Assembly: GCA_028692105.1 (NCBI GenBank)
Contig: JAQUYC010000005.1
Location: forward strand, 23,336 to 87,335
Origin: Eubacteriales bacterium
GTDB taxonomy: Bacteria; Bacillota; Clostridia; Peptostreptococcales; Anaerovoracaceae
Direction of reading: 5' to 3'
Length of the DNA stretch: 64,000 nucleotides
The notes beneath the pieces are model-generated. The model was not told where the DNA came from and ran no database searches. It worked only from the letters and a program-made list of their open reading frames with translations. The translations under genes were made by a program, and so were the position numbers. This document shows positions 1 through 64,000 of this stretch, piece by piece. Each line of letters opens with the position of its first letter. Position 1 is the first letter of the stretch.

Positions 1-1115
1 TCAACCACACCGGGGCGAAAAACATTAGGTATAATATGATCCTCGCATAGTTCGTTATCCGGTATCATCTCTGCTATTGCATAGGCTGCCGCCACTTTCA
101 TCTTTTCTGTAATCTTAGCGGCTCTTACTGCCAATGCCCCTTTAAATATTCCGGGGAAAGCCAGCACGTTGTTGATCTGATTCGGCAAGTCAGAACGCCC
201 GGTTCCGACAATCCTGGCACCGGCCTTCTTTGCCGTTTCCGGCATTATTTCGGGCTCCGGGTTCGCCATGGCAAAAATAATCGGGTTCACCGCCATTGTC
301 TTTACCATCTCAGCTGTAAGTGTCTTCGGAGCAGAGACACCGATAAATATGTCACGCCCGCGTACCGCATCTTCCAAAGTGCCCGTAACTCCCTCTTTAT
401 TCGTAAGTTCTGCAAGCTCCTGCTCGCTCGGGCTCATATCTTTATTTGATTTCGATATAATTCCTTTTATATCGCAGATAACTATATCCTCTACACCTAA
501 TGCCGCAAGCATTTTAACAATAGCTGTACCTGCAGAACCCGCCCCGTTCACAACTATTTTCACTTCTTTGAACTGTTTCCCTAAAAGCTTCAGTGAGTTG
601 ATTACAGCGGCTGATACAACCACAGCTGTTCCATGCTGATCATCATGGAAAACCGGAATGTCTACAAGTTCCTGCAGTCTCCGCTCTATTTCAAAGCAGC
701 GCGGTGCTGAGATATCTTCCAGATTTATTCCTCCAAGGGTGGGGGCAATATTTTTCGCAATCAGTATTATCTCCTCAGTGTCCTGAGTCTCCAGGCATAT
801 TGGAAAGGCGTCGATATCCGCAAAGGCTTTAAAAAGCAAAGCCTTACCCTCCATTACCGGAATAGCCGCTTTAGCTCCGATATTTCCAAGGCCAAGCACT
901 GCTGACCCGTCACTGATTATCGCGACGGTATTTCCCTTAGATGTATATTTATATATTAGGTCAGGATCCCTGTTTATCTCTCTGCATGGTTCCGCAACCC
1001 CCGGGGTATATGCTATGCTCAGGTCATCTCTGGTCAAAAGAGGAACCTTGCTCACGACCGTAAGCTTGCCTCTGTTCATTTCGTGGAGCTTTAGTGACTC
1101 TTTGTAATAATCCAT
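1..1115 (-). CDS. NAD-dependent malic enzyme (partial, C-terminus beyond left edge)
   Basis: Reverse-strand translation [44 protein letters not shown]...[43 protein letters not shown]...[11 protein letters not shown]...[11 protein letters not shown], typical of malic enzymes. Open to the window edge. Confidence 0.93.
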
Positions 1116-1184
1116 ACTTCCTCCCATAACCGGTTTTCTTTAATATAAAAGTCTAACTATATAATTGCTAATAATAAATGCTAC

Positions 1185-1210
1185 AAGTGCCGCATTAATG
1201 AGCGGCACTT
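1185..1210. terminator. Hairpin AAGTGCCGC-ATTAATGA-GCGGCACTT between malic enzyme and glnS
   Basis: Perfect 9-bp inverted repeat; weak T-tract. Confidence 0.4.
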
Positions 1211-1276
1211 TCTTTGCTTGAGCTATCCATCAGTTTATTTTATAATTGACGGGCGTAGTTGTATATGATTGAATTA

Positions 1277-2941
1277 TTATTTCTTCCATGAACTCTTTAA
1301 ATCCACGATCTGGTTGAAAACCTTCTCCTTTTCATCTGTGAGATATTCGTCCGCTATATAATAGCCATGCCGGAAAAACTGATACCTTTCTCCTGCCTTA
1401 GCATCACTTAATGCAGGTTCCGCATATGCTTCAATGATTTGCATGGAGTCAGGATTCAGAATGCTTTCTCCCTTTTCATCCTCAATCATAAGATACCCAA
1501 AAGTTCTGATTTTTATTTTTACGGCCGACTTTACATCGACCCAATGTATAGTTCCCTTAACTTTTCTTTCGTTGAAACCGCTCCCGCTTTTTGTGGCAGG
1601 GTCATAGGTACATCTCAGTTCAATCACATTGCCTTCCGCATCCTTGACAACTTCACTGCATGTGATAAAATAAGCTCCCTTAAAACGAACTTCATTTCCC
1701 GGGAATAAACGAAAGTACTTCTTTTCGGGAATTTCCATAAAGTCATCCCTATCAACATAAAGCTCACGTGAAAAGCTGACCTTGCGGGTTCCTTTTGTTT
1801 CGTCTTCTTTACTGTTTTCTATATCCGCTTCCTCACTCTGATCTTCCGGATAGTTCGTGATCACTACTTTAAGCGGATTCATGACAACCATACGAGTCTC
1901 AACCTTGTCTTTGAGATCCTCCCTGATACAATGCTCCAACAGGGCAATATCTACCAGGCTGTTTGCCTTGGATACTCCGATTCTTTCACAAAAATCCCGT
2001 ATGGCTTCAGGTGTGCAGCCTCTTCTGCGCAATCCTGCAATGGTAGGCATTCTTGGGTCATCCCAGCCCTCCACATTTTTATTATCGACAAGGGCTTTCA
2101 GATATCGTTTGCTCATAACTGTATTTGTCAGGTTTAATCGGGCAAATTCGATCTGCTGCGGAGGCTGCTCCCATTCCAGTTCTCGAAGCACCCAGTCGTA
2201 AAGCGGTCTGTGGTCCTCAAATTCAAGAGTACAGATGGAATGAGTAATGCCCTCGATTGCGTCCTCGATTGGATGAGCATAATCATACATGGGATAGATG
2301 CACCATTGATTTCCTGTATTGTGGTGTTCGGCATGCGCAATCCTATAGATTACCGGGTCCCTCATATTGATATTCGGGGAAGACATATTTATCTTTGCGC
2401 GAAGCACCTTTTCACCATCTTGATAAATCCCCTTCCGCATTTTATCAAAGAGCTCAATGCTTTCCTCGATGCTCCTGTTCCGGTACGGGCTTTCTCTTCC
2501 CGGTTCTGTCAGTGTGCCTCTGTATTGTTTGATTTCATCGGCTGACAAATCACATACATAAGCCTTTCCCTTCTTAATAAGAGTTACTGCACATTCATAC
2601 ATTTTATTAAAATAATCGGATGCAAATAATAGCTTCTCCCATTGGAAGCCCAGCCATTTTACGTCAGCCTTTATTGACTCGACATATTCTGTATCTTCTT
2701 TCACCGGATTGGTGTCGTCAAAACGCAGATTGCATTTTCCGTTATATTTCTGTGCGGTGGTAAAATTAAGGCAGATGGATTTTGCATGTCCGATATGGAG
2801 GTATCCGTTTGGTTCCGGAGGAAACCTTGTGTAGACCCGCCCGCCATATGTCTGGTTTTCCAAGTCCTTATCTATAATGTTATGAATGAAATTTGATGAT
2901 ATCTGTTCACTGGCACCTTCTGCTTTTTCAATCTCAGCCAT
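1277..2941 (-). CDS. glnS: Glutaminyl-tRNA synthetase
   Basis: [55 protein letters not shown]; typical GlnRS motifs. Confidence 0.95.
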
Positions 2942-3074
2942 TTGATATTCCTCCTTGTGAATTTATCGTTTTTATTATAACATTGAATCTATCTATGTGC
3001 AAAAATTTATTAGGTTATTGATATTTCAGCTATAAATTGCTAAGATATGTAAATATAATGAGGCGGTGATATAT

Positions 3075-3533
3075 TTGGACACTATAGATTCTAAAATTTT
3101 AGAAGTTTTACAGGAAAATTCAAGGGTATCCATTTCTGATTTGAGTAAGCACGTTAACTTATCTTTATCAGCTGTCAGTGAACGGCTTAAGAAACTGGGG
3201 GCTTCAAATGTAATAGAGAAATTTACCGTCATTCTGGATCCCGTAGCATTTGGCCAGAGCTTATCCGTCTTAATGAATATAAGTCTTGAGAATCCCAGGG
3301 ATACCGAGGAGTTTTTCAATATTATCGACAAGGAACGCGAAGTTCTGGAATGTCATTATGTGACGGGCGAATATGATTATATATTACGTATAACAACGAA
3401 AAACACCGCCACACTTGAATCATTGATGAATAGGATAAAAGCCATCCCGGAAATCAAGAGAACTCAAACCAATGTTATTTTATCTACTCTAAAACAGCGA
3501 TACAGCGTATCTCCTCATATACCGGAAAAGTGA
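3075..3533 (+). CDS. Lrp/AsnC family transcriptional regulator
   Basis: LDTIDSKILEVLQENSRVSISDLSKHVNLSLSAVSERLKKL HTH and C-terminal RAM-like domain. TTG start at 3075 (or GTG at 3066). Confidence 0.9.
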   Translation: MDTIDSKILEVLQENSRVSISDLSKHVNLSLSAVSERLKKLGASNVIEKFTVILDPVAFGQSLSVLMNISLENPRDTEEFFNIIDKEREVLECHYVTGEYDYILRITTKNTATLESLMNRIKAIPEIKRTQTNVILSTLKQRYSVSPHIPEK

Positions 3534-3538
3534 AAACT

Positions 3539-3575
3539 TAAGGGTGTATCTTAAACGAGTTAAGATACACCCTTA
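3539..3575. terminator. Bidirectional terminator-like hairpin between convergent lrp-like and thiolase genes
   Basis: TAAGGGTGTATCTTAA-ACGAG-TTAAGATACACCCTTA, perfect 16-bp inverted repeat. Confidence 0.8.
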
Positions 3576-3633
3576 TTTATACATGATATGTTGTTATGTG
3601 TTGTTCTTAGTCTTGCCCCGTATGTTGGTTTTA

Positions 3634-4812
3634 TTATCTCTCTACCACAAGCGCAGATCCCTGACCGCCGCCGATACAGAGTGTTGCAAGTCCATATTTT
3701 GAATCTCTCTTAGCCATTTCATGGATCAGAGTAATCAGTATTCTTGCTCCGGATGCTCCGATTGGATGTCCAAGTGCAATCGCTCCGCCGTTTACGTTAA
3801 GTTTTGTATCATCAATTCCCAGTTCTTTGCCTACTGCTAATGCCTGAGCAGCAAAAGCTTCATTTGCTTCGATAAGGTCCATATCATTAATTGTCAAGCC
3901 GGCTTTTTCCAAAGCTTTTTTTGAAGAAGGAACAGGACCTACGCCCATGATTGAGGGATCAACTCCTGCAGAAGCATATGACTTAATCTTGCATAAGTAC
4001 TTCAATCCGAGTGAATCTGCTTTTTCTTTTGACATTACGATGAGAGCGGCTCCACTGTCATTGATACCTGATGCATTAGCAGCAGTAACGACTCCATCCT
4101 TTTTGAATGCAGGCTTCAATTTTCCTATACCTTCAGCGGTTGTCCCAAATTTAGGGAATTCATCAGTATCGAATACGATAGGATCTCCTTTTCTCTGTGG
4201 GATTTCTACCGGAGCAATTTCTTCTTTGAATTTACCTGCTTTGACAGCCGCTTCCGCTTTATTCTGAGACCATGCTGAAAACTTGTCAAGATCTTCTCTT
4301 GTCAAACCCCATTGCTCTGCAACATTTTCAGCTGTGATACCCATATGATAATTATTAAAAGCATCCCAAAGTCCATCTTTGATCATCATGTCAACCATCT
4401 TTGTGTCGCCCATTCTGGCGCCCCATCTTGCAGCTGGTACAGCATAAGCCGCCTGGCTCATGCTTTCTGCTCCTCCTGCAAGTACGCAGTCTGCATCTCC
4501 TGCTCTAATAATCTGAGCGGCAAGAGCAACACTTCTAAGTCCAGAACCGCAAACCTTGTTTAATGTCATAGCTGGTACTTCCTTTGGAATTCCTGCCGCC
4601 ATAGAAATCTGTCTTGCTACATTCTGTCCAAGTCCTCCCTGGAGAACACTTCCAAGAACAACTTCATCAATCATTGCAGGGTCTATTCCTGCTCTTTTAA
4701 TAGCTTCCTTCGCTGCAACAGCACCAAGTGTTACGGCATTAACATCCTTTAGTGATCCGCCAAAGCTTCCGATTGGAGTTCTGGCTGCACTGACAATTAC
4801 TACTTCTCTCAT
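3634..4812 (-). CDS. Acetyl-CoA acetyltransferase (thiolase)
   Basis: [23 protein letters not shown]...[16 protein letters not shown]...[20 protein letters not shown]...[14 protein letters not shown]. Start set at the ATG after AGGAGG. Confidence 0.95.
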
Positions 4813-5062
4813 TGTAATCCTCCTATAGATCAATTCTTCTATTTAACATATAGGCATGAAAATCTCAAATCTTAATTTGTGAATTTTCAAGTCTAACCAA
4901 TAAAATAAAACCTTACTGCATAAAAAACACACGCAATATAATCATACCATGATTCCGGTAAAAAACAAGAGTTACGCAAAAAGTCGAAAAATTCAAATTT
5001 GGTAATCTATTACATCTCAAAAGTCCTTCAGGTGAAGTCTCTTTTTAACCATGTTTTTGGCT

Positions 5063-6001
5063 TTACAGATCTTCCTTAAATATTGCAATATGGCACTCTA
5101 CCAGCTTGCATGGCTTATATGACAGCTTTGCCTTTCGTAATCCGGGAATCCCCATATCCTCTTCTCTGTTTATGTATTTTATATGGGGTGCGACATGTTT
5201 GCTGAATTCATTGTTGATCAGCGGATAGAGTCCCCGATAGCTTATATTGGCTTTTTCAACGTGAACTGTTACTGTGTTCCTGTTCAATTGTCCCCCGATA
5301 CTCAATGCTTCAATCTTACCGTCGATAATGACGGCCGCAGCCATATATCCCACTGTTTCGATATTGTTTAAAACATCAACCATTGCAAGCTCTTCCATCT
5401 TCAGAAGTGCCATCTCGTGATCAGGTAAGTTTTTTCTTTCATTGAATTCCCGGATGAACTGCATCGCTTTTTCCGCCATTGCTGAAGTTAAATCCACATA
5501 TTCATACCGGTAGTTATTTAAAAAGTAATTTAAGTGGTTCTTTTTGCTGTGATACTCCCTGCCCTTAAGCTCTATTAAATCCCGCTTTCTATATAAGTAA
5601 TCGTAGTTCGGCCGATCATCAAAAAACTTCAGTTCGCCGGGTAATGCATTTTCGAGAATGTCCATCATTCGGAAAGGCATCAGCCTGATGCTGAACTTGT
5701 ATCCTTTTGATTCAAAAATTTGCTTTGCCTCTTTGATCGTATCCCTTAATGATTCCGAATCATAGGTGCCGGTTTTAGTGAGGGGCGGAAACAAGAAAGG
5801 CTCTTTTTTTTCTGTTTCAAGATGGCTGAGTCCTGCAATGCAAAGATAGTCTCCTATGATCTGCCAACTGAAGTAATTGATATTTTTCCACATATAAAGT
5901 GACGTAAAGGATAGTCCTGAGGTACAGTAATCAAACCCGCCAAGATATTCCTCAAGTATAGGCCTTTCTTCTATTGTGATACGATTTTCAAGCATGAACA
6001 T
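5063..6001 (-). CDS. DUF2156-like (phosphatidylglycerol lysyltransferase C-terminal-like, GNAT fold) protein
   Basis: ITIEERPILEEYLGGFDYCTSGLSFTSLYMWKN...HSKKNHLNYFLNNY...NREEDMGIPGLRKAKLSYKP, typical of the DUF2156 family. Confidence 0.8.
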   Translation of the reverse strand: MFMLENRITIEERPILEEYLGGFDYCTSGLSFTSLYMWKNINYFSWQIIGDYLCIAGLSHLETEKKEPFLFPPLTKTGTYDSESLRDTIKEAKQIFESKGYKFSIRLMPFRMMDILENALPGELKFFDDRPNYDYLYRKRDLIELKGREYHSKKNHLNYFLNNYRYEYVDLTSAMAEKAMQFIREFNERKNLPDHEMALLKMEELAMVDVLNNIETVGYMAAAVIIDGKIEALSIGGQLNRNTVTVHVEKANISYRGLYPLINNEFSKHVAPHIKYINREEDMGIPGLRKAKLSYKPCKLVECHIAIFKEDL

Positions 6002-6020
6002 ATTCGATTGCCTTTCTATC

Positions 6021-6608
6021 TCATTTCACTAACGCTGAAATCTGCTTGAACCCCGATTCCTTCGAACCTATTAACAGTTCAAACAGAATAGATTCAAATG
6101 TTGTGCCGACAGCCCCGGCATCACCCATTCTGCGTTGTGAATATTTTTTGTCCTCGTTGTTTCTTGAAGATATACAGTCATTGGCGACAAAAACCGTATA
6201 CCCATTATCCAGTAGATCTATTACAGTTTGCTGTACACAAACATGAGCCTCGACCCCTGCAATGATCACGGTTTTTCTTCCCAGTTTTTTTAATGCCTGC
6301 ACGAACTCAGGTTCAGCCATGGAGCTGAAGCTTGTCTTTTCGATGATTTGAAATGCTTCCGATTCAGCCGTCTCTTCAAGGGGTTCGTTTAAAGCCGCAA
6401 GAATATCTGCAACAGTTGGACCTAATCCCTTTGTATACTGTTGTGTTATAATGACAGGCACTCCTAAAATCCTGCACCCTTTTATAAGCTTGGCCGCTGC
6501 TGCCTCTACTCCCTCTTTATTTTTCATTGCCGGCATGAGCTTCTCCTGAAAATCAATCGCTACCAGTACTGTATCCTCTTTTTTTAATCTTTGTACTTTA
6601 TTCCCCAT
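6021..6608 (-). CDS. Isochorismatase family cysteine hydrolase
   Basis: VLVAIDFQEKLMPAM...VPVIITQQYTKGLGPT...VIIAGVEAHVCVQQTVIDLLDNGYTVFVANDCISSR. Start overlaps the end of surE by 25 nt. Confidence 0.9.
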   Translation of the reverse strand: MGNKVQRLKKEDTVLVAIDFQEKLMPAMKNKEGVEAAAAKLIKGCRILGVPVIITQQYTKGLGPTVADILAALNEPLEETAESEAFQIIEKTSFSSMAEPEFVQALKKLGRKTVIIAGVEAHVCVQQTVIDLLDNGYTVFVANDCISSRNNEDKKYSQRRMGDAGAVGTTFESILFELLIGSKESGFKQISALVK

Positions 6609-7354
6609 GACTTTACCTCCTCAATTAATTTATAGCTCGTGAGATCATAATGCAGCGGAGTTATGCTGGCATAGCCGTCCTGCATTGCAATGACGTCAAT
6701 ATCTCCGGGTAAATCTTCATAAACGACCGGTATCCCTGAATACCAGTATTCCATTTCACCATTTTCTCCATTTTTCGGTTCAAACCATTCTTCATATTCT
6801 CTCGCTCCGAGGCGGGTTACTTTCATTCCCTTAATTTCTGAAACCGGAAGATTCGGTACATTAATATTTAAAACAGTATTGGAATTAATTCTCCCTGTCG
6901 CTGCCTTTACTGTTCTGACAGCAAGATCACAAGCTGCCTCAAATGTGAGCGGGAAATGATCATTAACTGAAACGGCAATCGCAGGAAGTCCGCAGATACA
7001 CCCTTCGATTGCAGCGGAAACCGTTCCCGAATAAAGAGTATCTGTTCCCAGATTTCCTCCATGGTTAATTCCTGAACATACCATATGGATTTTTACACCC
7101 TGTTCCGTAAGCATTTTTAAACCCAGCTTAACACAATCCGCAGGTGTCCCTGTAAACTCCCAGGCTTTTTTTGCATTTGGGAATTCAACTTCACGCATAA
7201 CAATCGGTTTTCCTATGGTTATTCCGTGTCCGCAGGCACTGCGCTGCATATGCGGTGCGCACACATAGATGTTGGCGACCTGCGACAGGGCGCGCGTTAA
7301 TTCTTTAATGCCCTTTGCATTGATCCCATCATCGTTAGCTACTAATATATTCAT
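6584..7354 (-). CDS. surE: 5'/3'-nucleotidase SurE
   Basis: MNILVANDDGINAKGIKELTRAL...GTPADCVKLGL...SGINHGGNLGTDTLYSGTVSAAIEG. Confidence 0.95.
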   Translation of the reverse strand: MNILVANDDGINAKGIKELTRALSQVANIYVCAPHMQRSACGHGITIGKPIVMREVEFPNAKKAWEFTGTPADCVKLGLKMLTEQGVKIHMVCSGINHGGNLGTDTLYSGTVSAAIEGCICGLPAIAVSVNDHFPLTFEAACDLAVRTVKAATGRINSNTVLNINVPNLPVSEIKGMKVTRLGAREYEEWFEPKNGENGEMEYWYSGIPVVYEDLPGDIDVIAMQDGYASITPLHYDLTSYKLIEEVKSWGIKYKD

Positions 7355-7530
7355 TATAGACCTCCATTTTCATATCCCTAAATATCTATTATACCACCAG
7401 TTTTCCATTTTTAAAACAAAACACCCTTATTGCCCACGCTGCCGCGATTCTCAGTCGTTATTAGTTCTTGTAAATATTTGTTTTTTTGGTTACAATAAAT
7501 TATAAATCGATAACAAAAAGGGGGGATCAA

Positions 7531-9108
7531 TTGAGAAATGCGTTGATTTTACAGCTTAAAGAAGCTATTGCTTCGTTACTGCCGATTATCATAATAGTTT
7601 TATTTCTTGACTTTACAGTAGTACCTATGCCATTTCACATTCGCAGCTCATTTTTGATCGGCTCTCTGCTTTTAATTATAGGTATGAGTCTTTTCACATT
7701 TGGGGCTGAAGTTGCTATGATTCCTATGGGAGAACATATAGGAAGCCAGCTTACAAAATCTCGAAGTCTTCCTCTTTTAGTCGGGGTAAGTCTGGCAATG
7801 GGCACCATGGTCACCCTTGCCGAACCTGATCTTCAAGTATTAGCAGGACAAGTGCCCTCTATTCCGAAAGCAATTTTGATTGTAACTGTAGCAGTCGGAG
7901 TGGGTATATTTTTAATTGTTTCTCTGCTGCGCATCCTTTTCCGGTGGAAGTTAGCTCATCTTCTAATTCTTATTTATCTGGCAGCGTTTGCAATCGGTGC
8001 CTTTACTTCTGAAACATACTTGGCAATAGCTTTTGATGCGGGAGGTGTCACTACCGGCCCTATTACGGTTCCATTTATTCTTGCATTAGGGATAGGTGTC
8101 TCTGCGGTCCACGGAAGTAAAAGCTCTGATGATAGCTTCGGGCTGCTTGCCCTTTGTTCCGCAGGACCGGTGATTGCTGTAATCATTTTGGGAATATTTT
8201 TTGATTCATCCGGCACAGGAAGCATTTTCTACGCGAAGACGAAAAATGCGGAAAATATAGCAGAGATTTTTCAGCTATTTAATAATAACTTTCCTGTCTA
8301 TCTTAAAGAAATCGTTATTTCACTTATGCCCATTGTCTTGTTTTTCGCTGTCTTTCAGTTGATTTACTTAAAGCTTCCGAAAAGCCAGATAATAAAAATT
8401 ATCGTCGGTATCTTTTATACCGCTGCAGGGCTGATTCTTTTCCTTACAGGGGTGAACACCGGCTTTCTTCCTATGGGATTATTTATCGGGGAATACCTGG
8501 GCGGAGTTTCATATAACTGGATTTTGATACCGCTTGGTATGCTTGTGGGTTTTTTTATTGTAGCAGCAGAGCCTGCTGTTCATGTTTTAAACAATCAGGT
8601 AGAAGAGATTACTGGAGGTTCGATTTCTAAGAATGCAATGCTTTGGAGTTTATCCATAGGAGTTTCCATCTCAGTTGGCCTTGCCATGATTCGGGTTATT
8701 TACGGACTGAGTATCTGGTATTTTCTGTTCCCCGGCTATATTTTGGCATTAATCCTGACCTTTTTTGTTCCCAAGGTATTCATAGCAGTCGCTTTTGACT
8801 CCGGAGGTGTCTCTTCGGGAACTATGACAGCAACATTTTTACTTCCCTTTGCAATAGGCACCTGTATAGCTGTAGGCGGCAATATAATGACTGACGCTTT
8901 TGGAATTATTGCAATGGTCGCGATGGCACCTTTAGTCACTATACAGGTTATGGGATTGATATATAAAATTAAGATCAGAAGTACGGAAGAAGAAGAAGAA
9001 GAAATCATCGGCGACATTTCGGAAGAGACGGAAGATTATGCAAGGTGTCCCGGAGAAGAAGGTCTTGCCGGTACTTCAGGTGATAATGAGTACGTGGATC
9101 TGGAATAA
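7531..9108 (+). CDS. DUF1538 family membrane protein (putative transporter), copy A
   Basis: Polytopic protein with duplicated motifs AEPDLQVLAGQVP / AEPAVHVLNNQVE and AIAFDAGGVTTGPITVPF / AVAFDSGGVSSGTMTATF. TTG start after AAGGGGGG (ORF track starts at 7486). Confidence 0.8.
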   Translation: MRNALILQLKEAIASLLPIIIIVLFLDFTVVPMPFHIRSSFLIGSLLLIIGMSLFTFGAEVAMIPMGEHIGSQLTKSRSLPLLVGVSLAMGTMVTLAEPDLQVLAGQVPSIPKAILIVTVAVGVGIFLIVSLLRILFRWKLAHLLILIYLAAFAIGAFTSETYLAIAFDAGGVTTGPITVPFILALGIGVSAVHGSKSSDDSFGLLALCSAGPVIAVIILGIFFDSSGTGSIFYAKTKNAENIAEIFQLFNNNFPVYLKEIVISLMPIVLFFAVFQLIYLKLPKSQIIKIIVGIFYTAAGLILFLTGVNTGFLPMGLFIGEYLGGVSYNWILIPLGMLVGFFIVAAEPAVHVLNNQVEEITGGSISKNAMLWSLSIGVSISVGLAMIRVIYGLSIWYFLFPGYILALILTFFVPKVFIAVAFDSGGVSSGTMTATFLLPFAIGTCIAVGGNIMTDAFGIIAMVAMAPLVTIQVMGLIYKIKIRSTEEEEEEIIGDISEETEDYARCPGEEGLAGTSGDNEYVDLE

Positions 9109-9161
9109 CCTTAAGCCATAATGCCAGGCTAAGAAGCAGAATGTTTAGGCGAGGAGCTTTC

Positions 9162-10895
9162 ATGAAAAATCAATTTATTTTAAAAACAAAAGAATCTCTG
9201 ATATCTGTACTTCCCATTACATTTATTGTCTTGCTGATCAATTTTACAATAGCGCCAATGCCTTTAGTCATTCGTGGTCTTTTTCTTTTAGGCGCAATAC
9301 TGCTCATCTTGGGGATGGGTTTATTTACTTTAGGAGCAGATATGGCTTTGATGCCGATGGGCGAGCAAATCGGTTCTGTGCTGACAAAATCCAGAAAGTT
9401 ATATTTTCTTATAGGTATTTCTCTGATAATGGGGATTATGGTAACTGTTGCAGAACCTGATCTTCAAGTCCTGGCTGAGCAGGTGCCGACAATACCGAAT
9501 CATATCATCATCCTTGCTGTTGCTGCAGGATTAGGTGTTTTTCTTGTTCTTGCGATACTTCGCATTATATTTCAATGGAGATTATCCTATTTGCTGATCG
9601 GTTTATATATTGCAGTGTTCATTTTGAGTGCTTTTGTTCCGGAAGATTTTGTCGCAATTGCCTTTGGCTCCGGAGGGGTGACAACGGGACCGATTACTGT
9701 TCCTTTTATTCTTGCCCTTGGGATTGGTATTTCTTCCGTTCGAGGTGGGAAAAGCTCTCATGATGACAGCTTCGGACTTGTAGCTTTATGTTCTGTCGGA
9801 CCGATTTTGGCTGTTATGCTGCTTGGAATATTTTATGATACATCTCATATGCAAACTGCCAAAAGCTTGCCTGATGCAAAAAATCTACTTGACCTTTTCC
9901 GTTTATTCGGAGAAAGTTTCCCTGAATATTTTAAAGTGGTTGGATTAGCACTTATGCCTATTGTCGGTTCTTTTATCCTGTTTCAGATTTTTGCCCTCAA
10001 ACTGCCAAAAATTAAATTGGTCAAAATGGTCATCGGGAGTATCTATACCTACCTTGGTCTGGTCTTGTTTCTGACCGGAGTAAACGTGGGCTTCCTCCCT
10101 GCCGGTAGCTTTATCGGTGCTTCTATAGGAGAACTTGATTACAACTGGATATTAATTCCTTTGGGGATGATCATGGGTTTCTTTATCGTTGCTGCAGAAC
10201 CGGCAGTACATGTATTAAACGATGAGGTTGAAGATATGACCGCAGGTGCAATCTCCAAAAATTCAATGCTATTGAGTTTATCTATCGGTGTTGCGATTTC
10301 TGTTGGGTTTGCCATGATTCAAGTCCTTACCGGAATAGATATTTTTTATATCCTTATACCCGGTTATATCATTGCTTTGGCGCTAACCTTTTTTGTACCG
10401 AAAATATTTACAGCTATCGCTTTTGACTCAGGCGGTGTAGCTTCCGGTCCTATGACCGTTGTATTTCTTCTTCCTTTTACCATGGGCGCCTGCAAGGCAG
10501 TCGACGGTAATATACTCCGCGATTCCTTTGGTGTCGTAGCGATAGTGGCTATGGCACCCCTTATCACGATACAGGTCATGGGTTTGATCCACGAAATAAA
10601 GATTAAATACACCAGCAAAGAAGAAGCGGAAGTATTTGAAGAGATCACCGAAGAAATGGAAGACAAAGAAATTATAGCTTTGTATAATAGGCTTTATGAT
10701 AAGCCAGAATCCTATTTGCGGACGGATGATTTTGGATATATTGATAATAAAAAAAGTAGTAGTGACCTTTTTGGGGAAAAGCATTATAATGATGTGACTA
10801 ACGATAATGAATATATAAATTTTGAAGATTATGAAAAAATGGTACTGCCTGAGGATTTTGATTATCCAGTAAATAAACCAGAAAATGAACGATAG
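9162..10895 (+). CDS. DUF1538 family membrane protein (putative transporter), copy B
   Basis: Close tandem paralogue of the preceding ORF with the same duplicated motifs. ATG at 9162 follows GAGGAG. Confidence 0.8.
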   Translation: MKNQFILKTKESLISVLPITFIVLLINFTIAPMPLVIRGLFLLGAILLILGMGLFTLGADMALMPMGEQIGSVLTKSRKLYFLIGISLIMGIMVTVAEPDLQVLAEQVPTIPNHIIILAVAAGLGVFLVLAILRIIFQWRLSYLLIGLYIAVFILSAFVPEDFVAIAFGSGGVTTGPITVPFILALGIGISSVRGGKSSHDDSFGLVALCSVGPILAVMLLGIFYDTSHMQTAKSLPDAKNLLDLFRLFGESFPEYFKVVGLALMPIVGSFILFQIFALKLPKIKLVKMVIGSIYTYLGLVLFLTGVNVGFLPAGSFIGASIGELDYNWILIPLGMIMGFFIVAAEPAVHVLNDEVEDMTAGAISKNSMLLSLSIGVAISVGFAMIQVLTGIDIFYILIPGYIIALALTFFVPKIFTAIAFDSGGVASGPMTVVFLLPFTMGACKAVDGNILRDSFGVVAIVAMAPLITIQVMGLIHEIKIKYTSKEEAEVFEEITEEMEDKEIIALYNRLYDKPESYLRTDDFGYIDNKKSSSDLFGEKHYNDVTNDNEYINFEDYEKMVLPEDFDYPVNKPENER

Positions 10896-10909
10896 AGGAG
10901 GAAACAGAC

Positions 10910-11269
10910 ATGGAAGAGGGGAAACAGCCTGCGGTAAAAAGGATAAAGCTGCTCGTTGCAATCGTTGATCGCGGGAAAGGAGATACTGTTGCAGAAATCC
11001 TTAGAGACAGCGGAGTTACTTTTAATATGATCGCACCTGCTGCTTGCGATTCCGGCTCCGATATTATGGATGTTCTGGGGCTGTCCAACCAGGAGCGAGA
11101 TATGATATTGAGCGTTGTGACTGAAGATAAGGTGCCGGCTGTAATGCAAAAACTCCTTTATAAACTGGATCTTGATGAGCGGGGAAACGGGATAGCATTT
11201 ACTATTCCGATTATCGGAGTAAGCGGACCAAAGGCATTACGCTATATGTCCGGCGATTTTGAACAATAA
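10910..11269 (+). CDS. PII-family (GlnB-like/PII-NG-like) protein 1
   Basis: RIKLLVAIVDRGKGDTVAEILRDSGVTFNMIAPAACDSGSDIMDVLGL...AFTIPIIGVSG; PII-like ferredoxin fold pattern, 119 aa, no canonical uridylylation T-loop. Confidence 0.75.
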   Translation: MEEGKQPAVKRIKLLVAIVDRGKGDTVAEILRDSGVTFNMIAPAACDSGSDIMDVLGLSNQERDMILSVVTEDKVPAVMQKLLYKLDLDERGNGIAFTIPIIGVSGPKALRYMSGDFEQ

Positions 11270-11286
11270 GAAAGAGGTGGATTCAC

Positions 11287-11640
11287 TTGGATAAAGAAAG
11301 GGAATATGATTTAATCCTTACAATAGTAAACCGGGGTTTTGCCGACATGGCAGTAGATGCTGCAAGGGAAGCGGGCGCCCACGGCGGTACCGTTTTCTAT
11401 GCAAGGGGCACCGGAATACATGAATTAGAGAAATTTTTTGCAATCTCTATCCAGCCGGAAAAAGAAGTTCTTATGAATATTGTCAGGCATGAGGAAACAC
11501 AGGCTATCATGCACGCCATCGTCGAAGCTGCCGGTCTGAAAACAGAAGGAAAAGGTCTTGCCTTTTCCCTGCCTATTTCTGATGTCGCAGGTATTGCACA
11601 TCTTATGAGACCTGATGATAATGAAAAGACAAAAGACTGA
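11287..11640 (+). CDS. PII-family (GlnB-like/PII-NG-like) protein 2
   Basis: YDLILTIVNRGFADMAVDAAREAGAHGGTVFYARGTG...GKGLAFSLPISDVAGIAHL. Confidence 0.78.
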   Translation: MDKEREYDLILTIVNRGFADMAVDAAREAGAHGGTVFYARGTGIHELEKFFAISIQPEKEVLMNIVRHEETQAIMHAIVEAAGLKTEGKGLAFSLPISDVAGIAHLMRPDDNEKTKD

Positions 11641-11641
11641 T

Positions 11642-12409
11642 TCAGCCTAACACTTCCCCTATCGATTCGTGGATAACAAGGTTGGCACGCCGGTCATATT
11701 GAGTTGTTGACTTGTTGATGAGGATGAGATTGTTTCCGCGGAAATAATTAATCAATCCTGAAGCCGGATAAACAACAAGAGATGTCCCTCCTACTATAAG
11801 AAGATCTGCTTTTGAAATGGCACCGATAGCTCCTGCCATAACACTCTGGTCCAACGGCTCTTCATATAATACAACATCGGGCTTGACCAGCCCTCCGCAT
11901 TTAATGCATTTGGGGATTTGACTGCCAGTCTCATCGTTTGCGGCACTGTTTTCGGATTTCATAATGTAGCTTACATCGTAAAAAGTATGGCATTGCATGC
12001 AATAATTGCGGAGCACAGAACCATGAAGCTCATATACATTTTTACTGCCCGCAAGTTGATGCAGACCGTCAATGTTCTGCGTGACGATTGCTTTCACTTT
12101 CCCCTTTTCTTCAAGCTCAGCCAAGGCGTAATGTGCCTTATTGGGCTTCACATCAGGATATATCATGTTCTTTTTATAATAATCGTAAAAGGTCTCTGTA
12201 TGTTTAATAAAAAATGTGTGGCTCAACATTTCTTCAGGAGCATAGCCATATTGAGACTGTGCCTGGTACAGTCCGTTCTCTGACCTAAAATCCGGAATAC
12301 CGCTCTCTGTCGAGACACCGGCTCCCCCAAAAAAAACAATATTTTCGCTTTTATTTACTAATTCTTTAACTCTGCTATCCAAATTTAACACCCCATTCCT
12401 ATTGTACAT
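11642..12409 (-). CDS. NAD-dependent protein deacylase (Sir2/CobB)
   Basis: VFFGGAGVSTESGIPDFRSENGLY...TQNIDGLHQLAGS...ELHGSVLRNYCMQC...CIKCGGLVKPDVVLYEE. Confidence 0.95.
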   Translation of the reverse strand: MYNRNGVLNLDSRVKELVNKSENIVFFGGAGVSTESGIPDFRSENGLYQAQSQYGYAPEEMLSHTFFIKHTETFYDYYKKNMIYPDVKPNKAHYALAELEEKGKVKAIVTQNIDGLHQLAGSKNVYELHGSVLRNYCMQCHTFYDVSYIMKSENSAANDETGSQIPKCIKCGGLVKPDVVLYEEPLDQSVMAGAIGAISKADLLIVGGTSLVVYPASGLINYFRGNNLILINKSTTQYDRRANLVIHESIGEVLG

Positions 12410-12463
12410 CGTATCCGTTCACCGACCGTTCATATTCGTATCTTAACATATCTTGTTAATAAA

Positions 12464-13240
12464 TCAAACCGGTTTGCCCGGCAATCGCATCTCTGTAAGG
12501 TTATTCCAATAGCGTACTGGCATAAATCGTTTCTGGCAGCTTGGGTTGATTCGCTCCTGTATGGCAATGACCTCAAAATACTTTCTCCATAAATTGCGGT
12601 ATTCTGCTTCACTTTCGCCCGGCACTGGAAGTTCTTTGTTGTCAAATGGATAAATGTACCAGTTCCCGCTTTGCGCAAAAATAGCCTTGTTTCTTTTTTT
12701 ATCATAAATTATGAAGGGATCATTCTTCATTCTGTCAGAAAAATGATCCGCAATAAGTTCCAAAATATCATGATCCGGTTCTATTAGGCTATATAATATT
12801 TCCCTGTCACATTGCCCGAGTTTTATGCGCTTCAATGCAGTAAAGCGTACAAGTCCCATCATTCTGCCAATTTCGGCCATAACTTTTTTTTCGCATTGCT
12901 GAACCTCAAATACAATCGGATAGCTGTGAAGCATGCTGACCGTATGGCCTTCTTTAAAGCCAAGACGAATGTAGCTAAGCAGCTTGTTTTCCTTTTCCGG
13001 ATCGGAAGAAAGAAATACACGATATACCCGTTTAAGGTCTCTTTTGGAGATTTTCTCTTCAATGGCTTTATACACCTTTCCCGCCTTTTCTTCTTGCGTT
13101 GCTACAACTCTACTGCTTGAGAAAAGACTTGTCTGGTAAGTATCTGTTTTGTAAATTCCCGATGCCTTTTCCACATAATAATGATCGAATACACAAGTCA
13201 AAAATCCCTCGAAAGTACCGTCATAAAGGTAATCCGTCAT
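12464..13240 (-). CDS. DUF4130/TIGR03915-type probable DNA metabolism protein
   Basis: YLYDGTFEGFLTCVFDHYY...MMGLVRFTAL...HFSDRMKNDPFIIYDKKRNKAIF...QERINPSCQKRFMPVRYWNNLTEM; characteristic C-terminus. Confidence 0.85.
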   Translation of the reverse strand: MTDYLYDGTFEGFLTCVFDHYYVEKASGIYKTDTYQTSLFSSSRVVATQEEKAGKVYKAIEEKISKRDLKRVYRVFLSSDPEKENKLLSYIRLGFKEGHTVSMLHSYPIVFEVQQCEKKVMAEIGRMMGLVRFTALKRIKLGQCDREILYSLIEPDHDILELIADHFSDRMKNDPFIIYDKKRNKAIFAQSGNWYIYPFDNKELPVPGESEAEYRNLWRKYFEVIAIQERINPSCQKRFMPVRYWNNLTEMRLPGKPV

Positions 13241-13258
13241 ATAATCAGTCTCCCCTCT

Positions 13259-14683
13259 TTACGATTTTTCTCTTTGCACGGTAATGGAGTTGAACATTGA
13301 AATCTGAGTATTATCGTCTATTGGCAATAGTCTCTCCTTGATCTTTTCCGCTGCCAAGGCTTCATTTTTAATAAATTCAGGCACGATATCATTACCGCCA
13401 TAGTATCTGCCGCAGCAGGTGATAAAATATCTTGCCCTCTTAACAACTACCCCGATTTTCTTAAGGTCATCAAAATGTACAGCTGATTGCCGCCGCTGTC
13501 GTACGATTCTCAATGCGGAAACGGTTCCGACTCCGGGAATGCGCAGCAGCTCTTCCAAAGCGGCTTTATTTATCTCAACAGGGAATTTTTCGATATTTCT
13601 CAATGCCCACCCCATTTTGGGATCCAGGTCAAGATCCAGAAAAGGCGTTTTCTCATCAAATATCTCATCAGCAGAAAAACCATAGAAACGAAGAAGCCAA
13701 TCAGCCTGATAAAGCCGGTGTTCTCGTGCAAGAGGGGGTGCAGTAAACGGTGTTGGCAGCAGCGGCGAATTGGACACAGGAATATAGGCAGAAAAATATA
13801 CGCGTTTCATTTTGAATGATCTATAGAGGTCTTCTGACGTTTTAATAATCTGTCTGTCATTTTCAGGACTTGCTCCGATGATGATCTGTGTTGTTTGACC
13901 TGCGGGAGCGAACCTTTCTCTGCTTCTGTTCCCCTGCTTATGAACTGCAAGTGCCTTACCGGCCATCTCCATCAGGCTCCCGTCTCCCTGCGTTACATTC
14001 TCACCTTCCGGGTCAAGAAATCGAAGATCTCCCTCGCTATAGAGATCACGGTTTTTGAACATATTTCCCGGGCCCTTTAACTGTCTGCGTTCTGTTAATG
14101 TTTGAGTAATTTGTTTCATAGGTGTAAAAATGTTTTTTGGCTTTTTCTGAGGAGCAAGGAGGCTAAGGCTTTCTTGAGTAGGGAGCTCAAGATTTATACT
14201 GAGCCGGTCTGCCATAAGTCCTATCTGATGAATGATCTCAGGTGACACCCCCGGAATGATCTTTGCGTGTATATATCCTGCAAAACCATATTCCTCCCTT
14301 AAAATTTGAAGACAGCTTCGAATTCTATCGGCTGTATGATCAGGTGATACTTCAACTGCAGAGCTCAAAAAAAGTCCTTCGATATAATTGCGTTTGTAAA
14401 ATTCTATCGTAAGATTAGCCAGTTCTCTTGGCTCAAAGCTTGCTCTGCTTATATCGGATGAGCGCCGATTTACACAGTATTCACAATCAAATACGCAGTT
14501 GTTTGTAAAAAGGATCTTTAGAAGCGAAATACAACGCCCGTCCGCCGACCATGAATGGCAAATTCCTGCGGCAGCAGAGCTGCCTAATTTTCCATTGTTC
14601 TTTCGCTCTACACCGCTGGATGAACAGGAAACATCATACTTAGCACCGTCGGCTAATATTTTAATTTTTTCAAATGTATTCAT
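13259..14683 (-). CDS. Putative DNA modification/repair radical SAM protein (TIGR03916-type)
   Basis: CVFDCEYC (CX3CX2C) radical SAM motif and C-terminal helix-hairpin-helix LLRIPGVGTVSALRIVRQRR. Upstream of and adjacent to the DUF4130 gene on the same strand. Confidence 0.88.
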   Translation of the reverse strand: MNTFEKIKILADGAKYDVSCSSSGVERKNNGKLGSSAAAGICHSWSADGRCISLLKILFTNNCVFDCEYCVNRRSSDISRASFEPRELANLTIEFYKRNYIEGLFLSSAVEVSPDHTADRIRSCLQILREEYGFAGYIHAKIIPGVSPEIIHQIGLMADRLSINLELPTQESLSLLAPQKKPKNIFTPMKQITQTLTERRQLKGPGNMFKNRDLYSEGDLRFLDPEGENVTQGDGSLMEMAGKALAVHKQGNRSRERFAPAGQTTQIIIGASPENDRQIIKTSEDLYRSFKMKRVYFSAYIPVSNSPLLPTPFTAPPLAREHRLYQADWLLRFYGFSADEIFDEKTPFLDLDLDPKMGWALRNIEKFPVEINKAALEELLRIPGVGTVSALRIVRQRRQSAVHFDDLKKIGVVVKRARYFITCCGRYYGGNDIVPEFIKNEALAAEKIKERLLPIDDNTQISMFNSITVQREKS

Positions 14684-14886
14684 CGTTTATCCTCTACATA
14701 AAAGAACTCCCGTTCTTATTATAGTCCATTTCAAACGGGTGTTCAACAAGAAATTCCATTATATTATTTGATTTGTTCAGCCGCTGTTATTAACTTTGGG
14801 GAACTTTGGATTTGTTCTGCAGACGCTATTTATCAATAAAATATTTTGTGGTATAATTCTGAGATATTAAACGAGGAGGAGCACAC

Positions 14887-15996
14887 ATGGATAATCGAAA
14901 AACCGCCTTGGTATTAGGCGGCGGAGGATCAAGAGGAGCTTATGAGATCGGTGTCTGGCAAGCTTTAAAAGAGCTGGGCATACGGATTGATATTGTAACA
15001 GGCACTTCTGTCGGCGCTATCAACGGTGCGATGATAGCACAAGATACTTTTGATCTGGCTGTTTCCTTGTGGAAAGAGATAGATACATCCAAAGTGTTCG
15101 ACACTGATATAAAAGATATTATTGCAAATTCGGGAATCGGAACAGCAAAGTTAAAAGACCTGCTTTATACGTATATTGATGAAAGCGCAATTCGAAAATC
15201 ATCTATTGATTACGGACTTGTTGTAGTTGAACTTCCCTCTATGAGACCAAAATACCTTATTAAAGAGGAAATACCCGAAGGAACGCTGATCGATCATATT
15301 ATGGCAAGCGGCACTCTTTTTCCTGCCATGAAAACTTATGAAATTAACAGCTTACGATATATAGACGGCGGCTTTTCAGACAACCTGCCCGTCGGCATGG
15401 CTGTCGACCATGGCGCAACGCATGTAATTGCAGTGGATCTGGAAGTAATAGGAGTTATCAGAAAAAAAAGATTCGATGATGCCGATTTTATAAGAATCAT
15501 ACAATGTCCTTGGGATTTGGGGAATATGCTCATTTTTGATACTCTCAACACAAGCAAAATACTTCGACTGGGATACCTGGATACTTTAAAGGCTTTTCAT
15601 GTATATGACGGTAATCATTTTTGCTTTGTTAAAGGTGACTTTGACCGCCGAAGTCTTCGGGGCGCTGATTCAGCCGGAACTATTTTTGGGCTTGATGCAG
15701 GGTTGATTTACAAGAAGTATATTTTCGATATACACTTGAAAAATGCGGTTGATAAGCATATCAAAGAGATTGGAAAGGAACCGCACGGCGATTCAGAGAC
15801 CATGATAGCCAAGTTGTTGGATGGAATTATCAAAGCTAAAGCGACGTTGAACCAAAAAACACTGACCATTATGATTTCACGGAAGCTGAAAGAAAGCAGA
15901 GATATAGAAAGAATACTGCTTGCTAAGCCGGTAATGAATCTGCTTAAGGAAGAAACTCTGGCTGCCAATTACTTAATCAAGGAGGGTTTTATTTAA
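14887..15996 (+). CDS. Patatin-like phospholipase family protein
   Basis: LVLGGGGSRGAYEIGVWQAL, GTSVGAINGA, YIDGGFSDNLPV. Confidence 0.92.
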   Translation: MDNRKTALVLGGGGSRGAYEIGVWQALKELGIRIDIVTGTSVGAINGAMIAQDTFDLAVSLWKEIDTSKVFDTDIKDIIANSGIGTAKLKDLLYTYIDESAIRKSSIDYGLVVVELPSMRPKYLIKEEIPEGTLIDHIMASGTLFPAMKTYEINSLRYIDGGFSDNLPVGMAVDHGATHVIAVDLEVIGVIRKKRFDDADFIRIIQCPWDLGNMLIFDTLNTSKILRLGYLDTLKAFHVYDGNHFCFVKGDFDRRSLRGADSAGTIFGLDAGLIYKKYIFDIHLKNAVDKHIKEIGKEPHGDSETMIAKLLDGIIKAKATLNQKTLTIMISRKLKESRDIERILLAKPVMNLLKEETLAANYLIKEGFI

Positions 15997-17101
15997 ATTG
16001 TTTGATCAGAAAATCACACAAATTTTGCGCTGAATTTTGCTTTCTATAAACTTCAATCGAGGAGCGCAGCATTTTAATCCGATCAGGATTTTGAAACAGA
16101 GTATATACCGCTTCATCAAGCGGGAAAGAATTGGTCGCATATATAGCCAATCCATTATTCATCATAAATTCAACATTTCGCATCTCATGACCCGGGATAG
16201 GATTTACCATGATCATCGGCAGCCCCTTCGAAAGAGCTTCTGAAGCAGTGATACCTCCCGGTTTTGTTATTATACAGTCAGCGGCATCCATCATAACGTC
16301 TACGTTATCAACATAACCGTATATATCAAAACGCTTCTTTGTGGCAAGATTCTTCACCTTTTTATACATTTTTTTGTTATTTCCGCAGACAACAATGACT
16401 TGGAAGTCTAAATCCAGCCGATCGAGCATCTGGATTGATTCATCAATTTTCCCATATCCCATGCTTCCGCTCATCAGCAATATCGTATTCTTATGTACAT
16501 CAAGATTAAGCATGCTTCTTGCATGATTTTGATCTCTGTGCTCTGAAAACTTAGACTTGATCGGGATGCCGATCGGGAGCATCTTTGCGGGATCCAACCC
16601 CTTCTTTTTCATCTGGAATTTTAGCTGTTGATGAGGAGTCACATAATAATCAAGAAGTCTTGCTTCCTCCCACAGCGGGTGAACGGTAAAGTCCGTTACT
16701 ATACCTACTGTAACAGCCTCGCTCCAGTACTTTTCCTTCATAATGCTGACGAGTATGGATGAAAGGACATGTGTACATATGATAACATCGGGCTTCGTCT
16801 CTTCTATATACTTATTTAAATCCTTTGCCCAAACAGTATTTGTAATCTTCTGCACAGAATATTTTTTTGATGGCTTGTTCTTTTTTACTACAATATCATA
16901 AAGTTTCGAAGAAATTTTTTTCGCATACGCGGTGGATAGCAGATACCCTTTAGATACCAGATAAGAAAGAATAGGCTCTATATATTCATAGGCATCAAGA
17001 ACCTCACAGTCAACTCCGCGCTGTTCAAATGCGTTTTTTATTGCCTGACCTGCGGCAATATGCCCTTGACCGGTTGAAATACTTAATATCAGTACTTTCA
17101 T
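15989..17101 (-). CDS. MGDG synthase/UgtP-like glycosyltransferase (GT28)
   Basis: MKVLILSISTGQGHIAAGQAIKNAF...DVIICTHVLSS...MMDAADCIITKPGGITASEALSKGLPMI. Confidence 0.9.
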   Translation of the reverse strand: MKVLILSISTGQGHIAAGQAIKNAFEQRGVDCEVLDAYEYIEPILSYLVSKGYLLSTAYAKKISSKLYDIVVKKNKPSKKYSVQKITNTVWAKDLNKYIEETKPDVIICTHVLSSILVSIMKEKYWSEAVTVGIVTDFTVHPLWEEARLLDYYVTPHQQLKFQMKKKGLDPAKMLPIGIPIKSKFSEHRDQNHARSMLNLDVHKNTILLMSGSMGYGKIDESIQMLDRLDLDFQVIVVCGNNKKMYKKVKNLATKKRFDIYGYVDNVDVMMDAADCIITKPGGITASEALSKGLPMIMVNPIPGHEMRNVEFMMNNGLAIYATNSFPLDEAVYTLFQNPDRIKMLRSSIEVYRKQNSAQNLCDFLIKQFK

Positions 17102-17204
17102 AATCTCGTTCCCCTCTTAACTGACAATATCTTATTCTTAAGATACCATATTTCACGCAATGGGAAAAGATGATTGTATGAGATTCATATTTCTTTTCAG
17201 CCTT

Positions 17205-17849
17205 TTATTTTTCACCATCCTGTTTATTATCGGCCTTCGTCTTTGCAGATCCGGCTGTTGGAATGTCTTTGATTGGTTTGTAGGCAAAATATTCTCTGGC
17301 AGGTGTCTTATAAAGTGCTGCCGCCAGCAAAACCGCTAACGCTGTTCCTGCGGTAAACTGCAGTATATTCCAGGGGATCCCCAAAATGGCAACAATAAAA
17401 TTCCCATATATCAAACCTTCTGCGACATAGTATCCGGCAACCATGACCAAGCCCGCAATTAACATTCCGATAAGCTGGCGAACCGGTACACCAAGAATGC
17501 TCCTTCCTTGTTTACCAATAGATTTCAGAACAAACAAACCCATGATTATAGCCATGAGGCCTTTAATAATCAATGTCCAAGGCGCCCATATTGCAAATCC
17601 TATAAGGATATCTGCCAGAGCTGAGCCAAACCCTGCAGCAACAGCGCCATACTTCCAGCCTAATATCAATACGGAAAGGAAAATCATAGTATCTCCGAGG
17701 TGGATATAGCCATTGCCAAACGGGACAGGTATTATGATCAGGATAGTTGCAGCAACGATCATAGCCATCATCAGCCCCGTCAATATTAATTTAGTTGTAT
17801 GCTCTTTATTTGTCATATTCAGTCCCTGCTTTCTCGTGTTCCTTGACAC
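17205..17849 (-). CDS. ECF transporter S component
   Basis: Hydrophobic protein with GYIHLGDTMIFLSVLILGWKYGAVAAGFGSALADILIG, typical of ECF S components. Confidence 0.85.
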   Translation of the reverse strand: MSRNTRKQGLNMTNKEHTTKLILTGLMMAMIVAATILIIIPVPFGNGYIHLGDTMIFLSVLILGWKYGAVAAGFGSALADILIGFAIWAPWTLIIKGLMAIIMGLFVLKSIGKQGRSILGVPVRQLIGMLIAGLVMVAGYYVAEGLIYGNFIVAILGIPWNILQFTAGTALAVLLAAALYKTPAREYFAYKPIKDIPTAGSAKTKADNKQDGEK

Positions 17850-17876
17850 GATTGATTTACTGACTTATAATACTAT

Positions 17877-17906
17877 AAAATTGTATATAGTTTAATATGC
17901 AATTTT
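17877..17906. promoter_or_regulatory. Near-palindromic candidate operator between ECF-S and MocR genes
   Basis: AAAATTGTATAT-AGTTTA-ATATGCAATTTT; 11 of 12 arm positions match. Confidence 0.45.
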
Positions 17907-17968
17907 ATTTATTTTCAAGTATACAGTTTGTTTCTTGATTTTTCTCAGACGATAAGAGGTACAGTACA

Positions 17969-19393
17969 ATGAAAGCCATCATTCCGGATTTCCAGACAAG
18001 GTCTGCCGTTCCTTTATATTTACAGCTTTATAACTACGTGAAGGCTGCAATTCTTGATGGGAGCATCCTTCCATCTGAAAGGCTTCCATCACTCAGAAGC
18101 CTATCGAAAAGTCTCGGACTTAGTATTACCACTATAGAGCTGGCATATAATCAGCTTCTTGTAGAAGGATATATTTATAGCAAGCCTCAATCCGGGTACT
18201 ATGTAAATCGAATTTCTTCAGGGATGGGAAGTGTCAGCCGTGATACAGAGTTCGCTTTTTATGAAATGGTTTCACTTTCGCAAGCTGAGCTCTTGTCCGA
18301 ATATGAGAAGAATGGTTATTATGATGCCTCATGCTTTGATTTTGTAAAATGGAAGAAATGCATTAACCAAGTGCTGACCGAATACTCTTACCTTTTGTTG
18401 AGTGAAGGCAATCCTCAGGGTGAAAAGGCGCTGCGGCAGGAGATTTCAAAATACGTATATCAATCAAGAGGGGTGATATGTACTCCCGAGCAGATCGTCA
18501 TAGGTGCCGGAACCCAGCAAATTACTGGACAGCTTTGCACTATTTTAATTAAAACAGGCTTGAAACATGTCACTTTAGAGGAACCGGGCTATCTTCCTGT
18601 GAGAAACATTTTCCGTGACCGGGATTTTGCTATTACAGCCGTTCCAGTGGGCAAGGAAGGGATTCCAATATCAAAGCTTCCTGTACATATACGGTCCGCT
18701 ATATATGTGAGCCCTTCCAATCAGTTTCCTACCGGTTATGTCATGCCTATAGGAAAGCGTTATGAGCTGCTGGACTGGGCAACAAAAAACGACAGCATCG
18801 TGATAGAAGATGATTATGACAGTGAACTCCGCTATTTCGGTAAGCCGATTCCGTCTCTTCAAGGCTTGGATCACAGCCAGAAGGTTGTTTACCTTGGCTC
18901 TTTTTCTTCTACTTTATTTCCATCCATCAAAATCAGCTATATGATTCTGCCGCCGTACATGGCTGAAATTTTCGATACGTTTCGCGGTGATTACACCCAG
19001 ACCTGTTCAAAGACAGAACAGCTTACGCTTGCTCTTTATATGTCAAAAGGCTTATATCAGAAGAATATCAAGAAATTGAGGACATTATATTCGCAAAAAT
19101 TACAGGTTGTGCTATCCTTATTGGAAAAATGGGGCAAAGGGTTTATTAAACCCATAAAGTTTTCATCGGGTCTCAATATGCTGCTCAGTATAAAAAGTAA
19201 AAAAACAGCTTCCCAATTGTGTCAGGAAGCAAAGGAACTTGGCATAAGTACACTTCCTATCGCCTCTTATGCGGCGCCTCCGACGGAAGATACCGTAATT
19301 CTAATATTCTATTACAATCAGATTCCTCTCAAGGATATGGAACCTGCGGTAAAAGACCTTATTGCTAAATGGAAGGGAGTTATTTCTCAGTAA
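17969..19393 (+). CDS. MocR/PdxR-type GntR-HTH + PLP aminotransferase-fold regulator
   Basis: N-terminal VPLYLQLYNYVKAAILDGSILPSERLPSLRSLSKSLGLS and aminotransferase domain EDDYDSELRYFGKPIPSLQGLD...VVYLGSFSSTLFPSIKISYMILP. Confidence 0.95.
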   Translation: MKAIIPDFQTRSAVPLYLQLYNYVKAAILDGSILPSERLPSLRSLSKSLGLSITTIELAYNQLLVEGYIYSKPQSGYYVNRISSGMGSVSRDTEFAFYEMVSLSQAELLSEYEKNGYYDASCFDFVKWKKCINQVLTEYSYLLLSEGNPQGEKALRQEISKYVYQSRGVICTPEQIVIGAGTQQITGQLCTILIKTGLKHVTLEEPGYLPVRNIFRDRDFAITAVPVGKEGIPISKLPVHIRSAIYVSPSNQFPTGYVMPIGKRYELLDWATKNDSIVIEDDYDSELRYFGKPIPSLQGLDHSQKVVYLGSFSSTLFPSIKISYMILPPYMAEIFDTFRGDYTQTCSKTEQLTLALYMSKGLYQKNIKKLRTLYSQKLQVVLSLLEKWGKGFIKPIKFSSGLNMLLSIKSKKTASQLCQEAKELGISTLPIASYAAPPTEDTVILIFYYNQIPLKDMEPAVKDLIAKWKGVISQ

Positions 19394-19448
19394 GTTTGGT
19401 TTAATATTTTCAAAAATGTATGCTTCTTGCTTTGTTTGCCGGTTTACA

Positions 19449-20153
19449 TTACAGGTAAAAGATCTCGTACTCCTGGTTCAGCAGATCGATGGTGAGCATC
19501 TTTCGATGCAAAATCTCTCCACGGCCCAGTAAAACCTTTAGTGTTTCAGCTGCTTGAATAGATGCCACCAATGCGGGACTGAACGACGGATTACCAAGTT
19601 CTTTTTCTGCTCCATTCTCTTCTTCAGGCGGATATATTTTCTGCAGAGTCCGATCTCCCGGCAGGATTGTTGAAACTTGGCCGTACCACCCTGCAATTGC
19701 CCCATGTATCAGTGGGATCATAAGTTTCTCACAATGAACCTCAAGCAGCCGACGTGTCGTAATACTGTCCAGAGCATCAACCACGATATCATGATTCTTT
19801 ATGATTTCATCACAGTTTTCTTCTCCTATAAAAGCCTGTACCGGATTAATCCTGATCTCGTGATTGACCTGCTTCATTCTTACTTCCGCAATAAATGCCT
19901 TGTTTTTACCAAGAACCTCTTCTGTTGAAAGCAGCTGGCGATTCAAATTGGTCTCGTCGAAAACATCGCCGTCCACTGCGGTGATAGTTCCAATCCCCAG
20001 CCTGCCAAGAAATTCTATCACATAACCGCCTAATCCCCCGCATCCCACGACGCATACCTTAAAGGTTTTCAGGCGATCATTTTCTTCACGGTTCAGCATA
20101 TTCATATTTTTTAAATACCGGTTTTTCATCATTCGCCTTTCATTCAATTCCAT
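19449..20153 (-). CDS. HesA/MoeB/ThiF family adenylyltransferase
   Basis: VCVVGCGGLGGYVIEFLGRLGIGTITAVDGDVFDETNLNRQLL...VVDALDSITTRRLLE. Start overlaps the preceding gene's stop. Confidence 0.92.
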   Translation of the reverse strand: MELNERRMMKNRYLKNMNMLNREENDRLKTFKVCVVGCGGLGGYVIEFLGRLGIGTITAVDGDVFDETNLNRQLLSTEEVLGKNKAFIAEVRMKQVNHEIRINPVQAFIGEENCDEIIKNHDIVVDALDSITTRRLLEVHCEKLMIPLIHGAIAGWYGQVSTILPGDRTLQKIYPPEEENGAEKELGNPSFSPALVASIQAAETLKVLLGRGEILHRKMLTIDLLNQEYEIFYL

Positions 20154-22023
20154 AGCCGCCGAGTTCCTTTAGGATTGAATGAAACTCCCTACTGCCGATA
20201 ATGTTAATAAAATCCTTGATCGCTTCTGTATCCAAGTATTTTCGAGGGATGGCAAAATCATATTCTTCAAAACCTATCGGAATAAAATCCAGCCCCATAG
20301 CATTAGCTGCAGAAAAAACACCTACTCCGGCATCGGCTGTTCCGCTTTCAACTGCCGCCGCCACTGCCATATGAGTCGTCATTTCTCTGTCGTAGCCGCA
20401 AATATTCATACTATCCAATTCGTTTTTCCTAAGTAAATAATCAGTTAAGATTCTTGTTCCTGATCCCTTTTGCCTGTTTACAAAGGTAACATCTTTTCCG
20501 GTCAAATCTGTTATATCAAAGAGCTTTTTAGGATTCCCCTTTGCAGTCATCAATCCTTGTTCACGTCTTACTCCTTTGATCAGGGCTACCTTATCATCTC
20601 CAAGATATTTATCAATGTAAGACTGATTATATTCACCTGTCAGCTCATCAAGGAGGTGTATCGGCGCTATATGCGCCTCTCCTCTCTTTAAGGCCAGGAT
20701 ACCTCCCATACTTCCCACATGAGAGGAAGATAGGGTCTGCCCCTTTCTCCTTAGAATGCTTCCGATATAATCCATAATAAGATCATGACTCCCTATCGAA
20801 ACTATGGTGTTTTCGATTGATTCTATATCGTTAATTAGTTGAATACGCGCTTCCTCTCCGGCTTCGAGGCCTTCGCTATTTTTGGGGATTACAAGGATAC
20901 CGTCGGCCTTTACCAGTGACATAGTTACGCCGGCACCTCTGTTCAGAGGAGTTGCGATAAGCTTTTCATCAACCTTGCCAAGCTTTACTCTGATGTATTC
21001 TCTGTATTTCAATGTCGAGATTATCCTTCGGGAAACGGTTGCTGTTGCCTTAATCGGCAGTTCCGGCTTTCTGTGCTGCAATACCCTGATAATGGGGTTT
21101 ACAATTTCTTCAAATACAAGAAATGCGGATCCGGGATAGCCCGGTACACCGATTACCGGTTTGTTTCCGATCATACCCAAGACTGTGGGTTTTCCGGGCT
21201 TGATTGCAATTCCATGAAGTATTAGCTCCCCAAGGTCTCTGATTAATTGAGCTGTATAGTCTCTGCTTCCCGCTGAAGAACCTGCATTGATTATAACCAT
21301 ATGGTTTCTCTCTGCAAGCTTAAGAATGGAAGACTTTAATTTTTCGTAATCATCTTCAACCGGACTGATACGCTCTGCTTTTCCTCCAAGTTCCTCAACA
21401 ATTGCCTTAAACGTCCATGAATTGGTGTCAAAGATCTTTCCTCTTTCCGGTTTATCATAATCATCAGTAATTTCATCGCCCGTTGGGATGATTCCTACCC
21501 TTACTTTCTCGTATACCAATATATCGGTAATGCCGCCGCCTAAAACCGCTCCGATATCCATTGAACGAATTAGATGGTTCTCCGGAAGAATCATCTCACC
21601 GGCCACGATGTCTTCACCGATAGGTCTTATATGTTCCCATGGCGCTGCCTGGACCATTATTTTCACCTGTTCATTGTTGAGAATTAGAACATCTTCAATC
21701 ATAATCACACAGTCATAAGGTTCCGTTATAAGGTTTCCTGTGTTGATATATTCAAAATCCTCTCCGCGGTTTAATACAATCGGGTTCACTTCATTTGCAG
21801 AAAAGGTCCTTTCTGCGATAACCATTATTCCATCCATTGCAGCGGAATTATGGTTTGGTGAGGAAACCTTTGCAATGACAGGTGCGGCCGTTACTCTTCC
21901 TATAGCTTCACGAATGTCTGCTTTTTCAGCCTTAACTGCACTTATTGAGGGCTGTAATTTTTCCAGGTAAAGAGTTACCGCTTCTTCGATGTCAGTATTG
22001 GTCAGATAAATATTTCTTTCCAT
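20140..22023 (-). CDS. MoeA-type molybdopterin biosynthesis protein fused to C-terminal substrate-binding-like (PBP-like) domain
   Basis: MoeA core NHNSAAMDGIMV...GIIPTGDEITD...NAGSSAGSRD...GIAIKPGKPTVLG...GVPGYPGSA, then IGSHDLIMDYIGSILRRKGQTLSSSHVGSMGGILALKRGEAHIAPIHLLDE...NRQKGSGTRILTDYLL. Confidence 0.92.
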   Translation of the reverse strand: MERNIYLTNTDIEEAVTLYLEKLQPSISAVKAEKADIREAIGRVTAAPVIAKVSSPNHNSAAMDGIMVIAERTFSANEVNPIVLNRGEDFEYINTGNLITEPYDCVIMIEDVLILNNEQVKIMVQAAPWEHIRPIGEDIVAGEMILPENHLIRSMDIGAVLGGGITDILVYEKVRVGIIPTGDEITDDYDKPERGKIFDTNSWTFKAIVEELGGKAERISPVEDDYEKLKSSILKLAERNHMVIINAGSSAGSRDYTAQLIRDLGELILHGIAIKPGKPTVLGMIGNKPVIGVPGYPGSAFLVFEEIVNPIIRVLQHRKPELPIKATATVSRRIISTLKYREYIRVKLGKVDEKLIATPLNRGAGVTMSLVKADGILVIPKNSEGLEAGEEARIQLINDIESIENTIVSIGSHDLIMDYIGSILRRKGQTLSSSHVGSMGGILALKRGEAHIAPIHLLDELTGEYNQSYIDKYLGDDKVALIKGVRREQGLMTAKGNPKKLFDITDLTGKDVTFVNRQKGSGTRILTDYLLRKNELDSMNICGYDREMTTHMAVAAAVESGTADAGVGVFSAANAMGLDFIPIGFEEYDFAIPRKYLDTEAIKDFINIIGSREFHSILKELGGYGIE

Positions 22024-22067
22024 ATCTATACTCCTCCGATACTATTTGCATGAGGTATTGTGTTGTG

Positions 22068-23378
22068 TTACCTGCCGATCAATGTGACCTCTGCCATAGA
22101 CCCTTCTCTTATCCCCTCTGATAAAGACGCAATCTTAACATATCCATCCGCCGTCATAAGCTGACTGATTGAGCCTGATTTGGCATGAATCGGTTCAGCA
22201 ATCCATTCCTGAACTGTTTCTCCGGCCTTACTAAAAGTACGTTTCAGTGATACGAGCTGATAGGTTTCCCGTCCTTCTCCTCCCGGGACATTTTCGGTAA
22301 TCCTCGCCGTCAGCTGAAGCGGTTCTTCATTGTTCGCAAACCAATATTGTCTTATAAAGTAATTGACAATTATATCATAAGCAACGATAGCAGCCATAGG
22401 ATGCCCGGGCAGTCCTACTACAAGTTTTTGAGCAGCAACCTCGTCCGTTCCCCTGTTTTGCCCCGTTTTTGATACTTCATCAATAATTCCAATTATTGTA
22501 GGTTTTCCCGGTTTCATGGCGATACCATGTGTGATCACCCCGGGCTGTCCCATAGAATCAATTACTTCAGCAGTAATGTCCTTATTGCCCGCAGAGCTCC
22601 CTCCCGATAAAAGCACTATATCACTCTCCGCAATAGCCTTTTTTAGTGCTTTTCTCAATGGAAGGGATATATCTGGAACTTTTTCAATATGCTCGATTAT
22701 TGCTCCAGTATGTTCAGCGAATGCTGCTATGGTATAGGAATTTATATCCCGAACTTCTCCCTGATCGGGTATTTTCGCAATATCGATTATTTCATCCCCG
22801 GTTGACAAAATCGACACGCGAGGCTTTTGAAAAACATTCAGATAGTCTTTTCCGATAGCCGCAAGCATCCCGACATCCTTGACCGTAAGCCGATGTCCTT
22901 TGCAAAACAGAAGCTGCCCTTTTTTGAAATCGTCACCCTGATTCATGATACCCGAATTGGGGGCTGTAGATTTATATACAGCAATAGTTCTATCGTCAAG
23001 CGCTTCAACATACTCGATCATCACTACCGCGTCAGCACCTTCAGGAAGCATGCCCCCTGTAGGAATATAGACTGCCTCTCCCTGTTTCATACTGATATTG
23101 CAGCTCTTTCCCATTTCAACAGAACCAACTATATCCAAAAAAACCGGTGAGCTGTCTCCGATACCGAATGTATCCTTAGCATTCACAGCATACCCATCAA
23201 CTACCGACCTGGTAAAATGCGGAATGTCCATATCTGAATAAATATTTTCTGCCAGATAACGTGATACTGCGCTTCTCAGCGGCACATTTTCAGCCGGGGC
23301 TTCGGATCCTTTCTCACCAAAATAGTTCTTCAGTTTTTCTTTGACTTCATTGACCGTATCCACTTTCAAAAGCTTCAT
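22068..23378 (-). CDS. moeA: Molybdopterin molybdotransferase MoeA
   Basis: DIPHFTRSVVDGYAV...ILSTGDEIID...LSGGSSAGNKDIT...GIAMKPGKPTIIGI...GLPGHPMAAIVAYD. Confidence 0.93.
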   Translation of the reverse strand: MKLLKVDTVNEVKEKLKNYFGEKGSEAPAENVPLRSAVSRYLAENIYSDMDIPHFTRSVVDGYAVNAKDTFGIGDSSPVFLDIVGSVEMGKSCNISMKQGEAVYIPTGGMLPEGADAVVMIEYVEALDDRTIAVYKSTAPNSGIMNQGDDFKKGQLLFCKGHRLTVKDVGMLAAIGKDYLNVFQKPRVSILSTGDEIIDIAKIPDQGEVRDINSYTIAAFAEHTGAIIEHIEKVPDISLPLRKALKKAIAESDIVLLSGGSSAGNKDITAEVIDSMGQPGVITHGIAMKPGKPTIIGIIDEVSKTGQNRGTDEVAAQKLVVGLPGHPMAAIVAYDIIVNYFIRQYWFANNEEPLQLTARITENVPGGEGRETYQLVSLKRTFSKAGETVQEWIAEPIHAKSGSISQLMTADGYVKIASLSEGIREGSMAEVTLIGR

Positions 23379-23441
23379 GGTTTAATTCTCCATCTCTATT
23401 CTGATTATAAGCGGCCTTCAAATAATCCTATATGTGATTCC

Positions 23442-24152
23442 TTATATTAACAGCTCACCGGCAACAAACCGCCTTGTTAGGTCATGCTCAGGGCTTTTCA
23501 GCATTTTCTCGCTTTCTCCGTATTCCACCACTTTGCCTTGATTTAAAAAAATCGCTTGTGCACAGACTCTTTTAGCTTGAACAAGATTGTGGGTGACCAA
23601 TATTACAGTCGTTCCCGATGTGTCATTTATTCTCTTCAACATCTTTTCTATTTCCGCCGTGGTCGAAGGATCAACATTAGCTGTAGGCTCGTCCAGCAGC
23701 AAAAGTTCCGGTTGGAATGACAAGGCTCTTGCCAGCGCGACTTTTTGTGTTTCTCCCCCTGAAAGTTTCCAGCTCTTCTGCCTGCGGAAATTTGTCAGGC
23801 CCAGTTCCCTTGTCAGCTCCTCCACCCTTGCTTCAATCCTGTCACTGCTCCAGTTCCTCAGTTTCAAAGGATACGCAATATTCTTCTCCACTGTGGTATG
23901 CATCAGGTATGGTGTTTGGAAAACCATGGTAATCTTTTTCTGCGGTGCGGTTAATTCCATTTCGTCGCCGTACATCAGTCTTCCGCTTGTTGGCTTAATC
24001 AGACCGGCAATCAGGTTTAATAAAGTGCTCTTTCCTGCCCCGTTAGGTCCAATGATTCCGCATAAATCACCTTTCTCTATCTGTAATTTCCCGATATCGA
24101 GCACCTTTCGTCCTTCATATTCTTTTGTAAGGTTTTCCATGTATAATTTCAT
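23442..24152 (-). CDS. tupC: Tungstate/molybdate ABC transporter ATP-binding protein
   Basis: GIIGPNGAGKSTLLNLIAGL Walker A, LSGGETQKVALARAL signature, LLLDEPTANVD; adjacent to TupB-like permease. Confidence 0.88.
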   Translation of the reverse strand: MKLYMENLTKEYEGRKVLDIGKLQIEKGDLCGIIGPNGAGKSTLLNLIAGLIKPTSGRLMYGDEMELTAPQKKITMVFQTPYLMHTTVEKNIAYPLKLRNWSSDRIEARVEELTRELGLTNFRRQKSWKLSGGETQKVALARALSFQPELLLLDEPTANVDPSTTAEIEKMLKRINDTSGTTVILVTHNLVQAKRVCAQAIFLNQGKVVEYGESEKMLKSPEHDLTRRFVAGELLI

Positions 24153-24161
24153 ATTTGCTCT

Positions 24162-24857
24162 CTAATTTTCGATCTTTTGCTGTACATTATATAAAAAAGT
24201 ATTGATCAGGAAAGCCATAATAAGCAGGACGATACCAACTGCAATGGCTGTACTGTAATCACCCATGCTCTTCAGCTGCGCGATGTAGGTCGTCATGACT
24301 CTGGTTTTTCCCTTTATGTTGCCTCCTACGATCATAACGGCTCCTACCTCTGAAATAGCTCTTCCCAATCCGGTTACAATGGCAGCAAGGATTCCGATCC
24401 GAAGTTCAAAAATAAGCAGCTTCAGTGACTCCATCTTTCCCGCACCTAATGTAATTGCAAGAGCCTTTACTGTAGGAGCCTTATCTCTTACGATGTTATA
24501 TGTCAATCCGGTTATAATAGGTGTCACCAGGCAGACCTGTGCGATGACCATTGCCGTAGGAGTATACGTCAAGCCCCAGGACCCTAATGGACCCCTGCGC
24601 ATTATGAGGAGAAATACCACAAGACCTGCTATAACGGGGGGCAAGCTCATAAAAGTGTATATTATACGTAATAAAGCATTTTTGAACGGAAAACTGTGTG
24701 TCCCAATCAAAGCACCTAACGGTACGCCCAAACAAGCGGAAATGATGACAGAGGATAAGGAGACCGCAAGAGAAAGTCCGACTATTTCATACAGTTGCGC
24801 ATCTAAAGTGAGCAGCAGTATAATGGCATTATGAAAACCTGTTGCGATATCTTCCAT
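24162..24857 (-). CDS. tupB: Tungstate ABC transporter permease
   Basis: Hydrophobic permease: SLAVSLSSVIISACLGVPLGALIG...MSLPPVIAGLVVFLLI...GRAISEVGAVMIVGGNIKGKTRVMTTYIA, typical of TupB. Confidence 0.88.
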   Translation of the reverse strand: MEDIATGFHNAIILLLTLDAQLYEIVGLSLAVSLSSVIISACLGVPLGALIGTHSFPFKNALLRIIYTFMSLPPVIAGLVVFLLIMRRGPLGSWGLTYTPTAMVIAQVCLVTPIITGLTYNIVRDKAPTVKALAITLGAGKMESLKLLIFELRIGILAAIVTGLGRAISEVGAVMIVGGNIKGKTRVMTTYIAQLKSMGDYSTAIAVGIVLLIMAFLINTFLYNVQQKIEN

Positions 24858-24985
24858 TACTTGTCCCTTTCCCGTTTATGGCAGAATACTACATATATGC
24901 TGTATAATTTTATCATATTCAAATCGCCTATCCAACGAAAATATGCTACTATGTATACAGCAAAAATTAATAAAGGTGAACAAAT

Positions 24986-25567
24986 ATGATAACAGATAAA
25001 CATACTATACGAAAACAAATACTGGAAAGAAGGTCTGCCCTGACGTGTGAAATACTTGACTTAGCAGGTAAGACAGCTGCAGAAAAGCTCGCTTTAACGG
25101 AAGAATACCGTAAAGCGAAAACGGTCATGCTCTATATGGACTTCCGCAATGAGGTGCCAACCGGAAATATAATCGATATGATTCGCTCTTCAGACAAAGT
25201 GCTTATCCTTCCATATACAAACAGTGCATTTATGATAATTCCCTATGAGATCCCGAATACCGGCAGTCTAAAAGATTATCTTTTTCAATCCGGATTCGGA
25301 ATATCGGAACCTGATCCGGCACTTTGCAGGGAAGCTGATCCGATGTCCATCGACCTGATCGTTATCCCCGGCAGCGTTTTTGATATTAATAATAATCGCA
25401 TCGGTTATGGCAAAGGCTGCTATGACAGATTTCTTCCAAAGCTCCACGGCAGCGCTTGCAAGATTGCTTTAACTTATGATTTTCAGGTTTTGCCCTCTGT
25501 GCCTGCCGGTCCGGCAGACGTAAAGATGGATAAGATATTGATAATCAATACCACCCGTCTTGAATAG
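24986..25567 (+). CDS. 5-formyltetrahydrofolate cyclo-ligase
   Basis: DKHTIRKQILERRSALT...DFRNEVPTGNIID...DLIVIPGSVFDINNNRIGYGKGCYDRFLPKL. Confidence 0.93.
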   Translation: MITDKHTIRKQILERRSALTCEILDLAGKTAAEKLALTEEYRKAKTVMLYMDFRNEVPTGNIIDMIRSSDKVLILPYTNSAFMIIPYEIPNTGSLKDYLFQSGFGISEPDPALCREADPMSIDLIVIPGSVFDINNNRIGYGKGCYDRFLPKLHGSACKIALTYDFQVLPSVPAGPADVKMDKILIINTTRLE

Positions 25568-25606
25568 AGGCTGCCGGAAATGTAATTATGAAAGTAAAAA
25601 ACAAAG

Positions 25607-25636
25607 CTGCCGAAAAGCCGCTAAGCCATTCGGCAG
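25607..25636. terminator. Bidirectional terminator-like hairpin between convergent cyclo-ligase and tupA genes
   Basis: CTGCCGAA-...-TTCGGCAG hairpin in the 93-bp convergent gap. Confidence 0.65.
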
Positions 25637-25659
25637 TTTATTTTATGTTTGAGGTATTT

Positions 25660-26556
25660 TTACTTTGCAGCATTCGGGGTAAACAGTGCTTTACCGTATT
25701 CTTCGACCCCGTACTCACTGATCAGTCCTTGTGTTTCTACGGATAATATCCATTTTTGAAATGCAGATGCACCCTCTGCATTTATCTGATCATTCTTTGA
25801 AGGATCTACAACGATCACGCCATATTGATTGAAAAGGTCCTTGTCACCTTCTGTTACGATATCAAGCTCTGTACCATCCGACATGTTCAGCCATGTTGCT
25901 CTGTCAGAAAGAGTATACCCCAGCATTTCATTTGTCATGGTGATTACATCGCCCATCCCTTTTCCGGATTCAACGTACCAGTCTCCTGAAGGAGTAATCC
26001 CTAATTTATCCCAAATGGAAATTTCTTTTTTATGAGTTCCTGATTCATCTGCTCTTGATATAAAGGTCACCTGATTATCGTTTATCTTCTGGAATGCAGC
26101 CTGTGCATTGTCAGGAGCAGCAGCATTTATGCCTGCAGGATCGTCTTCTGGTCCCAGGATGACATAATCATTGTACATTACGTCAAACCTCTCCGGCCCG
26201 TGTCCTGCCTCGATAAAAGCCTTTTCTGCTGCCGGGGAATGAACCAGAAGTACATCTGCTTCTCCGTTTTCACCCATCTTCATCGCTTCTCCGGACCCGA
26301 CTGCGATCACATCGACTTCGTATCCTGTTTTAGCGGTAAAATCGGGAAGGATCTCATCAAGAAGTCCACTGTCCTGTGTACTTGTTGTAGTCGCAAGGAT
26401 GACCGTACCTATTATTTCAGCAGGGCCTTCTTCTTCCGGTGCAGCGGGCTCATTCTTTGAACAGCCGCTGAAAAGTGACAGAACTAAAACTAAAACCAAA
26501 GCCAATGCCAAAGCAAGCATTTTTTTGGATTTCAACATTTTACTTTTCCTCCACAC
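25660..26556 (-). CDS. tupA: Tungstate ABC transporter substrate-binding protein
   Basis: Lipoprotein-like signal (LVLSLFSGCSKNE) and TupA hallmark ATTTSTQDSGLLDEILPDFTAKTGYEVDVIAVGSGEAMKMGENGEADVLLVHSP. Confidence 0.92.
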   Translation of the reverse strand: MWRKSKMLKSKKMLALALALVLVLVLSLFSGCSKNEPAAPEEEGPAEIIGTVILATTTSTQDSGLLDEILPDFTAKTGYEVDVIAVGSGEAMKMGENGEADVLLVHSPAAEKAFIEAGHGPERFDVMYNDYVILGPEDDPAGINAAAPDNAQAAFQKINDNQVTFISRADESGTHKKEISIWDKLGITPSGDWYVESGKGMGDVITMTNEMLGYTLSDRATWLNMSDGTELDIVTEGDKDLFNQYGVIVVDPSKNDQINAEGASAFQKWILSVETQGLISEYGVEEYGKALFTPNAAK

Positions 26557-26593
26557 TTCCTTTAAATTTACATGGAAAAAATGCGCTCATCAT

Positions 26594-26622
26594 AAAAAAA
26601 TCCTTTGCATTGCAAAGGATTT
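26594..26622 (-). terminator. Intrinsic terminator between riboswitch and tupA
   Basis: Reverse strand AATCCTTTGCA-ATGCAAAGGATTTTTTT; hairpin followed by a T-run. Confidence 0.8.
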
Positions 26623-26624
26623 CA

Positions 26625-26740
26625 ATCATTGAAAATGAGTATCTTCCTTTCCAAACGGGAGGCAGTGGGATTTCTCCCAATACCCAACGGTTGACCACCA
26701 TAGCATGTGCCTTAGGTCAAATCAACTCGGAAAATCATTT
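26625..26740 (-). ncRNA. Moco/Tuco-type riboswitch aptamer upstream of tupA
   Basis: Reverse strand contains CCGAG, GACC/GGTC stem, TGGGA-GAAA-TCCCA GNRA hairpin, CACTGCCTCCCG...GGAAAGGAAG and flanking AAAATGA/TCATTTT stem, followed by an intrinsic terminator and a tungstate-transport gene. Confidence 0.75.
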
Positions 26741-26797
26741 TTATTGAATGACAGGATTATAACACAATTATGCAAAATATACAATGGAGGATAAAGC

Positions 26798-28309
26798 TTA
26801 GCTCGTCAGGTCCCTGAATATTTCCTCCACCGTTTCCATTTTATTAGATCGGTAGGCATTGCTGCCTGCGAACACGAGCCCATTTTCGATATCACCTTTT
26901 GCAGCATTAAGAAGTGCCTGCGTTATACAATAAGGAGCTTCCTCAGCTTTGCACGGTATCAGGCAGCGATTGCATTTTACCGGTGGGATCCTACCCTTTT
27001 CCACCCTTTCAACAAAAGGAGTTTTTATGGCCCTTCCCGGCATGCCTACCGGGCTTTTAATCACAGCCATATCCTCTTTTGACGCATTCAAGTAAGCTTC
27101 TTTGAATTTCGGATGGACATCGCACTCCTCAGTTGTCACAAACCGTGTCCCCATCTGTACACCGTCAGCCCCGTAAGATAATGCCTTCTGCACATCCTCT
27201 TTAGTGTAGATTCCTCCCGCGACAATAAGAGGACAGCCGGGTAGATCTTCGATCTCCTCTTTGATTTCCATGATCGTATCGTAAAAATGCTCTTGTGCCT
27301 CCTCCAGCTGCTCTTCTTTAAACCCTAAATGTCCGCCTGCCATCGGGCCCTCATAAATAATCGCATCCGGAACACGATTATATTTTTTTGACCAGTTTTT
27401 AATTATCAGTCCTGCTGCTCTTGCCGATGAAACAATGGGTACGATCTTGACCTTGCTGTTCTTCACGTCTCCCGGCAGCGACATCGGTAAGCCGGCTCCT
27501 GAAATGATCATATCAACGCCTGCCTCAACTGCTGCCTCTACAAACTCATCGTAATTTCTGCTGGCATACATTATGTTTACTGCGATCAATCCCTTGTTCG
27601 GGGCATCTTTTATCGCCTCTTTTGCTTCACGAATATTCCTCTTCAAGGCGCGTATATTGGCATCCTTCGGTTTGCTGTAGAAATCCGGTTCCAGAAAACC
27701 AATCTGGGCGGCAGAAATCACTCCAACGCCTCCATATTTGGCAACGGCAGCTGAAAGTCTGGATAAGGAAACACCGATCCCCATTCCTCCTTGAAAGATC
27801 GGAACAGGAATTGTAACATCACCCAAAGTCAGAGGCATCAGTTTCAGCGGAGCATCTCCCTTAATCGTTCTGACTCTTTGTCTTTTGAAAAAATCCCTGA
27901 TTGTTTCAAGAGACTGGAGCAATACAGTTTGTTCCTCCTCATTGAGATCGGCAATCACGTCGTTAATCATATTCCAATGAAATTCCTCATGCTCCCGCAC
28001 CGCTTCTGCGCCTTCTTCTGTAAGCTCAATTTTCACTATCCTGCGGTCCTCCGGGATGCGATGCCGATTGACGTATTTTTTATCTACCAGCTTATTGATT
28101 GCGGCCGTCAAAGTACTTACGTTGATCTTTAAGCTTGCTGCGACCTGTGTCATAGTTTTGGCTTTGCCTTTCCCTATGGCTGTTAGAGTATGAACTTCCG
28201 TAATTGAAAGATTGTGCCGTGATGAATTCTTAATGGCATCCTCCTCAACCTTCAGAACATTGTTAAACAGGCTTACCAATATATCATTTAATTTTTTTGT
28301 TGTTTCCAT
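26798..28309 (-). CDS. MarR-family HTH fused to nitronate monooxygenase/FabK-like flavoprotein
   Basis: N-terminal MarR domain (LSITEVHTLTAIGKGKAKTMTQVAASLKINVSTLTAAINKLVDKKYVNRHRIPEDRRIVKIELTEEG) continuous with TIM-barrel NMO domain (PIFQGGMGIGVS...GGHLGF...IVAGGIYTKEDVQKALSYGADGVQMGTRFVTTEEC). Start at METTKK, not the ORF-track start. Confidence 0.9.
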   Translation of the reverse strand: METTKKLNDILVSLFNNVLKVEEDAIKNSSRHNLSITEVHTLTAIGKGKAKTMTQVAASLKINVSTLTAAINKLVDKKYVNRHRIPEDRRIVKIELTEEGAEAVREHEEFHWNMINDVIADLNEEEQTVLLQSLETIRDFFKRQRVRTIKGDAPLKLMPLTLGDVTIPVPIFQGGMGIGVSLSRLSAAVAKYGGVGVISAAQIGFLEPDFYSKPKDANIRALKRNIREAKEAIKDAPNKGLIAVNIMYASRNYDEFVEAAVEAGVDMIISGAGLPMSLPGDVKNSKVKIVPIVSSARAAGLIIKNWSKKYNRVPDAIIYEGPMAGGHLGFKEEQLEEAQEHFYDTIMEIKEEIEDLPGCPLIVAGGIYTKEDVQKALSYGADGVQMGTRFVTTEECDVHPKFKEAYLNASKEDMAVIKSPVGMPGRAIKTPFVERVEKGRIPPVKCNRCLIPCKAEEAPYCITQALLNAAKGDIENGLVFAGSNAYRSNKMETVEEIFRDLTS

Positions 28310-28322
28310 GAACTTTCTCCTA

Positions 28323-28748
28323 TTAACCAATCGCAAACAGGATCTCGCACTGACAAGCAATTTTATCTCCCAGATATGCTGTGGCTTTCCCGTTACCCGC
28401 CTTTGCCCTGATACGATCCAGGACAACTTCAAGGCGGAGTGTGTCCCCGGGTACTACTTTCTGGCGGAATTTTGCATTTTTAATGCCGCCAAAATATGCA
28501 ATTTTTCCACGATGCTCCTTCATGGACAAAATTGCTACAGCTCCGGCTTGAGCCAGGGATTCTATTATAAGAACGCCGGGCATTACTTTTTCCTGTGGGA
28601 AATGTCCCTGGAAATAGTATTCATCCTCGCGAACATATTTCATGGCAACAATACGCTTTCCCTCTTCTATTTCAACAACTTCGTCTATTAGTAGAAAAGG
28701 ATCTCTATGCGGTATTATTTCTTTGATCTGTTCTCTGTTTAAAATCAC
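28323..28748 (-). CDS. fabZ: 3-hydroxyacyl-ACP dehydratase FabZ
   Basis: IIPHRDPFLLIDEVVEIEEGKRIVAMKYVREDEYYFQGHFPQEKVMPGVLIIESLAQAG. Inferred GTG start overlapping the fabF stop (GTGA). Confidence 0.94.
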   Translation of the reverse strand: MILNREQIKEIIPHRDPFLLIDEVVEIEEGKRIVAMKYVREDEYYFQGHFPQEKVMPGVLIIESLAQAGAVAILSMKEHRGKIAYFGGIKNAKFRQKVVPGDTLRLEVVLDRIRAKAGNGKATAYLGDKIACQCEILFAIG

Positions 28749-29977
28749 TTTTGCGCCCCCTTTAACAGCAGACATCCATTGTGACCGCCGAATCCGAGAG
28801 AATTTGACATTGCATAGTTTAGGGCCTGCTTTCTTGCTGTACCCGGAACATAATCCAAATCAAGCTCCTCATCAGGAACTAAAAGATTTATGGTCGGCGG
28901 AATTACTCCATCCAGCATAGCGTTGATGCAAACAATTGCTTCCACCACACCGGCTGCGCCCAGGAGATGCCCCGTCATGCTCTTGGTGGAACTGACCGGG
29001 ATTTTGTATGCAGCATCGCCGAACACTGTCTTTATAGCTCTTGTCTCAAACAAATCGTTGTATGGAGTTCCTGTCCCGTGTGCATTTATATAAGAAACCT
29101 CTTCCGGCCTAATACCTGCTTCCTGAATGGCGAGTTCCATCGCCCTTGCGGCACCGGTACCTTCCGGTGACGGCATCGTAATATGATAAGCATCGCATGT
29201 CGTGCCGTAACCTGCAACTTCGGCATATATTTTCGCACCCCTTGCAATGGCATGCTCATATTCTTCGAGTATCACAATGCCTGAACCTTCTCCCATGACA
29301 AAGCCGTCTCTCTCCTTGTCAAATGGCGTTGAGCAACGGTTTGGGTCCTCTCTTGTAGATAAAGCTGTCATATTTGCAAACCCGGAAAAGCAAACCGGTG
29401 CGAAAGGGGCTTCCGATGCCCCCGCTATCACCGCATCAGTATATCCATGTTTAATTGATCGATATGCTTCACCAATTGCATGGGTGCCTGTTGCACATGC
29501 TGTAACCATCCCCAGGCAGCTGCCTGTTGCCTTGCATGCTATAGCTATATTGCCCGCAAGAATATTTCCGATAACAGAAGTGACCAGAAATGGGGATACC
29601 CTTTTGATACCCTTTTCCATAGCCTTTTGCACTTCACTTTCCAAGGTCATAACCCCACCAATACCGGAACCAACCAATACACTCAACTTTTCTGCATCTA
29701 TATTTTCACCGCTTACAAGACCGCTGTCCGCCATGGCTTCCAATGCTGCCGTTACTCCATATTGAGAATAAAGGTCGCTTCTCCTCGCTTCTTTTTTGTC
29801 ATGAAATACGAAATCCTTTACCTCTGCGCCGTTTTTCGCTTTTTGTTCCTCCGGATCAAAATGGGTAATCCTTGCAATTCCATTTTTACCTGCTTTGATT
29901 CCCTCCCAGAAATCTTTCACATTATTCCCCAGGGGCGTTACCGCTCCCATTCCTGTAATAACTACCCTTCTGTTCAT
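28745..29977 (-). CDS. fabF: Beta-ketoacyl-ACP synthase II
   Basis: RRVVITGMGAVTPLGNNVKDFWEGIKAGKNGI...VTACATGTHAIGEAYR...NAHGTGTPYNDLFET...STKSMTGHLLGAAG. Confidence 0.96.
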   Translation of the reverse strand: MNRRVVITGMGAVTPLGNNVKDFWEGIKAGKNGIARITHFDPEEQKAKNGAEVKDFVFHDKKEARRSDLYSQYGVTAALEAMADSGLVSGENIDAEKLSVLVGSGIGGVMTLESEVQKAMEKGIKRVSPFLVTSVIGNILAGNIAIACKATGSCLGMVTACATGTHAIGEAYRSIKHGYTDAVIAGASEAPFAPVCFSGFANMTALSTREDPNRCSTPFDKERDGFVMGEGSGIVILEEYEHAIARGAKIYAEVAGYGTTCDAYHITMPSPEGTGAARAMELAIQEAGIRPEEVSYINAHGTGTPYNDLFETRAIKTVFGDAAYKIPVSSTKSMTGHLLGAAGVVEAIVCINAMLDGVIPPTINLLVPDEELDLDYVPGTARKQALNYAMSNSLGFGGHNGCLLLKGAQK

Positions 29978-29994
29978 ATTCTTCCTCTTTTCTC

Positions 29995-30744
29995 TCAGAT
30001 GGACATTCCGCCATCTACTCCTATAACCTGCCCTGTAATATATGCGGCTTGATCCGAAGCCAAAAATACTACTGCATTTGCAACATCAGAAGTTTTTCCG
30101 GCTCGTCCGAGGCTTATGGCATTTGTCATTGATTTTTTTTGTTCATCTGTTAATATCTCCGTCATATCCGTTTCTATAAAACCGGGGGCTACCGCATTGA
30201 CAGTTATGCCTCTTTTCCCAAGCTCTTTAGCCGCGGACAATGTCATTCCTATGACTCCGGCCTTTGATGCACTATAATTAACCTGCCCTGCATTTCCACG
30301 AATTCCGACGATAGAGGAAATATTAATAATTCTACCATGCTTCTGCTTGATCATAAACGGTGCCACTGCACGAAGAAAATAAAAACTGCCGTTCAAGTTT
30401 GCCTGAATAACATCGTTAAAGTCGGATGCCGTCATTCTCATTATTAATTTATCCTTAGTAATTCCTGCATTGTTCACCAGTATATCTATCTTGCCAAAAA
30501 TTTCGACTGCCAGTTTGGCTGCGGCTTCACCATGGATAGGATCTGAAATATCTCCTTTGATCACTTCCACACGTGTTCCGTATTGTTTCAGCTGTTCTGC
30601 TGTTTTTTTTGCTGCTTCTTCATTGCTGCGATAACAAAGAAGTACATCAGCTCCCTGTCTGCAGAATTCCTCGGCGATTGCTCCGCCGATTCCTCTGACA
30701 CCGCCGGTTATCACTGCGCTTTTTCCTTTAAGCATCTTAGTCAC
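29995..30744 (-). CDS. fabG: 3-oxoacyl-ACP reductase FabG
   Basis: AVITGGVRGIGGAIAEEF...VNNAGITKDKLIMRM...NISSIVGIRGNAGQVNYSASKAGVIGMT. Confidence 0.95.
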   Translation of the reverse strand: MTKMLKGKSAVITGGVRGIGGAIAEEFCRQGADVLLCYRSNEEAAKKTAEQLKQYGTRVEVIKGDISDPIHGEAAAKLAVEIFGKIDILVNNAGITKDKLIMRMTASDFNDVIQANLNGSFYFLRAVAPFMIKQKHGRIINISSIVGIRGNAGQVNYSASKAGVIGMTLSAAKELGKRGITVNAVAPGFIETDMTEILTDEQKKSMTNAISLGRAGKTSDVANAVVFLASDQAAYITGQVIGVDGGMSI

Positions 30745-30771
30745 CTCTTTCTAACAGACGCTGCGATCATC

Positions 30772-31776
30772 TTATTTGGTTTCTTCTTCGGAGATTAAAT
30801 TTTTTATAGTATCCATTGTCTCCATCAATGTATCATTATCTTCAATATTCATCACAATCAGTTCGCTGTTGATTTTTCGTGCAAGACCGGATAAAGTTTT
30901 TCCCGGCCCGAACTCAATAAATATACTGATTCCATCTGCATTCATATTTTCTATTGTTTCCTGCCAATAAACAGGTCTTTCAGCTTGTTTTGCCATTACT
31001 TGTGCCAGCCACTGATTATCCTCACCAATCTGCCCTTCCATGATATCTTTGCCCGTTACGTTGGAATAGGTCTTTACAGTTGGTTTTTTCAAATCTGCAG
31101 CAAGCAATATTTTTAGCAGTTTCGGAACAGCCGGCTTCATCATTGATGAATGGAATGCGGTTCCAACACTCAGCGGAACGGTCTTGATGCCTCCAACCTC
31201 TTTAGATTTTAATAAAAATCGCTGCTGTGCATCCTTATCTCCGGCTACGACCGTCTGAGCGGGTGAATTAAAATTTACACCCTCAAGGATGCCATCTTCC
31301 CTTGCAGCTTCTACACATTCAAGAATGACTTTTCGTTCTCCGAAAGCGGCGATCATACCGCCAATATTCTCTCCCTGTGCATTTTTTCCGGCATCACTCA
31401 TCCAGACACCTCTGTTTCTGACGATTTTTAGGCCTGTTTCAAAGCTTTGGATCGCTCCTCCTGCTGTGAGAGCCGCATATTCTCCCAGGCTGAATCCTGC
31501 CATTCCTTTTATTTCAACTCTGCTCAAAATATCTTCATCAAGACCGGAAAGCTCTTTTAAAAAAGCCTCATATGCCGCCATGGTCACCGTATACACGCAA
31601 GGCTGTGTGATATTGGTCTGCCTTAGCAGTTCCTTTGATCCTTCAAAGCACCATTGCTGTATGTCCTGGCCTGCCAGATCAAAGACCTTTTTCGCCTCTT
31701 TTGAATTGTCATAAAGACTTTTACCCATTCCTGGGTATTGAGCCCCTTGACCTGCAAATAATAGCCCTACTTTCAT
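30772..31776 (-). CDS. fabD: ACP S-malonyltransferase
   Basis: MKVGLLFAGQGAQYPGMGKSLYD...MAGFSLGEYAALTAGG...FHSSMMKPA. Confidence 0.95.
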   Translation of the reverse strand: MKVGLLFAGQGAQYPGMGKSLYDNSKEAKKVFDLAGQDIQQWCFEGSKELLRQTNITQPCVYTVTMAAYEAFLKELSGLDEDILSRVEIKGMAGFSLGEYAALTAGGAIQSFETGLKIVRNRGVWMSDAGKNAQGENIGGMIAAFGERKVILECVEAAREDGILEGVNFNSPAQTVVAGDKDAQQRFLLKSKEVGGIKTVPLSVGTAFHSSMMKPAVPKLLKILLAADLKKPTVKTYSNVTGKDIMEGQIGEDNQWLAQVMAKQAERPVYWQETIENMNADGISIFIEFGPGKTLSGLARKINSELIVMNIEDNDTLMETMDTIKNLISEEETK

Positions 31777-32686
31777 AGATCTCCTCTGCCTCCTCAAACA
31801 TTTCTACTATCATTTCCCTTGCTGTCTGTTCCTTCTTTACAAGACCGGCAATTTGGCCTGACATTACAGATCCATTCACCACATCACCGTCCTTGACTGC
31901 TGCCCGCAGTGCTCCTGTTCCTATTTTTTCTATCTCTGAAATATCTGCGTTTCTTTTTTCCAAAATCAGAATATCTCTTGCCAGTTTATTTTTTAGCACT
32001 CTTACCGGATGTCCTGTACTGCGCCCGGTAGCCACAGTATCTGAATCCTTTGCTTTTAAGATCATATCCTTGTAATTCTGTGATACGGTGCATTCTTTCG
32101 CAACAAGAAAACGTGTTCCGACTTGAACACCGGATGCTCCGAGCATAAATGCTGCAGCAATTCCCCGACCGTCAGCAATGCCCCCTGCTGCTATAACAGG
32201 GATGTTTACCGCATCTACCACTTGAGGAACAAGTGCCATAGTTGTGGCTTCCCCGATGTGTCCGCCTCCCTCCTGGCCTTCAGCAATGACTGCATCCGCG
32301 CCGGCACGCTCCACTCTGATTGCAAGTGCTACCGATGCGATGACGGGAATCACTTTTATACTGTTGCTTTTTAACTTTGTTATATATTTACCGGGGTTCC
32401 CCGCTCCTGTAGTAACTACAGGAACATGTTCCTCGCAAATAACATCAATGATTGCGTCCGCATGTGGATTCAGCAGCATCACATTTACGCCGAAAGGCTT
32501 ATCAGTCATTTCTCTCGTCTTACGGATCTCGCTTCTCACCCAGTCTGCTTCTGCATTTCCGCTTGCTATTATACCTAAACCTCCGGCATTGCTAACTGCA
32601 GATGCCAGATATGCATCCGCGATCCATGCCATTGCCCCCTGTATAATGGGATATTCCGTTCCGAGCAGTCCACAAATATTAACCAT
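31721..32686 (-). CDS. fabK: Enoyl-ACP reductase FabK-type flavoprotein
   Basis: TEYPIIQGAMAWIADAYLASAVSNAGGLGIIASG...EGQEGGGHIGEATTMALVPQVVDAVNIPVIAAGGIADGRGIAAAFMLGASGVQVGTRFL. Confidence 0.93.
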   Translation of the reverse strand: MVNICGLLGTEYPIIQGAMAWIADAYLASAVSNAGGLGIIASGNAEADWVRSEIRKTREMTDKPFGVNVMLLNPHADAIIDVICEEHVPVVTTGAGNPGKYITKLKSNSIKVIPVIASVALAIRVERAGADAVIAEGQEGGGHIGEATTMALVPQVVDAVNIPVIAAGGIADGRGIAAAFMLGASGVQVGTRFLVAKECTVSQNYKDMILKAKDSDTVATGRSTGHPVRVLKNKLARDILILEKRNADISEIEKIGTGALRAAVKDGDVVNGSVMSGQIAGLVKKEQTAREMIVEMFEEAEEIYESRAIICRSRGSIPRNG

Positions 32687-32736
32687 ATATTACATTCTCC
32701 TTTATTTGTTTGCCAATCTGTGAGACAAATCTACAG

Positions 32737-33702
32737 CTACACTGCTTCAAATAGTATCGCTCCGGCACTCAGTCCGCCGCCGAATCCGACCATCATGATT
32801 ATATCCCCCGAATTAACTTTTCCGCTTTTCATTAAATCTGCCAATGCCATTGGAATGCTTGCCGCTGATACATTACCAGTAGTCTGGATGTTCACCTGAA
32901 ATTTTTCAATGGGCTGTTTCATGCGCTGCGCCGCAGATTGAATGATTCTCATATTTGCCTGATGAGGTACATAATATTTTACATCATTTGCTGTGATCCC
33001 CGCCTTTTGCAGTACAATGTCCATGGCTTCGCCGATGGCACCTACTGCGAATCTGAAAACTTGGGGCCCGTTCATATGAAGGAACTGCTCTTTCGGTTCA
33101 TCATCCGCAAACGGAGTTTTCAGGTATTGCATGTCTGCGGTAAGACTATTTGATATATCATCATAGTTCTTTATGAAACTACTTATAATACCGGTTTTGT
33201 CATCTTTAAGCTCTAAGACAGCGCTTCCGGCTCCGTCGCCGAAAATAATACAGGTCCCTCTGTCCTCCCAGTTCGTGATTCTGGAGAGACGCTCCACTCC
33301 GATTACCAATGCACGCTTTATCCCATGTGTCTTCATAAGAGCTTCTGCATTCCAAATTCCATATATAAATCCGCTGCACGCTGCATTTAAATCGTAGGCA
33401 ATCGCATTCTCTAAGTTCATAGCCCTTTTCACCAGTGCTCCCATTGACGGTACCAGCATATCCGGTGATACGGTAGCTACAATGACCAACCCGATAGAGT
33501 TTCTGTCCAAATCCCCCATAGCTTCTTTCGCCGAATTTACAGCAAGATCCAATCCTGTTTCTTTTGTTGCTATATGCCTTGATTCGATTCCTGTACGGTC
33601 TATGATCCATTGATTATCCGTTTCAACCATTTTTGAAAGATGTGTGTTATCAACTTTCAATTCCGGCAATGACTTGCCGGTTCCTATAATAACTACTCCC
33701 AA
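32737..33702 (-). CDS. fabH: Beta-ketoacyl-ACP synthase III
   Basis: VVIIGTGKSLPELKVDNTHLSKMVETDNQWIIDRTGIESRHIA...AACSGFIYGIWNAEAL...YYVPHQANMRIIQSAAQRM. TTG start after GGAGGATTAAC. Confidence 0.94.
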   Translation of the reverse strand: MGVVIIGTGKSLPELKVDNTHLSKMVETDNQWIIDRTGIESRHIATKETGLDLAVNSAKEAMGDLDRNSIGLVIVATVSPDMLVPSMGALVKRAMNLENAIAYDLNAACSGFIYGIWNAEALMKTHGIKRALVIGVERLSRITNWEDRGTCIIFGDGAGSAVLELKDDKTGIISSFIKNYDDISNSLTADMQYLKTPFADDEPKEQFLHMNGPQVFRFAVGAIGEAMDIVLQKAGITANDVKYYVPHQANMRIIQSAAQRMKQPIEKFQVNIQTTGNVSAASIPMALADLMKSGKVNSGDIIMMVGFGGGLSAGAILFEAV

Positions 33703-33844
33703 GTTAATCCTCCTCAGTTTCAGTTTCTTTATACACATTCTGCTTGGCACTTTAGTGCCGCTGATTTCATCATATTAATTTATTATGACATATTAGAGCC
33801 CATAAATGGATGATGCAAAATGCCAAAAAATAACAATAAAATTT

Positions 33845-33900
33845 ATTTTGATAGTCAAACTATTTGACTGTATTATAAATTTTACTGATATACATGTCAA
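33845..33900 (-). promoter_or_regulatory. fabH operon promoter with FabT-like operator
   Basis: Reverse strand TTGACA-17 nt-TATAAT (33900-33895 and 33877-33872), then AGTCAAATAGTTTGACT palindrome and AGTTTGACTATCAAAAT (33861-33845). Confidence 0.75.
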
Positions 33901-34096
33901 GTTTTTTTAAACGGCGGCATTAGTCCCACGCAACTCCGCCTCAATTGGTTTATATTAAAGATACCGAAGCGTCTGAAAGCTTTCTTTCCTTTATTATATC
34001 CACAAAATTTTATAGGTTAAAGATACAAATCATCATCGGATATTATATAATAAAGACAAAGCAAAAATTTCTGCTGTTGTTTTAGGAGGATTAAAC

Positions 34097-35521
34097 ATGT
34101 CAGTTTCAGCATCCATCTACGATTTCATTGGTGAACATGTGAAAAAAGAGCCGGTCTCTTTTCATATGCCCGGACATAAAGGTGCTCAATTTTACCGGAG
34201 ATTTGGTTATGGCGATTTTCTTGACCGGTTTATGGATTATGATATTACAGAAATAGCGGGCGCTGACAATTTGTTTCAGACTGAAAGCACAATCAAAGAG
34301 ATTCAGGAACGCTTCAGCGAACTTTATAGCTGCAAAAAATCCTATGTTCTGATAAATGGCACCAGCGGCGGAAATATGGCGGCAATATTAGCTTCTGTAA
34401 GCAAAGGCAAACAGCTGCTTATGGCAAGGAACAGTCATAAGTCTGTCTTCAATGCCTTAACTTTAGGCGGAATACGGCCCGTCTATGTTTACCCGGAAAT
34501 CATCGGGAAATATGGAATTTCCGGTGCAGTTTCCCCCCTTGAGATTGAGAAGCTTATTCAGGAAAATCCGGATATTCAGGCTGTTATTCTTGCAAGCCCG
34601 AATTATTACGGAATATGCAGCGATATCAAAACCATTGCAGAAATTGTCCATAAATACAATAAAGTTCTTATCGTGGATGAAGCTCACGGGGCTCATCTTC
34701 ATTTCTGCGATGTACTGCCTCCGTCAGCAATCCGCTCCGGGGCAGATATTGTAATAAACAGCACACATAAAACCCTGGGCTCCCTGACACAAAGTGCCGC
34801 GCTTCATTATAATACCGAGCTTGTGGATCAGTATCTTCTGGAAGATAAGCTCCAATGCATTCAAAGCACCAGTCCTTCCTATATTTTAATGACATCGATG
34901 GACATCTGTTCAAGAATTCTTGAACAGCACCACCAAAGATTAATGGAGGAGTGGACGGGAAATTTAAATACTTTTTATGAAGGGATTGAAAAGATTCGCG
35001 GCTTAAAAACCATGGGCAAAATGGAAGGTCTCGATTGGACGAAGATAAATCTGACCATGAGAGATCTGGGTATCAGTGGCTCTGAGCTGGATAATATCCT
35101 GATGGAGGAGTACGGCATTTATACCGAACTGTTTACCGGAGATTGGATTATGGCTATGACAGGAATCGGCAATACCAGGTATGATTATGACCGATTTGCT
35201 GATGCACTTGAGGACATAAGCAGAAAGGCAATCGCTTCCGGTTTAATAATTCATAACAAGGATAATAAAAGTAATGCCCCGGCGATGCCGAAGCAAGCTG
35301 TTCTGTTTGAGATCCCCGTTGAAACGAAAAGGGTGAAGCTAATAGACAGTGAGGGAATGATTTGTGGCAGCTCTATTATCCCTTATCCTCCCGGTATTCC
35401 TCTGATCTGCCCAGGAGAGCGTATTGAATCCGATGCCATAACTTATATCCGTGCAATGCGTGATTTAGGTGAAAAAGTAATCGGCGTTAATGAGTTCGAT
35501 GAAGTTATAGTAGGGAAATAG
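34097..35521 (+). CDS. Orn/Lys/Arg decarboxylase-family (fold type I PLP) protein
   Basis: KKEPVSFHMPGHKGAQFYRRF...DITEIAGADNLFQTESTIKE...LINGTSGGNMAAILA...VDEAHGAHLHF...STHKTLGSLTQSAALH. Confidence 0.92.
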   Translation: MSVSASIYDFIGEHVKKEPVSFHMPGHKGAQFYRRFGYGDFLDRFMDYDITEIAGADNLFQTESTIKEIQERFSELYSCKKSYVLINGTSGGNMAAILASVSKGKQLLMARNSHKSVFNALTLGGIRPVYVYPEIIGKYGISGAVSPLEIEKLIQENPDIQAVILASPNYYGICSDIKTIAEIVHKYNKVLIVDEAHGAHLHFCDVLPPSAIRSGADIVINSTHKTLGSLTQSAALHYNTELVDQYLLEDKLQCIQSTSPSYILMTSMDICSRILEQHHQRLMEEWTGNLNTFYEGIEKIRGLKTMGKMEGLDWTKINLTMRDLGISGSELDNILMEEYGIYTELFTGDWIMAMTGIGNTRYDYDRFADALEDISRKAIASGLIIHNKDNKSNAPAMPKQAVLFEIPVETKRVKLIDSEGMICGSSIIPYPPGIPLICPGERIESDAITYIRAMRDLGEKVIGVNEFDEVIVGK

Positions 35522-35559
35522 TTTTCAGAAGTCCCCCGCTTCTTTAAGCGGGGAGCAGT

Positions 35560-36639
35560 TCATTGTTCATCAATCGCTTTTACAATCCTGTCTCCCATTT
35601 CTTTTGTTCCAATAAGTTCATACCCCGGGCTCATGATGTCTGCTGTTCTGCAACCTTTGCCAAGAACTGACTTTACAGCTTTTTCTATTTCATCCGCTTC
35701 ATTTGTCAAACCGAAGGTATAGCGCATCATCATTGCAAACGAGAGTATTGAAGCCATTGGATTTGCCTTGTTTTGTCCTGCTATGTCCGGAGCACTGCCA
35801 TGAATAGGTTCATACAATCCAAAATTGCCTTTTGCAAGGCTTGCTGAAGGCAGCATGCCAATGGAACCCGTTATCATGCTGGCTTCGTCGGAAAGGATAT
35901 CCCCGAATAAATTGCTTGTAACAATCACATCAAACTGCTTTGGATCTCTCACCAACTGCATAGCAGCGTTATCTACATACATGTGGTTTAACGCGACCTC
36001 GGGATAACCTTTTGCGATCTCAGTCACAACGCTTCTCCATAGTCTTGAGCTTTCAAGAACGTTCGCTTTATCAACGCTAATAAGCTTTTTATTTCGTTTC
36101 ATTGCCATGTCGAAGGCGACTACTGCGATTCTTTTTACTTCCTCTTCCGAATATTGTTCTACATCGTAAGCTGCCCTGCCAAGCTCCGTATTTTTATAGC
36201 CCTTTTCTCCAAAATATATTCCGCCGGTAAGCTCTCTTACCACGACGATGTCAAGACCGCCTTCAATGATTTCCGCTTTAAGCGGACACGCCCCAGCCAG
36301 CTCTTCAAACAGCAATGCGGGCCGCAGGTTGGCAAAAAGCCCTAATTCTTTTCGCAAACCAAGGATTGCTCTCTCCGGTCTCTGGTCACCCGGCAATGTG
36401 TCCCACTTCCAGCCTCCTACCGCGCCCAGAAAAACCGCATCACTGTTTTTGCATACATCAACGGTATTCCGGGGTAAACAGGTTCCTTCTGCATCAATTG
36501 CAGCCCCGCCTGCCAAAACAGTAGTAAATTGAAATTTATGACCGTATTTTTCTCCGACTTTATCCATCACTTTAACTGATTCTGCCGTAACGTCAGGTCC
36601 GATGCCATCCCCCGGAACCAGTGCTATATTATAATTCAT
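35560..36639 (-). CDS. leuB: 3-isopropylmalate dehydrogenase
   Basis: [28 protein letters not shown]...[37 protein letters not shown]...[14 protein letters not shown]...[24 protein letters not shown]. Confidence 0.96.
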
Positions 36640-36726
36640 ATTTTCTCTCTCCGTTTTTTCCAATTTTTTATATCGGCTCGCCATTAAAAAAATGGCGGCT
36701 TATTGATACCTGCTGTTATTTGTAAT

Positions 36727-37218
36727 CTATACGGTCTCTTTAATTTTTTGGTTCACATAGTTTACGAGTCCGTCATTTTCAATAAGGTCGCGGATAAAAT
36801 CAGGGAAGGGTTCTGCCTGGTAGGTTTCACCTTTTGTTATATTGCTGATTTTACCTGTTTTGAAGTCTACACTGATCTCATCTCCCGCATCGATGTTTTC
36901 TGCAGCCTCTTCGCATTCCAGAATCGGAAGACCGGTATTCAGAGAATTCCTGTAAAAAATTCGTGCAAATGTTGGAGCTATGACACACTGGATACCCGAA
37001 GCTTTGATTGCGATAGGTGCATGCTCTCTGGAAGAACCGCATCCGAAATTTTTACCTGCAACGATTATATCTCCTTGCTCTACCCGGTTTACAAAATCAG
37101 CATCCAGATCTTCCATGCAGTGTTTTGCCAATTCTTCAGGAACCGAAGTATTCAAATGCCTGGCAGGAATAATGACATCTGTATCTACATTTTCACCATA
37201 TTTAAAAACTTTTCCCAT
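36727..37218 (-). CDS. leuD: 3-isopropylmalate dehydratase small subunit
   Basis: [23 protein letters not shown]...[48 protein letters not shown]. Confidence 0.96.
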
Positions 37219-37295
37219 TTCTTATTCCTTTCGTATAACATTCTATCCGGCTAATTAGAGCCGTTCACAGATTTCCATCTTCTTACGTCAATCTT

Positions 37296-38573
37296 TTACA
37301 CACCTTCCGGTGCGGCAATCTTGCCTGCTATGGCTGAAGCTGCCGCTACTGCGGGGCTTGCCAGATAGATCTCCGATTCTACATGACCCATTCGACCTAC
37401 AAAGTTGCGGTTGGTCGTCGACACAGTCCTTTCGCCTGCTGCCATAATCCCCATATGCCCACCCAGGCATGGCCCGCAAGTTGGTGTTGAAAAGACACCG
37501 CCTGCTTTAATAAAAATTTCTGCAAAGCCGTTTTTAATACATTCCAGGTAGATATCCTGTGATCCCGGAATGATAATAAGTCTAAGGTTCTTTGCAACCT
37601 TTTTACCCTTCAGGATCTTAGCGGCAATTTTCATGTCTTCCATCCGTCCATTGGTGCAGGAACCGATCACTACCTGATCGATCTTAATATCCCCCACTTC
37701 ATCAATGGTCTTGGTGTTTTCAGGCAAATGAGGGAATGCCACTGTCGGTCTTATTTTAGATAAGTCGATCACATACGTTTCATCGTAAACCGCATCCGGA
37801 TCCGGCTTATATATTTTAGTTTTCTTTTTCAGTAACTTATTCTTGTTTTTATGCTCTTTCATATATTCTTCTGTCTTTTCATCTACCATAAATATGCCGT
37901 TTTTAGCACCGGCTTCGATGGCCATATTCGCTATGGTAAACCGATCGTCCATAGACAGGTTTTTCAGTCCGGTTCCCATGAATTCCATGGATTTATAAAG
38001 AGCACCGTCAACACCGATCATGCCGATAATATGCAAGATCACATCTTTACCGCTAACCCATTTCGACGGCTTTCCGACAAGCTCAAATTTGATGGCAGAC
38101 GGTACTTTAAACCAGGCCTTTCCCCTGGCCATACCTGCTGCCATGTCTGTGGAACCGATTCCGGTGCTAAATGCACCCAATGCGCCGTAGGTGCAAGTGT
38201 GTGAATCTGCTCCGATCACGGCATCTCCCGCTGTCACAATGCCTTTTTCGGGAAGCAAAACATGCTCTATTCCCATTTCTCCTACTTCAAAGTAGTTTGT
38301 TATATCCTGCTCAACCGCGAACTCCCGCAGTGTTTTGCTTTGTTCAGCTGCCTTAATGTCTTTGTTTGGCGTAAAGTGATCCGGAACCAATGCTATCTTA
38401 TTTTTATCAAATACGGATTCTGCCCCCATTTTCTTAAATTCCTTTATGGCGACGGGGCCGGTTATATCATTAGCCAGCACCATGTCCAGGTCCGCTTCGA
38501 TGAACTGTCCGGCTTTTACTTCCTTCAAGCCGGCATGGGCTGCCAGTATTCTTTGCGTCATTGTCATTCCCAT
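37296..38573 (-). CDS. leuC: 3-isopropylmalate dehydratase large subunit
   Basis: [41 protein letters not shown]...[25 protein letters not shown]...[14 protein letters not shown]...[31 protein letters not shown]. Confidence 0.96.
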
Positions 38574-38613
38574 AATCTTGTTTCCTTCCTAATTAACCAT
38601 AATAGCTCAAAGC

Positions 38614-40176
38614 TCAATTACTGATTTCTTTATCTGTTTCTTTATTTACTCCATTGGGTTTTAAAGTTTTTTCATAAATCATCTTGTTTACCGCGTTGAT
38701 GTAAGCATGTATACTGGCTTCGATCACATCAGTCGATAAGCCTCTTCCCGCGTACAGATTTCCTTCCGGATCACTGATTTTAACAAGGGCATCTCCCAGT
38801 GCATCGTTTCCTTCCGTTACTGATTGCAGTTGGTAATCCTCTAATTTTAAAGGGGTCCCAACTATTTTTTCTATCGCCTTGAAAGATGCGTTGATAGGTC
38901 CCTCCCCTCGAGAAACCTTCTCAATGGGTTTTCCATCATGCAACATCCTGATCACAGCCGTAGAGGTAATAGTATTCCCGCTGTTAATAACGAAATTTTG
39001 GAGAGAATATGTTTTTGGAACCTGAACAGAGTCCTTTGCAATCAATGCTTCTATATCCCTATCGTAAACTTGCTTTTTCTTATCTGCAAGCTCTTTAAAC
39101 TTTGCAAACATTCTGTCCACATCATCTTCCGAAAGATCATATCCCAGCTGCTTCACCTTATCCCTGAATGCATGCTTGCCGGAATGCTTTCCAAGGACCA
39201 GATTATTTTGACTCAACCCTACGGATTCCGGTTTCATTATCTCATATGTCTCTTTATTTTGTAATACACCATGCTGATGAATTCCGGCCTCATGAGCAAA
39301 AGCATTCTCTCCGACAATAGCTTTGTTGGGCTGCACCTTGACCCCCGTTATTCTTGACAGCAGATTCGAAGAACGGGCGATTTCCGTTGTTACGATTCTG
39401 GTTTCAGCTTTAAGAATATCCTTTCTGGTATGAAGAGCCATAACAAACTCTTCCATGGCAGCATTGCCGGCTCTTTCTCCTATTCCATTGACTGTGCATT
39501 CTATCTGAGTTGCACCGGCTTTTACAGCAGCAAGAGAGTTTGCCACCGCAAGGCCAAGATCATTGTGGCAGTGTGATGAAAGAGTAATATTTGACATAGA
39601 AGGTGCAAGCTCCTGTACCTTCATAAGAAAATCATAGTATTCATCCGGTGTTGTATATCCAACAGTATCAGGAAGATTGATGGTTGTAGCTCCAGCTTTG
39701 ATTACTCCTTCGATAATTCTGGCTAAAAACACAGGGTCACTTCTTGTGGCGTCCTCCGCAGACCATTCTATGTCACTGCAGTATTTCTTAGCATATTTCA
39801 CCATGGCAACAGATCGCTCATACACCTCATCCGGTGTCATCATAAGCTTATACTCCATATGAATAGGGGAAGTTGCTATGAAGGTGTGGATTTTTGGAGA
39901 GACTGCATTAGAAAGCGCTTCCCATGCCCTATCGATATCCTTTTCGGCTGTTCTTGCCAAACTGGCTACAGTACAGTCTTTAAGTGTCTCAGCAATTGTC
40001 TTAACTGACATAAAATCACCAGGGGAAGATATTGCGAATCCAGCCTCTATGATGTCTACCTTCATTCTTTCCAATTGTTTGGCCATTTCAATCTTTTCTT
40101 TGAGATTCATGCTGCAGCCCGGCGATTGTTCTCCATCTCTTAATGTTGTGTCGAAAATTTTAATCATTTTAGTCAT
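38614..40176 (-). CDS. leuA: 2-isopropylmalate synthase
   Basis: IKIFDTTLRDGEQSPGCSMNLKEKIEMAKQL...NLPDTVGYTTPDEYYDFL...LSSHCHNDLGLAVANSLAAVKAGATQIECTVNGIGERAGNAAMEE. Confidence 0.96.
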   Translation of the reverse strand: MTKMIKIFDTTLRDGEQSPGCSMNLKEKIEMAKQLERMKVDIIEAGFAISSPGDFMSVKTIAETLKDCTVASLARTAEKDIDRAWEALSNAVSPKIHTFIATSPIHMEYKLMMTPDEVYERSVAMVKYAKKYCSDIEWSAEDATRSDPVFLARIIEGVIKAGATTINLPDTVGYTTPDEYYDFLMKVQELAPSMSNITLSSHCHNDLGLAVANSLAAVKAGATQIECTVNGIGERAGNAAMEEFVMALHTRKDILKAETRIVTTEIARSSNLLSRITGVKVQPNKAIVGENAFAHEAGIHQHGVLQNKETYEIMKPESVGLSQNNLVLGKHSGKHAFRDKVKQLGYDLSEDDVDRMFAKFKELADKKKQVYDRDIEALIAKDSVQVPKTYSLQNFVINSGNTITSTAVIRMLHDGKPIEKVSRGEGPINASFKAIEKIVGTPLKLEDYQLQSVTEGNDALGDALVKISDPEGNLYAGRGLSTDVIEASIHAYINAVNKMIYEKTLKPNGVNKETDKEISN

Positions 40177-40261
40177 TGCTTTATTCTCCTTCTTTAATTG
40201 ATGCTTCAGGCTGATGATAGGAACGAGGTTTGTGCTTGCCTTGCAAACGGGCTAAGTGTGT

Positions 40262-40600
40262 AAAAAAAATCCCTGAAGCTTATTATAAGCTTCAGGGACG
40301 ATATAATTCTACCGCGGTACCACCCTGATTACTGCATTCAGCAGTCATCTCATCGGATTCCAACAAATCCTTGGCCTATATAACGGGGCCTGCCGGGACA
40401 CCTTAATAGCCTTAACGAAAAAAGCCTGTCAATTTCCGTATGACACCTACTAATATTTGAGTTTCAAATTAGCTAAGTGCGCAGCGTTAGGGAACCTGCT
40501 CAGGAGCGAGATCACCTTTTCTTCCGTATCGGTTTGCAGCATCCACCGACTCTCTGTAACGTTTTCAGAAAAAATGGAAACTCCGTCATTGCATTTTTAG
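40262..40600 (-). ncRNA. T-box leader (probable leucine-responsive) upstream of leuA
   Basis: Reverse strand has AGGGTGGTACCGCGG (T-box), stem-I region with GAGAGT...GGTGATCTCGCTCCTGAGC (candidate CTC specifier), and terminator TCCCTGAAGCTTAT-AATAAGCTTCAGGGATTTTTTTT. Confidence 0.9.
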
Positions 40601-40785
40601 CTGATAAATTCTACAAATTAGAATGTAGAAGATTATTGTTGTTAGTATATTAAATGCCATTCATTTTGTCAATCATTTTTATGTTGATTTCTTTTCTGTC
40701 AAAATTTTCAGGTTGATTGTTTGTTATCTGTTAATCAACTTGTTCATTAATTCAGCTTTGTCGATTTACCAAATTACTTATTTAT

Positions 40786-42273
40786 TCAACCTTGCCTATT
40801 AACCCATGGCTTTCTGGATTCTTCAAACTCATCAGCAATTTCTTGCGGAAGATTGCTTGTCAAGCTAAAGATTATAATAGCAATAGACGAAGCAATGAAG
40901 CCTGGTATGATTTCATAAATTGCAAAAACACCGCCATATGATTTCATCGAATACCAGAGTAAATCCACAACACCACCTGTGATCATGCCGGCGATAGCGC
41001 CCTGAACCGTGGTCCTTTTCCAGAATAAAGAGAAGAGCAAAAGGGGTCCAAAAGCAGCACCAAATCCACCCCAGGCACAAGAAACCAATCCAAATACAGA
41101 GCTGTTTGCATCCAAAGCTATTAAAATAGCGATCAAAGATATAACTAAAACTGTGATCCTGCTTACCCAAACAATTTCTATGCCTTGTGTACTCTTTTTA
41201 AATATTAAAGCATACAGATCACGGGAAGCAGAAGATGCTGTAACCAGAAGCTGAGAACTTGCCGTGCTCATGATCGCAGCTAAGATGGCTGTCAACAGAA
41301 TTCCTGCAACCAAATCCGGGAACATTGCATCGATCATCGCCATATAAATGGTTTCTCCATCCGCCAGATCCGGCATATAAGCTTTACCGATAACGCCTAT
41401 CGATACGGCAGCCGCAAGAGTAACTATGACCCATACCATAGCTATAAGCCTGGACTTTCGGATCATATCAGGAGATTGAATTGCCATAAACCTTGTCAAG
41501 ATATGTGGTTGTCCGAAATATCCCAGACCCCATCCAAGTCCGGATGCAAGCAGCATTGTATCGACAGCTCCATTCTTCATGGGAAAGAATCCCAAAGATT
41601 CAGGAGTGAGCTCGGCAAGTCTTACACTGACTTCTCCAAAGCCGCCGATTGCTGAAACAGCCATAAAAGGAACTATTAGCAGTGCAAAGAACATGATCGT
41701 ACCTTGAATAGCATCAGTCCAGCAGACTGCAGAAAAACCGCCTAATGCTGTATAACATACTATTATTGCGGCACCCAGGAAAAGGCCGGTAGTATAGTTC
41801 ATACCGAAAACTGTGGAAAATAGCTTCGCCCCTGCTGAAAACTGAGATGATGTATAAACCAGAAAGAAAATTACGATAAAAATAGCAGAAACAGTTCGAA
41901 GGATATGTTTATTATCCTTAAATCTGTTTTCCAGAAAGTCAGGTATGGTAATAGAGTTTCCTGATATTTCAGTATATTTTCTTAAACGTTTTGCTACAAA
42001 AAGCCAGTTCAAATATGTACCTATAACCAGACCGATTGCAGTCCATATCGCTTCGGAGGTTCCTGTATAAATCACATATGCGGTACCCGGCAATCCAATC
42101 AGCAGCCATCCGCTCATGTCCGCAGCTTGGGCAGACAAAGCAGTCAGCCAGCTTCCGAGTTTTCTTCCTCCTAAAATGAAATCATTCAGGTCACTCGTTT
42201 TACTATAAAACTTAACTCCGATTGCTACCATGAGACCTAAATAAACAATAAATACGAGTGCGATTGTCAGCAT
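40786..42273 (-). CDS. putP: Sodium/proline symporter (SSS family)
   Basis: YSKTSDLNDFILGGRKLGSWLTALSAQAADMSGWLLIGLPG...GWGLGYFGQPHILTRFMAI...AILAAIMSTASSQLLVTASS. Confidence 0.95.
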   Translation of the reverse strand: MLTIALVFIVYLGLMVAIGVKFYSKTSDLNDFILGGRKLGSWLTALSAQAADMSGWLLIGLPGTAYVIYTGTSEAIWTAIGLVIGTYLNWLFVAKRLRKYTEISGNSITIPDFLENRFKDNKHILRTVSAIFIVIFFLVYTSSQFSAGAKLFSTVFGMNYTTGLFLGAAIIVCYTALGGFSAVCWTDAIQGTIMFFALLIVPFMAVSAIGGFGEVSVRLAELTPESLGFFPMKNGAVDTMLLASGLGWGLGYFGQPHILTRFMAIQSPDMIRKSRLIAMVWVIVTLAAAVSIGVIGKAYMPDLADGETIYMAMIDAMFPDLVAGILLTAILAAIMSTASSQLLVTASSASRDLYALIFKKSTQGIEIVWVSRITVLVISLIAILIALDANSSVFGLVSCAWGGFGAAFGPLLLFSLFWKRTTVQGAIAGMITGGVVDLLWYSMKSYGGVFAIYEIIPGFIASSIAIIIFSLTSNLPQEIADEFEESRKPWVNRQG

Positions 42274-42310
42274 AATAAATTTTCTCCTTTTTTGTTCAGA
42301 TTTCCCCTTT

Positions 42311-42508
42311 TTATTCAGATTTCCCCTCAGGGAAAATCTTCTTTATTCTTTTTTCGAAGTCCGGTCGATTGATCCATATTTGAGCACCGCAGGTGGTGCA
42401 CCTGATACGAAAATCCATCCCCGTCCGAAGTATGGTAAACCTATTTCCGCCGCAGGGGTGCGGTTTCTTCAGTTCCACGACATCCCCAACATTTAATTTC
42501 AGAGGCAT
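42311..42508 (-). CDS. DUF951 domain-containing protein
   Basis: MPLKLNVGDVVELKKPHPCGGNRFTILRTGMDFRIRCTTCGAQIWINRPDFEKRIKKI. Confidence 0.92.
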   Translation of the reverse strand: MPLKLNVGDVVELKKPHPCGGNRFTILRTGMDFRIRCTTCGAQIWINRPDFEKRIKKIFPEGKSE

Positions 42509-42586
42509 ATACCCATCCCCTTCTTCTTCCACTTTTTCTTCTTCTAAAAATCACAAATCAACTTCGCTTAAAGCGCAGGCGCTAAA

Positions 42587-43879
<1,293 letters not shown>

Positions 43880-45790
43880 TTACAACAAGTTCTTCTTATA
43901 TTCAATATAAGTATCTATCAATTCCTGAACCTTCTCCTGCATTTCAATCTGCAATACCGAGGCTTCTTCATAATTTTCCCCGTCCAATGCATGTTTGACT
44001 CTTGTCAGCAGAGATTTCTTCATAATTTCATCCCTGCCCAGATATACTCGCAATTCCTGAATCTTCTTCCAGTTGTATATATCATAATCAGTGCAGTCTG
44101 TGTCTGCATGAAGCTTTTTGCATTCCCTGACCAGCGCCATGGTGTTCGGTATAATGCGATTGTGAAGTTCGGTAGACCAGGCGGCCAGGATTGCCTCTTC
44201 ATAGGATTCTAAAGTGGTCAAATCGATCACGCCTGTCCTGTTTAACAATACCTTCAGCTTCTCAGGATACTGATGGAACGCCCGGAGGTTTTCCCACACT
44301 GTGGCAGGCACTTTTCCAAATAAAAGCTCACGTTCTTCCTGAGTATATTTTTCAAATACATCATCTTCGCTGCGGTATGCCCGATCTTTTTCAAGGTAAA
44401 AATCATCATCACCGGCTTTTTTAGACAGGGACGCTTCCAATTCTTTCGGATCTTTTTTCGCTTTCAACGCAGCAGTGATACCATCGAGCATAGCCAAATA
44501 AGCCGAAGCTAATACCAAATAGGTATTGCTTTTCGGATTCGGAGATCGCAGTTCAAATCTTGTGGACAACGGATTTTTGATATCTCTTACCAATCCGACT
44601 AAAACGGTTCTGTTTCTTGATGGAATTTTTGCCGAATGCCCAATAGAAGTCACGATGCATACCGGTGCCTCAAAACCCGGTTTAAGCCTGTTGAGCGCAT
44701 CATTGGATGCGGCAATAAAAGGATTCATTACTTCATAGTTCTTTAATATACCCATCAGTGCTCCAAATCCGATCGGGCTTAAAAATTCCTTTTCGATTTC
44801 CTTAGGCGCAAACAAATTAATTATTTTTCCGTTTTTCAGCCTTGCAGATACTCCGATGTGTGTATGTTCTCCGCTGCCCGCAACACCTTCCATCGGCTTG
44901 GCCATAAATGTTACATCAAGTCCATGTGCTCTGAAGGTATCTTTTACCACATATTTTACCTGGTTTTCATTATCCGCCGCTTGAATTGCGTTACTGTATT
45001 CCCAGTCGATTTCAAGCTGCTCCATCACATGGTCGTATTCGCCGGAATTTCCCATCTTAGCTTTGATACCGCCTACTTCCTTATGCCCCATTTCCACCTT
45101 GAATCCGTATCGGTCCAAAATCAAAAGTGATTTCTCCAACGAAGTCCGAACTGGGCCTATGGTACGTTTCCAATACTGTTCTTTTAATATCTGGGAAGTG
45201 GTAAGCTGTTCGCGATCCGCTTTATCATCCGGTGTCTTTACCCAGAATTCAAGTTCCGTTGCGGCTGTAAGAATAATTTCTTCAATGTCATCTATAGATT
45301 GAGCATCTAAATGCTCAAATACATATGGGCTTTCCTCAAGGAGCTCCCAAAGCTCTTGCTTGAATGCATTGACTGCATTTCGCAGAATGACCCTTGATCC
45401 CACTTCCGTACTGTCATTATGAACCAGAAAAGACGGAATTCTAAGAGTTCCAACGGGCAGCTTTGTGTCCTCGGAAATAAAACTGAAATTATAATCAACA
45501 TACCAATTCACGCTAAGATCCGGTATAATATCAACCTTTGCATTGTTTAACCCTGCAATTTTTGGGAGTACTACACTGGAACCATCCGTCTGAACACCTT
45601 GATCGAAATACTTGTTCATATCTTTTATGAACAAGTCGACCGGTATCTTTTCATCCGTATCATGCCCACCTATATCAAGGCCAACGAGAGATACAAATTT
45701 AACTTCCGGATGCTGCCTCAGTAGGTTTTCAATTTCTTCTGTTGAATGTTTTTCCGCAGGGATAGTAAACAGCATTTTGTTTATCATCAT
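43880..45790 (-). CDS. Glutamine synthetase (long-form, about 636 aa)
   Basis: QTDGSSVVLPKIAGLNNAKVDIIPDLS...EVGGIKAKMGNSGEYDHVMEQLEIDWEYSNA...GVAGSGEHTHIGVSARLKNGK...RNRTVLVGLVRDIKNPLSTRFELRSPNPKSNTYLVLAS. Confidence 0.9.
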   Translation of the reverse strand: MMINKMLFTIPAEKHSTEEIENLLRQHPEVKFVSLVGLDIGGHDTDEKIPVDLFIKDMNKYFDQGVQTDGSSVVLPKIAGLNNAKVDIIPDLSVNWYVDYNFSFISEDTKLPVGTLRIPSFLVHNDSTEVGSRVILRNAVNAFKQELWELLEESPYVFEHLDAQSIDDIEEIILTAATELEFWVKTPDDKADREQLTTSQILKEQYWKRTIGPVRTSLEKSLLILDRYGFKVEMGHKEVGGIKAKMGNSGEYDHVMEQLEIDWEYSNAIQAADNENQVKYVVKDTFRAHGLDVTFMAKPMEGVAGSGEHTHIGVSARLKNGKIINLFAPKEIEKEFLSPIGFGALMGILKNYEVMNPFIAASNDALNRLKPGFEAPVCIVTSIGHSAKIPSRNRTVLVGLVRDIKNPLSTRFELRSPNPKSNTYLVLASAYLAMLDGITAALKAKKDPKELEASLSKKAGDDDFYLEKDRAYRSEDDVFEKYTQEERELLFGKVPATVWENLRAFHQYPEKLKVLLNRTGVIDLTTLESYEEAILAAWSTELHNRIIPNTMALVRECKKLHADTDCTDYDIYNWKKIQELRVYLGRDEIMKKSLLTRVKHALDGENYEEASVLQIEMQEKVQELIDTYIEYKKNLL

Positions 45791-45862
45791 CTCTCTTCAG
45801 CTCCTCTCTCATAAATACTCTTAACACCGTATTATACATTTTTCCGGTCTATTTTTCCAGTA

Positions 45863-45901
45863 CTATTTCAAATAGCTTGTTCTATTTGAAACGATTTCAA
45901 A
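45863..45901. promoter_or_regulatory. Cluster of overlapping palindromes upstream of HerA-like gene/glutamine synthetase
   Basis: CTATTTCAAATAG-CTTGTT-CTATTTGAAA-CGA-TTTCAAA; several perfect inverted repeats. Confidence 0.55.
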
Positions 45902-45904
45902 ATT

Positions 45905-45933
45905 TTGACAGGAGCTGCAAGCTGCGGTATAAT
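45905..45933 (+). promoter_or_regulatory. Consensus sigma-A promoter
   Basis: TTGACA (45905-45910), 17-nt spacer, TATAAT (45928-45933). Confidence 0.8.
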
Positions 45934-45990
45934 TAGAACAATAATATTTTGGGTTCAAGAAACTCTATGATTTCGAAAGGAGTATACAGT

Positions 45991-47469
45991 ATGTTCTCGA
46001 GCGATAAAATATGGATTGGAAAAGGCTCCGTCCCGGTTTATCTTCTGCCTCAAATGGCAAATCGGCACGGTTTGATCGCAGGAGCTACCGGAACAGGAAA
46101 AACCGTAACCCTTAAAGTATTGGCTGAATCTTTCAGTAAATTAGGTGTGCCTGTTTTTCTAGCTGATATCAAAGGTGATCTGGCCGGTCTTGCTGTTCAG
46201 GGGGAACCCAATTCCAAAGTAGAAGAACGTGTCTCTCAATTTGCCGTTGGGGACTTTTCTTATGAATCCTTTCCTGTTCAATTTTGGGATCTGTTCGGGC
46301 AGGGCGGACACCCGGTGCGAACTACAATATCAGAAATGGGTTCACTGCTGCTTTCAAGAATTCTCAATCTGAACGAGACACAGAGCGGCGTATTGAATAT
46401 TATTTTTCGAATAGCTGATGATAAAGGCTTGCTGCTGCTTGATTTAAAGGATCTAAAATCCATGCTGAGATATGTGGGAGAGAACAGCAAGGATTACACT
46501 TTAGCCTATGGAAACATATCCAAACAAACTATAGGAGCAATACAAAGAAGCCTTCTTTCGTTGTATGATCAAGGCGGAGAACTCTTTTTCGGTGAACCGG
46601 AATTAGATTTCTTTGATTGGATGAAAACATCACACGACGGCAGAGGTGTTATTAATATACTGCACAGTGTCCAACTTTATCAAAGTCCTTCTCTTTATTC
46701 CACCTTCTTGCTCTGGATGCTTTCTGAGCTTTTTGAATCTCTGCCGGAAGCCGGAGACTTAGGGAAGCCAAAGATGGTATTTTTCTTCGACGAAGCACAT
46801 CTTCTCTTTGCCGATGCGCCTAAGTCTTTGCTGGAAAAGATTGAACAGGTGGTCAGGCTCATTCGTTCCAAGGGGGTCGGGGTATACTTTATCACTCAGA
46901 ATCCAATTGATTTGCCCAAGAATGTATTGAGTCAGTTAGGAAACCGTATTCAGCATGCTCTTCGGGCTTATACCCCAGCTGAAATAAAAAATGTTGAAGC
47001 TGCTGCGGAATCATTCCGGCCGAATCCGGATTTTGATACTAAGACCGCAATCACCGAACTTGCAACCGGCGAAGCCCTGATTTCCTGTCTGGATGAGGAA
47101 GGCCGTCCGGGTATTGTTGAACGCGCCTTTATTCTTCCACCACAGAGCCGGTTCGGGACGATAGACGATGCTTTAAGAAGACAGATAATAACTACATCAC
47201 CTATGAATGGCAAATATGAGCGCGAGCGGGATCGCATATCAGCTTTCGAACAGCTTGCGGATATGGAGCGGGCAGAAGAAAATGCGGCTATGCAGGCGGC
47301 TGAAGACAAAAGAAGAATGGCAGACGTCGAATCGAAAAAAAGATCTTCAAATCGGGGTTATTCGCGACAGACTCCAATGGAAAAAGCGACAAATGCCGTA
47401 TTCAGCACTATCGGCAGAGAGGTTGGCAGGACTTTGATTCGAGGGATCTTAGGGTCACTGAAAAAATAA
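45991..47469 (+). CDS. HerA-like/DUF853 family ATPase
   Basis: [22 protein letters not shown] (Walker A), [68 protein letters not shown]. Confidence 0.92.
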
Positions 47470-47473
47470 TAAT

Positions 47474-48043
47474 CTATTTGGAACTGCCTCTCCTGATTTG
47501 TCTTTCTTTCTTTTGAGGCGGTTCCTTTTCTTTTAATATATCCAGGAGCTTTTCACAAGCAAGCTTTTGTGCATAACTCGAAATTGCCAGCTGCAAGGCT
47601 GTGGCGGCGAGCTCCTCGCCTGCATTGTCATTATCAAGGCTTTCTGACGTTTCTCTAAAGGCTTTCTCCATCTTGTCCAGATATGATTCATAAAAAGCTT
47701 TCGCATCATCTATGTTTGGCTGAAGCTTCAGCAGGGCATTTGTCTCATTCACACTGAGCACCTGCTTCAATGAACATATCGCTGTGAGATAAACCAAGTG
47801 ATCCTTTGAATATTTCTTTCCGTTTGCACGCGGCAGAAGCCCAATCTTCATGTAATTATTGATCATTGCACCTGTAAGCTGAACGTTTTCGGGCAGAAGC
47901 GAATGCTGACGCTTCATATAACTCAACACCTGGTCCCTGTATAGCTCGATGTCCGGTAAACTGTCCCAGCCGGCAGGCCTTTCCTGAGAAAGCTCATCTA
48001 TCAATTCAGCCAGTTCCTTCATTTCGATACTCCTCTTTTTCAT
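47474..48043 (-). CDS. DUF1836 domain-containing protein
   Basis: LTGAMINNYMKIGLLPRANGKKYSKDHLVYLTAICSLKQVLSVNE. Confidence 0.85.
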   Translation of the reverse strand: MKKRSIEMKELAELIDELSQERPAGWDSLPDIELYRDQVLSYMKRQHSLLPENVQLTGAMINNYMKIGLLPRANGKKYSKDHLVYLTAICSLKQVLSVNETNALLKLQPNIDDAKAFYESYLDKMEKAFRETSESLDNDNAGEELAATALQLAISSYAQKLACEKLLDILKEKEPPQKKERQIRRGSSK

Positions 48044-48191
48044 TTTTTTGTTTTAATTTTACCACAGTATGGGCAATATTAAAAGAATGTTAAATATGCA
48101 TATTTTATATTGAAATACGATAAACTATCTAATATAATATTCTATATTACATCACGCGGTTTAAAATATTTATTATAAAAGGGGTTGGAAA

Positions 48192-48866
48192 ATGGATTCA
48201 GTTTGTATCTTGGGGGATTCCGTGGCTAAAGGAGTAATATTTGATTCGGTAAAAAACAAATACCGCTTGCTTAAGGAAAGCTTTGCCAACATTGTGGAGC
48301 GACAGCAAAATATCTCTGTCTTAAATCTTGCCCGTTTCGGCTGTACTGTATCCATGGGGAGCGAAATTTTAAAACGCCATGAGAGCGAATTGAGCCGCTA
48401 TGATTATATTATTCTGGAATTTGGAGGCAATGACTGTGATTACAACTGGGCGGAAATTTCCGAGAATCCTTCCGGGCATCATCTTTGCAATACACCGATT
48501 CCTCTTTTCCGGGAAAAATATAAAGAATTAATCGATCGTGTACTTCGAAACGGCGGAAGGCCGGTGCTGCTGAATTTACCTCCTATCGACCCAAAACGAT
48601 ATTTCAAATGGATCTGCAAAGGGCTTAACGGAAAAAACATTTTAACCTATCTTGAGGATATCGAAGCAATCTATAAATGGCAGGAGCTGTACAGCAAAAC
48701 CGTGGAAGAACTGGCAGCAGAAATAAAGGTTCCCTTGATTGATATTCGCTCCGGCTTTCTTGACAAAAAAAACTTCAGCTGTTATCTGTGCGCAGATGGC
48801 ATCCACCCCAACGAAAAAGGTCATTTGCTTATATCTAAGATACTCAATGAAAAGGCATTATCATAA
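48192..48866 (+). CDS. SGNH/GDSL hydrolase family protein
   Basis: VCILGDSVAKGVIFD...IILEFGGNDCDYNW...DGIHPNEKGHLLISKIL. Confidence 0.92.
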   Translation: MDSVCILGDSVAKGVIFDSVKNKYRLLKESFANIVERQQNISVLNLARFGCTVSMGSEILKRHESELSRYDYIILEFGGNDCDYNWAEISENPSGHHLCNTPIPLFREKYKELIDRVLRNGGRPVLLNLPPIDPKRYFKWICKGLNGKNILTYLEDIEAIYKWQELYSKTVEELAAEIKVPLIDIRSGFLDKKNFSCYLCADGIHPNEKGHLLISKILNEKALS

Positions 48867-49032
48867 GTGCTCTTTTTGTATGCGACTAATTTCAGTTTTT
48901 TGCAATTGATTGTCGTAATTTGAATCACCGTTTAATATTAAATTTCTTTGCCTCGCCATTACAGCCATGTTACAATGTAGTCAAATCCGTATCTATGTTG
49001 TTTAAGACTCAAGGAGCCGAGGAGAAGAGAGA

Positions 49033-50673
49033 ATGAGTAGAAAAGTTTTAGTGATCGGGCATAAAAACCCCGATACAGACTCTATCTGTTCGTCTATTGC
49101 ATACGCAAATTTGAAGAATCAGCTTACAGAGGATGAGCATATCCCAAAAAGAGCGGGTGATATCAGCGATGAAACGAAATTTGTACTGGATAAATTCCAC
49201 GTGGAAATACCGGAATATATTCAGGATGTCGGGACACAAGTCAGGGATATCGATATGCGCAAAACGACCGGCGTGCAAAGTAATATATCTTTGAAAAAGG
49301 CCTGGGGGCTGATGCGCGACCTTGCCGTAGCTACATTGCCCGTTACCGCCAATATGCGGCTTGAAGGAATCATCTCGGTAAAAGATATTGCCACAGCCAA
49401 TATGGATATCTACGATAACCGCATTCTGGCAAAATCGGAAGCAAGCTATAAAAACATTGTGGAAACCTTAGACGGCACAATGATTGTCGGAAAGGAAGAC
49501 GATATTATCAAAGGCGGTAAAATACTTATAGCCGCGTCCAGTCCTGATACATTAGAAAGTTACATGGATGCAGATGACATCATCATACTGAGCAATCGTT
49601 ATGAATTACAACTCTGTGCCATTGAAATGGGTGCCGGCTGCATTATTGTATGTACCGGAGCCCCTGTTGCCATCACTATAAAAAAGCTGGCAGCGGAAAA
49701 AGGCTGCCATATTATCAGCACACCTTACGATACATATATTGTAGCCCGTTTGATCAACCAAAGCACGCCGATCAGTTATTTTATGAGAAAGGAAGATCTC
49801 ATCACCTTTGAAACTGATGATTTTACCGAGGATGTAAAGAGTGTCATGGCGAAGGTCAGACATCGCGACTTTCCTGTTCTGGATATTTATGGTGATTATT
49901 TCGGTATGATTTCCAGAAGATCACTGCTTGATGTTAAAAAGAAGCGTGTCATTCTGGTGGATCACAATGAAAAATCACAGGCGGTGGATGGGCTGGAAGC
50001 AGCAGAGATTGCGGAAATAATCGATCACCACAGATTGGGAAATCTTGAGACTATTACCCCCGTTTTCTTCCGCAATCAACCAGTGGGCTGCACGGCTACG
50101 ATTATTTATCAGATGTACATAGAAAACCGTGTTGGAATAAGCCGCGATATGGCAGGTATTCTCTGTGCGGCAATCATTACAGATACGCTGATGTTCCGCT
50201 CCCCTACCTGTACAGCTGATGATAGAAATGCTGCGGAGGCTCTTGCTGCTATCGCAGAAATCCAAATCAGGGAATTTGCCGAGGAGCTGTTCCAAGCAGG
50301 CAGCGGCTTAGGGGATAAGACTCCAGAAGAAATGCTGTATCAGGATTTTAAGACCTTTTCCTTAAATACTGTCAGCTTTGCCGTCGGGCAGAACACATTT
50401 ACAAATACGGCAGATTTGCAGGATGCAAAGGTAAAAATGCTCGAATACCTGCGCACCTCCTTCCAGCGAAGCGATATCGATATGCTGTTTATCATGCTCA
50501 CTAACATACTGGATGAGTCCACGGAGCTTCTCTTCTTCGGAGAGGGAGCAATGAGTATCGCCGAGACTGCCATGAAAGTGAAAGCTATAGATGATTCCAT
50601 TCACCTCAAAGGAGTGGTTTCCAGGAAAAAGCAGCTCATACCTGCTCTTATGACCGCACTTCAGCAACAATAG
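49033..50673 (+). CDS. Putative manganese-dependent inorganic pyrophosphatase (DHH/DHHA2 with CBS and DRTGG domains)
   Basis: VLVIGHKNPDTDSICSSIAYANL...VILVDHNEKSQAVDGLEAAEIAEIIDHHRLGNLET...AAIITDTLMFRSPTCTADDR. Confidence 0.93.
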   Translation: MSRKVLVIGHKNPDTDSICSSIAYANLKNQLTEDEHIPKRAGDISDETKFVLDKFHVEIPEYIQDVGTQVRDIDMRKTTGVQSNISLKKAWGLMRDLAVATLPVTANMRLEGIISVKDIATANMDIYDNRILAKSEASYKNIVETLDGTMIVGKEDDIIKGGKILIAASSPDTLESYMDADDIIILSNRYELQLCAIEMGAGCIIVCTGAPVAITIKKLAAEKGCHIISTPYDTYIVARLINQSTPISYFMRKEDLITFETDDFTEDVKSVMAKVRHRDFPVLDIYGDYFGMISRRSLLDVKKKRVILVDHNEKSQAVDGLEAAEIAEIIDHHRLGNLETITPVFFRNQPVGCTATIIYQMYIENRVGISRDMAGILCAAIITDTLMFRSPTCTADDRNAAEALAAIAEIQIREFAEELFQAGSGLGDKTPEEMLYQDFKTFSLNTVSFAVGQNTFTNTADLQDAKVKMLEYLRTSFQRSDIDMLFIMLTNILDESTELLFFGEGAMSIAETAMKVKAIDDSIHLKGVVSRKKQLIPALMTALQQQ

Positions 50674-50703
50674 CACTTGCTGAACGTATATTCCCCGAAA
50701 TAA

Positions 50704-50739
50704 AAATCCCTGCAGTGCTCGGCAGCACTGCAGGGATTT
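50704..50739. terminator. Bidirectional terminator-like hairpin between convergent genes
   Basis: AAATCCCTGCAGTGCT-CGGC-AGCACTGCAGGGATTT, perfect 16-bp inverted repeat. Confidence 0.8.
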
Positions 50740-50776
50740 AATGTTTTGTTCACAAAATTGTGCGATCCGTTATATG

Positions 50777-53764
50777 TTACAGTGTTCCTTCGGTCGGTAT
50801 CTGCTGGTTAAGATCTTTCGCTTCCTGAGGTGTCAACAGTTTCAAATAGCGTTCCAGCTCTCTTAGATATCTTCCGTAAGATGACCAGTCACCGTTTTGC
50901 TGTGCTGTAGTAGCATTAATAAAGGACTCATTAGCAAGGCGGATCAATTCGTCAATGCTAAGCTCACCATTACCATTCTGCTCTTCCGGGCCTTTCGGTT
51001 TATCTGAAGGATTAGAACCTATGCCAAACAGTGAATCCAAAGCCCCTCCAAGGGTCGGCTCATACGCTATTCTATCACCGTAAGCTACTATTACCCTTTT
51101 AACTTCAGGCAGGCTTCCTGTATTAGCAGCCTCCAGGTATACCGGCTCTACATATACAATAGAATCTTCGATAGGAATAACAAACATGTTTCCTCTGATA
51201 TACGTGGAACCTGACGAATTCCAGAGCGAGAATTCCTTGGATATCTCAGGATGCTGGTCGATTTGAGATTCTATCTGCATCGGTCCATAGATTATCCTGT
51301 CCTTCGGGAATTGGTACAAGACCATTTCACCGTAATTCTCTCCATCATTTCTGGCTACCAAAAGACCGGTCATATTCCTTTTTCCGGTTGGTGTATACGG
51401 TATAGAGTTGATGAATTCTACATCATTCTCGCCCGGAAGCTTCATGATATAGTATTGCGGAGTCATAGGTGCTTCTTCAGTACCGTAAATTTCATTTGAA
51501 ATCTCCCATAAATCCTCACCTTGATAGAATATTCTTACGTCAGACATGTGATAACGCTGATATACATTGGCTTGAATATTGAACAACAGGTTTGGATATC
51601 GAGTATGAACCTGTATTGATTCCGGCATTTCATCGAAGTCTTTGAATAGTTTAGGGTAAATCTTAGCATAGGTTGTGGCGATAGGATCCTCTCCGTTCAC
51701 GAGATAATAATTTGTGTCGCCATTGTATGCGTCAATTACAACTTTTATTGAATTTCGTATATAGTTAGTACTGCTCTGCGCCGGATTAAATGGCTCGGAA
51801 TACGGGTAATAGCCGCTGGTGGTGTATGCATCTATAATCCAGTAGAGTTTTCCATCCGCGGTTACAATATATGGATCTGTGTCATACGCTAAGAAAGGCA
51901 TTATTTTTATTACCCTATCCGCTATATTTCTGTTGATGATTATTCTTGAATCACTGTCGATATTGGTGGACACCAATAGTTTCAGGCTCTGTTCTCTGAC
52001 TGCAAATAGCGCTCTGTTTATAATGTTCAGCTTGATACCTGCAGTTCCCTCATAAGTAGAATAAACGTTATCTTCTTCCTGCCCTCCGCTGCTTGGATAA
52101 TCGAATTCCTTCTCGTTTGTATTAGTAAGGATATAATCATTGGTCAATTCCCCGAAGTAGATTTCGGGTCTGGTAATATCGATCTCTTCCACTTGCGATA
52201 TTGGCGGGATACTGTCTATCAGCATGTCAGGCTGTCCGCTGGCTGTTACCTGGTCAACCCGGGATAGAGTAATGCCGTAACCATGTGTATATTTTAAATG
52301 CTTATTGATCCATTCCTGTCTGGTTCTTGTTTGGTCGATTTCTCTTGCAGACAAGAATGTTTGTGTATATTCTCCATTGATCATATACCGGTCTACATCT
52401 ACATCATTAAACAGATAGTATAATCGAATACTCTGTGTTTGGTTATAGAATGTTTGAGCGGGCCCAAAATCATTGATTCTAATATTATTAATAGTGCTCA
52501 TGTTATTATTGATGTCTTCTTTGGTCAGATCAAACGAGGCCGGGAAAAGCTTGATCTTTACGTTCTGCAAATCATAAGCATTTTGTGTGAAGATTATATT
52601 GTTCTTCAAATACTTGCTTTCTTTGTTGATTTCATCCGGAGATACGATCAGATTCTGCACCAGCAAACCGGATCCTGTTCCAATCGCGAACAGGATGATC
52701 ATGATGACCGGGACGGTAAATACCATTTTGTATTTTCTTCGCATGATCCCTAATGCAAATCCGATAGCTGCCACTACGGAAAGCACTATCATTGCACGAT
52801 AAACCCACAAGGTCACATTAATATCGGTATAACCTGCTCCGTAAAGTACCCCTGTATGCGAATACAGCAGTTCATACTGCCTGAGGAAGAAATTAATGCC
52901 TACCATCAAGAAAAATATAACCCCAAGAGCGATAAGCTGTTTTGATGCTATATTAAGCAATTCACTGAAGTTCTTTTTTCTAAAATGTGTTTTTTTCTTT
53001 CCGAAACCTGCAAATCCTTGATATCCGCCTCCTCCATACCCTTGGCCGGGCTGTCCGTCGCCTCCAAAGCCTTGACCCGAGAATGCCTGCCCGAATTTAT
53101 TGAATGCATCACCAAACATTCCGTTGATAGTATTGCCAAAATTGTTCTGACGATAGCTCTGACCTTCATCATCAGCGCCGCCCTGTTGCTGTTCATCCTG
53201 ATCATACATTCTTGGCCGTCTAATGGAGAGAAGTGTGAAATAATAGAAAATAGTCAGTGCTGCAAAGGCTACAATAACTCCGATCAACATCTGATTAAGC
53301 TGACTTATAAATCCTAATTTAAATATATAGAATGAGATATCCAAATTAAATATAGGATCATTGATATCGAATGAGGTGCTGTTTGAGAATTTTAGGATCT
53401 CAAACCAGAGTGCCATAACCGTAGTGGCCGTTACAAAAAGTGAAAATATAGCACTGACGAGCATTGTGATATTATTCAGCGTTTTTTCACTCCAAGAAGG
53501 ATTGTCCACAATTTCTATACGCTTGTAATAACCCCTCTTCAGGACGCGTAAATAAATATATGTCAATAGTGCTATTATGATAAAGCACGGTATCCCGATC
53601 TCCAATTGAGTAAACAGCTTCTTAAAGAAAACACTTGTATAACCTAATTCCCTAAACCATAGGTAGTCGGTTATAAAACTTACTACGCTTTTGAATCCTG
53701 CAATAATCACCAATATTATAAAGATGATTACGCTGATTACGCCAAAACTTGGTCTTTTTTTCAA
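50777..53764 (-). CDS. UPF0182 family large membrane protein
   Basis: DYLWFRELGYTSVFFKKLFTQLEIGIPCF...YTHGYGITLSRVDQVTASGQPDMLIDSIPP...EIYFGELTNDYILTNTNEKEFDYP; 995 aa. Confidence 0.93.
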   Translation of the reverse strand: MKKRPSFGVISVIIFIILVIIAGFKSVVSFITDYLWFRELGYTSVFFKKLFTQLEIGIPCFIIIALLTYIYLRVLKRGYYKRIEIVDNPSWSEKTLNNITMLVSAIFSLFVTATTVMALWFEILKFSNSTSFDINDPIFNLDISFYIFKLGFISQLNQMLIGVIVAFAALTIFYYFTLLSIRRPRMYDQDEQQQGGADDEGQSYRQNNFGNTINGMFGDAFNKFGQAFSGQGFGGDGQPGQGYGGGGYQGFAGFGKKKTHFRKKNFSELLNIASKQLIALGVIFFLMVGINFFLRQYELLYSHTGVLYGAGYTDINVTLWVYRAMIVLSVVAAIGFALGIMRRKYKMVFTVPVIMIILFAIGTGSGLLVQNLIVSPDEINKESKYLKNNIIFTQNAYDLQNVKIKLFPASFDLTKEDINNNMSTINNIRINDFGPAQTFYNQTQSIRLYYLFNDVDVDRYMINGEYTQTFLSAREIDQTRTRQEWINKHLKYTHGYGITLSRVDQVTASGQPDMLIDSIPPISQVEEIDITRPEIYFGELTNDYILTNTNEKEFDYPSSGGQEEDNVYSTYEGTAGIKLNIINRALFAVREQSLKLLVSTNIDSDSRIIINRNIADRVIKIMPFLAYDTDPYIVTADGKLYWIIDAYTTSGYYPYSEPFNPAQSSTNYIRNSIKVVIDAYNGDTNYYLVNGEDPIATTYAKIYPKLFKDFDEMPESIQVHTRYPNLLFNIQANVYQRYHMSDVRIFYQGEDLWEISNEIYGTEEAPMTPQYYIMKLPGENDVEFINSIPYTPTGKRNMTGLLVARNDGENYGEMVLYQFPKDRIIYGPMQIESQIDQHPEISKEFSLWNSSGSTYIRGNMFVIPIEDSIVYVEPVYLEAANTGSLPEVKRVIVAYGDRIAYEPTLGGALDSLFGIGSNPSDKPKGPEEQNGNGELSIDELIRLANESFINATTAQQNGDWSSYGRYLRELERYLKLLTPQEAKDLNQQIPTEGTL

Positions 53765-53830
53765 ATCTTATTCCCCCTATAACAAAACTTATGAGCTGCA
53801 ACGTATGTGGCCGGCACTAAGTGCCGCTGC

Positions 53831-55498
53831 CTATTTTATCTGATCATCAATGATCTTTTGAATAGCTTTTCTTGCTTCTTCGGGCAGACTGTCTCTTCCT
53901 CCTTTAATATCCTCCAGTGATTTCAGATAATCAATCCTGTTTTTCATGCCCTTCACCAGGAGGTCTATATATTCTTTATTCTTAAAATTCGGAGTGAAAC
54001 CTTCGACATCTACAGTTTTAACGCCCGGCATTTTTCCAAATGCCGTAAACTGGGCTGTTTCATCCACGATGCTTTCAATGATACTTATAGTGACTTCTTT
54101 AGGAATCTTCTTGTCTAAGAAATAACCCGTATTAATAATATAACATTGGACTCCTCTATTTTCAAACAGTGATTTGAACTTATTGTAATCCTGCTCCAAC
54201 GGATAGGTCCTGAATGGATTGGCATACGGTTCAAATACAAGTGCATCTTTATCTACGCCTTCCGCCAGCTTTTCCGCAGTGCTTCTCTTCGTGGCAAGTG
54301 TTGCACCCAGTACCGATGCAAGGACAGGATCTTCCAGTTTAACAACCGGAGGCAGAGAGTGGTCCTTCATCAGCCATACTATACTGTTGATAGGTTCGTC
54401 CATTTTATCCACCCTGTTTGCGGCCCAAAGTTTTGATTTTATCGCCCTTCCATTTCCATTTCTGATATCTTCTGTTACTATTACTATCTTACCGTCGGCA
54501 TCGATAGTCGCTCCGCAGTTTTGTACCGTAATAAGGAATTTATTATCCGGAGAGGTCAGCGGATAGTCCTGAGTCTTATCGAAATATGATGGTTCCAAGG
54601 CTATAGTTGAACCATTTTCGGACGAAATGATATATGCATCATCGTGCAGAACGGTTACATCGTATTTTCCGCCATGCTTTGCATGCGTCAATGTGGATTT
54701 ACCTGATCCGGATAGACCGAATACCCCCATAACATATTTTTTTCGGTCTTTCCTGATCATTCTCTTCAGACCGCCATGACAGGATGCGTACCCGTTTCTG
54801 TTTGCTATGCCCCATGCGATTGTCAGAGTGCCTTTTTTATGCTCTCCGAAATATCTCAATCCGAGCAAGCAGGCGCAGTTGTGTTCAGGATCAAAGTATG
54901 CAATTCCATTCGGGAAGTTTGGATTCTTCCAGTCGGGATCAGACAGGATATAGATATCCGGTTCATTTCCGATTACTTTCGATTTCTCATACATCTCATC
55001 ATACATCTTGTTCATGTGCTGGAAGTTCAGCAGCCAATTGTACAGCGTATTTTCATAGGTTTCAGGCACCAGAAGGTTTGCTTTTACCATAAAGTCCTCA
55101 TCAAGTCCGATATAAGCCTCTGTGTGGAGCATCTTCTTATATCTTGTGCCGTATACCGCTTCTCTGAGTACCTTGGCATAATCTGCCTCAAGTACTCCCG
55201 GTTCTCCCTGAATTACTCTAGCGCCTGCAAATCTTCCAACGGTTTCACCGTCATTAAACAGCAGTATTTTTGCTCCATCAGGTAACCCGATTTTTTCAGG
55301 TTCAAAAACGGGCATATCAGTCAAAATCGTTCCGGCAGTGTTTTTTGCCATTTCGTATGCTTCCTTCAGGTCAATAACTTTCTTGACATTATTGCCGTAG
55401 AATGCAGTCTCTATAGTAGTTCTTGACTGTGAAAAGGCGATATTTCCTGTCGTGATCTTGTTTCGTTCAAATCTCGCACTAGTAGCCATTATTAACAT
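53831..55498 (-). CDS. pckA: Phosphoenolpyruvate carboxykinase (ATP)
   Basis: YVMGVFGLSGSGKSTLTHAKHGGKYDVTVLHDDAYIISSENGSTIALEPSYFDKTQDYPLTSPD. Confidence 0.9.
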   Translation of the reverse strand: MLIMATSARFERNKITTGNIAFSQSRTTIETAFYGNNVKKVIDLKEAYEMAKNTAGTILTDMPVFEPEKIGLPDGAKILLFNDGETVGRFAGARVIQGEPGVLEADYAKVLREAVYGTRYKKMLHTEAYIGLDEDFMVKANLLVPETYENTLYNWLLNFQHMNKMYDEMYEKSKVIGNEPDIYILSDPDWKNPNFPNGIAYFDPEHNCACLLGLRYFGEHKKGTLTIAWGIANRNGYASCHGGLKRMIRKDRKKYVMGVFGLSGSGKSTLTHAKHGGKYDVTVLHDDAYIISSENGSTIALEPSYFDKTQDYPLTSPDNKFLITVQNCGATIDADGKIVIVTEDIRNGNGRAIKSKLWAANRVDKMDEPINSIVWLMKDHSLPPVVKLEDPVLASVLGATLATKRSTAEKLAEGVDKDALVFEPYANPFRTYPLEQDYNKFKSLFENRGVQCYIINTGYFLDKKIPKEVTISIIESIVDETAQFTAFGKMPGVKTVDVEGFTPNFKNKEYIDLLVKGMKNRIDYLKSLEDIKGGRDSLPEEARKAIQKIIDDQIK

Positions 55499-55535
55499 CT
55501 CCTTAAGCGTTAGTTTTATTTTTTTATTTGAGTTT

Positions 55536-57335
55536 CTATCTAAAGTTCAAATAGTTTACAATTTTCATTTCACCTTCGACCGGTTCTAAATAATAGATCC
55601 AGTTATAATTTATATCCCTGATTTTTCCGGCTTCAGTGACTTGCATCTCCTCATATACCCAGACGTAGAATCCGTTTGAGCCCTTTCGAATCTCACCGAT
55701 TTCAAGCAGCTTGAATGTTTCTTTCACTTTTCCTACTTTTGAAAAACTCACTGCTCTTTGATAAGCCTTGCTGTCCTTCTTTAATAAATCAAACACGCTT
55801 TTATTTCCGGTGTTTACATAGTCGATCCATTGCGAATCAAAGGCAATGATTGTTCCCACTATGGATTGATCATAATATATAGGTTCTGATCCCTCGGATG
55901 TCTGCCATATGTTATTTTCAAGCGGTTTCGAATTGTTGATATCCGAAATGCCGTAATCCCTTCCTGGCTGATAAGCAAGTTCTTCGTTGGATCGTACCGC
56001 AGCTATATTCATATTATTACCCATTTGAAATGTAATTAGTGCGTTTTTATCCGCTGCCGGTTTTGGGTCGGGTTTCGCTATGACTTCCGGCGGGTCTTCA
56101 GTTTCATTATTGTTATCTTTATCAATTACTTCCGGCGGTTTTTCGGCATCTATGTCTCTACCTGCATCATCCTCACCGCTCAGCCATCCTGCTACAGTCC
56201 CGATAACCTGTGTCTGTACTTTATTTATGGAATCCGAGATGGCGCTGTCCGGTGCAAAGTATCGGATTCCAAGTATTGCTATTTCGGCAATCAATATTAT
56301 TGCAATAATTATAAGAATAATCCTGCCGATATGATGGCCTTTTTCCTCCTGTTCGTCTGCTATATCCTCATCCTCTGTTTTAAAAGAAATGGGAAACGGC
56401 ATCGGTGCAGATGACATTCCTTCCTGTTCTTCAGTTTCATTATGCTCAATCAGAGTCTCCTGCTTTAGCTCCGTCTCAGTCTTATTGGGTTCGATTTCAG
56501 GTTCTGCGATTCCGGACTCAGATCCTGTGAATTCTGTCTCGGGTTTTGTGACTACTGACTCGGGGTCTATAGCCACAGATTCTGCAGTTGTAGGTTCTGC
56601 TTCCGATTCTGAGGTTTCCATATCCGGTTCTGCGGTTTCTGTCTCCGATTCAGTAACATCAGTCTCGGATTCTGTGATTTCTATCTCCGGTTCTTCTATT
56701 TCAGTCTCCGGTTCTATATCGTTGTCCAACACACCAGAATGCTGTCTTTTCATTCTTTCATATTCTCTATCCAGCAATTCCTGGAATTCTTCGTTTTTCT
56801 TGTTAAATGTATAGAAACGATCGATATCAGACTCTCTGCTTTGATTTGATTCGTCTTGAATTTCCTTAAATAAAGTTTCTTCAAGCGCCTGGTCTTTATC
56901 TGATTTCACCTCTTGCTGGCTATAGTCTTCAAGCTTCCAGTTAAATTCTATATCTTCTGTTTTCCTTGGTTTAGGAAAATCATAAACATTCCATCTGAAT
57001 TCGCCTTCATTTGATGTGTCCTGCTGCCGGTCGGCGGCATCGCCTTGCTCACTAATGTCTTTTTCTTCTTTTGTTTGTTCTTCTGTGTCGCTTATGTAAT
57101 TAAAAACCGAGTCCTTCATGCCTGCTTCCGGATTTTCTGAAGCCTTTATTTCGGGTTCATCCTCAGTATAAAAAAATTTGTTGTTTCCTTCCCCCTTAAT
57201 TGGAGGATTGTAAACTACCTCTTCCGTTACCGTTTCCTTGGATTTGTCAAAAAGCTGAGACCCCGTGGGTTCACCGCATCTCTGACAGTATTTATCTGTA
57301 TCGCCAAGTAAATTGCCGCAATTTCTACAATACAT
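55536..57335 (-). CDS. Zinc-ribbon membrane protein with acidic repetitive linker
   Basis: MYCRNCGNLLGDTDKYCQRCGEPTG zinc ribbon; long E/S/T-rich linker; one TM segment IGRIILIIIAIILIAEIAILGIRYF; C-terminal folded region. Confidence 0.85.
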   Translation of the reverse strand: MYCRNCGNLLGDTDKYCQRCGEPTGSQLFDKSKETVTEEVVYNPPIKGEGNNKFFYTEDEPEIKASENPEAGMKDSVFNYISDTEEQTKEEKDISEQGDAADRQQDTSNEGEFRWNVYDFPKPRKTEDIEFNWKLEDYSQQEVKSDKDQALEETLFKEIQDESNQSRESDIDRFYTFNKKNEEFQELLDREYERMKRQHSGVLDNDIEPETEIEEPEIEITESETDVTESETETAEPDMETSESEAEPTTAESVAIDPESVVTKPETEFTGSESGIAEPEIEPNKTETELKQETLIEHNETEEQEGMSSAPMPFPISFKTEDEDIADEQEEKGHHIGRIILIIIAIILIAEIAILGIRYFAPDSAISDSINKVQTQVIGTVAGWLSGEDDAGRDIDAEKPPEVIDKDNNNETEDPPEVIAKPDPKPAADKNALITFQMGNNMNIAAVRSNEELAYQPGRDYGISDINNSKPLENNIWQTSEGSEPIYYDQSIVGTIIAFDSQWIDYVNTGNKSVFDLLKKDSKAYQRAVSFSKVGKVKETFKLLEIGEIRKGSNGFYVWVYEEMQVTEAGKIRDINYNWIYYLEPVEGEMKIVNYLNFR

Positions 57336-57351
57336 ACTGCGATCCTCCAAA

Positions 57352-57765
57352 TTATTCTCTGATTTGTAATTCCAATTCTGCTTCAGTGTATACTTTTCCG
57401 CTCTTACCTATGGCGATCATTCCTTGTTCTTCCGGTGTTGGCTTTTTAGGTACGGATTCACACTTCAGCGGATCGATGTTTCCGCTTTGCAGGTGTTTTC
57501 CATTATCCGCAGATTCTGTGGTTTTTTCCGTGTTTTGTGATAATGCTTCTTTTATATTAATTAAATGGTTATCTATATCTTTCAATGTGTTAATCTGGCT
57601 GTCCGTTTTCCAGTACCATAGTCTTATCTTCCGGAAAATCATCCATAATATAAAGAGTAAAATTAGTAGTACTGTCAATAGGAACAGAGATGCTCCGGAT
57701 TGCGAGATATATGGAAGGCCTATGCTTTCAAGCCCTTCTCTTATTTGATTTAAGATGTCTTCCAT
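57352..57765 (-). CDS. Small membrane protein of unknown function
   Basis: N-terminal TM LFLLTVLLILLFILWMIF; 137 aa; immediately upstream of and co-directional with the zinc-ribbon gene. Confidence 0.7.
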   Translation of the reverse strand: MEDILNQIREGLESIGLPYISQSGASLFLLTVLLILLFILWMIFRKIRLWYWKTDSQINTLKDIDNHLINIKEALSQNTEKTTESADNGKHLQSGNIDPLKCESVPKKPTPEEQGMIAIGKSGKVYTEAELELQIRE

Positions 57766-57991
57766 TTTGTGGTACCTTTATAAGATTATGTATCGTCTTG
57801 TTATAACACTAAAGCAGAAAGATATTTTCGCTTTGTTATAATCCATTATATTATAATACACTCGATTTGTAATAGCAAATGGAACAAGGAAAGCAGACGA
57901 AAAAAATACCCAATAAATTTCCGTAGTAAGTGGATCAGAATGTAATATTTGGCATAGAAAGCGGTCAAAAATATGACTTTCATAAGATAAA

Positions 57992-58018
57992 AAGAGCGGG
58001 TATGCATAACCCGCTCTA
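57992..58018 (-). terminator. Rho-independent terminator (minus strand)
   Basis: Reverse strand AGAGCGGGT-TATGCAT-ACCCGCTCTTTTTAT. Confidence 0.7.
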
Positions 58019-58040
58019 TTATTGCAAGAGAGATTTGATG

Positions 58041-58082
58041 AATAGTTTGCATCAGCATAATTTTATGCTGATGCAAACTATT
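58041..58082. repeat. Perfect 19-bp inverted repeat / hairpin
   Basis: AATAGTTTGCATCAGCATA-ATTT-TATGCTGATGCAAACTATT, followed by TTTT on the + strand. Confidence 0.8.
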
Positions 58083-58106
58083 TTTTAAAGCCACCTTTTG
58101 CTACGG

Positions 58107-58301
58107 TTAATAGTCTGAATTGGTCATATTAATTCGGTTCTTGTTTCCGCCTTTATTTGTGGCATCTCTCATGTCACCCCGGTTATTGATTTCTCTCATA
58201 TCACCTTGGGTTTTGGAATCAAATGTCGAATTATTTTTGTTACCCTTGACCTTTTCATTCATACGCGTTGCATTGTTCATTTTATTCTGATTGCCTTTCA
58301 T
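58107..58301 (-). CDS. Small Asn/Lys/Gly-rich hydrophilic protein (64 aa), unknown function
   Basis: Strong SD AAGGAGGGATGTAAATG; low-complexity MKGNQNKMNNATRMNEKVKGNKNNSTFDSKTQGDMREINNRGDMRDATNKGGNKNRINMTNSDY. Confidence 0.65.
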   Translation of the reverse strand: MKGNQNKMNNATRMNEKVKGNKNNSTFDSKTQGDMREINNRGDMRDATNKGGNKNRINMTNSDY

Positions 58302-58532
58302 TTACATCCCTCCTTAAACATTATTCTTCTCAAATGCATTTTAACTATGAGAGGGAATTATAGGAATTTTTCATTTCTAAAAATTAAATTAAAGGTTGAA
58401 AAATCATGATCGCAAAGGATCGCTGACATGGCGAAAATCAATTAAAATTGCTATTGACAAGCTTTATAACTACTGTTAAACTATTGAATGTGCCAAAACT
58501 CAAGGTCAGCATCAAGCGACACATATCAACAT

Positions 58533-58608
58533 GCTTCGTTAGCTCAGTTGGTAGAGCACCTGACTCTTAATCAGGGTGTCCGGGGTTCGAACCCCCGACG
58601 GAGTACCA
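58533..58608 (+). tRNA. tRNA-Lys (anticodon CTT)
   Basis: GCTTCGTTAGCTCAGTTGGTAGAGCACCTGACTCTTAATCAGGGTGTCCGGGGTTCGAACCCCCGACGGAGTACCA; cloverleaf stems pair, CCA encoded, anticodon loop CTCTTAA. Confidence 0.97.
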
Positions 58609-58699
58609 ATAAACACTTATACGAACCACTTACAATATTTTGTAGGTGGTTCTGTATTTTCGAAGTGTCTATAGTATCTAAGTTGATAGTAGTATATCC

Positions 58700-58743
58700 T
58701 TGACATTCGATGTAATATTTGTTATAATGTACCAAATATTACA
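58700..58743 (+). promoter_or_regulatory. R-M island promoter embedded in a 33-bp palindrome
   Basis: TTGACA (58700-58705), 17-nt spacer, TATAAT (58723-58728); palindrome TGTAATATTTG-TTATAATGTAC-CAAATATTACA at 58711-58743. Confidence 0.8.
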
Positions 58744-58760
58744 AGTTTAGGAGTGCCGCT

Positions 58761-59483
58761 ATGTATTTGCAGCCGAAAGGATTCGCACTAGAAACAACAA
58801 CAATGTGGTCGTTTCCGGACAGAGGAAATTGGGCAACCCATTCCGGGATATACAGAGGCAATTGGTCTCCATATATACCAAGAAATCTAATTATTAGATA
58901 TAGCCAACCTAACGATTGGGTTCTTGATCAGTTTTTGGGAAGCGGCACAACTTTAATAGAGGCAAAATTATTATCTCGTAATGCTATTGGTACAGATGTT
59001 AATTCATCTGCGTTATTAAGTGCCAGGAAAAATATTGATTTTGAGTGCAATCACCAACCGGACATTATTATAAAAAAATGTGATGCCAGAAATTTAGATT
59101 TCATAAGATTTGAAAGCATTGATCTAGTATGTACTCATCCTCCTTATGCTGATATTATAAAATACAGCAGGGAAATAAAAGATGACTTATCCCGAATGAA
59201 ATATCCTTTTTTCTTAAACGAAATGCAACCGGTAGCAAAGGAAGCATATCGCGTATTAAAAAAAGGGAAATATTGTGCGATTATGATAGGAGATATAAGG
59301 AGCCGAGGGAACATTGTACCTTTGGGGTTTAAGGTCATGGAGTGTTTTCAGAAAGAAGGTTTTAAAATTAAAGAAATAGTTATAAAGAAGCAGCATAATT
59401 GCCGATCGGAATCTTACTGGACTAATTTGTCTTATGAATTTTTATTGATAGCACATGAATATATTTTTATATTTGAAAAATAG
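58761..59483 (+). CDS. DNA methyltransferase (N4-cytosine/N6-adenine class)
   Basis: VLDQFLGSGTTLIEAKLLSRNAIGTDVN (AdoMet motif) and DLVCTHPPYADI (catalytic motif); 240 aa. Confidence 0.87.
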   Translation: MYLQPKGFALETTTMWSFPDRGNWATHSGIYRGNWSPYIPRNLIIRYSQPNDWVLDQFLGSGTTLIEAKLLSRNAIGTDVNSSALLSARKNIDFECNHQPDIIIKKCDARNLDFIRFESIDLVCTHPPYADIIKYSREIKDDLSRMKYPFFLNEMQPVAKEAYRVLKKGKYCAIMIGDIRSRGNIVPLGFKVMECFQKEGFKIKEIVIKKQHNCRSESYWTNLSYEFLLIAHEYIFIFEK

Positions 59484-59569
59484 TTTATTGGTCTATTGAT
59501 GGTTTGCTATATTGTAATTTTAAGGTATTTTCTGTATACTAACATTAATAAATGAAAGGGGTGCAAATA

Positions 59570-61489
59570 ATGAGCCGTCCAATGCGTACTGAATTTGCAA
59601 TAGTCTCTGAACAACCATTAATTGAAACTGCGCGCCCCTTATTAAAATGGGCCGGTGGTAAAAAGCAATTACTTAATGATCTTCTTCCCATTATTCCAAA
59701 ACAATATAATAGGTACATAGAACCATTTTTTGGGGGCGGAGCCCTCTTCTTTGCTATTCAACCCAAGTCCTCCATTATTGCCGACAGCAATCCTGAAATA
59801 ATAAATATGTATAGAATGGTTGCGGCAAATGTCGAAAAAGTTATTGCGTCTTTAATGCATTATGACAATTCAGATGAAACATTCTATGCTGTCCGTGCTT
59901 TAAATTGGATGGAAATGGAGCCCTCAAAAGCAGCAGCACGCACAATATTTCTTAATCATACCTGCTTTAATGGTCTCTATAGAGTCAATAAAAACGGACA
60001 ATTTAACGTTCCTTATGGAAAATATAAAAACCCTAAAATCATTGATAAAGAAGCTCTTTATGCTGCATCGAAATTGCTGAATAAAGCTACTATACTTTGC
60101 GGTGATTATAAAGATATTTTGAAAGAACAGGCACAGTCAAATGATTTTATTTTTTTGGATCCGCCATATTTGCCCGTTTCTCAATATTCAGACTTTAAAC
60201 GATATACAAAAGAACAGTTCTACGAGGAAGATCATGTTGAACTCGCTAATGAAATAGATCGATTGCATGAATTGGGCTGTCATGTTATTTTGACTAATTC
60301 TAATCATCCGCTAGTGCATGAATTATACGGAAAATATGGCATTGAAGTGCTTCAAACAAAACGGCACATATCTTGTAATGGTAATAACCGTATTGGGGAA
60401 GATATTATTGTAAATATCCCTCCAGCCAAAAAATTAAATTTGCATCTTGTGCCTCAACCCCAACCAAAGCAAGTATCAAAGTATCCTACAACACGGTACA
60501 TGGGGTCAAAGAGCAAATTAATAGATCAAATATGGGCTGTTGCAAGCCAGTTTGAATTTAATACTGTTGCCGATTTGTTTTCCGGTTCGGGAATAGTCGG
60601 CTATATGTTCAAAGCCCACGGCAAAACTGTTTTTAGCAATGACTATATGGCTATGTCTGCTACATTTACAAAGGCAATGATAGAAAACAATTCTATCATA
60701 CTACCTATACAAGAAGCCCTTTTGTTATTGGAGAAACAAGAAAATACAGATAGATTTGTTGAGCAAAATTTTCAGGGATTGTATTTTTCCGATGAAGATA
60801 ATAAACTCATTGATACATTACGTACAAATATAGCTAATATTCATGAGCCGTATAACCGTGCTATTGCGTTATCTGCATTGATTCGCGCCTGCACAAAGAA
60901 GCGCCCTCGTGGTATCTTCACTTATATTGGCGAAAGATATGATGATGGTCGTAAGGATATTAAATTATCTCTTGCAGACCACTTTATTGAGGCTGTCAAA
61001 GCTATAAACGGTGCTGTTTTTGATAATGGAAAAGAAAATAAATCTCGCCATGGTGATGCTATGACTTATAAAGGAATCCTTCCGGACATGGTTTATATTG
61101 ATCCTCCCTACTATTCACCTTATTCTGATAATGAATATGTCCGTAGATATCATTTTGTGGAAGGTCTGGCTCGAGATTGGAAAGGTGTGGAAATTCAAAA
61201 ACATACTCTTACAAAAAAGTTTAAATCATATCCAACTCCTTTTTCAACTCGCAATGGAGCAGCCGATGCGTTTGACAAGTTGTTCAGAAAGTATTCCAGC
61301 AGTATTTTGATTGTCTCCTATTCATCAAACAGTTTACCGGGCTTAGATGAAATGGTTTCTATCATGTCAAAATATAAAAATTATGTCGATGTTGTACCTA
61401 TTGATTATCGCTATTCATTTGGCAATCAAGGTACAATATCAGGTAAAAATAAAAATAGAGTGCTAGAATACCTTTTTGTAGGTTATTAA
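59570..61489 (+). CDS. Double D12-class DNA adenine methyltransferase (M.FokI-like tandem architecture)
   Basis: N half: PLLKWAGGKKQLL...IEPFFGGGALFFAI...DFIFLDPPYLPVSQYS. C half: TRYMGSKSKLIDQIW...VADLFSGSGIVGYMFKA...PDMVYIDPPYYSPYSDNEYVRRYHFVEGLARDW. Confidence 0.92.
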   Translation: MSRPMRTEFAIVSEQPLIETARPLLKWAGGKKQLLNDLLPIIPKQYNRYIEPFFGGGALFFAIQPKSSIIADSNPEIINMYRMVAANVEKVIASLMHYDNSDETFYAVRALNWMEMEPSKAAARTIFLNHTCFNGLYRVNKNGQFNVPYGKYKNPKIIDKEALYAASKLLNKATILCGDYKDILKEQAQSNDFIFLDPPYLPVSQYSDFKRYTKEQFYEEDHVELANEIDRLHELGCHVILTNSNHPLVHELYGKYGIEVLQTKRHISCNGNNRIGEDIIVNIPPAKKLNLHLVPQPQPKQVSKYPTTRYMGSKSKLIDQIWAVASQFEFNTVADLFSGSGIVGYMFKAHGKTVFSNDYMAMSATFTKAMIENNSIILPIQEALLLLEKQENTDRFVEQNFQGLYFSDEDNKLIDTLRTNIANIHEPYNRAIALSALIRACTKKRPRGIFTYIGERYDDGRKDIKLSLADHFIEAVKAINGAVFDNGKENKSRHGDAMTYKGILPDMVYIDPPYYSPYSDNEYVRRYHFVEGLARDWKGVEIQKHTLTKKFKSYPTPFSTRNGAADAFDKLFRKYSSSILIVSYSSNSLPGLDEMVSIMSKYKNYVDVVPIDYRYSFGNQGTISGKNKNRVLEYLFVGY

Positions 61490-61492
61490 GGG

Positions 61493-63262
61493 GTGGGAAC
61501 AATGCCTTCACCATGGGCTTTCGGAAATACTACTGTGCGCAATCCGCTAAGAATAAGAAGTGGTTTAATTGCTTTAAAAGATTCTACGCTCAATGGACAT
61601 TTGATCGGAAAGGAACAAGAATTAAAGTTTGCTGAATTGTTGGATGCCGTAAATGTTGTTGAAATAAGGGATCACTCTCGCGATTATAGTGATATGGGGC
61701 GTAAATGGCGCTCGTGCTTTTCTCAACTAGGCTTTATAACCCATAAATTTTCAAGGAATACTGGTCTCGGAGAAGTTGAGGAACTGATACTTCAGGCAAA
61801 AGAACATATAGAAAACTGTACTCTGTCTGGTCTTCCTTTTGAAGTTACTCCTAGTGGTGGTAGGCTTATTAATGCCGAAAGTTTTCCTGAACAACAAGAA
61901 TGTTTTTTACGTGCACTTCTTGCATATGAAATACCTTCAGCTATAGAAACAAACAATGGTTCTGAACCATTCATGCCGTTATTCTTTGTACTGCAAGTTT
62001 TGAAAGAGCTACTTTCTCGGACAGATCAAGGCCTTTCATATGTTGAAATGGGTATACTGCAAGCTTTTCGAACTCACGATCAAAATGAAATAATAAATAT
62101 TGTTAATACAATTTCAGAATATAGAGTTGCCTACAATGGGGCTAATGGAACTGTCGCTAAAAGGGCCGTTGATCGTGAAACACTTACCAAATTTACGCAA
62201 CCAATGGGTATTCAATTTGAATCCCTGAAAGATTATGCCGATTTAAATTTTAGATATTTACGCTATACCGGGCTTTTCTCCTTTAAAGGAAGACGTTTGA
62301 TATTTAATCCGGATAAGCAATCTATTGTTGATGCCATTCTCCTTCAAGGCGTTAATTTAATCAGCGACCAAGACGAACAGTACCTCGCAACATTATGGTC
62401 TGGTGCGATATTGCCAACTGACAACGAGACAAATGCATTATCTGAAATTGAAAAGTATAAACACCTTCTTATTAACGAGGGCATTTCAGAAACTTCTTTA
62501 CCAGCCTTACCCCCAAACGCAACTGTGGCTGATATGAATATGTTGCGGCTTCGATTTGAAGAAATGCATCACGAGCAACTTGAACTTCAATATGCTTCCC
62601 TTCAAGCTCAAGAGCCGTATTTGTCCGAAATAATTACATATTTAAAGAAACTTGATAACCAAAGAGATGAAGATACTAGTAATCTTGAAACAATTGATGA
62701 CAAAGCAGCATATCTTGAATGGGCAGTATGGCGAGCATTTTTAGCAATAGATAGTCTTGTGAATCCTGCATATGAAGCGCGTCGGTTTAAAGTTGATCAA
62801 GACTTTTATCCGGTTGGCTGTGCTCCAGGAAAAGGACCCGACATGATCTTCGTGTTTGATGATTTTGCCCTTGTTGTCGAAGTAACTTTAACTTCATCAT
62901 CAAGACAAGAAGCATCTGAAGGTGAACCCGTTAGGCGTCATGTTGCAGTTGAAAAAGAAAGAATTGCAAGAGAAAGCGGAAAACCTGTTTATGGCCTTTT
63001 TTTAGCTGGAACTATTGATAACAATACTGCTGAAACTTTTAGAATCGGCGTTTGGTACAATGACGATACGCCGGAGTTTATTAATATCATACCGTTAACT
63101 TTACGACAATTTGTTCAAATTATGGATTTGTTCCGTAGGAAGGCATTTTCAGTTTCCGGCTTACGTCAATTGCTGGATTGTTGCTTGATACCACGAAATG
63201 CACATGCCCCGGCATGGAAAAAGGAAATTGCGAAAAGCGTTGAAAAATTTATTTCGCAATAG
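61493..63262 (+). CDS. AlwI-family type IIS restriction endonuclease
   Basis: N-terminus PWAFGNTTVRNPLRIRSGLIAL...; C-terminal candidate nuclease motif PDMIFVFDDFALVVEVTLTSSSRQEASEGEPVRRHVAVEKE; 3 bp downstream of the double methyltransferase. Confidence 0.85.
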   Translation: MGTMPSPWAFGNTTVRNPLRIRSGLIALKDSTLNGHLIGKEQELKFAELLDAVNVVEIRDHSRDYSDMGRKWRSCFSQLGFITHKFSRNTGLGEVEELILQAKEHIENCTLSGLPFEVTPSGGRLINAESFPEQQECFLRALLAYEIPSAIETNNGSEPFMPLFFVLQVLKELLSRTDQGLSYVEMGILQAFRTHDQNEIINIVNTISEYRVAYNGANGTVAKRAVDRETLTKFTQPMGIQFESLKDYADLNFRYLRYTGLFSFKGRRLIFNPDKQSIVDAILLQGVNLISDQDEQYLATLWSGAILPTDNETNALSEIEKYKHLLINEGISETSLPALPPNATVADMNMLRLRFEEMHHEQLELQYASLQAQEPYLSEIITYLKKLDNQRDEDTSNLETIDDKAAYLEWAVWRAFLAIDSLVNPAYEARRFKVDQDFYPVGCAPGKGPDMIFVFDDFALVVEVTLTSSSRQEASEGEPVRRHVAVEKERIARESGKPVYGLFLAGTIDNNTAETFRIGVWYNDDTPEFINIIPLTLRQFVQIMDLFRRKAFSVSGLRQLLDCCLIPRNAHAPAWKKEIAKSVEKFISQ

Positions 63263-63449
63263 ATACCATAAATAGAATTAGCCACCATTTTTTTCGGGTT
63301 TTCGGTCTTTATTCATTTTTCTATTTTCATACAAGCTTTTTGAAGTTTACAAACAGGGCAACAATTATTAAATATTACCCTGCAGCTTTTCTACTGTATT
63401 GTCAAGAATTATTATGCAAGGCGTTGAAATAATCGAGTGAGGTGTAAAT

Positions 63450-63875
63450 ATGACAAAACATGAAATACTCATTGGAAATAGTAACGACATAAGTGGAATA
63501 GCTGATAAATCTGTCAATCTTATTATAACATCTCCTCCATATCCGATGATTAAAATGTGGGATGCAATGTTTTCGCAGCAAGATCCTCAGATTGCTGAAG
63601 ATTTGGAAAAGGGACAAGGCTTACAAGCATTTTATAAAATGCATGACTTATTGAATGCTGTGTGGAAAGAATGCAACAGGGTTCTTGCTGATAACGGCTT
63701 TATGTGCATTAATGTTGGAGATGCAACAAGAACCATTAATGGCGATTTTAAGCTTTATTCAAATCATACTCAGATCATCAACCATTTCCTTTCTATGGAA
63801 TATAGTGTTTTGCCTGATATTCATTGGAGAAAGCAATCTAATGCACCGAATAAGTTTATGGGATCAGGAATGTAT
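63450..63875 (+). pseudogene. Beta-class DNA methyltransferase, 5' part; apparently truncated by mobile element
   Basis: MTKHEILIGNSNDISGIADKSVNLIITSPPYPMIKMWD...NRVLADNGFMCINVGDATRT...HWRKQSNAPNKFMGSGM, then the sequence stops resembling a methyltransferase. RBS GAGTGAGGTG. Confidence 0.65.
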
Positions 63876-64000
63876 TGTAAACGTCAATACAAAAGATACC
63901 AAAAACGCGCATATCAAGGATACCACTTTCAAGCCAATCTTAACGGTTATCGAGTATTGTTTTCCGGTTTTCGATGCGCCAGCTCGGTCCTTCCAATGTA
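63876..64000 (-). mobile_element. Possible IS21-like element end (continues past right edge)
   Basis: Terminus-like 5'-TGTAAACGTCAATACAAAAGATACC with internal repeats TACAAAAGATACCA / TATCAAGGATACCA; the reverse strand has an ORF ending ...TLEGPSWRIENRKTILDNR*, compatible with an IstB C-terminus. Confidence 0.45.

What the first reader, a model, noticed from the sequence alone, without database searches (positions are those of the whole stretch)
26798..28309. MarR HTH domain fused in one ORF to a nitronate-monooxygenase/FabK-like flavoprotein, last gene of the fab operon
The ORF reads without interruption from a full MarR domain (METTKK...LETIRDFFKRQ) into a TIM-barrel flavoprotein (LGDVTIPVPIFQGGMGIG...), with a Cys-rich CNRCLIPCKAEEAPYC segment near the C-terminus. 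Operon-linked regulators of fab genes in Firmicutes can be MarR-type (FabT). A fusion to a flavoenzyme suggests a regulator that directly couples fatty-acid gene control to FMN redox state, an acyl/nitronate substrate or thiol state.
Basis: partly seen in the sequence, partly recalled or inferred. Interest (0 to 1): 0.75.

Follow-up and report, generated by a model that had tools for sequence, protein, structure and literature searches.

The report
Fatty-acid repressor fused to double-bond enzyme
In one family of anaerobic bacteria, the repressor of the fatty-acid-making genes is fused in one protein to an enzyme of the kind that puts the double bond into fatty acids, and in many relatives the enzyme half has lost its catalytic residues but is kept, as if it had become a sensor.

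Summary
It is not FabK (the true FabK is 32686..31721) but a FabX, the FMN/[4Fe-4S] dehydrogenase/isomerase that makes cis-3-decenoyl-ACP in Helicobacter pylori; catalytic His and all four cluster cysteines are present. The N-terminal half is FabT-like. Its presumed box (TTTGACTATCAAA) sits just after a perfect -35/-10 in front of fabH and occurs once in the genome.

The same fusion closes the fab operon in 42 related genomes of the family (Anaerovoracaceae). None was found outside it. Two sister genomes carry the pair adjacent but unfused.

All 19 unfused FabX compared keep the catalytic His and cluster cysteines; 27 of 43 fused ones have lost the His, the cysteines or FMN-site residues. Yet the domain stays in frame, under purifying selection, with its ACP-docking basic residues kept.

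Best reading: a repressor-enzyme that couples fab control to acyl-ACP occupancy of the FabX tunnel; catalytic here, a sensor in degenerate relatives. Sensing is inferred, not shown. Redox sensing is weakly supported. Stand-alone fabX genes also carry such boxes across Clostridia.

The parts
26798..28309 (-). fabT-fabX fusion gene, 503 aa, last gene of the fab operon
   Evidence: open ORF with SD and ATG; families; 42 other fused genomes
27884..28309 (-). FabT-like MarR domain (residues 1-142)
   Evidence: NF050133 FabT 126.8 bits, E 6.8e-37, residues 8-142 (below the curated cut-off of 200); solved FabT 6jbx E 1.5e-23
26801..27847 (-). FabX domain (residues 155-503): FMN TIM barrel plus [4Fe-4S] subdomain
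   Evidence: H. pylori FabX best by sequence (262 bits) and by fold (TM up to 0.85 on target)
27317..27352 (-). active-site motif EGPMAGGHLGFK holding the His that aligns with FabX H182
   Evidence: alignment to H. pylori FabX
26927..26974 (-). CNRCLIPCKAEEAPYC: the four cysteines that align with FabX C300/C304/C308/C320 ([4Fe-4S] ligands)
   Evidence: alignment; ligand identity from PMC8626469
33847..33859 (.). presumed operator, TTTGACTATCAAA read on the minus strand, just downstream of the -10, with a further half site between the two
   Evidence: only perfect TTTGAYWRTCAAA in the genome; same box in front of the fab operon in 26 loci
33872..33900 (-). promoter TTGACA-17-TATAAT of the fab operon (12 of 12)
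32737..33750 (-). fabH (real start probably downstream of the listed GTG)
   Evidence: conserved operon order
31721..32686 (-). fabK, the true enoyl-ACP reductase
   Evidence: TIGR03151 502 bits, over the cut-off 453
30772..31797 (-). fabD
29995..30744 (-). fabG
28745..29977 (-). fabF
28323..28775 (-). fabZ, directly upstream of the fusion (13 bp)
26597..26623 (-). intrinsic terminator after the fusion
   Evidence: 12-bp stem plus T run; folding z -4.8

Best explanation
The gene encodes the organism's only FabT-type repressor and only FabX-type enzyme as one polypeptide. The MarR half binds the palindrome that overlaps the start of fab transcription (33847-33859) and represses the operon, itself included. 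The FabX half, intact in this species, acts on medium-chain acyl-ACP (decanoyl- or trans-2-decenoyl-ACP) to make cis-3-decenoyl-ACP, the branch point to unsaturated fatty acids. Because acyl-ACP enters the FabX tunnel, occupancy of that half is proposed to tune operator binding of the repressor half: a trigger enzyme. In about two thirds of the fused relatives the enzyme half has lost residues it needs for catalysis but is kept, which suggests that it has become an acyl-ACP sensing domain there. Shown by sequence: the fusion, the domain identities, the box, the operon, the grouping of the fused FabX halves, the loss of catalytic residues and the retention of docking residues. Inferred: repression, catalysis, acyl-ACP sensing.
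For: Domain identity; fold. Only FabT/FabX-like gene besides FabK in the genome; only one box in the genome, at fabH, directly after a 12/12 promoter. Box in front of the operon in 26 fused or adjacent loci; 26 of 27 perfect boxes in about 0.5 Mb lie there. Box and recognition helix differ together in one clade: TTTTANNNTAAAA with GALTTAM in place of STLTxAI. Fusion last in the fab operon wherever the operon is held. Unfused FabX 19/19 with His and cysteines; fused 16/43 intact, 24 lost His182, 18 lost cysteines. In degenerate members basic residues at ACP-docking positions 152, 159, 164 are kept at 100, 93, 96%, against a mean of 72% for positions conserved in unfused FabX and 11% for His182. 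dN/dS of the degenerate FabX half 0.05-0.20. A degenerate member is still predicted to fold as FabX (pLDDT 92.5).
Against: No activity, DNA binding or ligand binding was measured. H. pylori FabX needs O2 (PMC8626469) and these are anaerobes, so an unknown electron acceptor or an isomerase-only reaction must be assumed. Purifying selection on degenerate FabX halves is weaker than on intact ones (0.05-0.20 against 0.02-0.03; several dS values saturated). The MarR half scores under NCBI's FabT cut-off (126.8 against 200 bits). Retained basic residues could serve folding or something other than ACP docking. With all FabT rows in, the MarR tree does not recover the fused rows as one clade (single clade not rejected, p-AU 0.12).
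Confidence: 0.6

Rival explanations
1. The fusion only fixes stoichiometry. Two neighbouring operon genes, fabT and fabX, were joined by loss of a stop. Each half works alone; the gain is tighter coupling of repressor and enzyme amounts (an extreme of the 'perfectly coupled' fabT operons), and no signal passes between the halves.
For: The sister lineages G035 and G192 carry fabZ-fabT-fabX adjacent and unfused in the same place. fabT autoregulation inside the operon is the rule in Lactobacillales (PMC13046290). FabX itself stands behind such boxes across Clostridia.
Against: It does not explain why the FabX half is kept in frame and under purifying selection after its catalytic parts are gone, nor why only fused FabX degenerates.
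Confidence: 0.25
2. A redox or thiol sensor: FMN or [4Fe-4S] state in the flavoprotein half switches DNA binding.
For: FMN-contact residues and all four Fe-S cysteines are intact in the window protein.
Against: 18 fused members lack cluster cysteines and 7 carry an acidic residue at the FMN-contact threonine T243, yet the repressor half and a box at the operon remain. No redox part is common to all members.
Confidence: 0.07
3. In degenerate lineages the FabX half is a decaying passenger kept only because truncation would unfold the repressor.
For: Selection is relaxed about 2- to 8-fold relative to intact members. One genome (G225) has a shortened fusion without the fab operon, and G001 has a stand-alone FabT close to the fused ones.
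Against: 41 of the 43 fusions are full length and open (one of the other two is cut by a contig end); dN/dS well below 1; docking positions kept above background; confident FabX fold.
Confidence: 0.08

Closest known systems
FabX of Helicobacter pylori (PDB 7e1q, 9lt5; PMC8626469)
   Same: Closest solved relative of residues 156-502 by sequence and fold; catalytic His, four [4Fe-4S] cysteines, FMN contacts and basic ACP-docking residues conserved
   Different: Stand-alone in H. pylori, which lacks FabK and needs O2; here fused to a repressor in an anaerobe that also has FabK
FabT of Streptococcus, Enterococcus and Lactococcus
   Same: MarR fold, FabT best family match, palindromic box at the fab promoter, encoded inside the operon it is predicted to control
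   Different: Under NCBI's FabT cut-off; last and not first gene of the operon; carries a C-terminal enzyme
FabX homologue of Fusobacterium nucleatum (C4N14_08920; PMC11091888)
   Same: FabX in an anaerobe that also uses FabK; cluster cysteines kept
   Different: Not reported as fused; no repressor domain described
FabK (TIGR03151)
   Same: NMO-family FMN barrel acting on acyl-ACP; encoded in the same operon
   Different: FabX has an Fe-S subdomain where FabK binds NAD(P)H (PMC8626469); 146.6 bits against a cut-off of 453
Trigger enzymes such as PutA or BirA (from general knowledge, not tested here)
   Same: An enzyme that also represses its own pathway genes in one polypeptide
   Different: No case that joins a MarR repressor to a fatty-acid-synthesis enzyme was found in the held literature

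Membership tests
FabX dehydrogenase/isomerase | catalytic His182 | tested here: met
   EGPMAGGH in the window; lost in 24 of 43 fused proteins
FabX dehydrogenase/isomerase | four [4Fe-4S] cysteines C300/C304/C308/C320 | tested here: met
   all four in the window
FabX dehydrogenase/isomerase | FMN-contact residues (G22-G25, N99, E175, G220-221, Q240, T243) | tested here: met
   all conserved in the window
FabX dehydrogenase/isomerase | basic ACP-docking helix (K152, K159, R164) | tested here: met
   R, K, K in the window
FabX dehydrogenase/isomerase | fold closest to FabX and not FabK | tested here: met
   FabX ranks 1-5, TM 0.82-0.85 on target
FabX dehydrogenase/isomerase | makes cis-3-decenoyl-ACP | not testable with these tools
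   needs an enzyme assay or fabA complementation
FabT | NCBIfam NF050133 over its curated cut-off (200 bits) | tested here: not met
   126.8 bits, E 6.8e-37, though it is the best MarR family by far; hence called FabT-like
FabT | palindromic box at the fab promoter | tested here: met
   33847-33859, unique in the genome, conserved in relatives; that FabT binds it is inferred
FabT | encoded in the fab operon | tested here: met
   yes, but last and not first
FabT | acyl-ACP as co-repressor | not testable with these tools
   needs EMSA
FabK | TIGR03151 over its cut-off (453 bits) | tested here: not met
   146.6 bits
Nitronate monooxygenase (enzyme) | closest to characterised nitronate monooxygenases | tested here: not met
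   Pfam NMO family only; FabX and FabK rank above the nitronate monooxygenases

The most novel reading that the evidence does not exclude
A fatty-acid enzyme that was joined to its own repressor and then turned into its ligand-sensing domain: the intact fusions are bifunctional repressor-enzymes that read acyl-ACP at the unsaturated-fatty-acid branch point, and in at least two derived lineages the enzyme has become a pure acyl-ACP sensor. Living genomes would hold every stage: separate, adjacent, fused and active, fused and dead.
Probability: 0.5. Interest if true: 0.82.

Novelty: new variant of a known kind. Interest (0 to 1): 0.72.

Why it matters
Both halves belong to known kinds, but no FabT-FabX fusion or enzyme-bearing FabT was found in the held literature. 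The family lays out, in living genomes, the path from separate genes to an adjacent pair, an active-looking fusion and a catalytically degraded one, so enzyme-to-sensor evolution can be tested directly; a cultured strain with an intact fusion (Anaerovorax odorimutans DSM 5092) and one with a degraded fusion (strain SL.3.17) both exist. The wider result also bears on an old question. The enzyme that makes the double bond in Clostridia was still 'novel and unknown' in 2009 (PMC2700279). Here FabX genes sit in or beside the fab operon, often with FabT-type boxes, in many Clostridia and Lachnospiraceae, which makes FabX a strong and testable candidate there.

Tried and rejected
FabK or nitronate monooxygenase identity: rejected. 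Assembly artefact: rejected, 42 other fused genomes. Internal start giving a free FabX: no enrichment of SD plus start codon at the junction, 8 of 43 against 16% in control windows. Fusion outside the family: none among the genomes drawn at order, class and phylum level. FabA or FabN as other unsaturated-fatty-acid enzymes: most fused genomes searched have a single FabA/FabZ-family gene; G080, G324, G164 and G059 have a second one, the window genome a weak second hit (54 bits) and G225 none; FabM (crotonase family) was not searched. Literature: no paper on a FabT-FabX or MarR-NMO fusion.

Full report
OBSERVATION. The minus-strand ORF 28309..26798 encodes 503 aa from ATG (AGGAG upstream) to TAA without interruption. 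It closes the operon fabH (33750..32737), fabK (32686..31721), fabD, fabG, fabF, fabZ, fusion. The operon starts at a 12/12 promoter (TTGACA-17-TATAAT, 33900..33872) and ends at a 12-bp-stem terminator (26623..26597; folding z -4.8). The window's genome is 1.84 Mb in 51 contigs, 97.7% complete. Named relatives with the fusion are Sinanaerobacter, Anaerovorax, Clostridium aminobutyricum and 'Clostridiales Family XIII' MAGs, which I read as Anaerovoracaceae.

IDENTITY OF THE HALVES. N-terminal half: NCBIfam FabT NF050133, E 6.8e-37 over residues 8-142, but 126.8 bits against a curated cut-off of 200, so 'FabT-like'; the solved FabT 6jbx matches at 1.5e-23. C-terminal half: Pfam NMO, but the closest solved protein by far is H. 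pylori FabX, 262 bits against 95 for the best FabK. TIGR03151 (FabK) gives 146.6 against a cut-off of 453, while the operon's own FabK scores 502. AlphaFold2 on 54 window and locus sequences gives pLDDT 93.4; Foldseek ranks FabX 1-5. Read against PMC8626469, the window keeps His182, Cys300/304/308/320, the FMN contacts and basic residues at 152, 159 and 164. FabX makes cis-3-decenoyl-ACP from decanoyl-ACP, using O2 in H. pylori.

OPERATOR. TTTGACTATCAAA, with a further half site, lies at 33847-33859, right behind the -10. TTTGAYWRTCAAA occurs once in the whole genome, there. The genome holds no other FabT-like or FabX-like gene except FabK. In fused and adjacent relatives, 26 loci carry the perfect TTTGANNNTCAAA box at the fab promoter, and 26 of the 27 perfect boxes in those 0.5 Mb lie there; these loci were picked because they carry the box, so the number shows position and not frequency. 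In the termite-gut Family XIII clade the perfect box is absent and TTTTANNNTAAAA stands in its place in most members, together with a changed recognition helix, GALTTAM for STLTxAI. This is what a working, co-evolving DNA-binding half would show. That the box is a FabT site follows from the FabT match and the known palindromic FabT sites (PMC9083066); binding was not tested.

DISTRIBUTION AND ORIGIN. All 350 held genomes of the family were searched: 118 have a match at 1e-25 or better, and 42 besides the window's were read as in-frame fusions. Wherever the operon is held, the order is (H)-K-D-G-F-Z-[T-X]. No fusion was seen outside the family in samples of 297 (order), 391 (class) and 398 (phylum) genomes, which overlap and include family members; the outside-family matches listed cover the FabX half only. 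In the FabX tree the 43 fused rows form one group (92/98), and G035 and G192, in which fabT and fabX are adjacent but unfused after fabZ, are their sister (45 rows together 100/100). The MarR tree is less clear: with all rows two changes are needed, one clade not rejected (p-AU 0.12); without G001's lone FabT and six other stand-alone rows the fused rows are one clade (SH-aLRT 98). A single fusion with a later loss in G001 is the simplest reading, not proven.

LOSS OF CATALYTIC PARTS. All 19 unfused FabX compared, H. pylori included, have His182 and four cysteines. Of the 43 fused, 24 lost His182, 18 lost cluster cysteines (one more is cut by a contig end), and 7 carry Glu/Asp at the FMN-contact threonine T243; 16, the window among them, keep everything tested. 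His loss needs at least four changes on a tree built without those columns. Different clades lost different parts: the g76 clade lost His and Fe-S but kept the G220-G221 and T/S243 positions; the termite clade kept the cysteines but changed G23, G220 and T243. What both kept is the basic docking patch: positions 152/159/164 are K/R in 100/93/96% of the 27 degenerate members, against a mean of 72% for all positions conserved in unfused FabX. dN/dS of the FabX half is 0.02-0.03 in three intact pairs and 0.05-0.20 in degenerate pairs; several dS values are saturated, so this is rough. A degenerate member is still predicted with confidence to fold as FabX, though its alignment holds intact relatives. 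No degenerate genome showed a second, stand-alone FabX, whereas two intact ones (G083, G084) do have one.

MECHANISM. Shown by sequence: one polypeptide, sole FabT-like and sole FabX of the genome, one box, its own operon. Inferred: it represses its operon, catalyses the unsaturated-fatty-acid branch point here, and lets acyl-ACP in the FabX tunnel tune repression. The case for sensing rests on the degenerate relatives: a dead enzyme half that is kept under selection with its ACP-docking residues is best explained by a regulatory role. FabT already answers to acyl-ACP (PMC9083066, PMC13046290), so the fusion would add a second, chain-length-specific reading. In an anaerobe the FabX reaction needs another electron acceptor than O2, or runs only as the isomerase; this is open.

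WIDER CONTEXT. FabX is common in the order (195 of 297 genomes with a match at 1e-40) and lies beside fabT or in the fab operon in many Clostridium, Lachnospiraceae and an Enterococcus. FabT-type boxes stand within about 70 bp before many stand-alone fabX genes, including C. carboxidivorans, C. drakei, C. luticellarii, Tepidibacter and Blautia schinkii. Clostridium acetobutylicum was reported to use a 'novel and unknown' enzyme for the double bond (PMC2700279); FabX homologues in anaerobes were noted in PMC8626469 and PMC11091888, but I found no paper that makes this regulatory and operon link (only open-access papers could be searched).

Noticed in passing
L128:9055, L134:9016, L138:9016, L141:3684, L143:2298, L149:9001, L154:9016, L156:8986, L158:9001, L179:2924, L186:9001: Stand-alone fabX genes across Clostridia, Lachnospiraceae and an Enterococcus carry FabT-type boxes in front of them and often adjoin fabT: FabX is a candidate for the missing clostridial unsaturated-fatty-acid enzyme.
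   Followed up: partly
L066, L068, L073, L075, L076, L077, L093, upstream of fabK: In termite-gut Family XIII relatives the presumed operator reads TTTTANNNTAAAA and the recognition helix differs (GALTTAM): apparent co-evolution of repressor and site.
   Followed up: partly
L094 (G083) and L095 (G084): Two genomes with an intact fusion also carry a separate, intact stand-alone FabX.
   Followed up: no
L086:8992-10413 (G225): A shortened, catalytically degraded fusion sits away from any fab gene in a genome where no FabA/FabZ-family gene was found (97% complete): fatty acid synthesis may be lost there.
   Followed up: no
window 19449-26556, minus strand: Downstream neighbours look like a tungstate or molybdate ABC transporter and molybdenum-cofactor genes (two MoeA-like, one MoeB/ThiF-like), named from the ORF translations only.
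   Followed up: no
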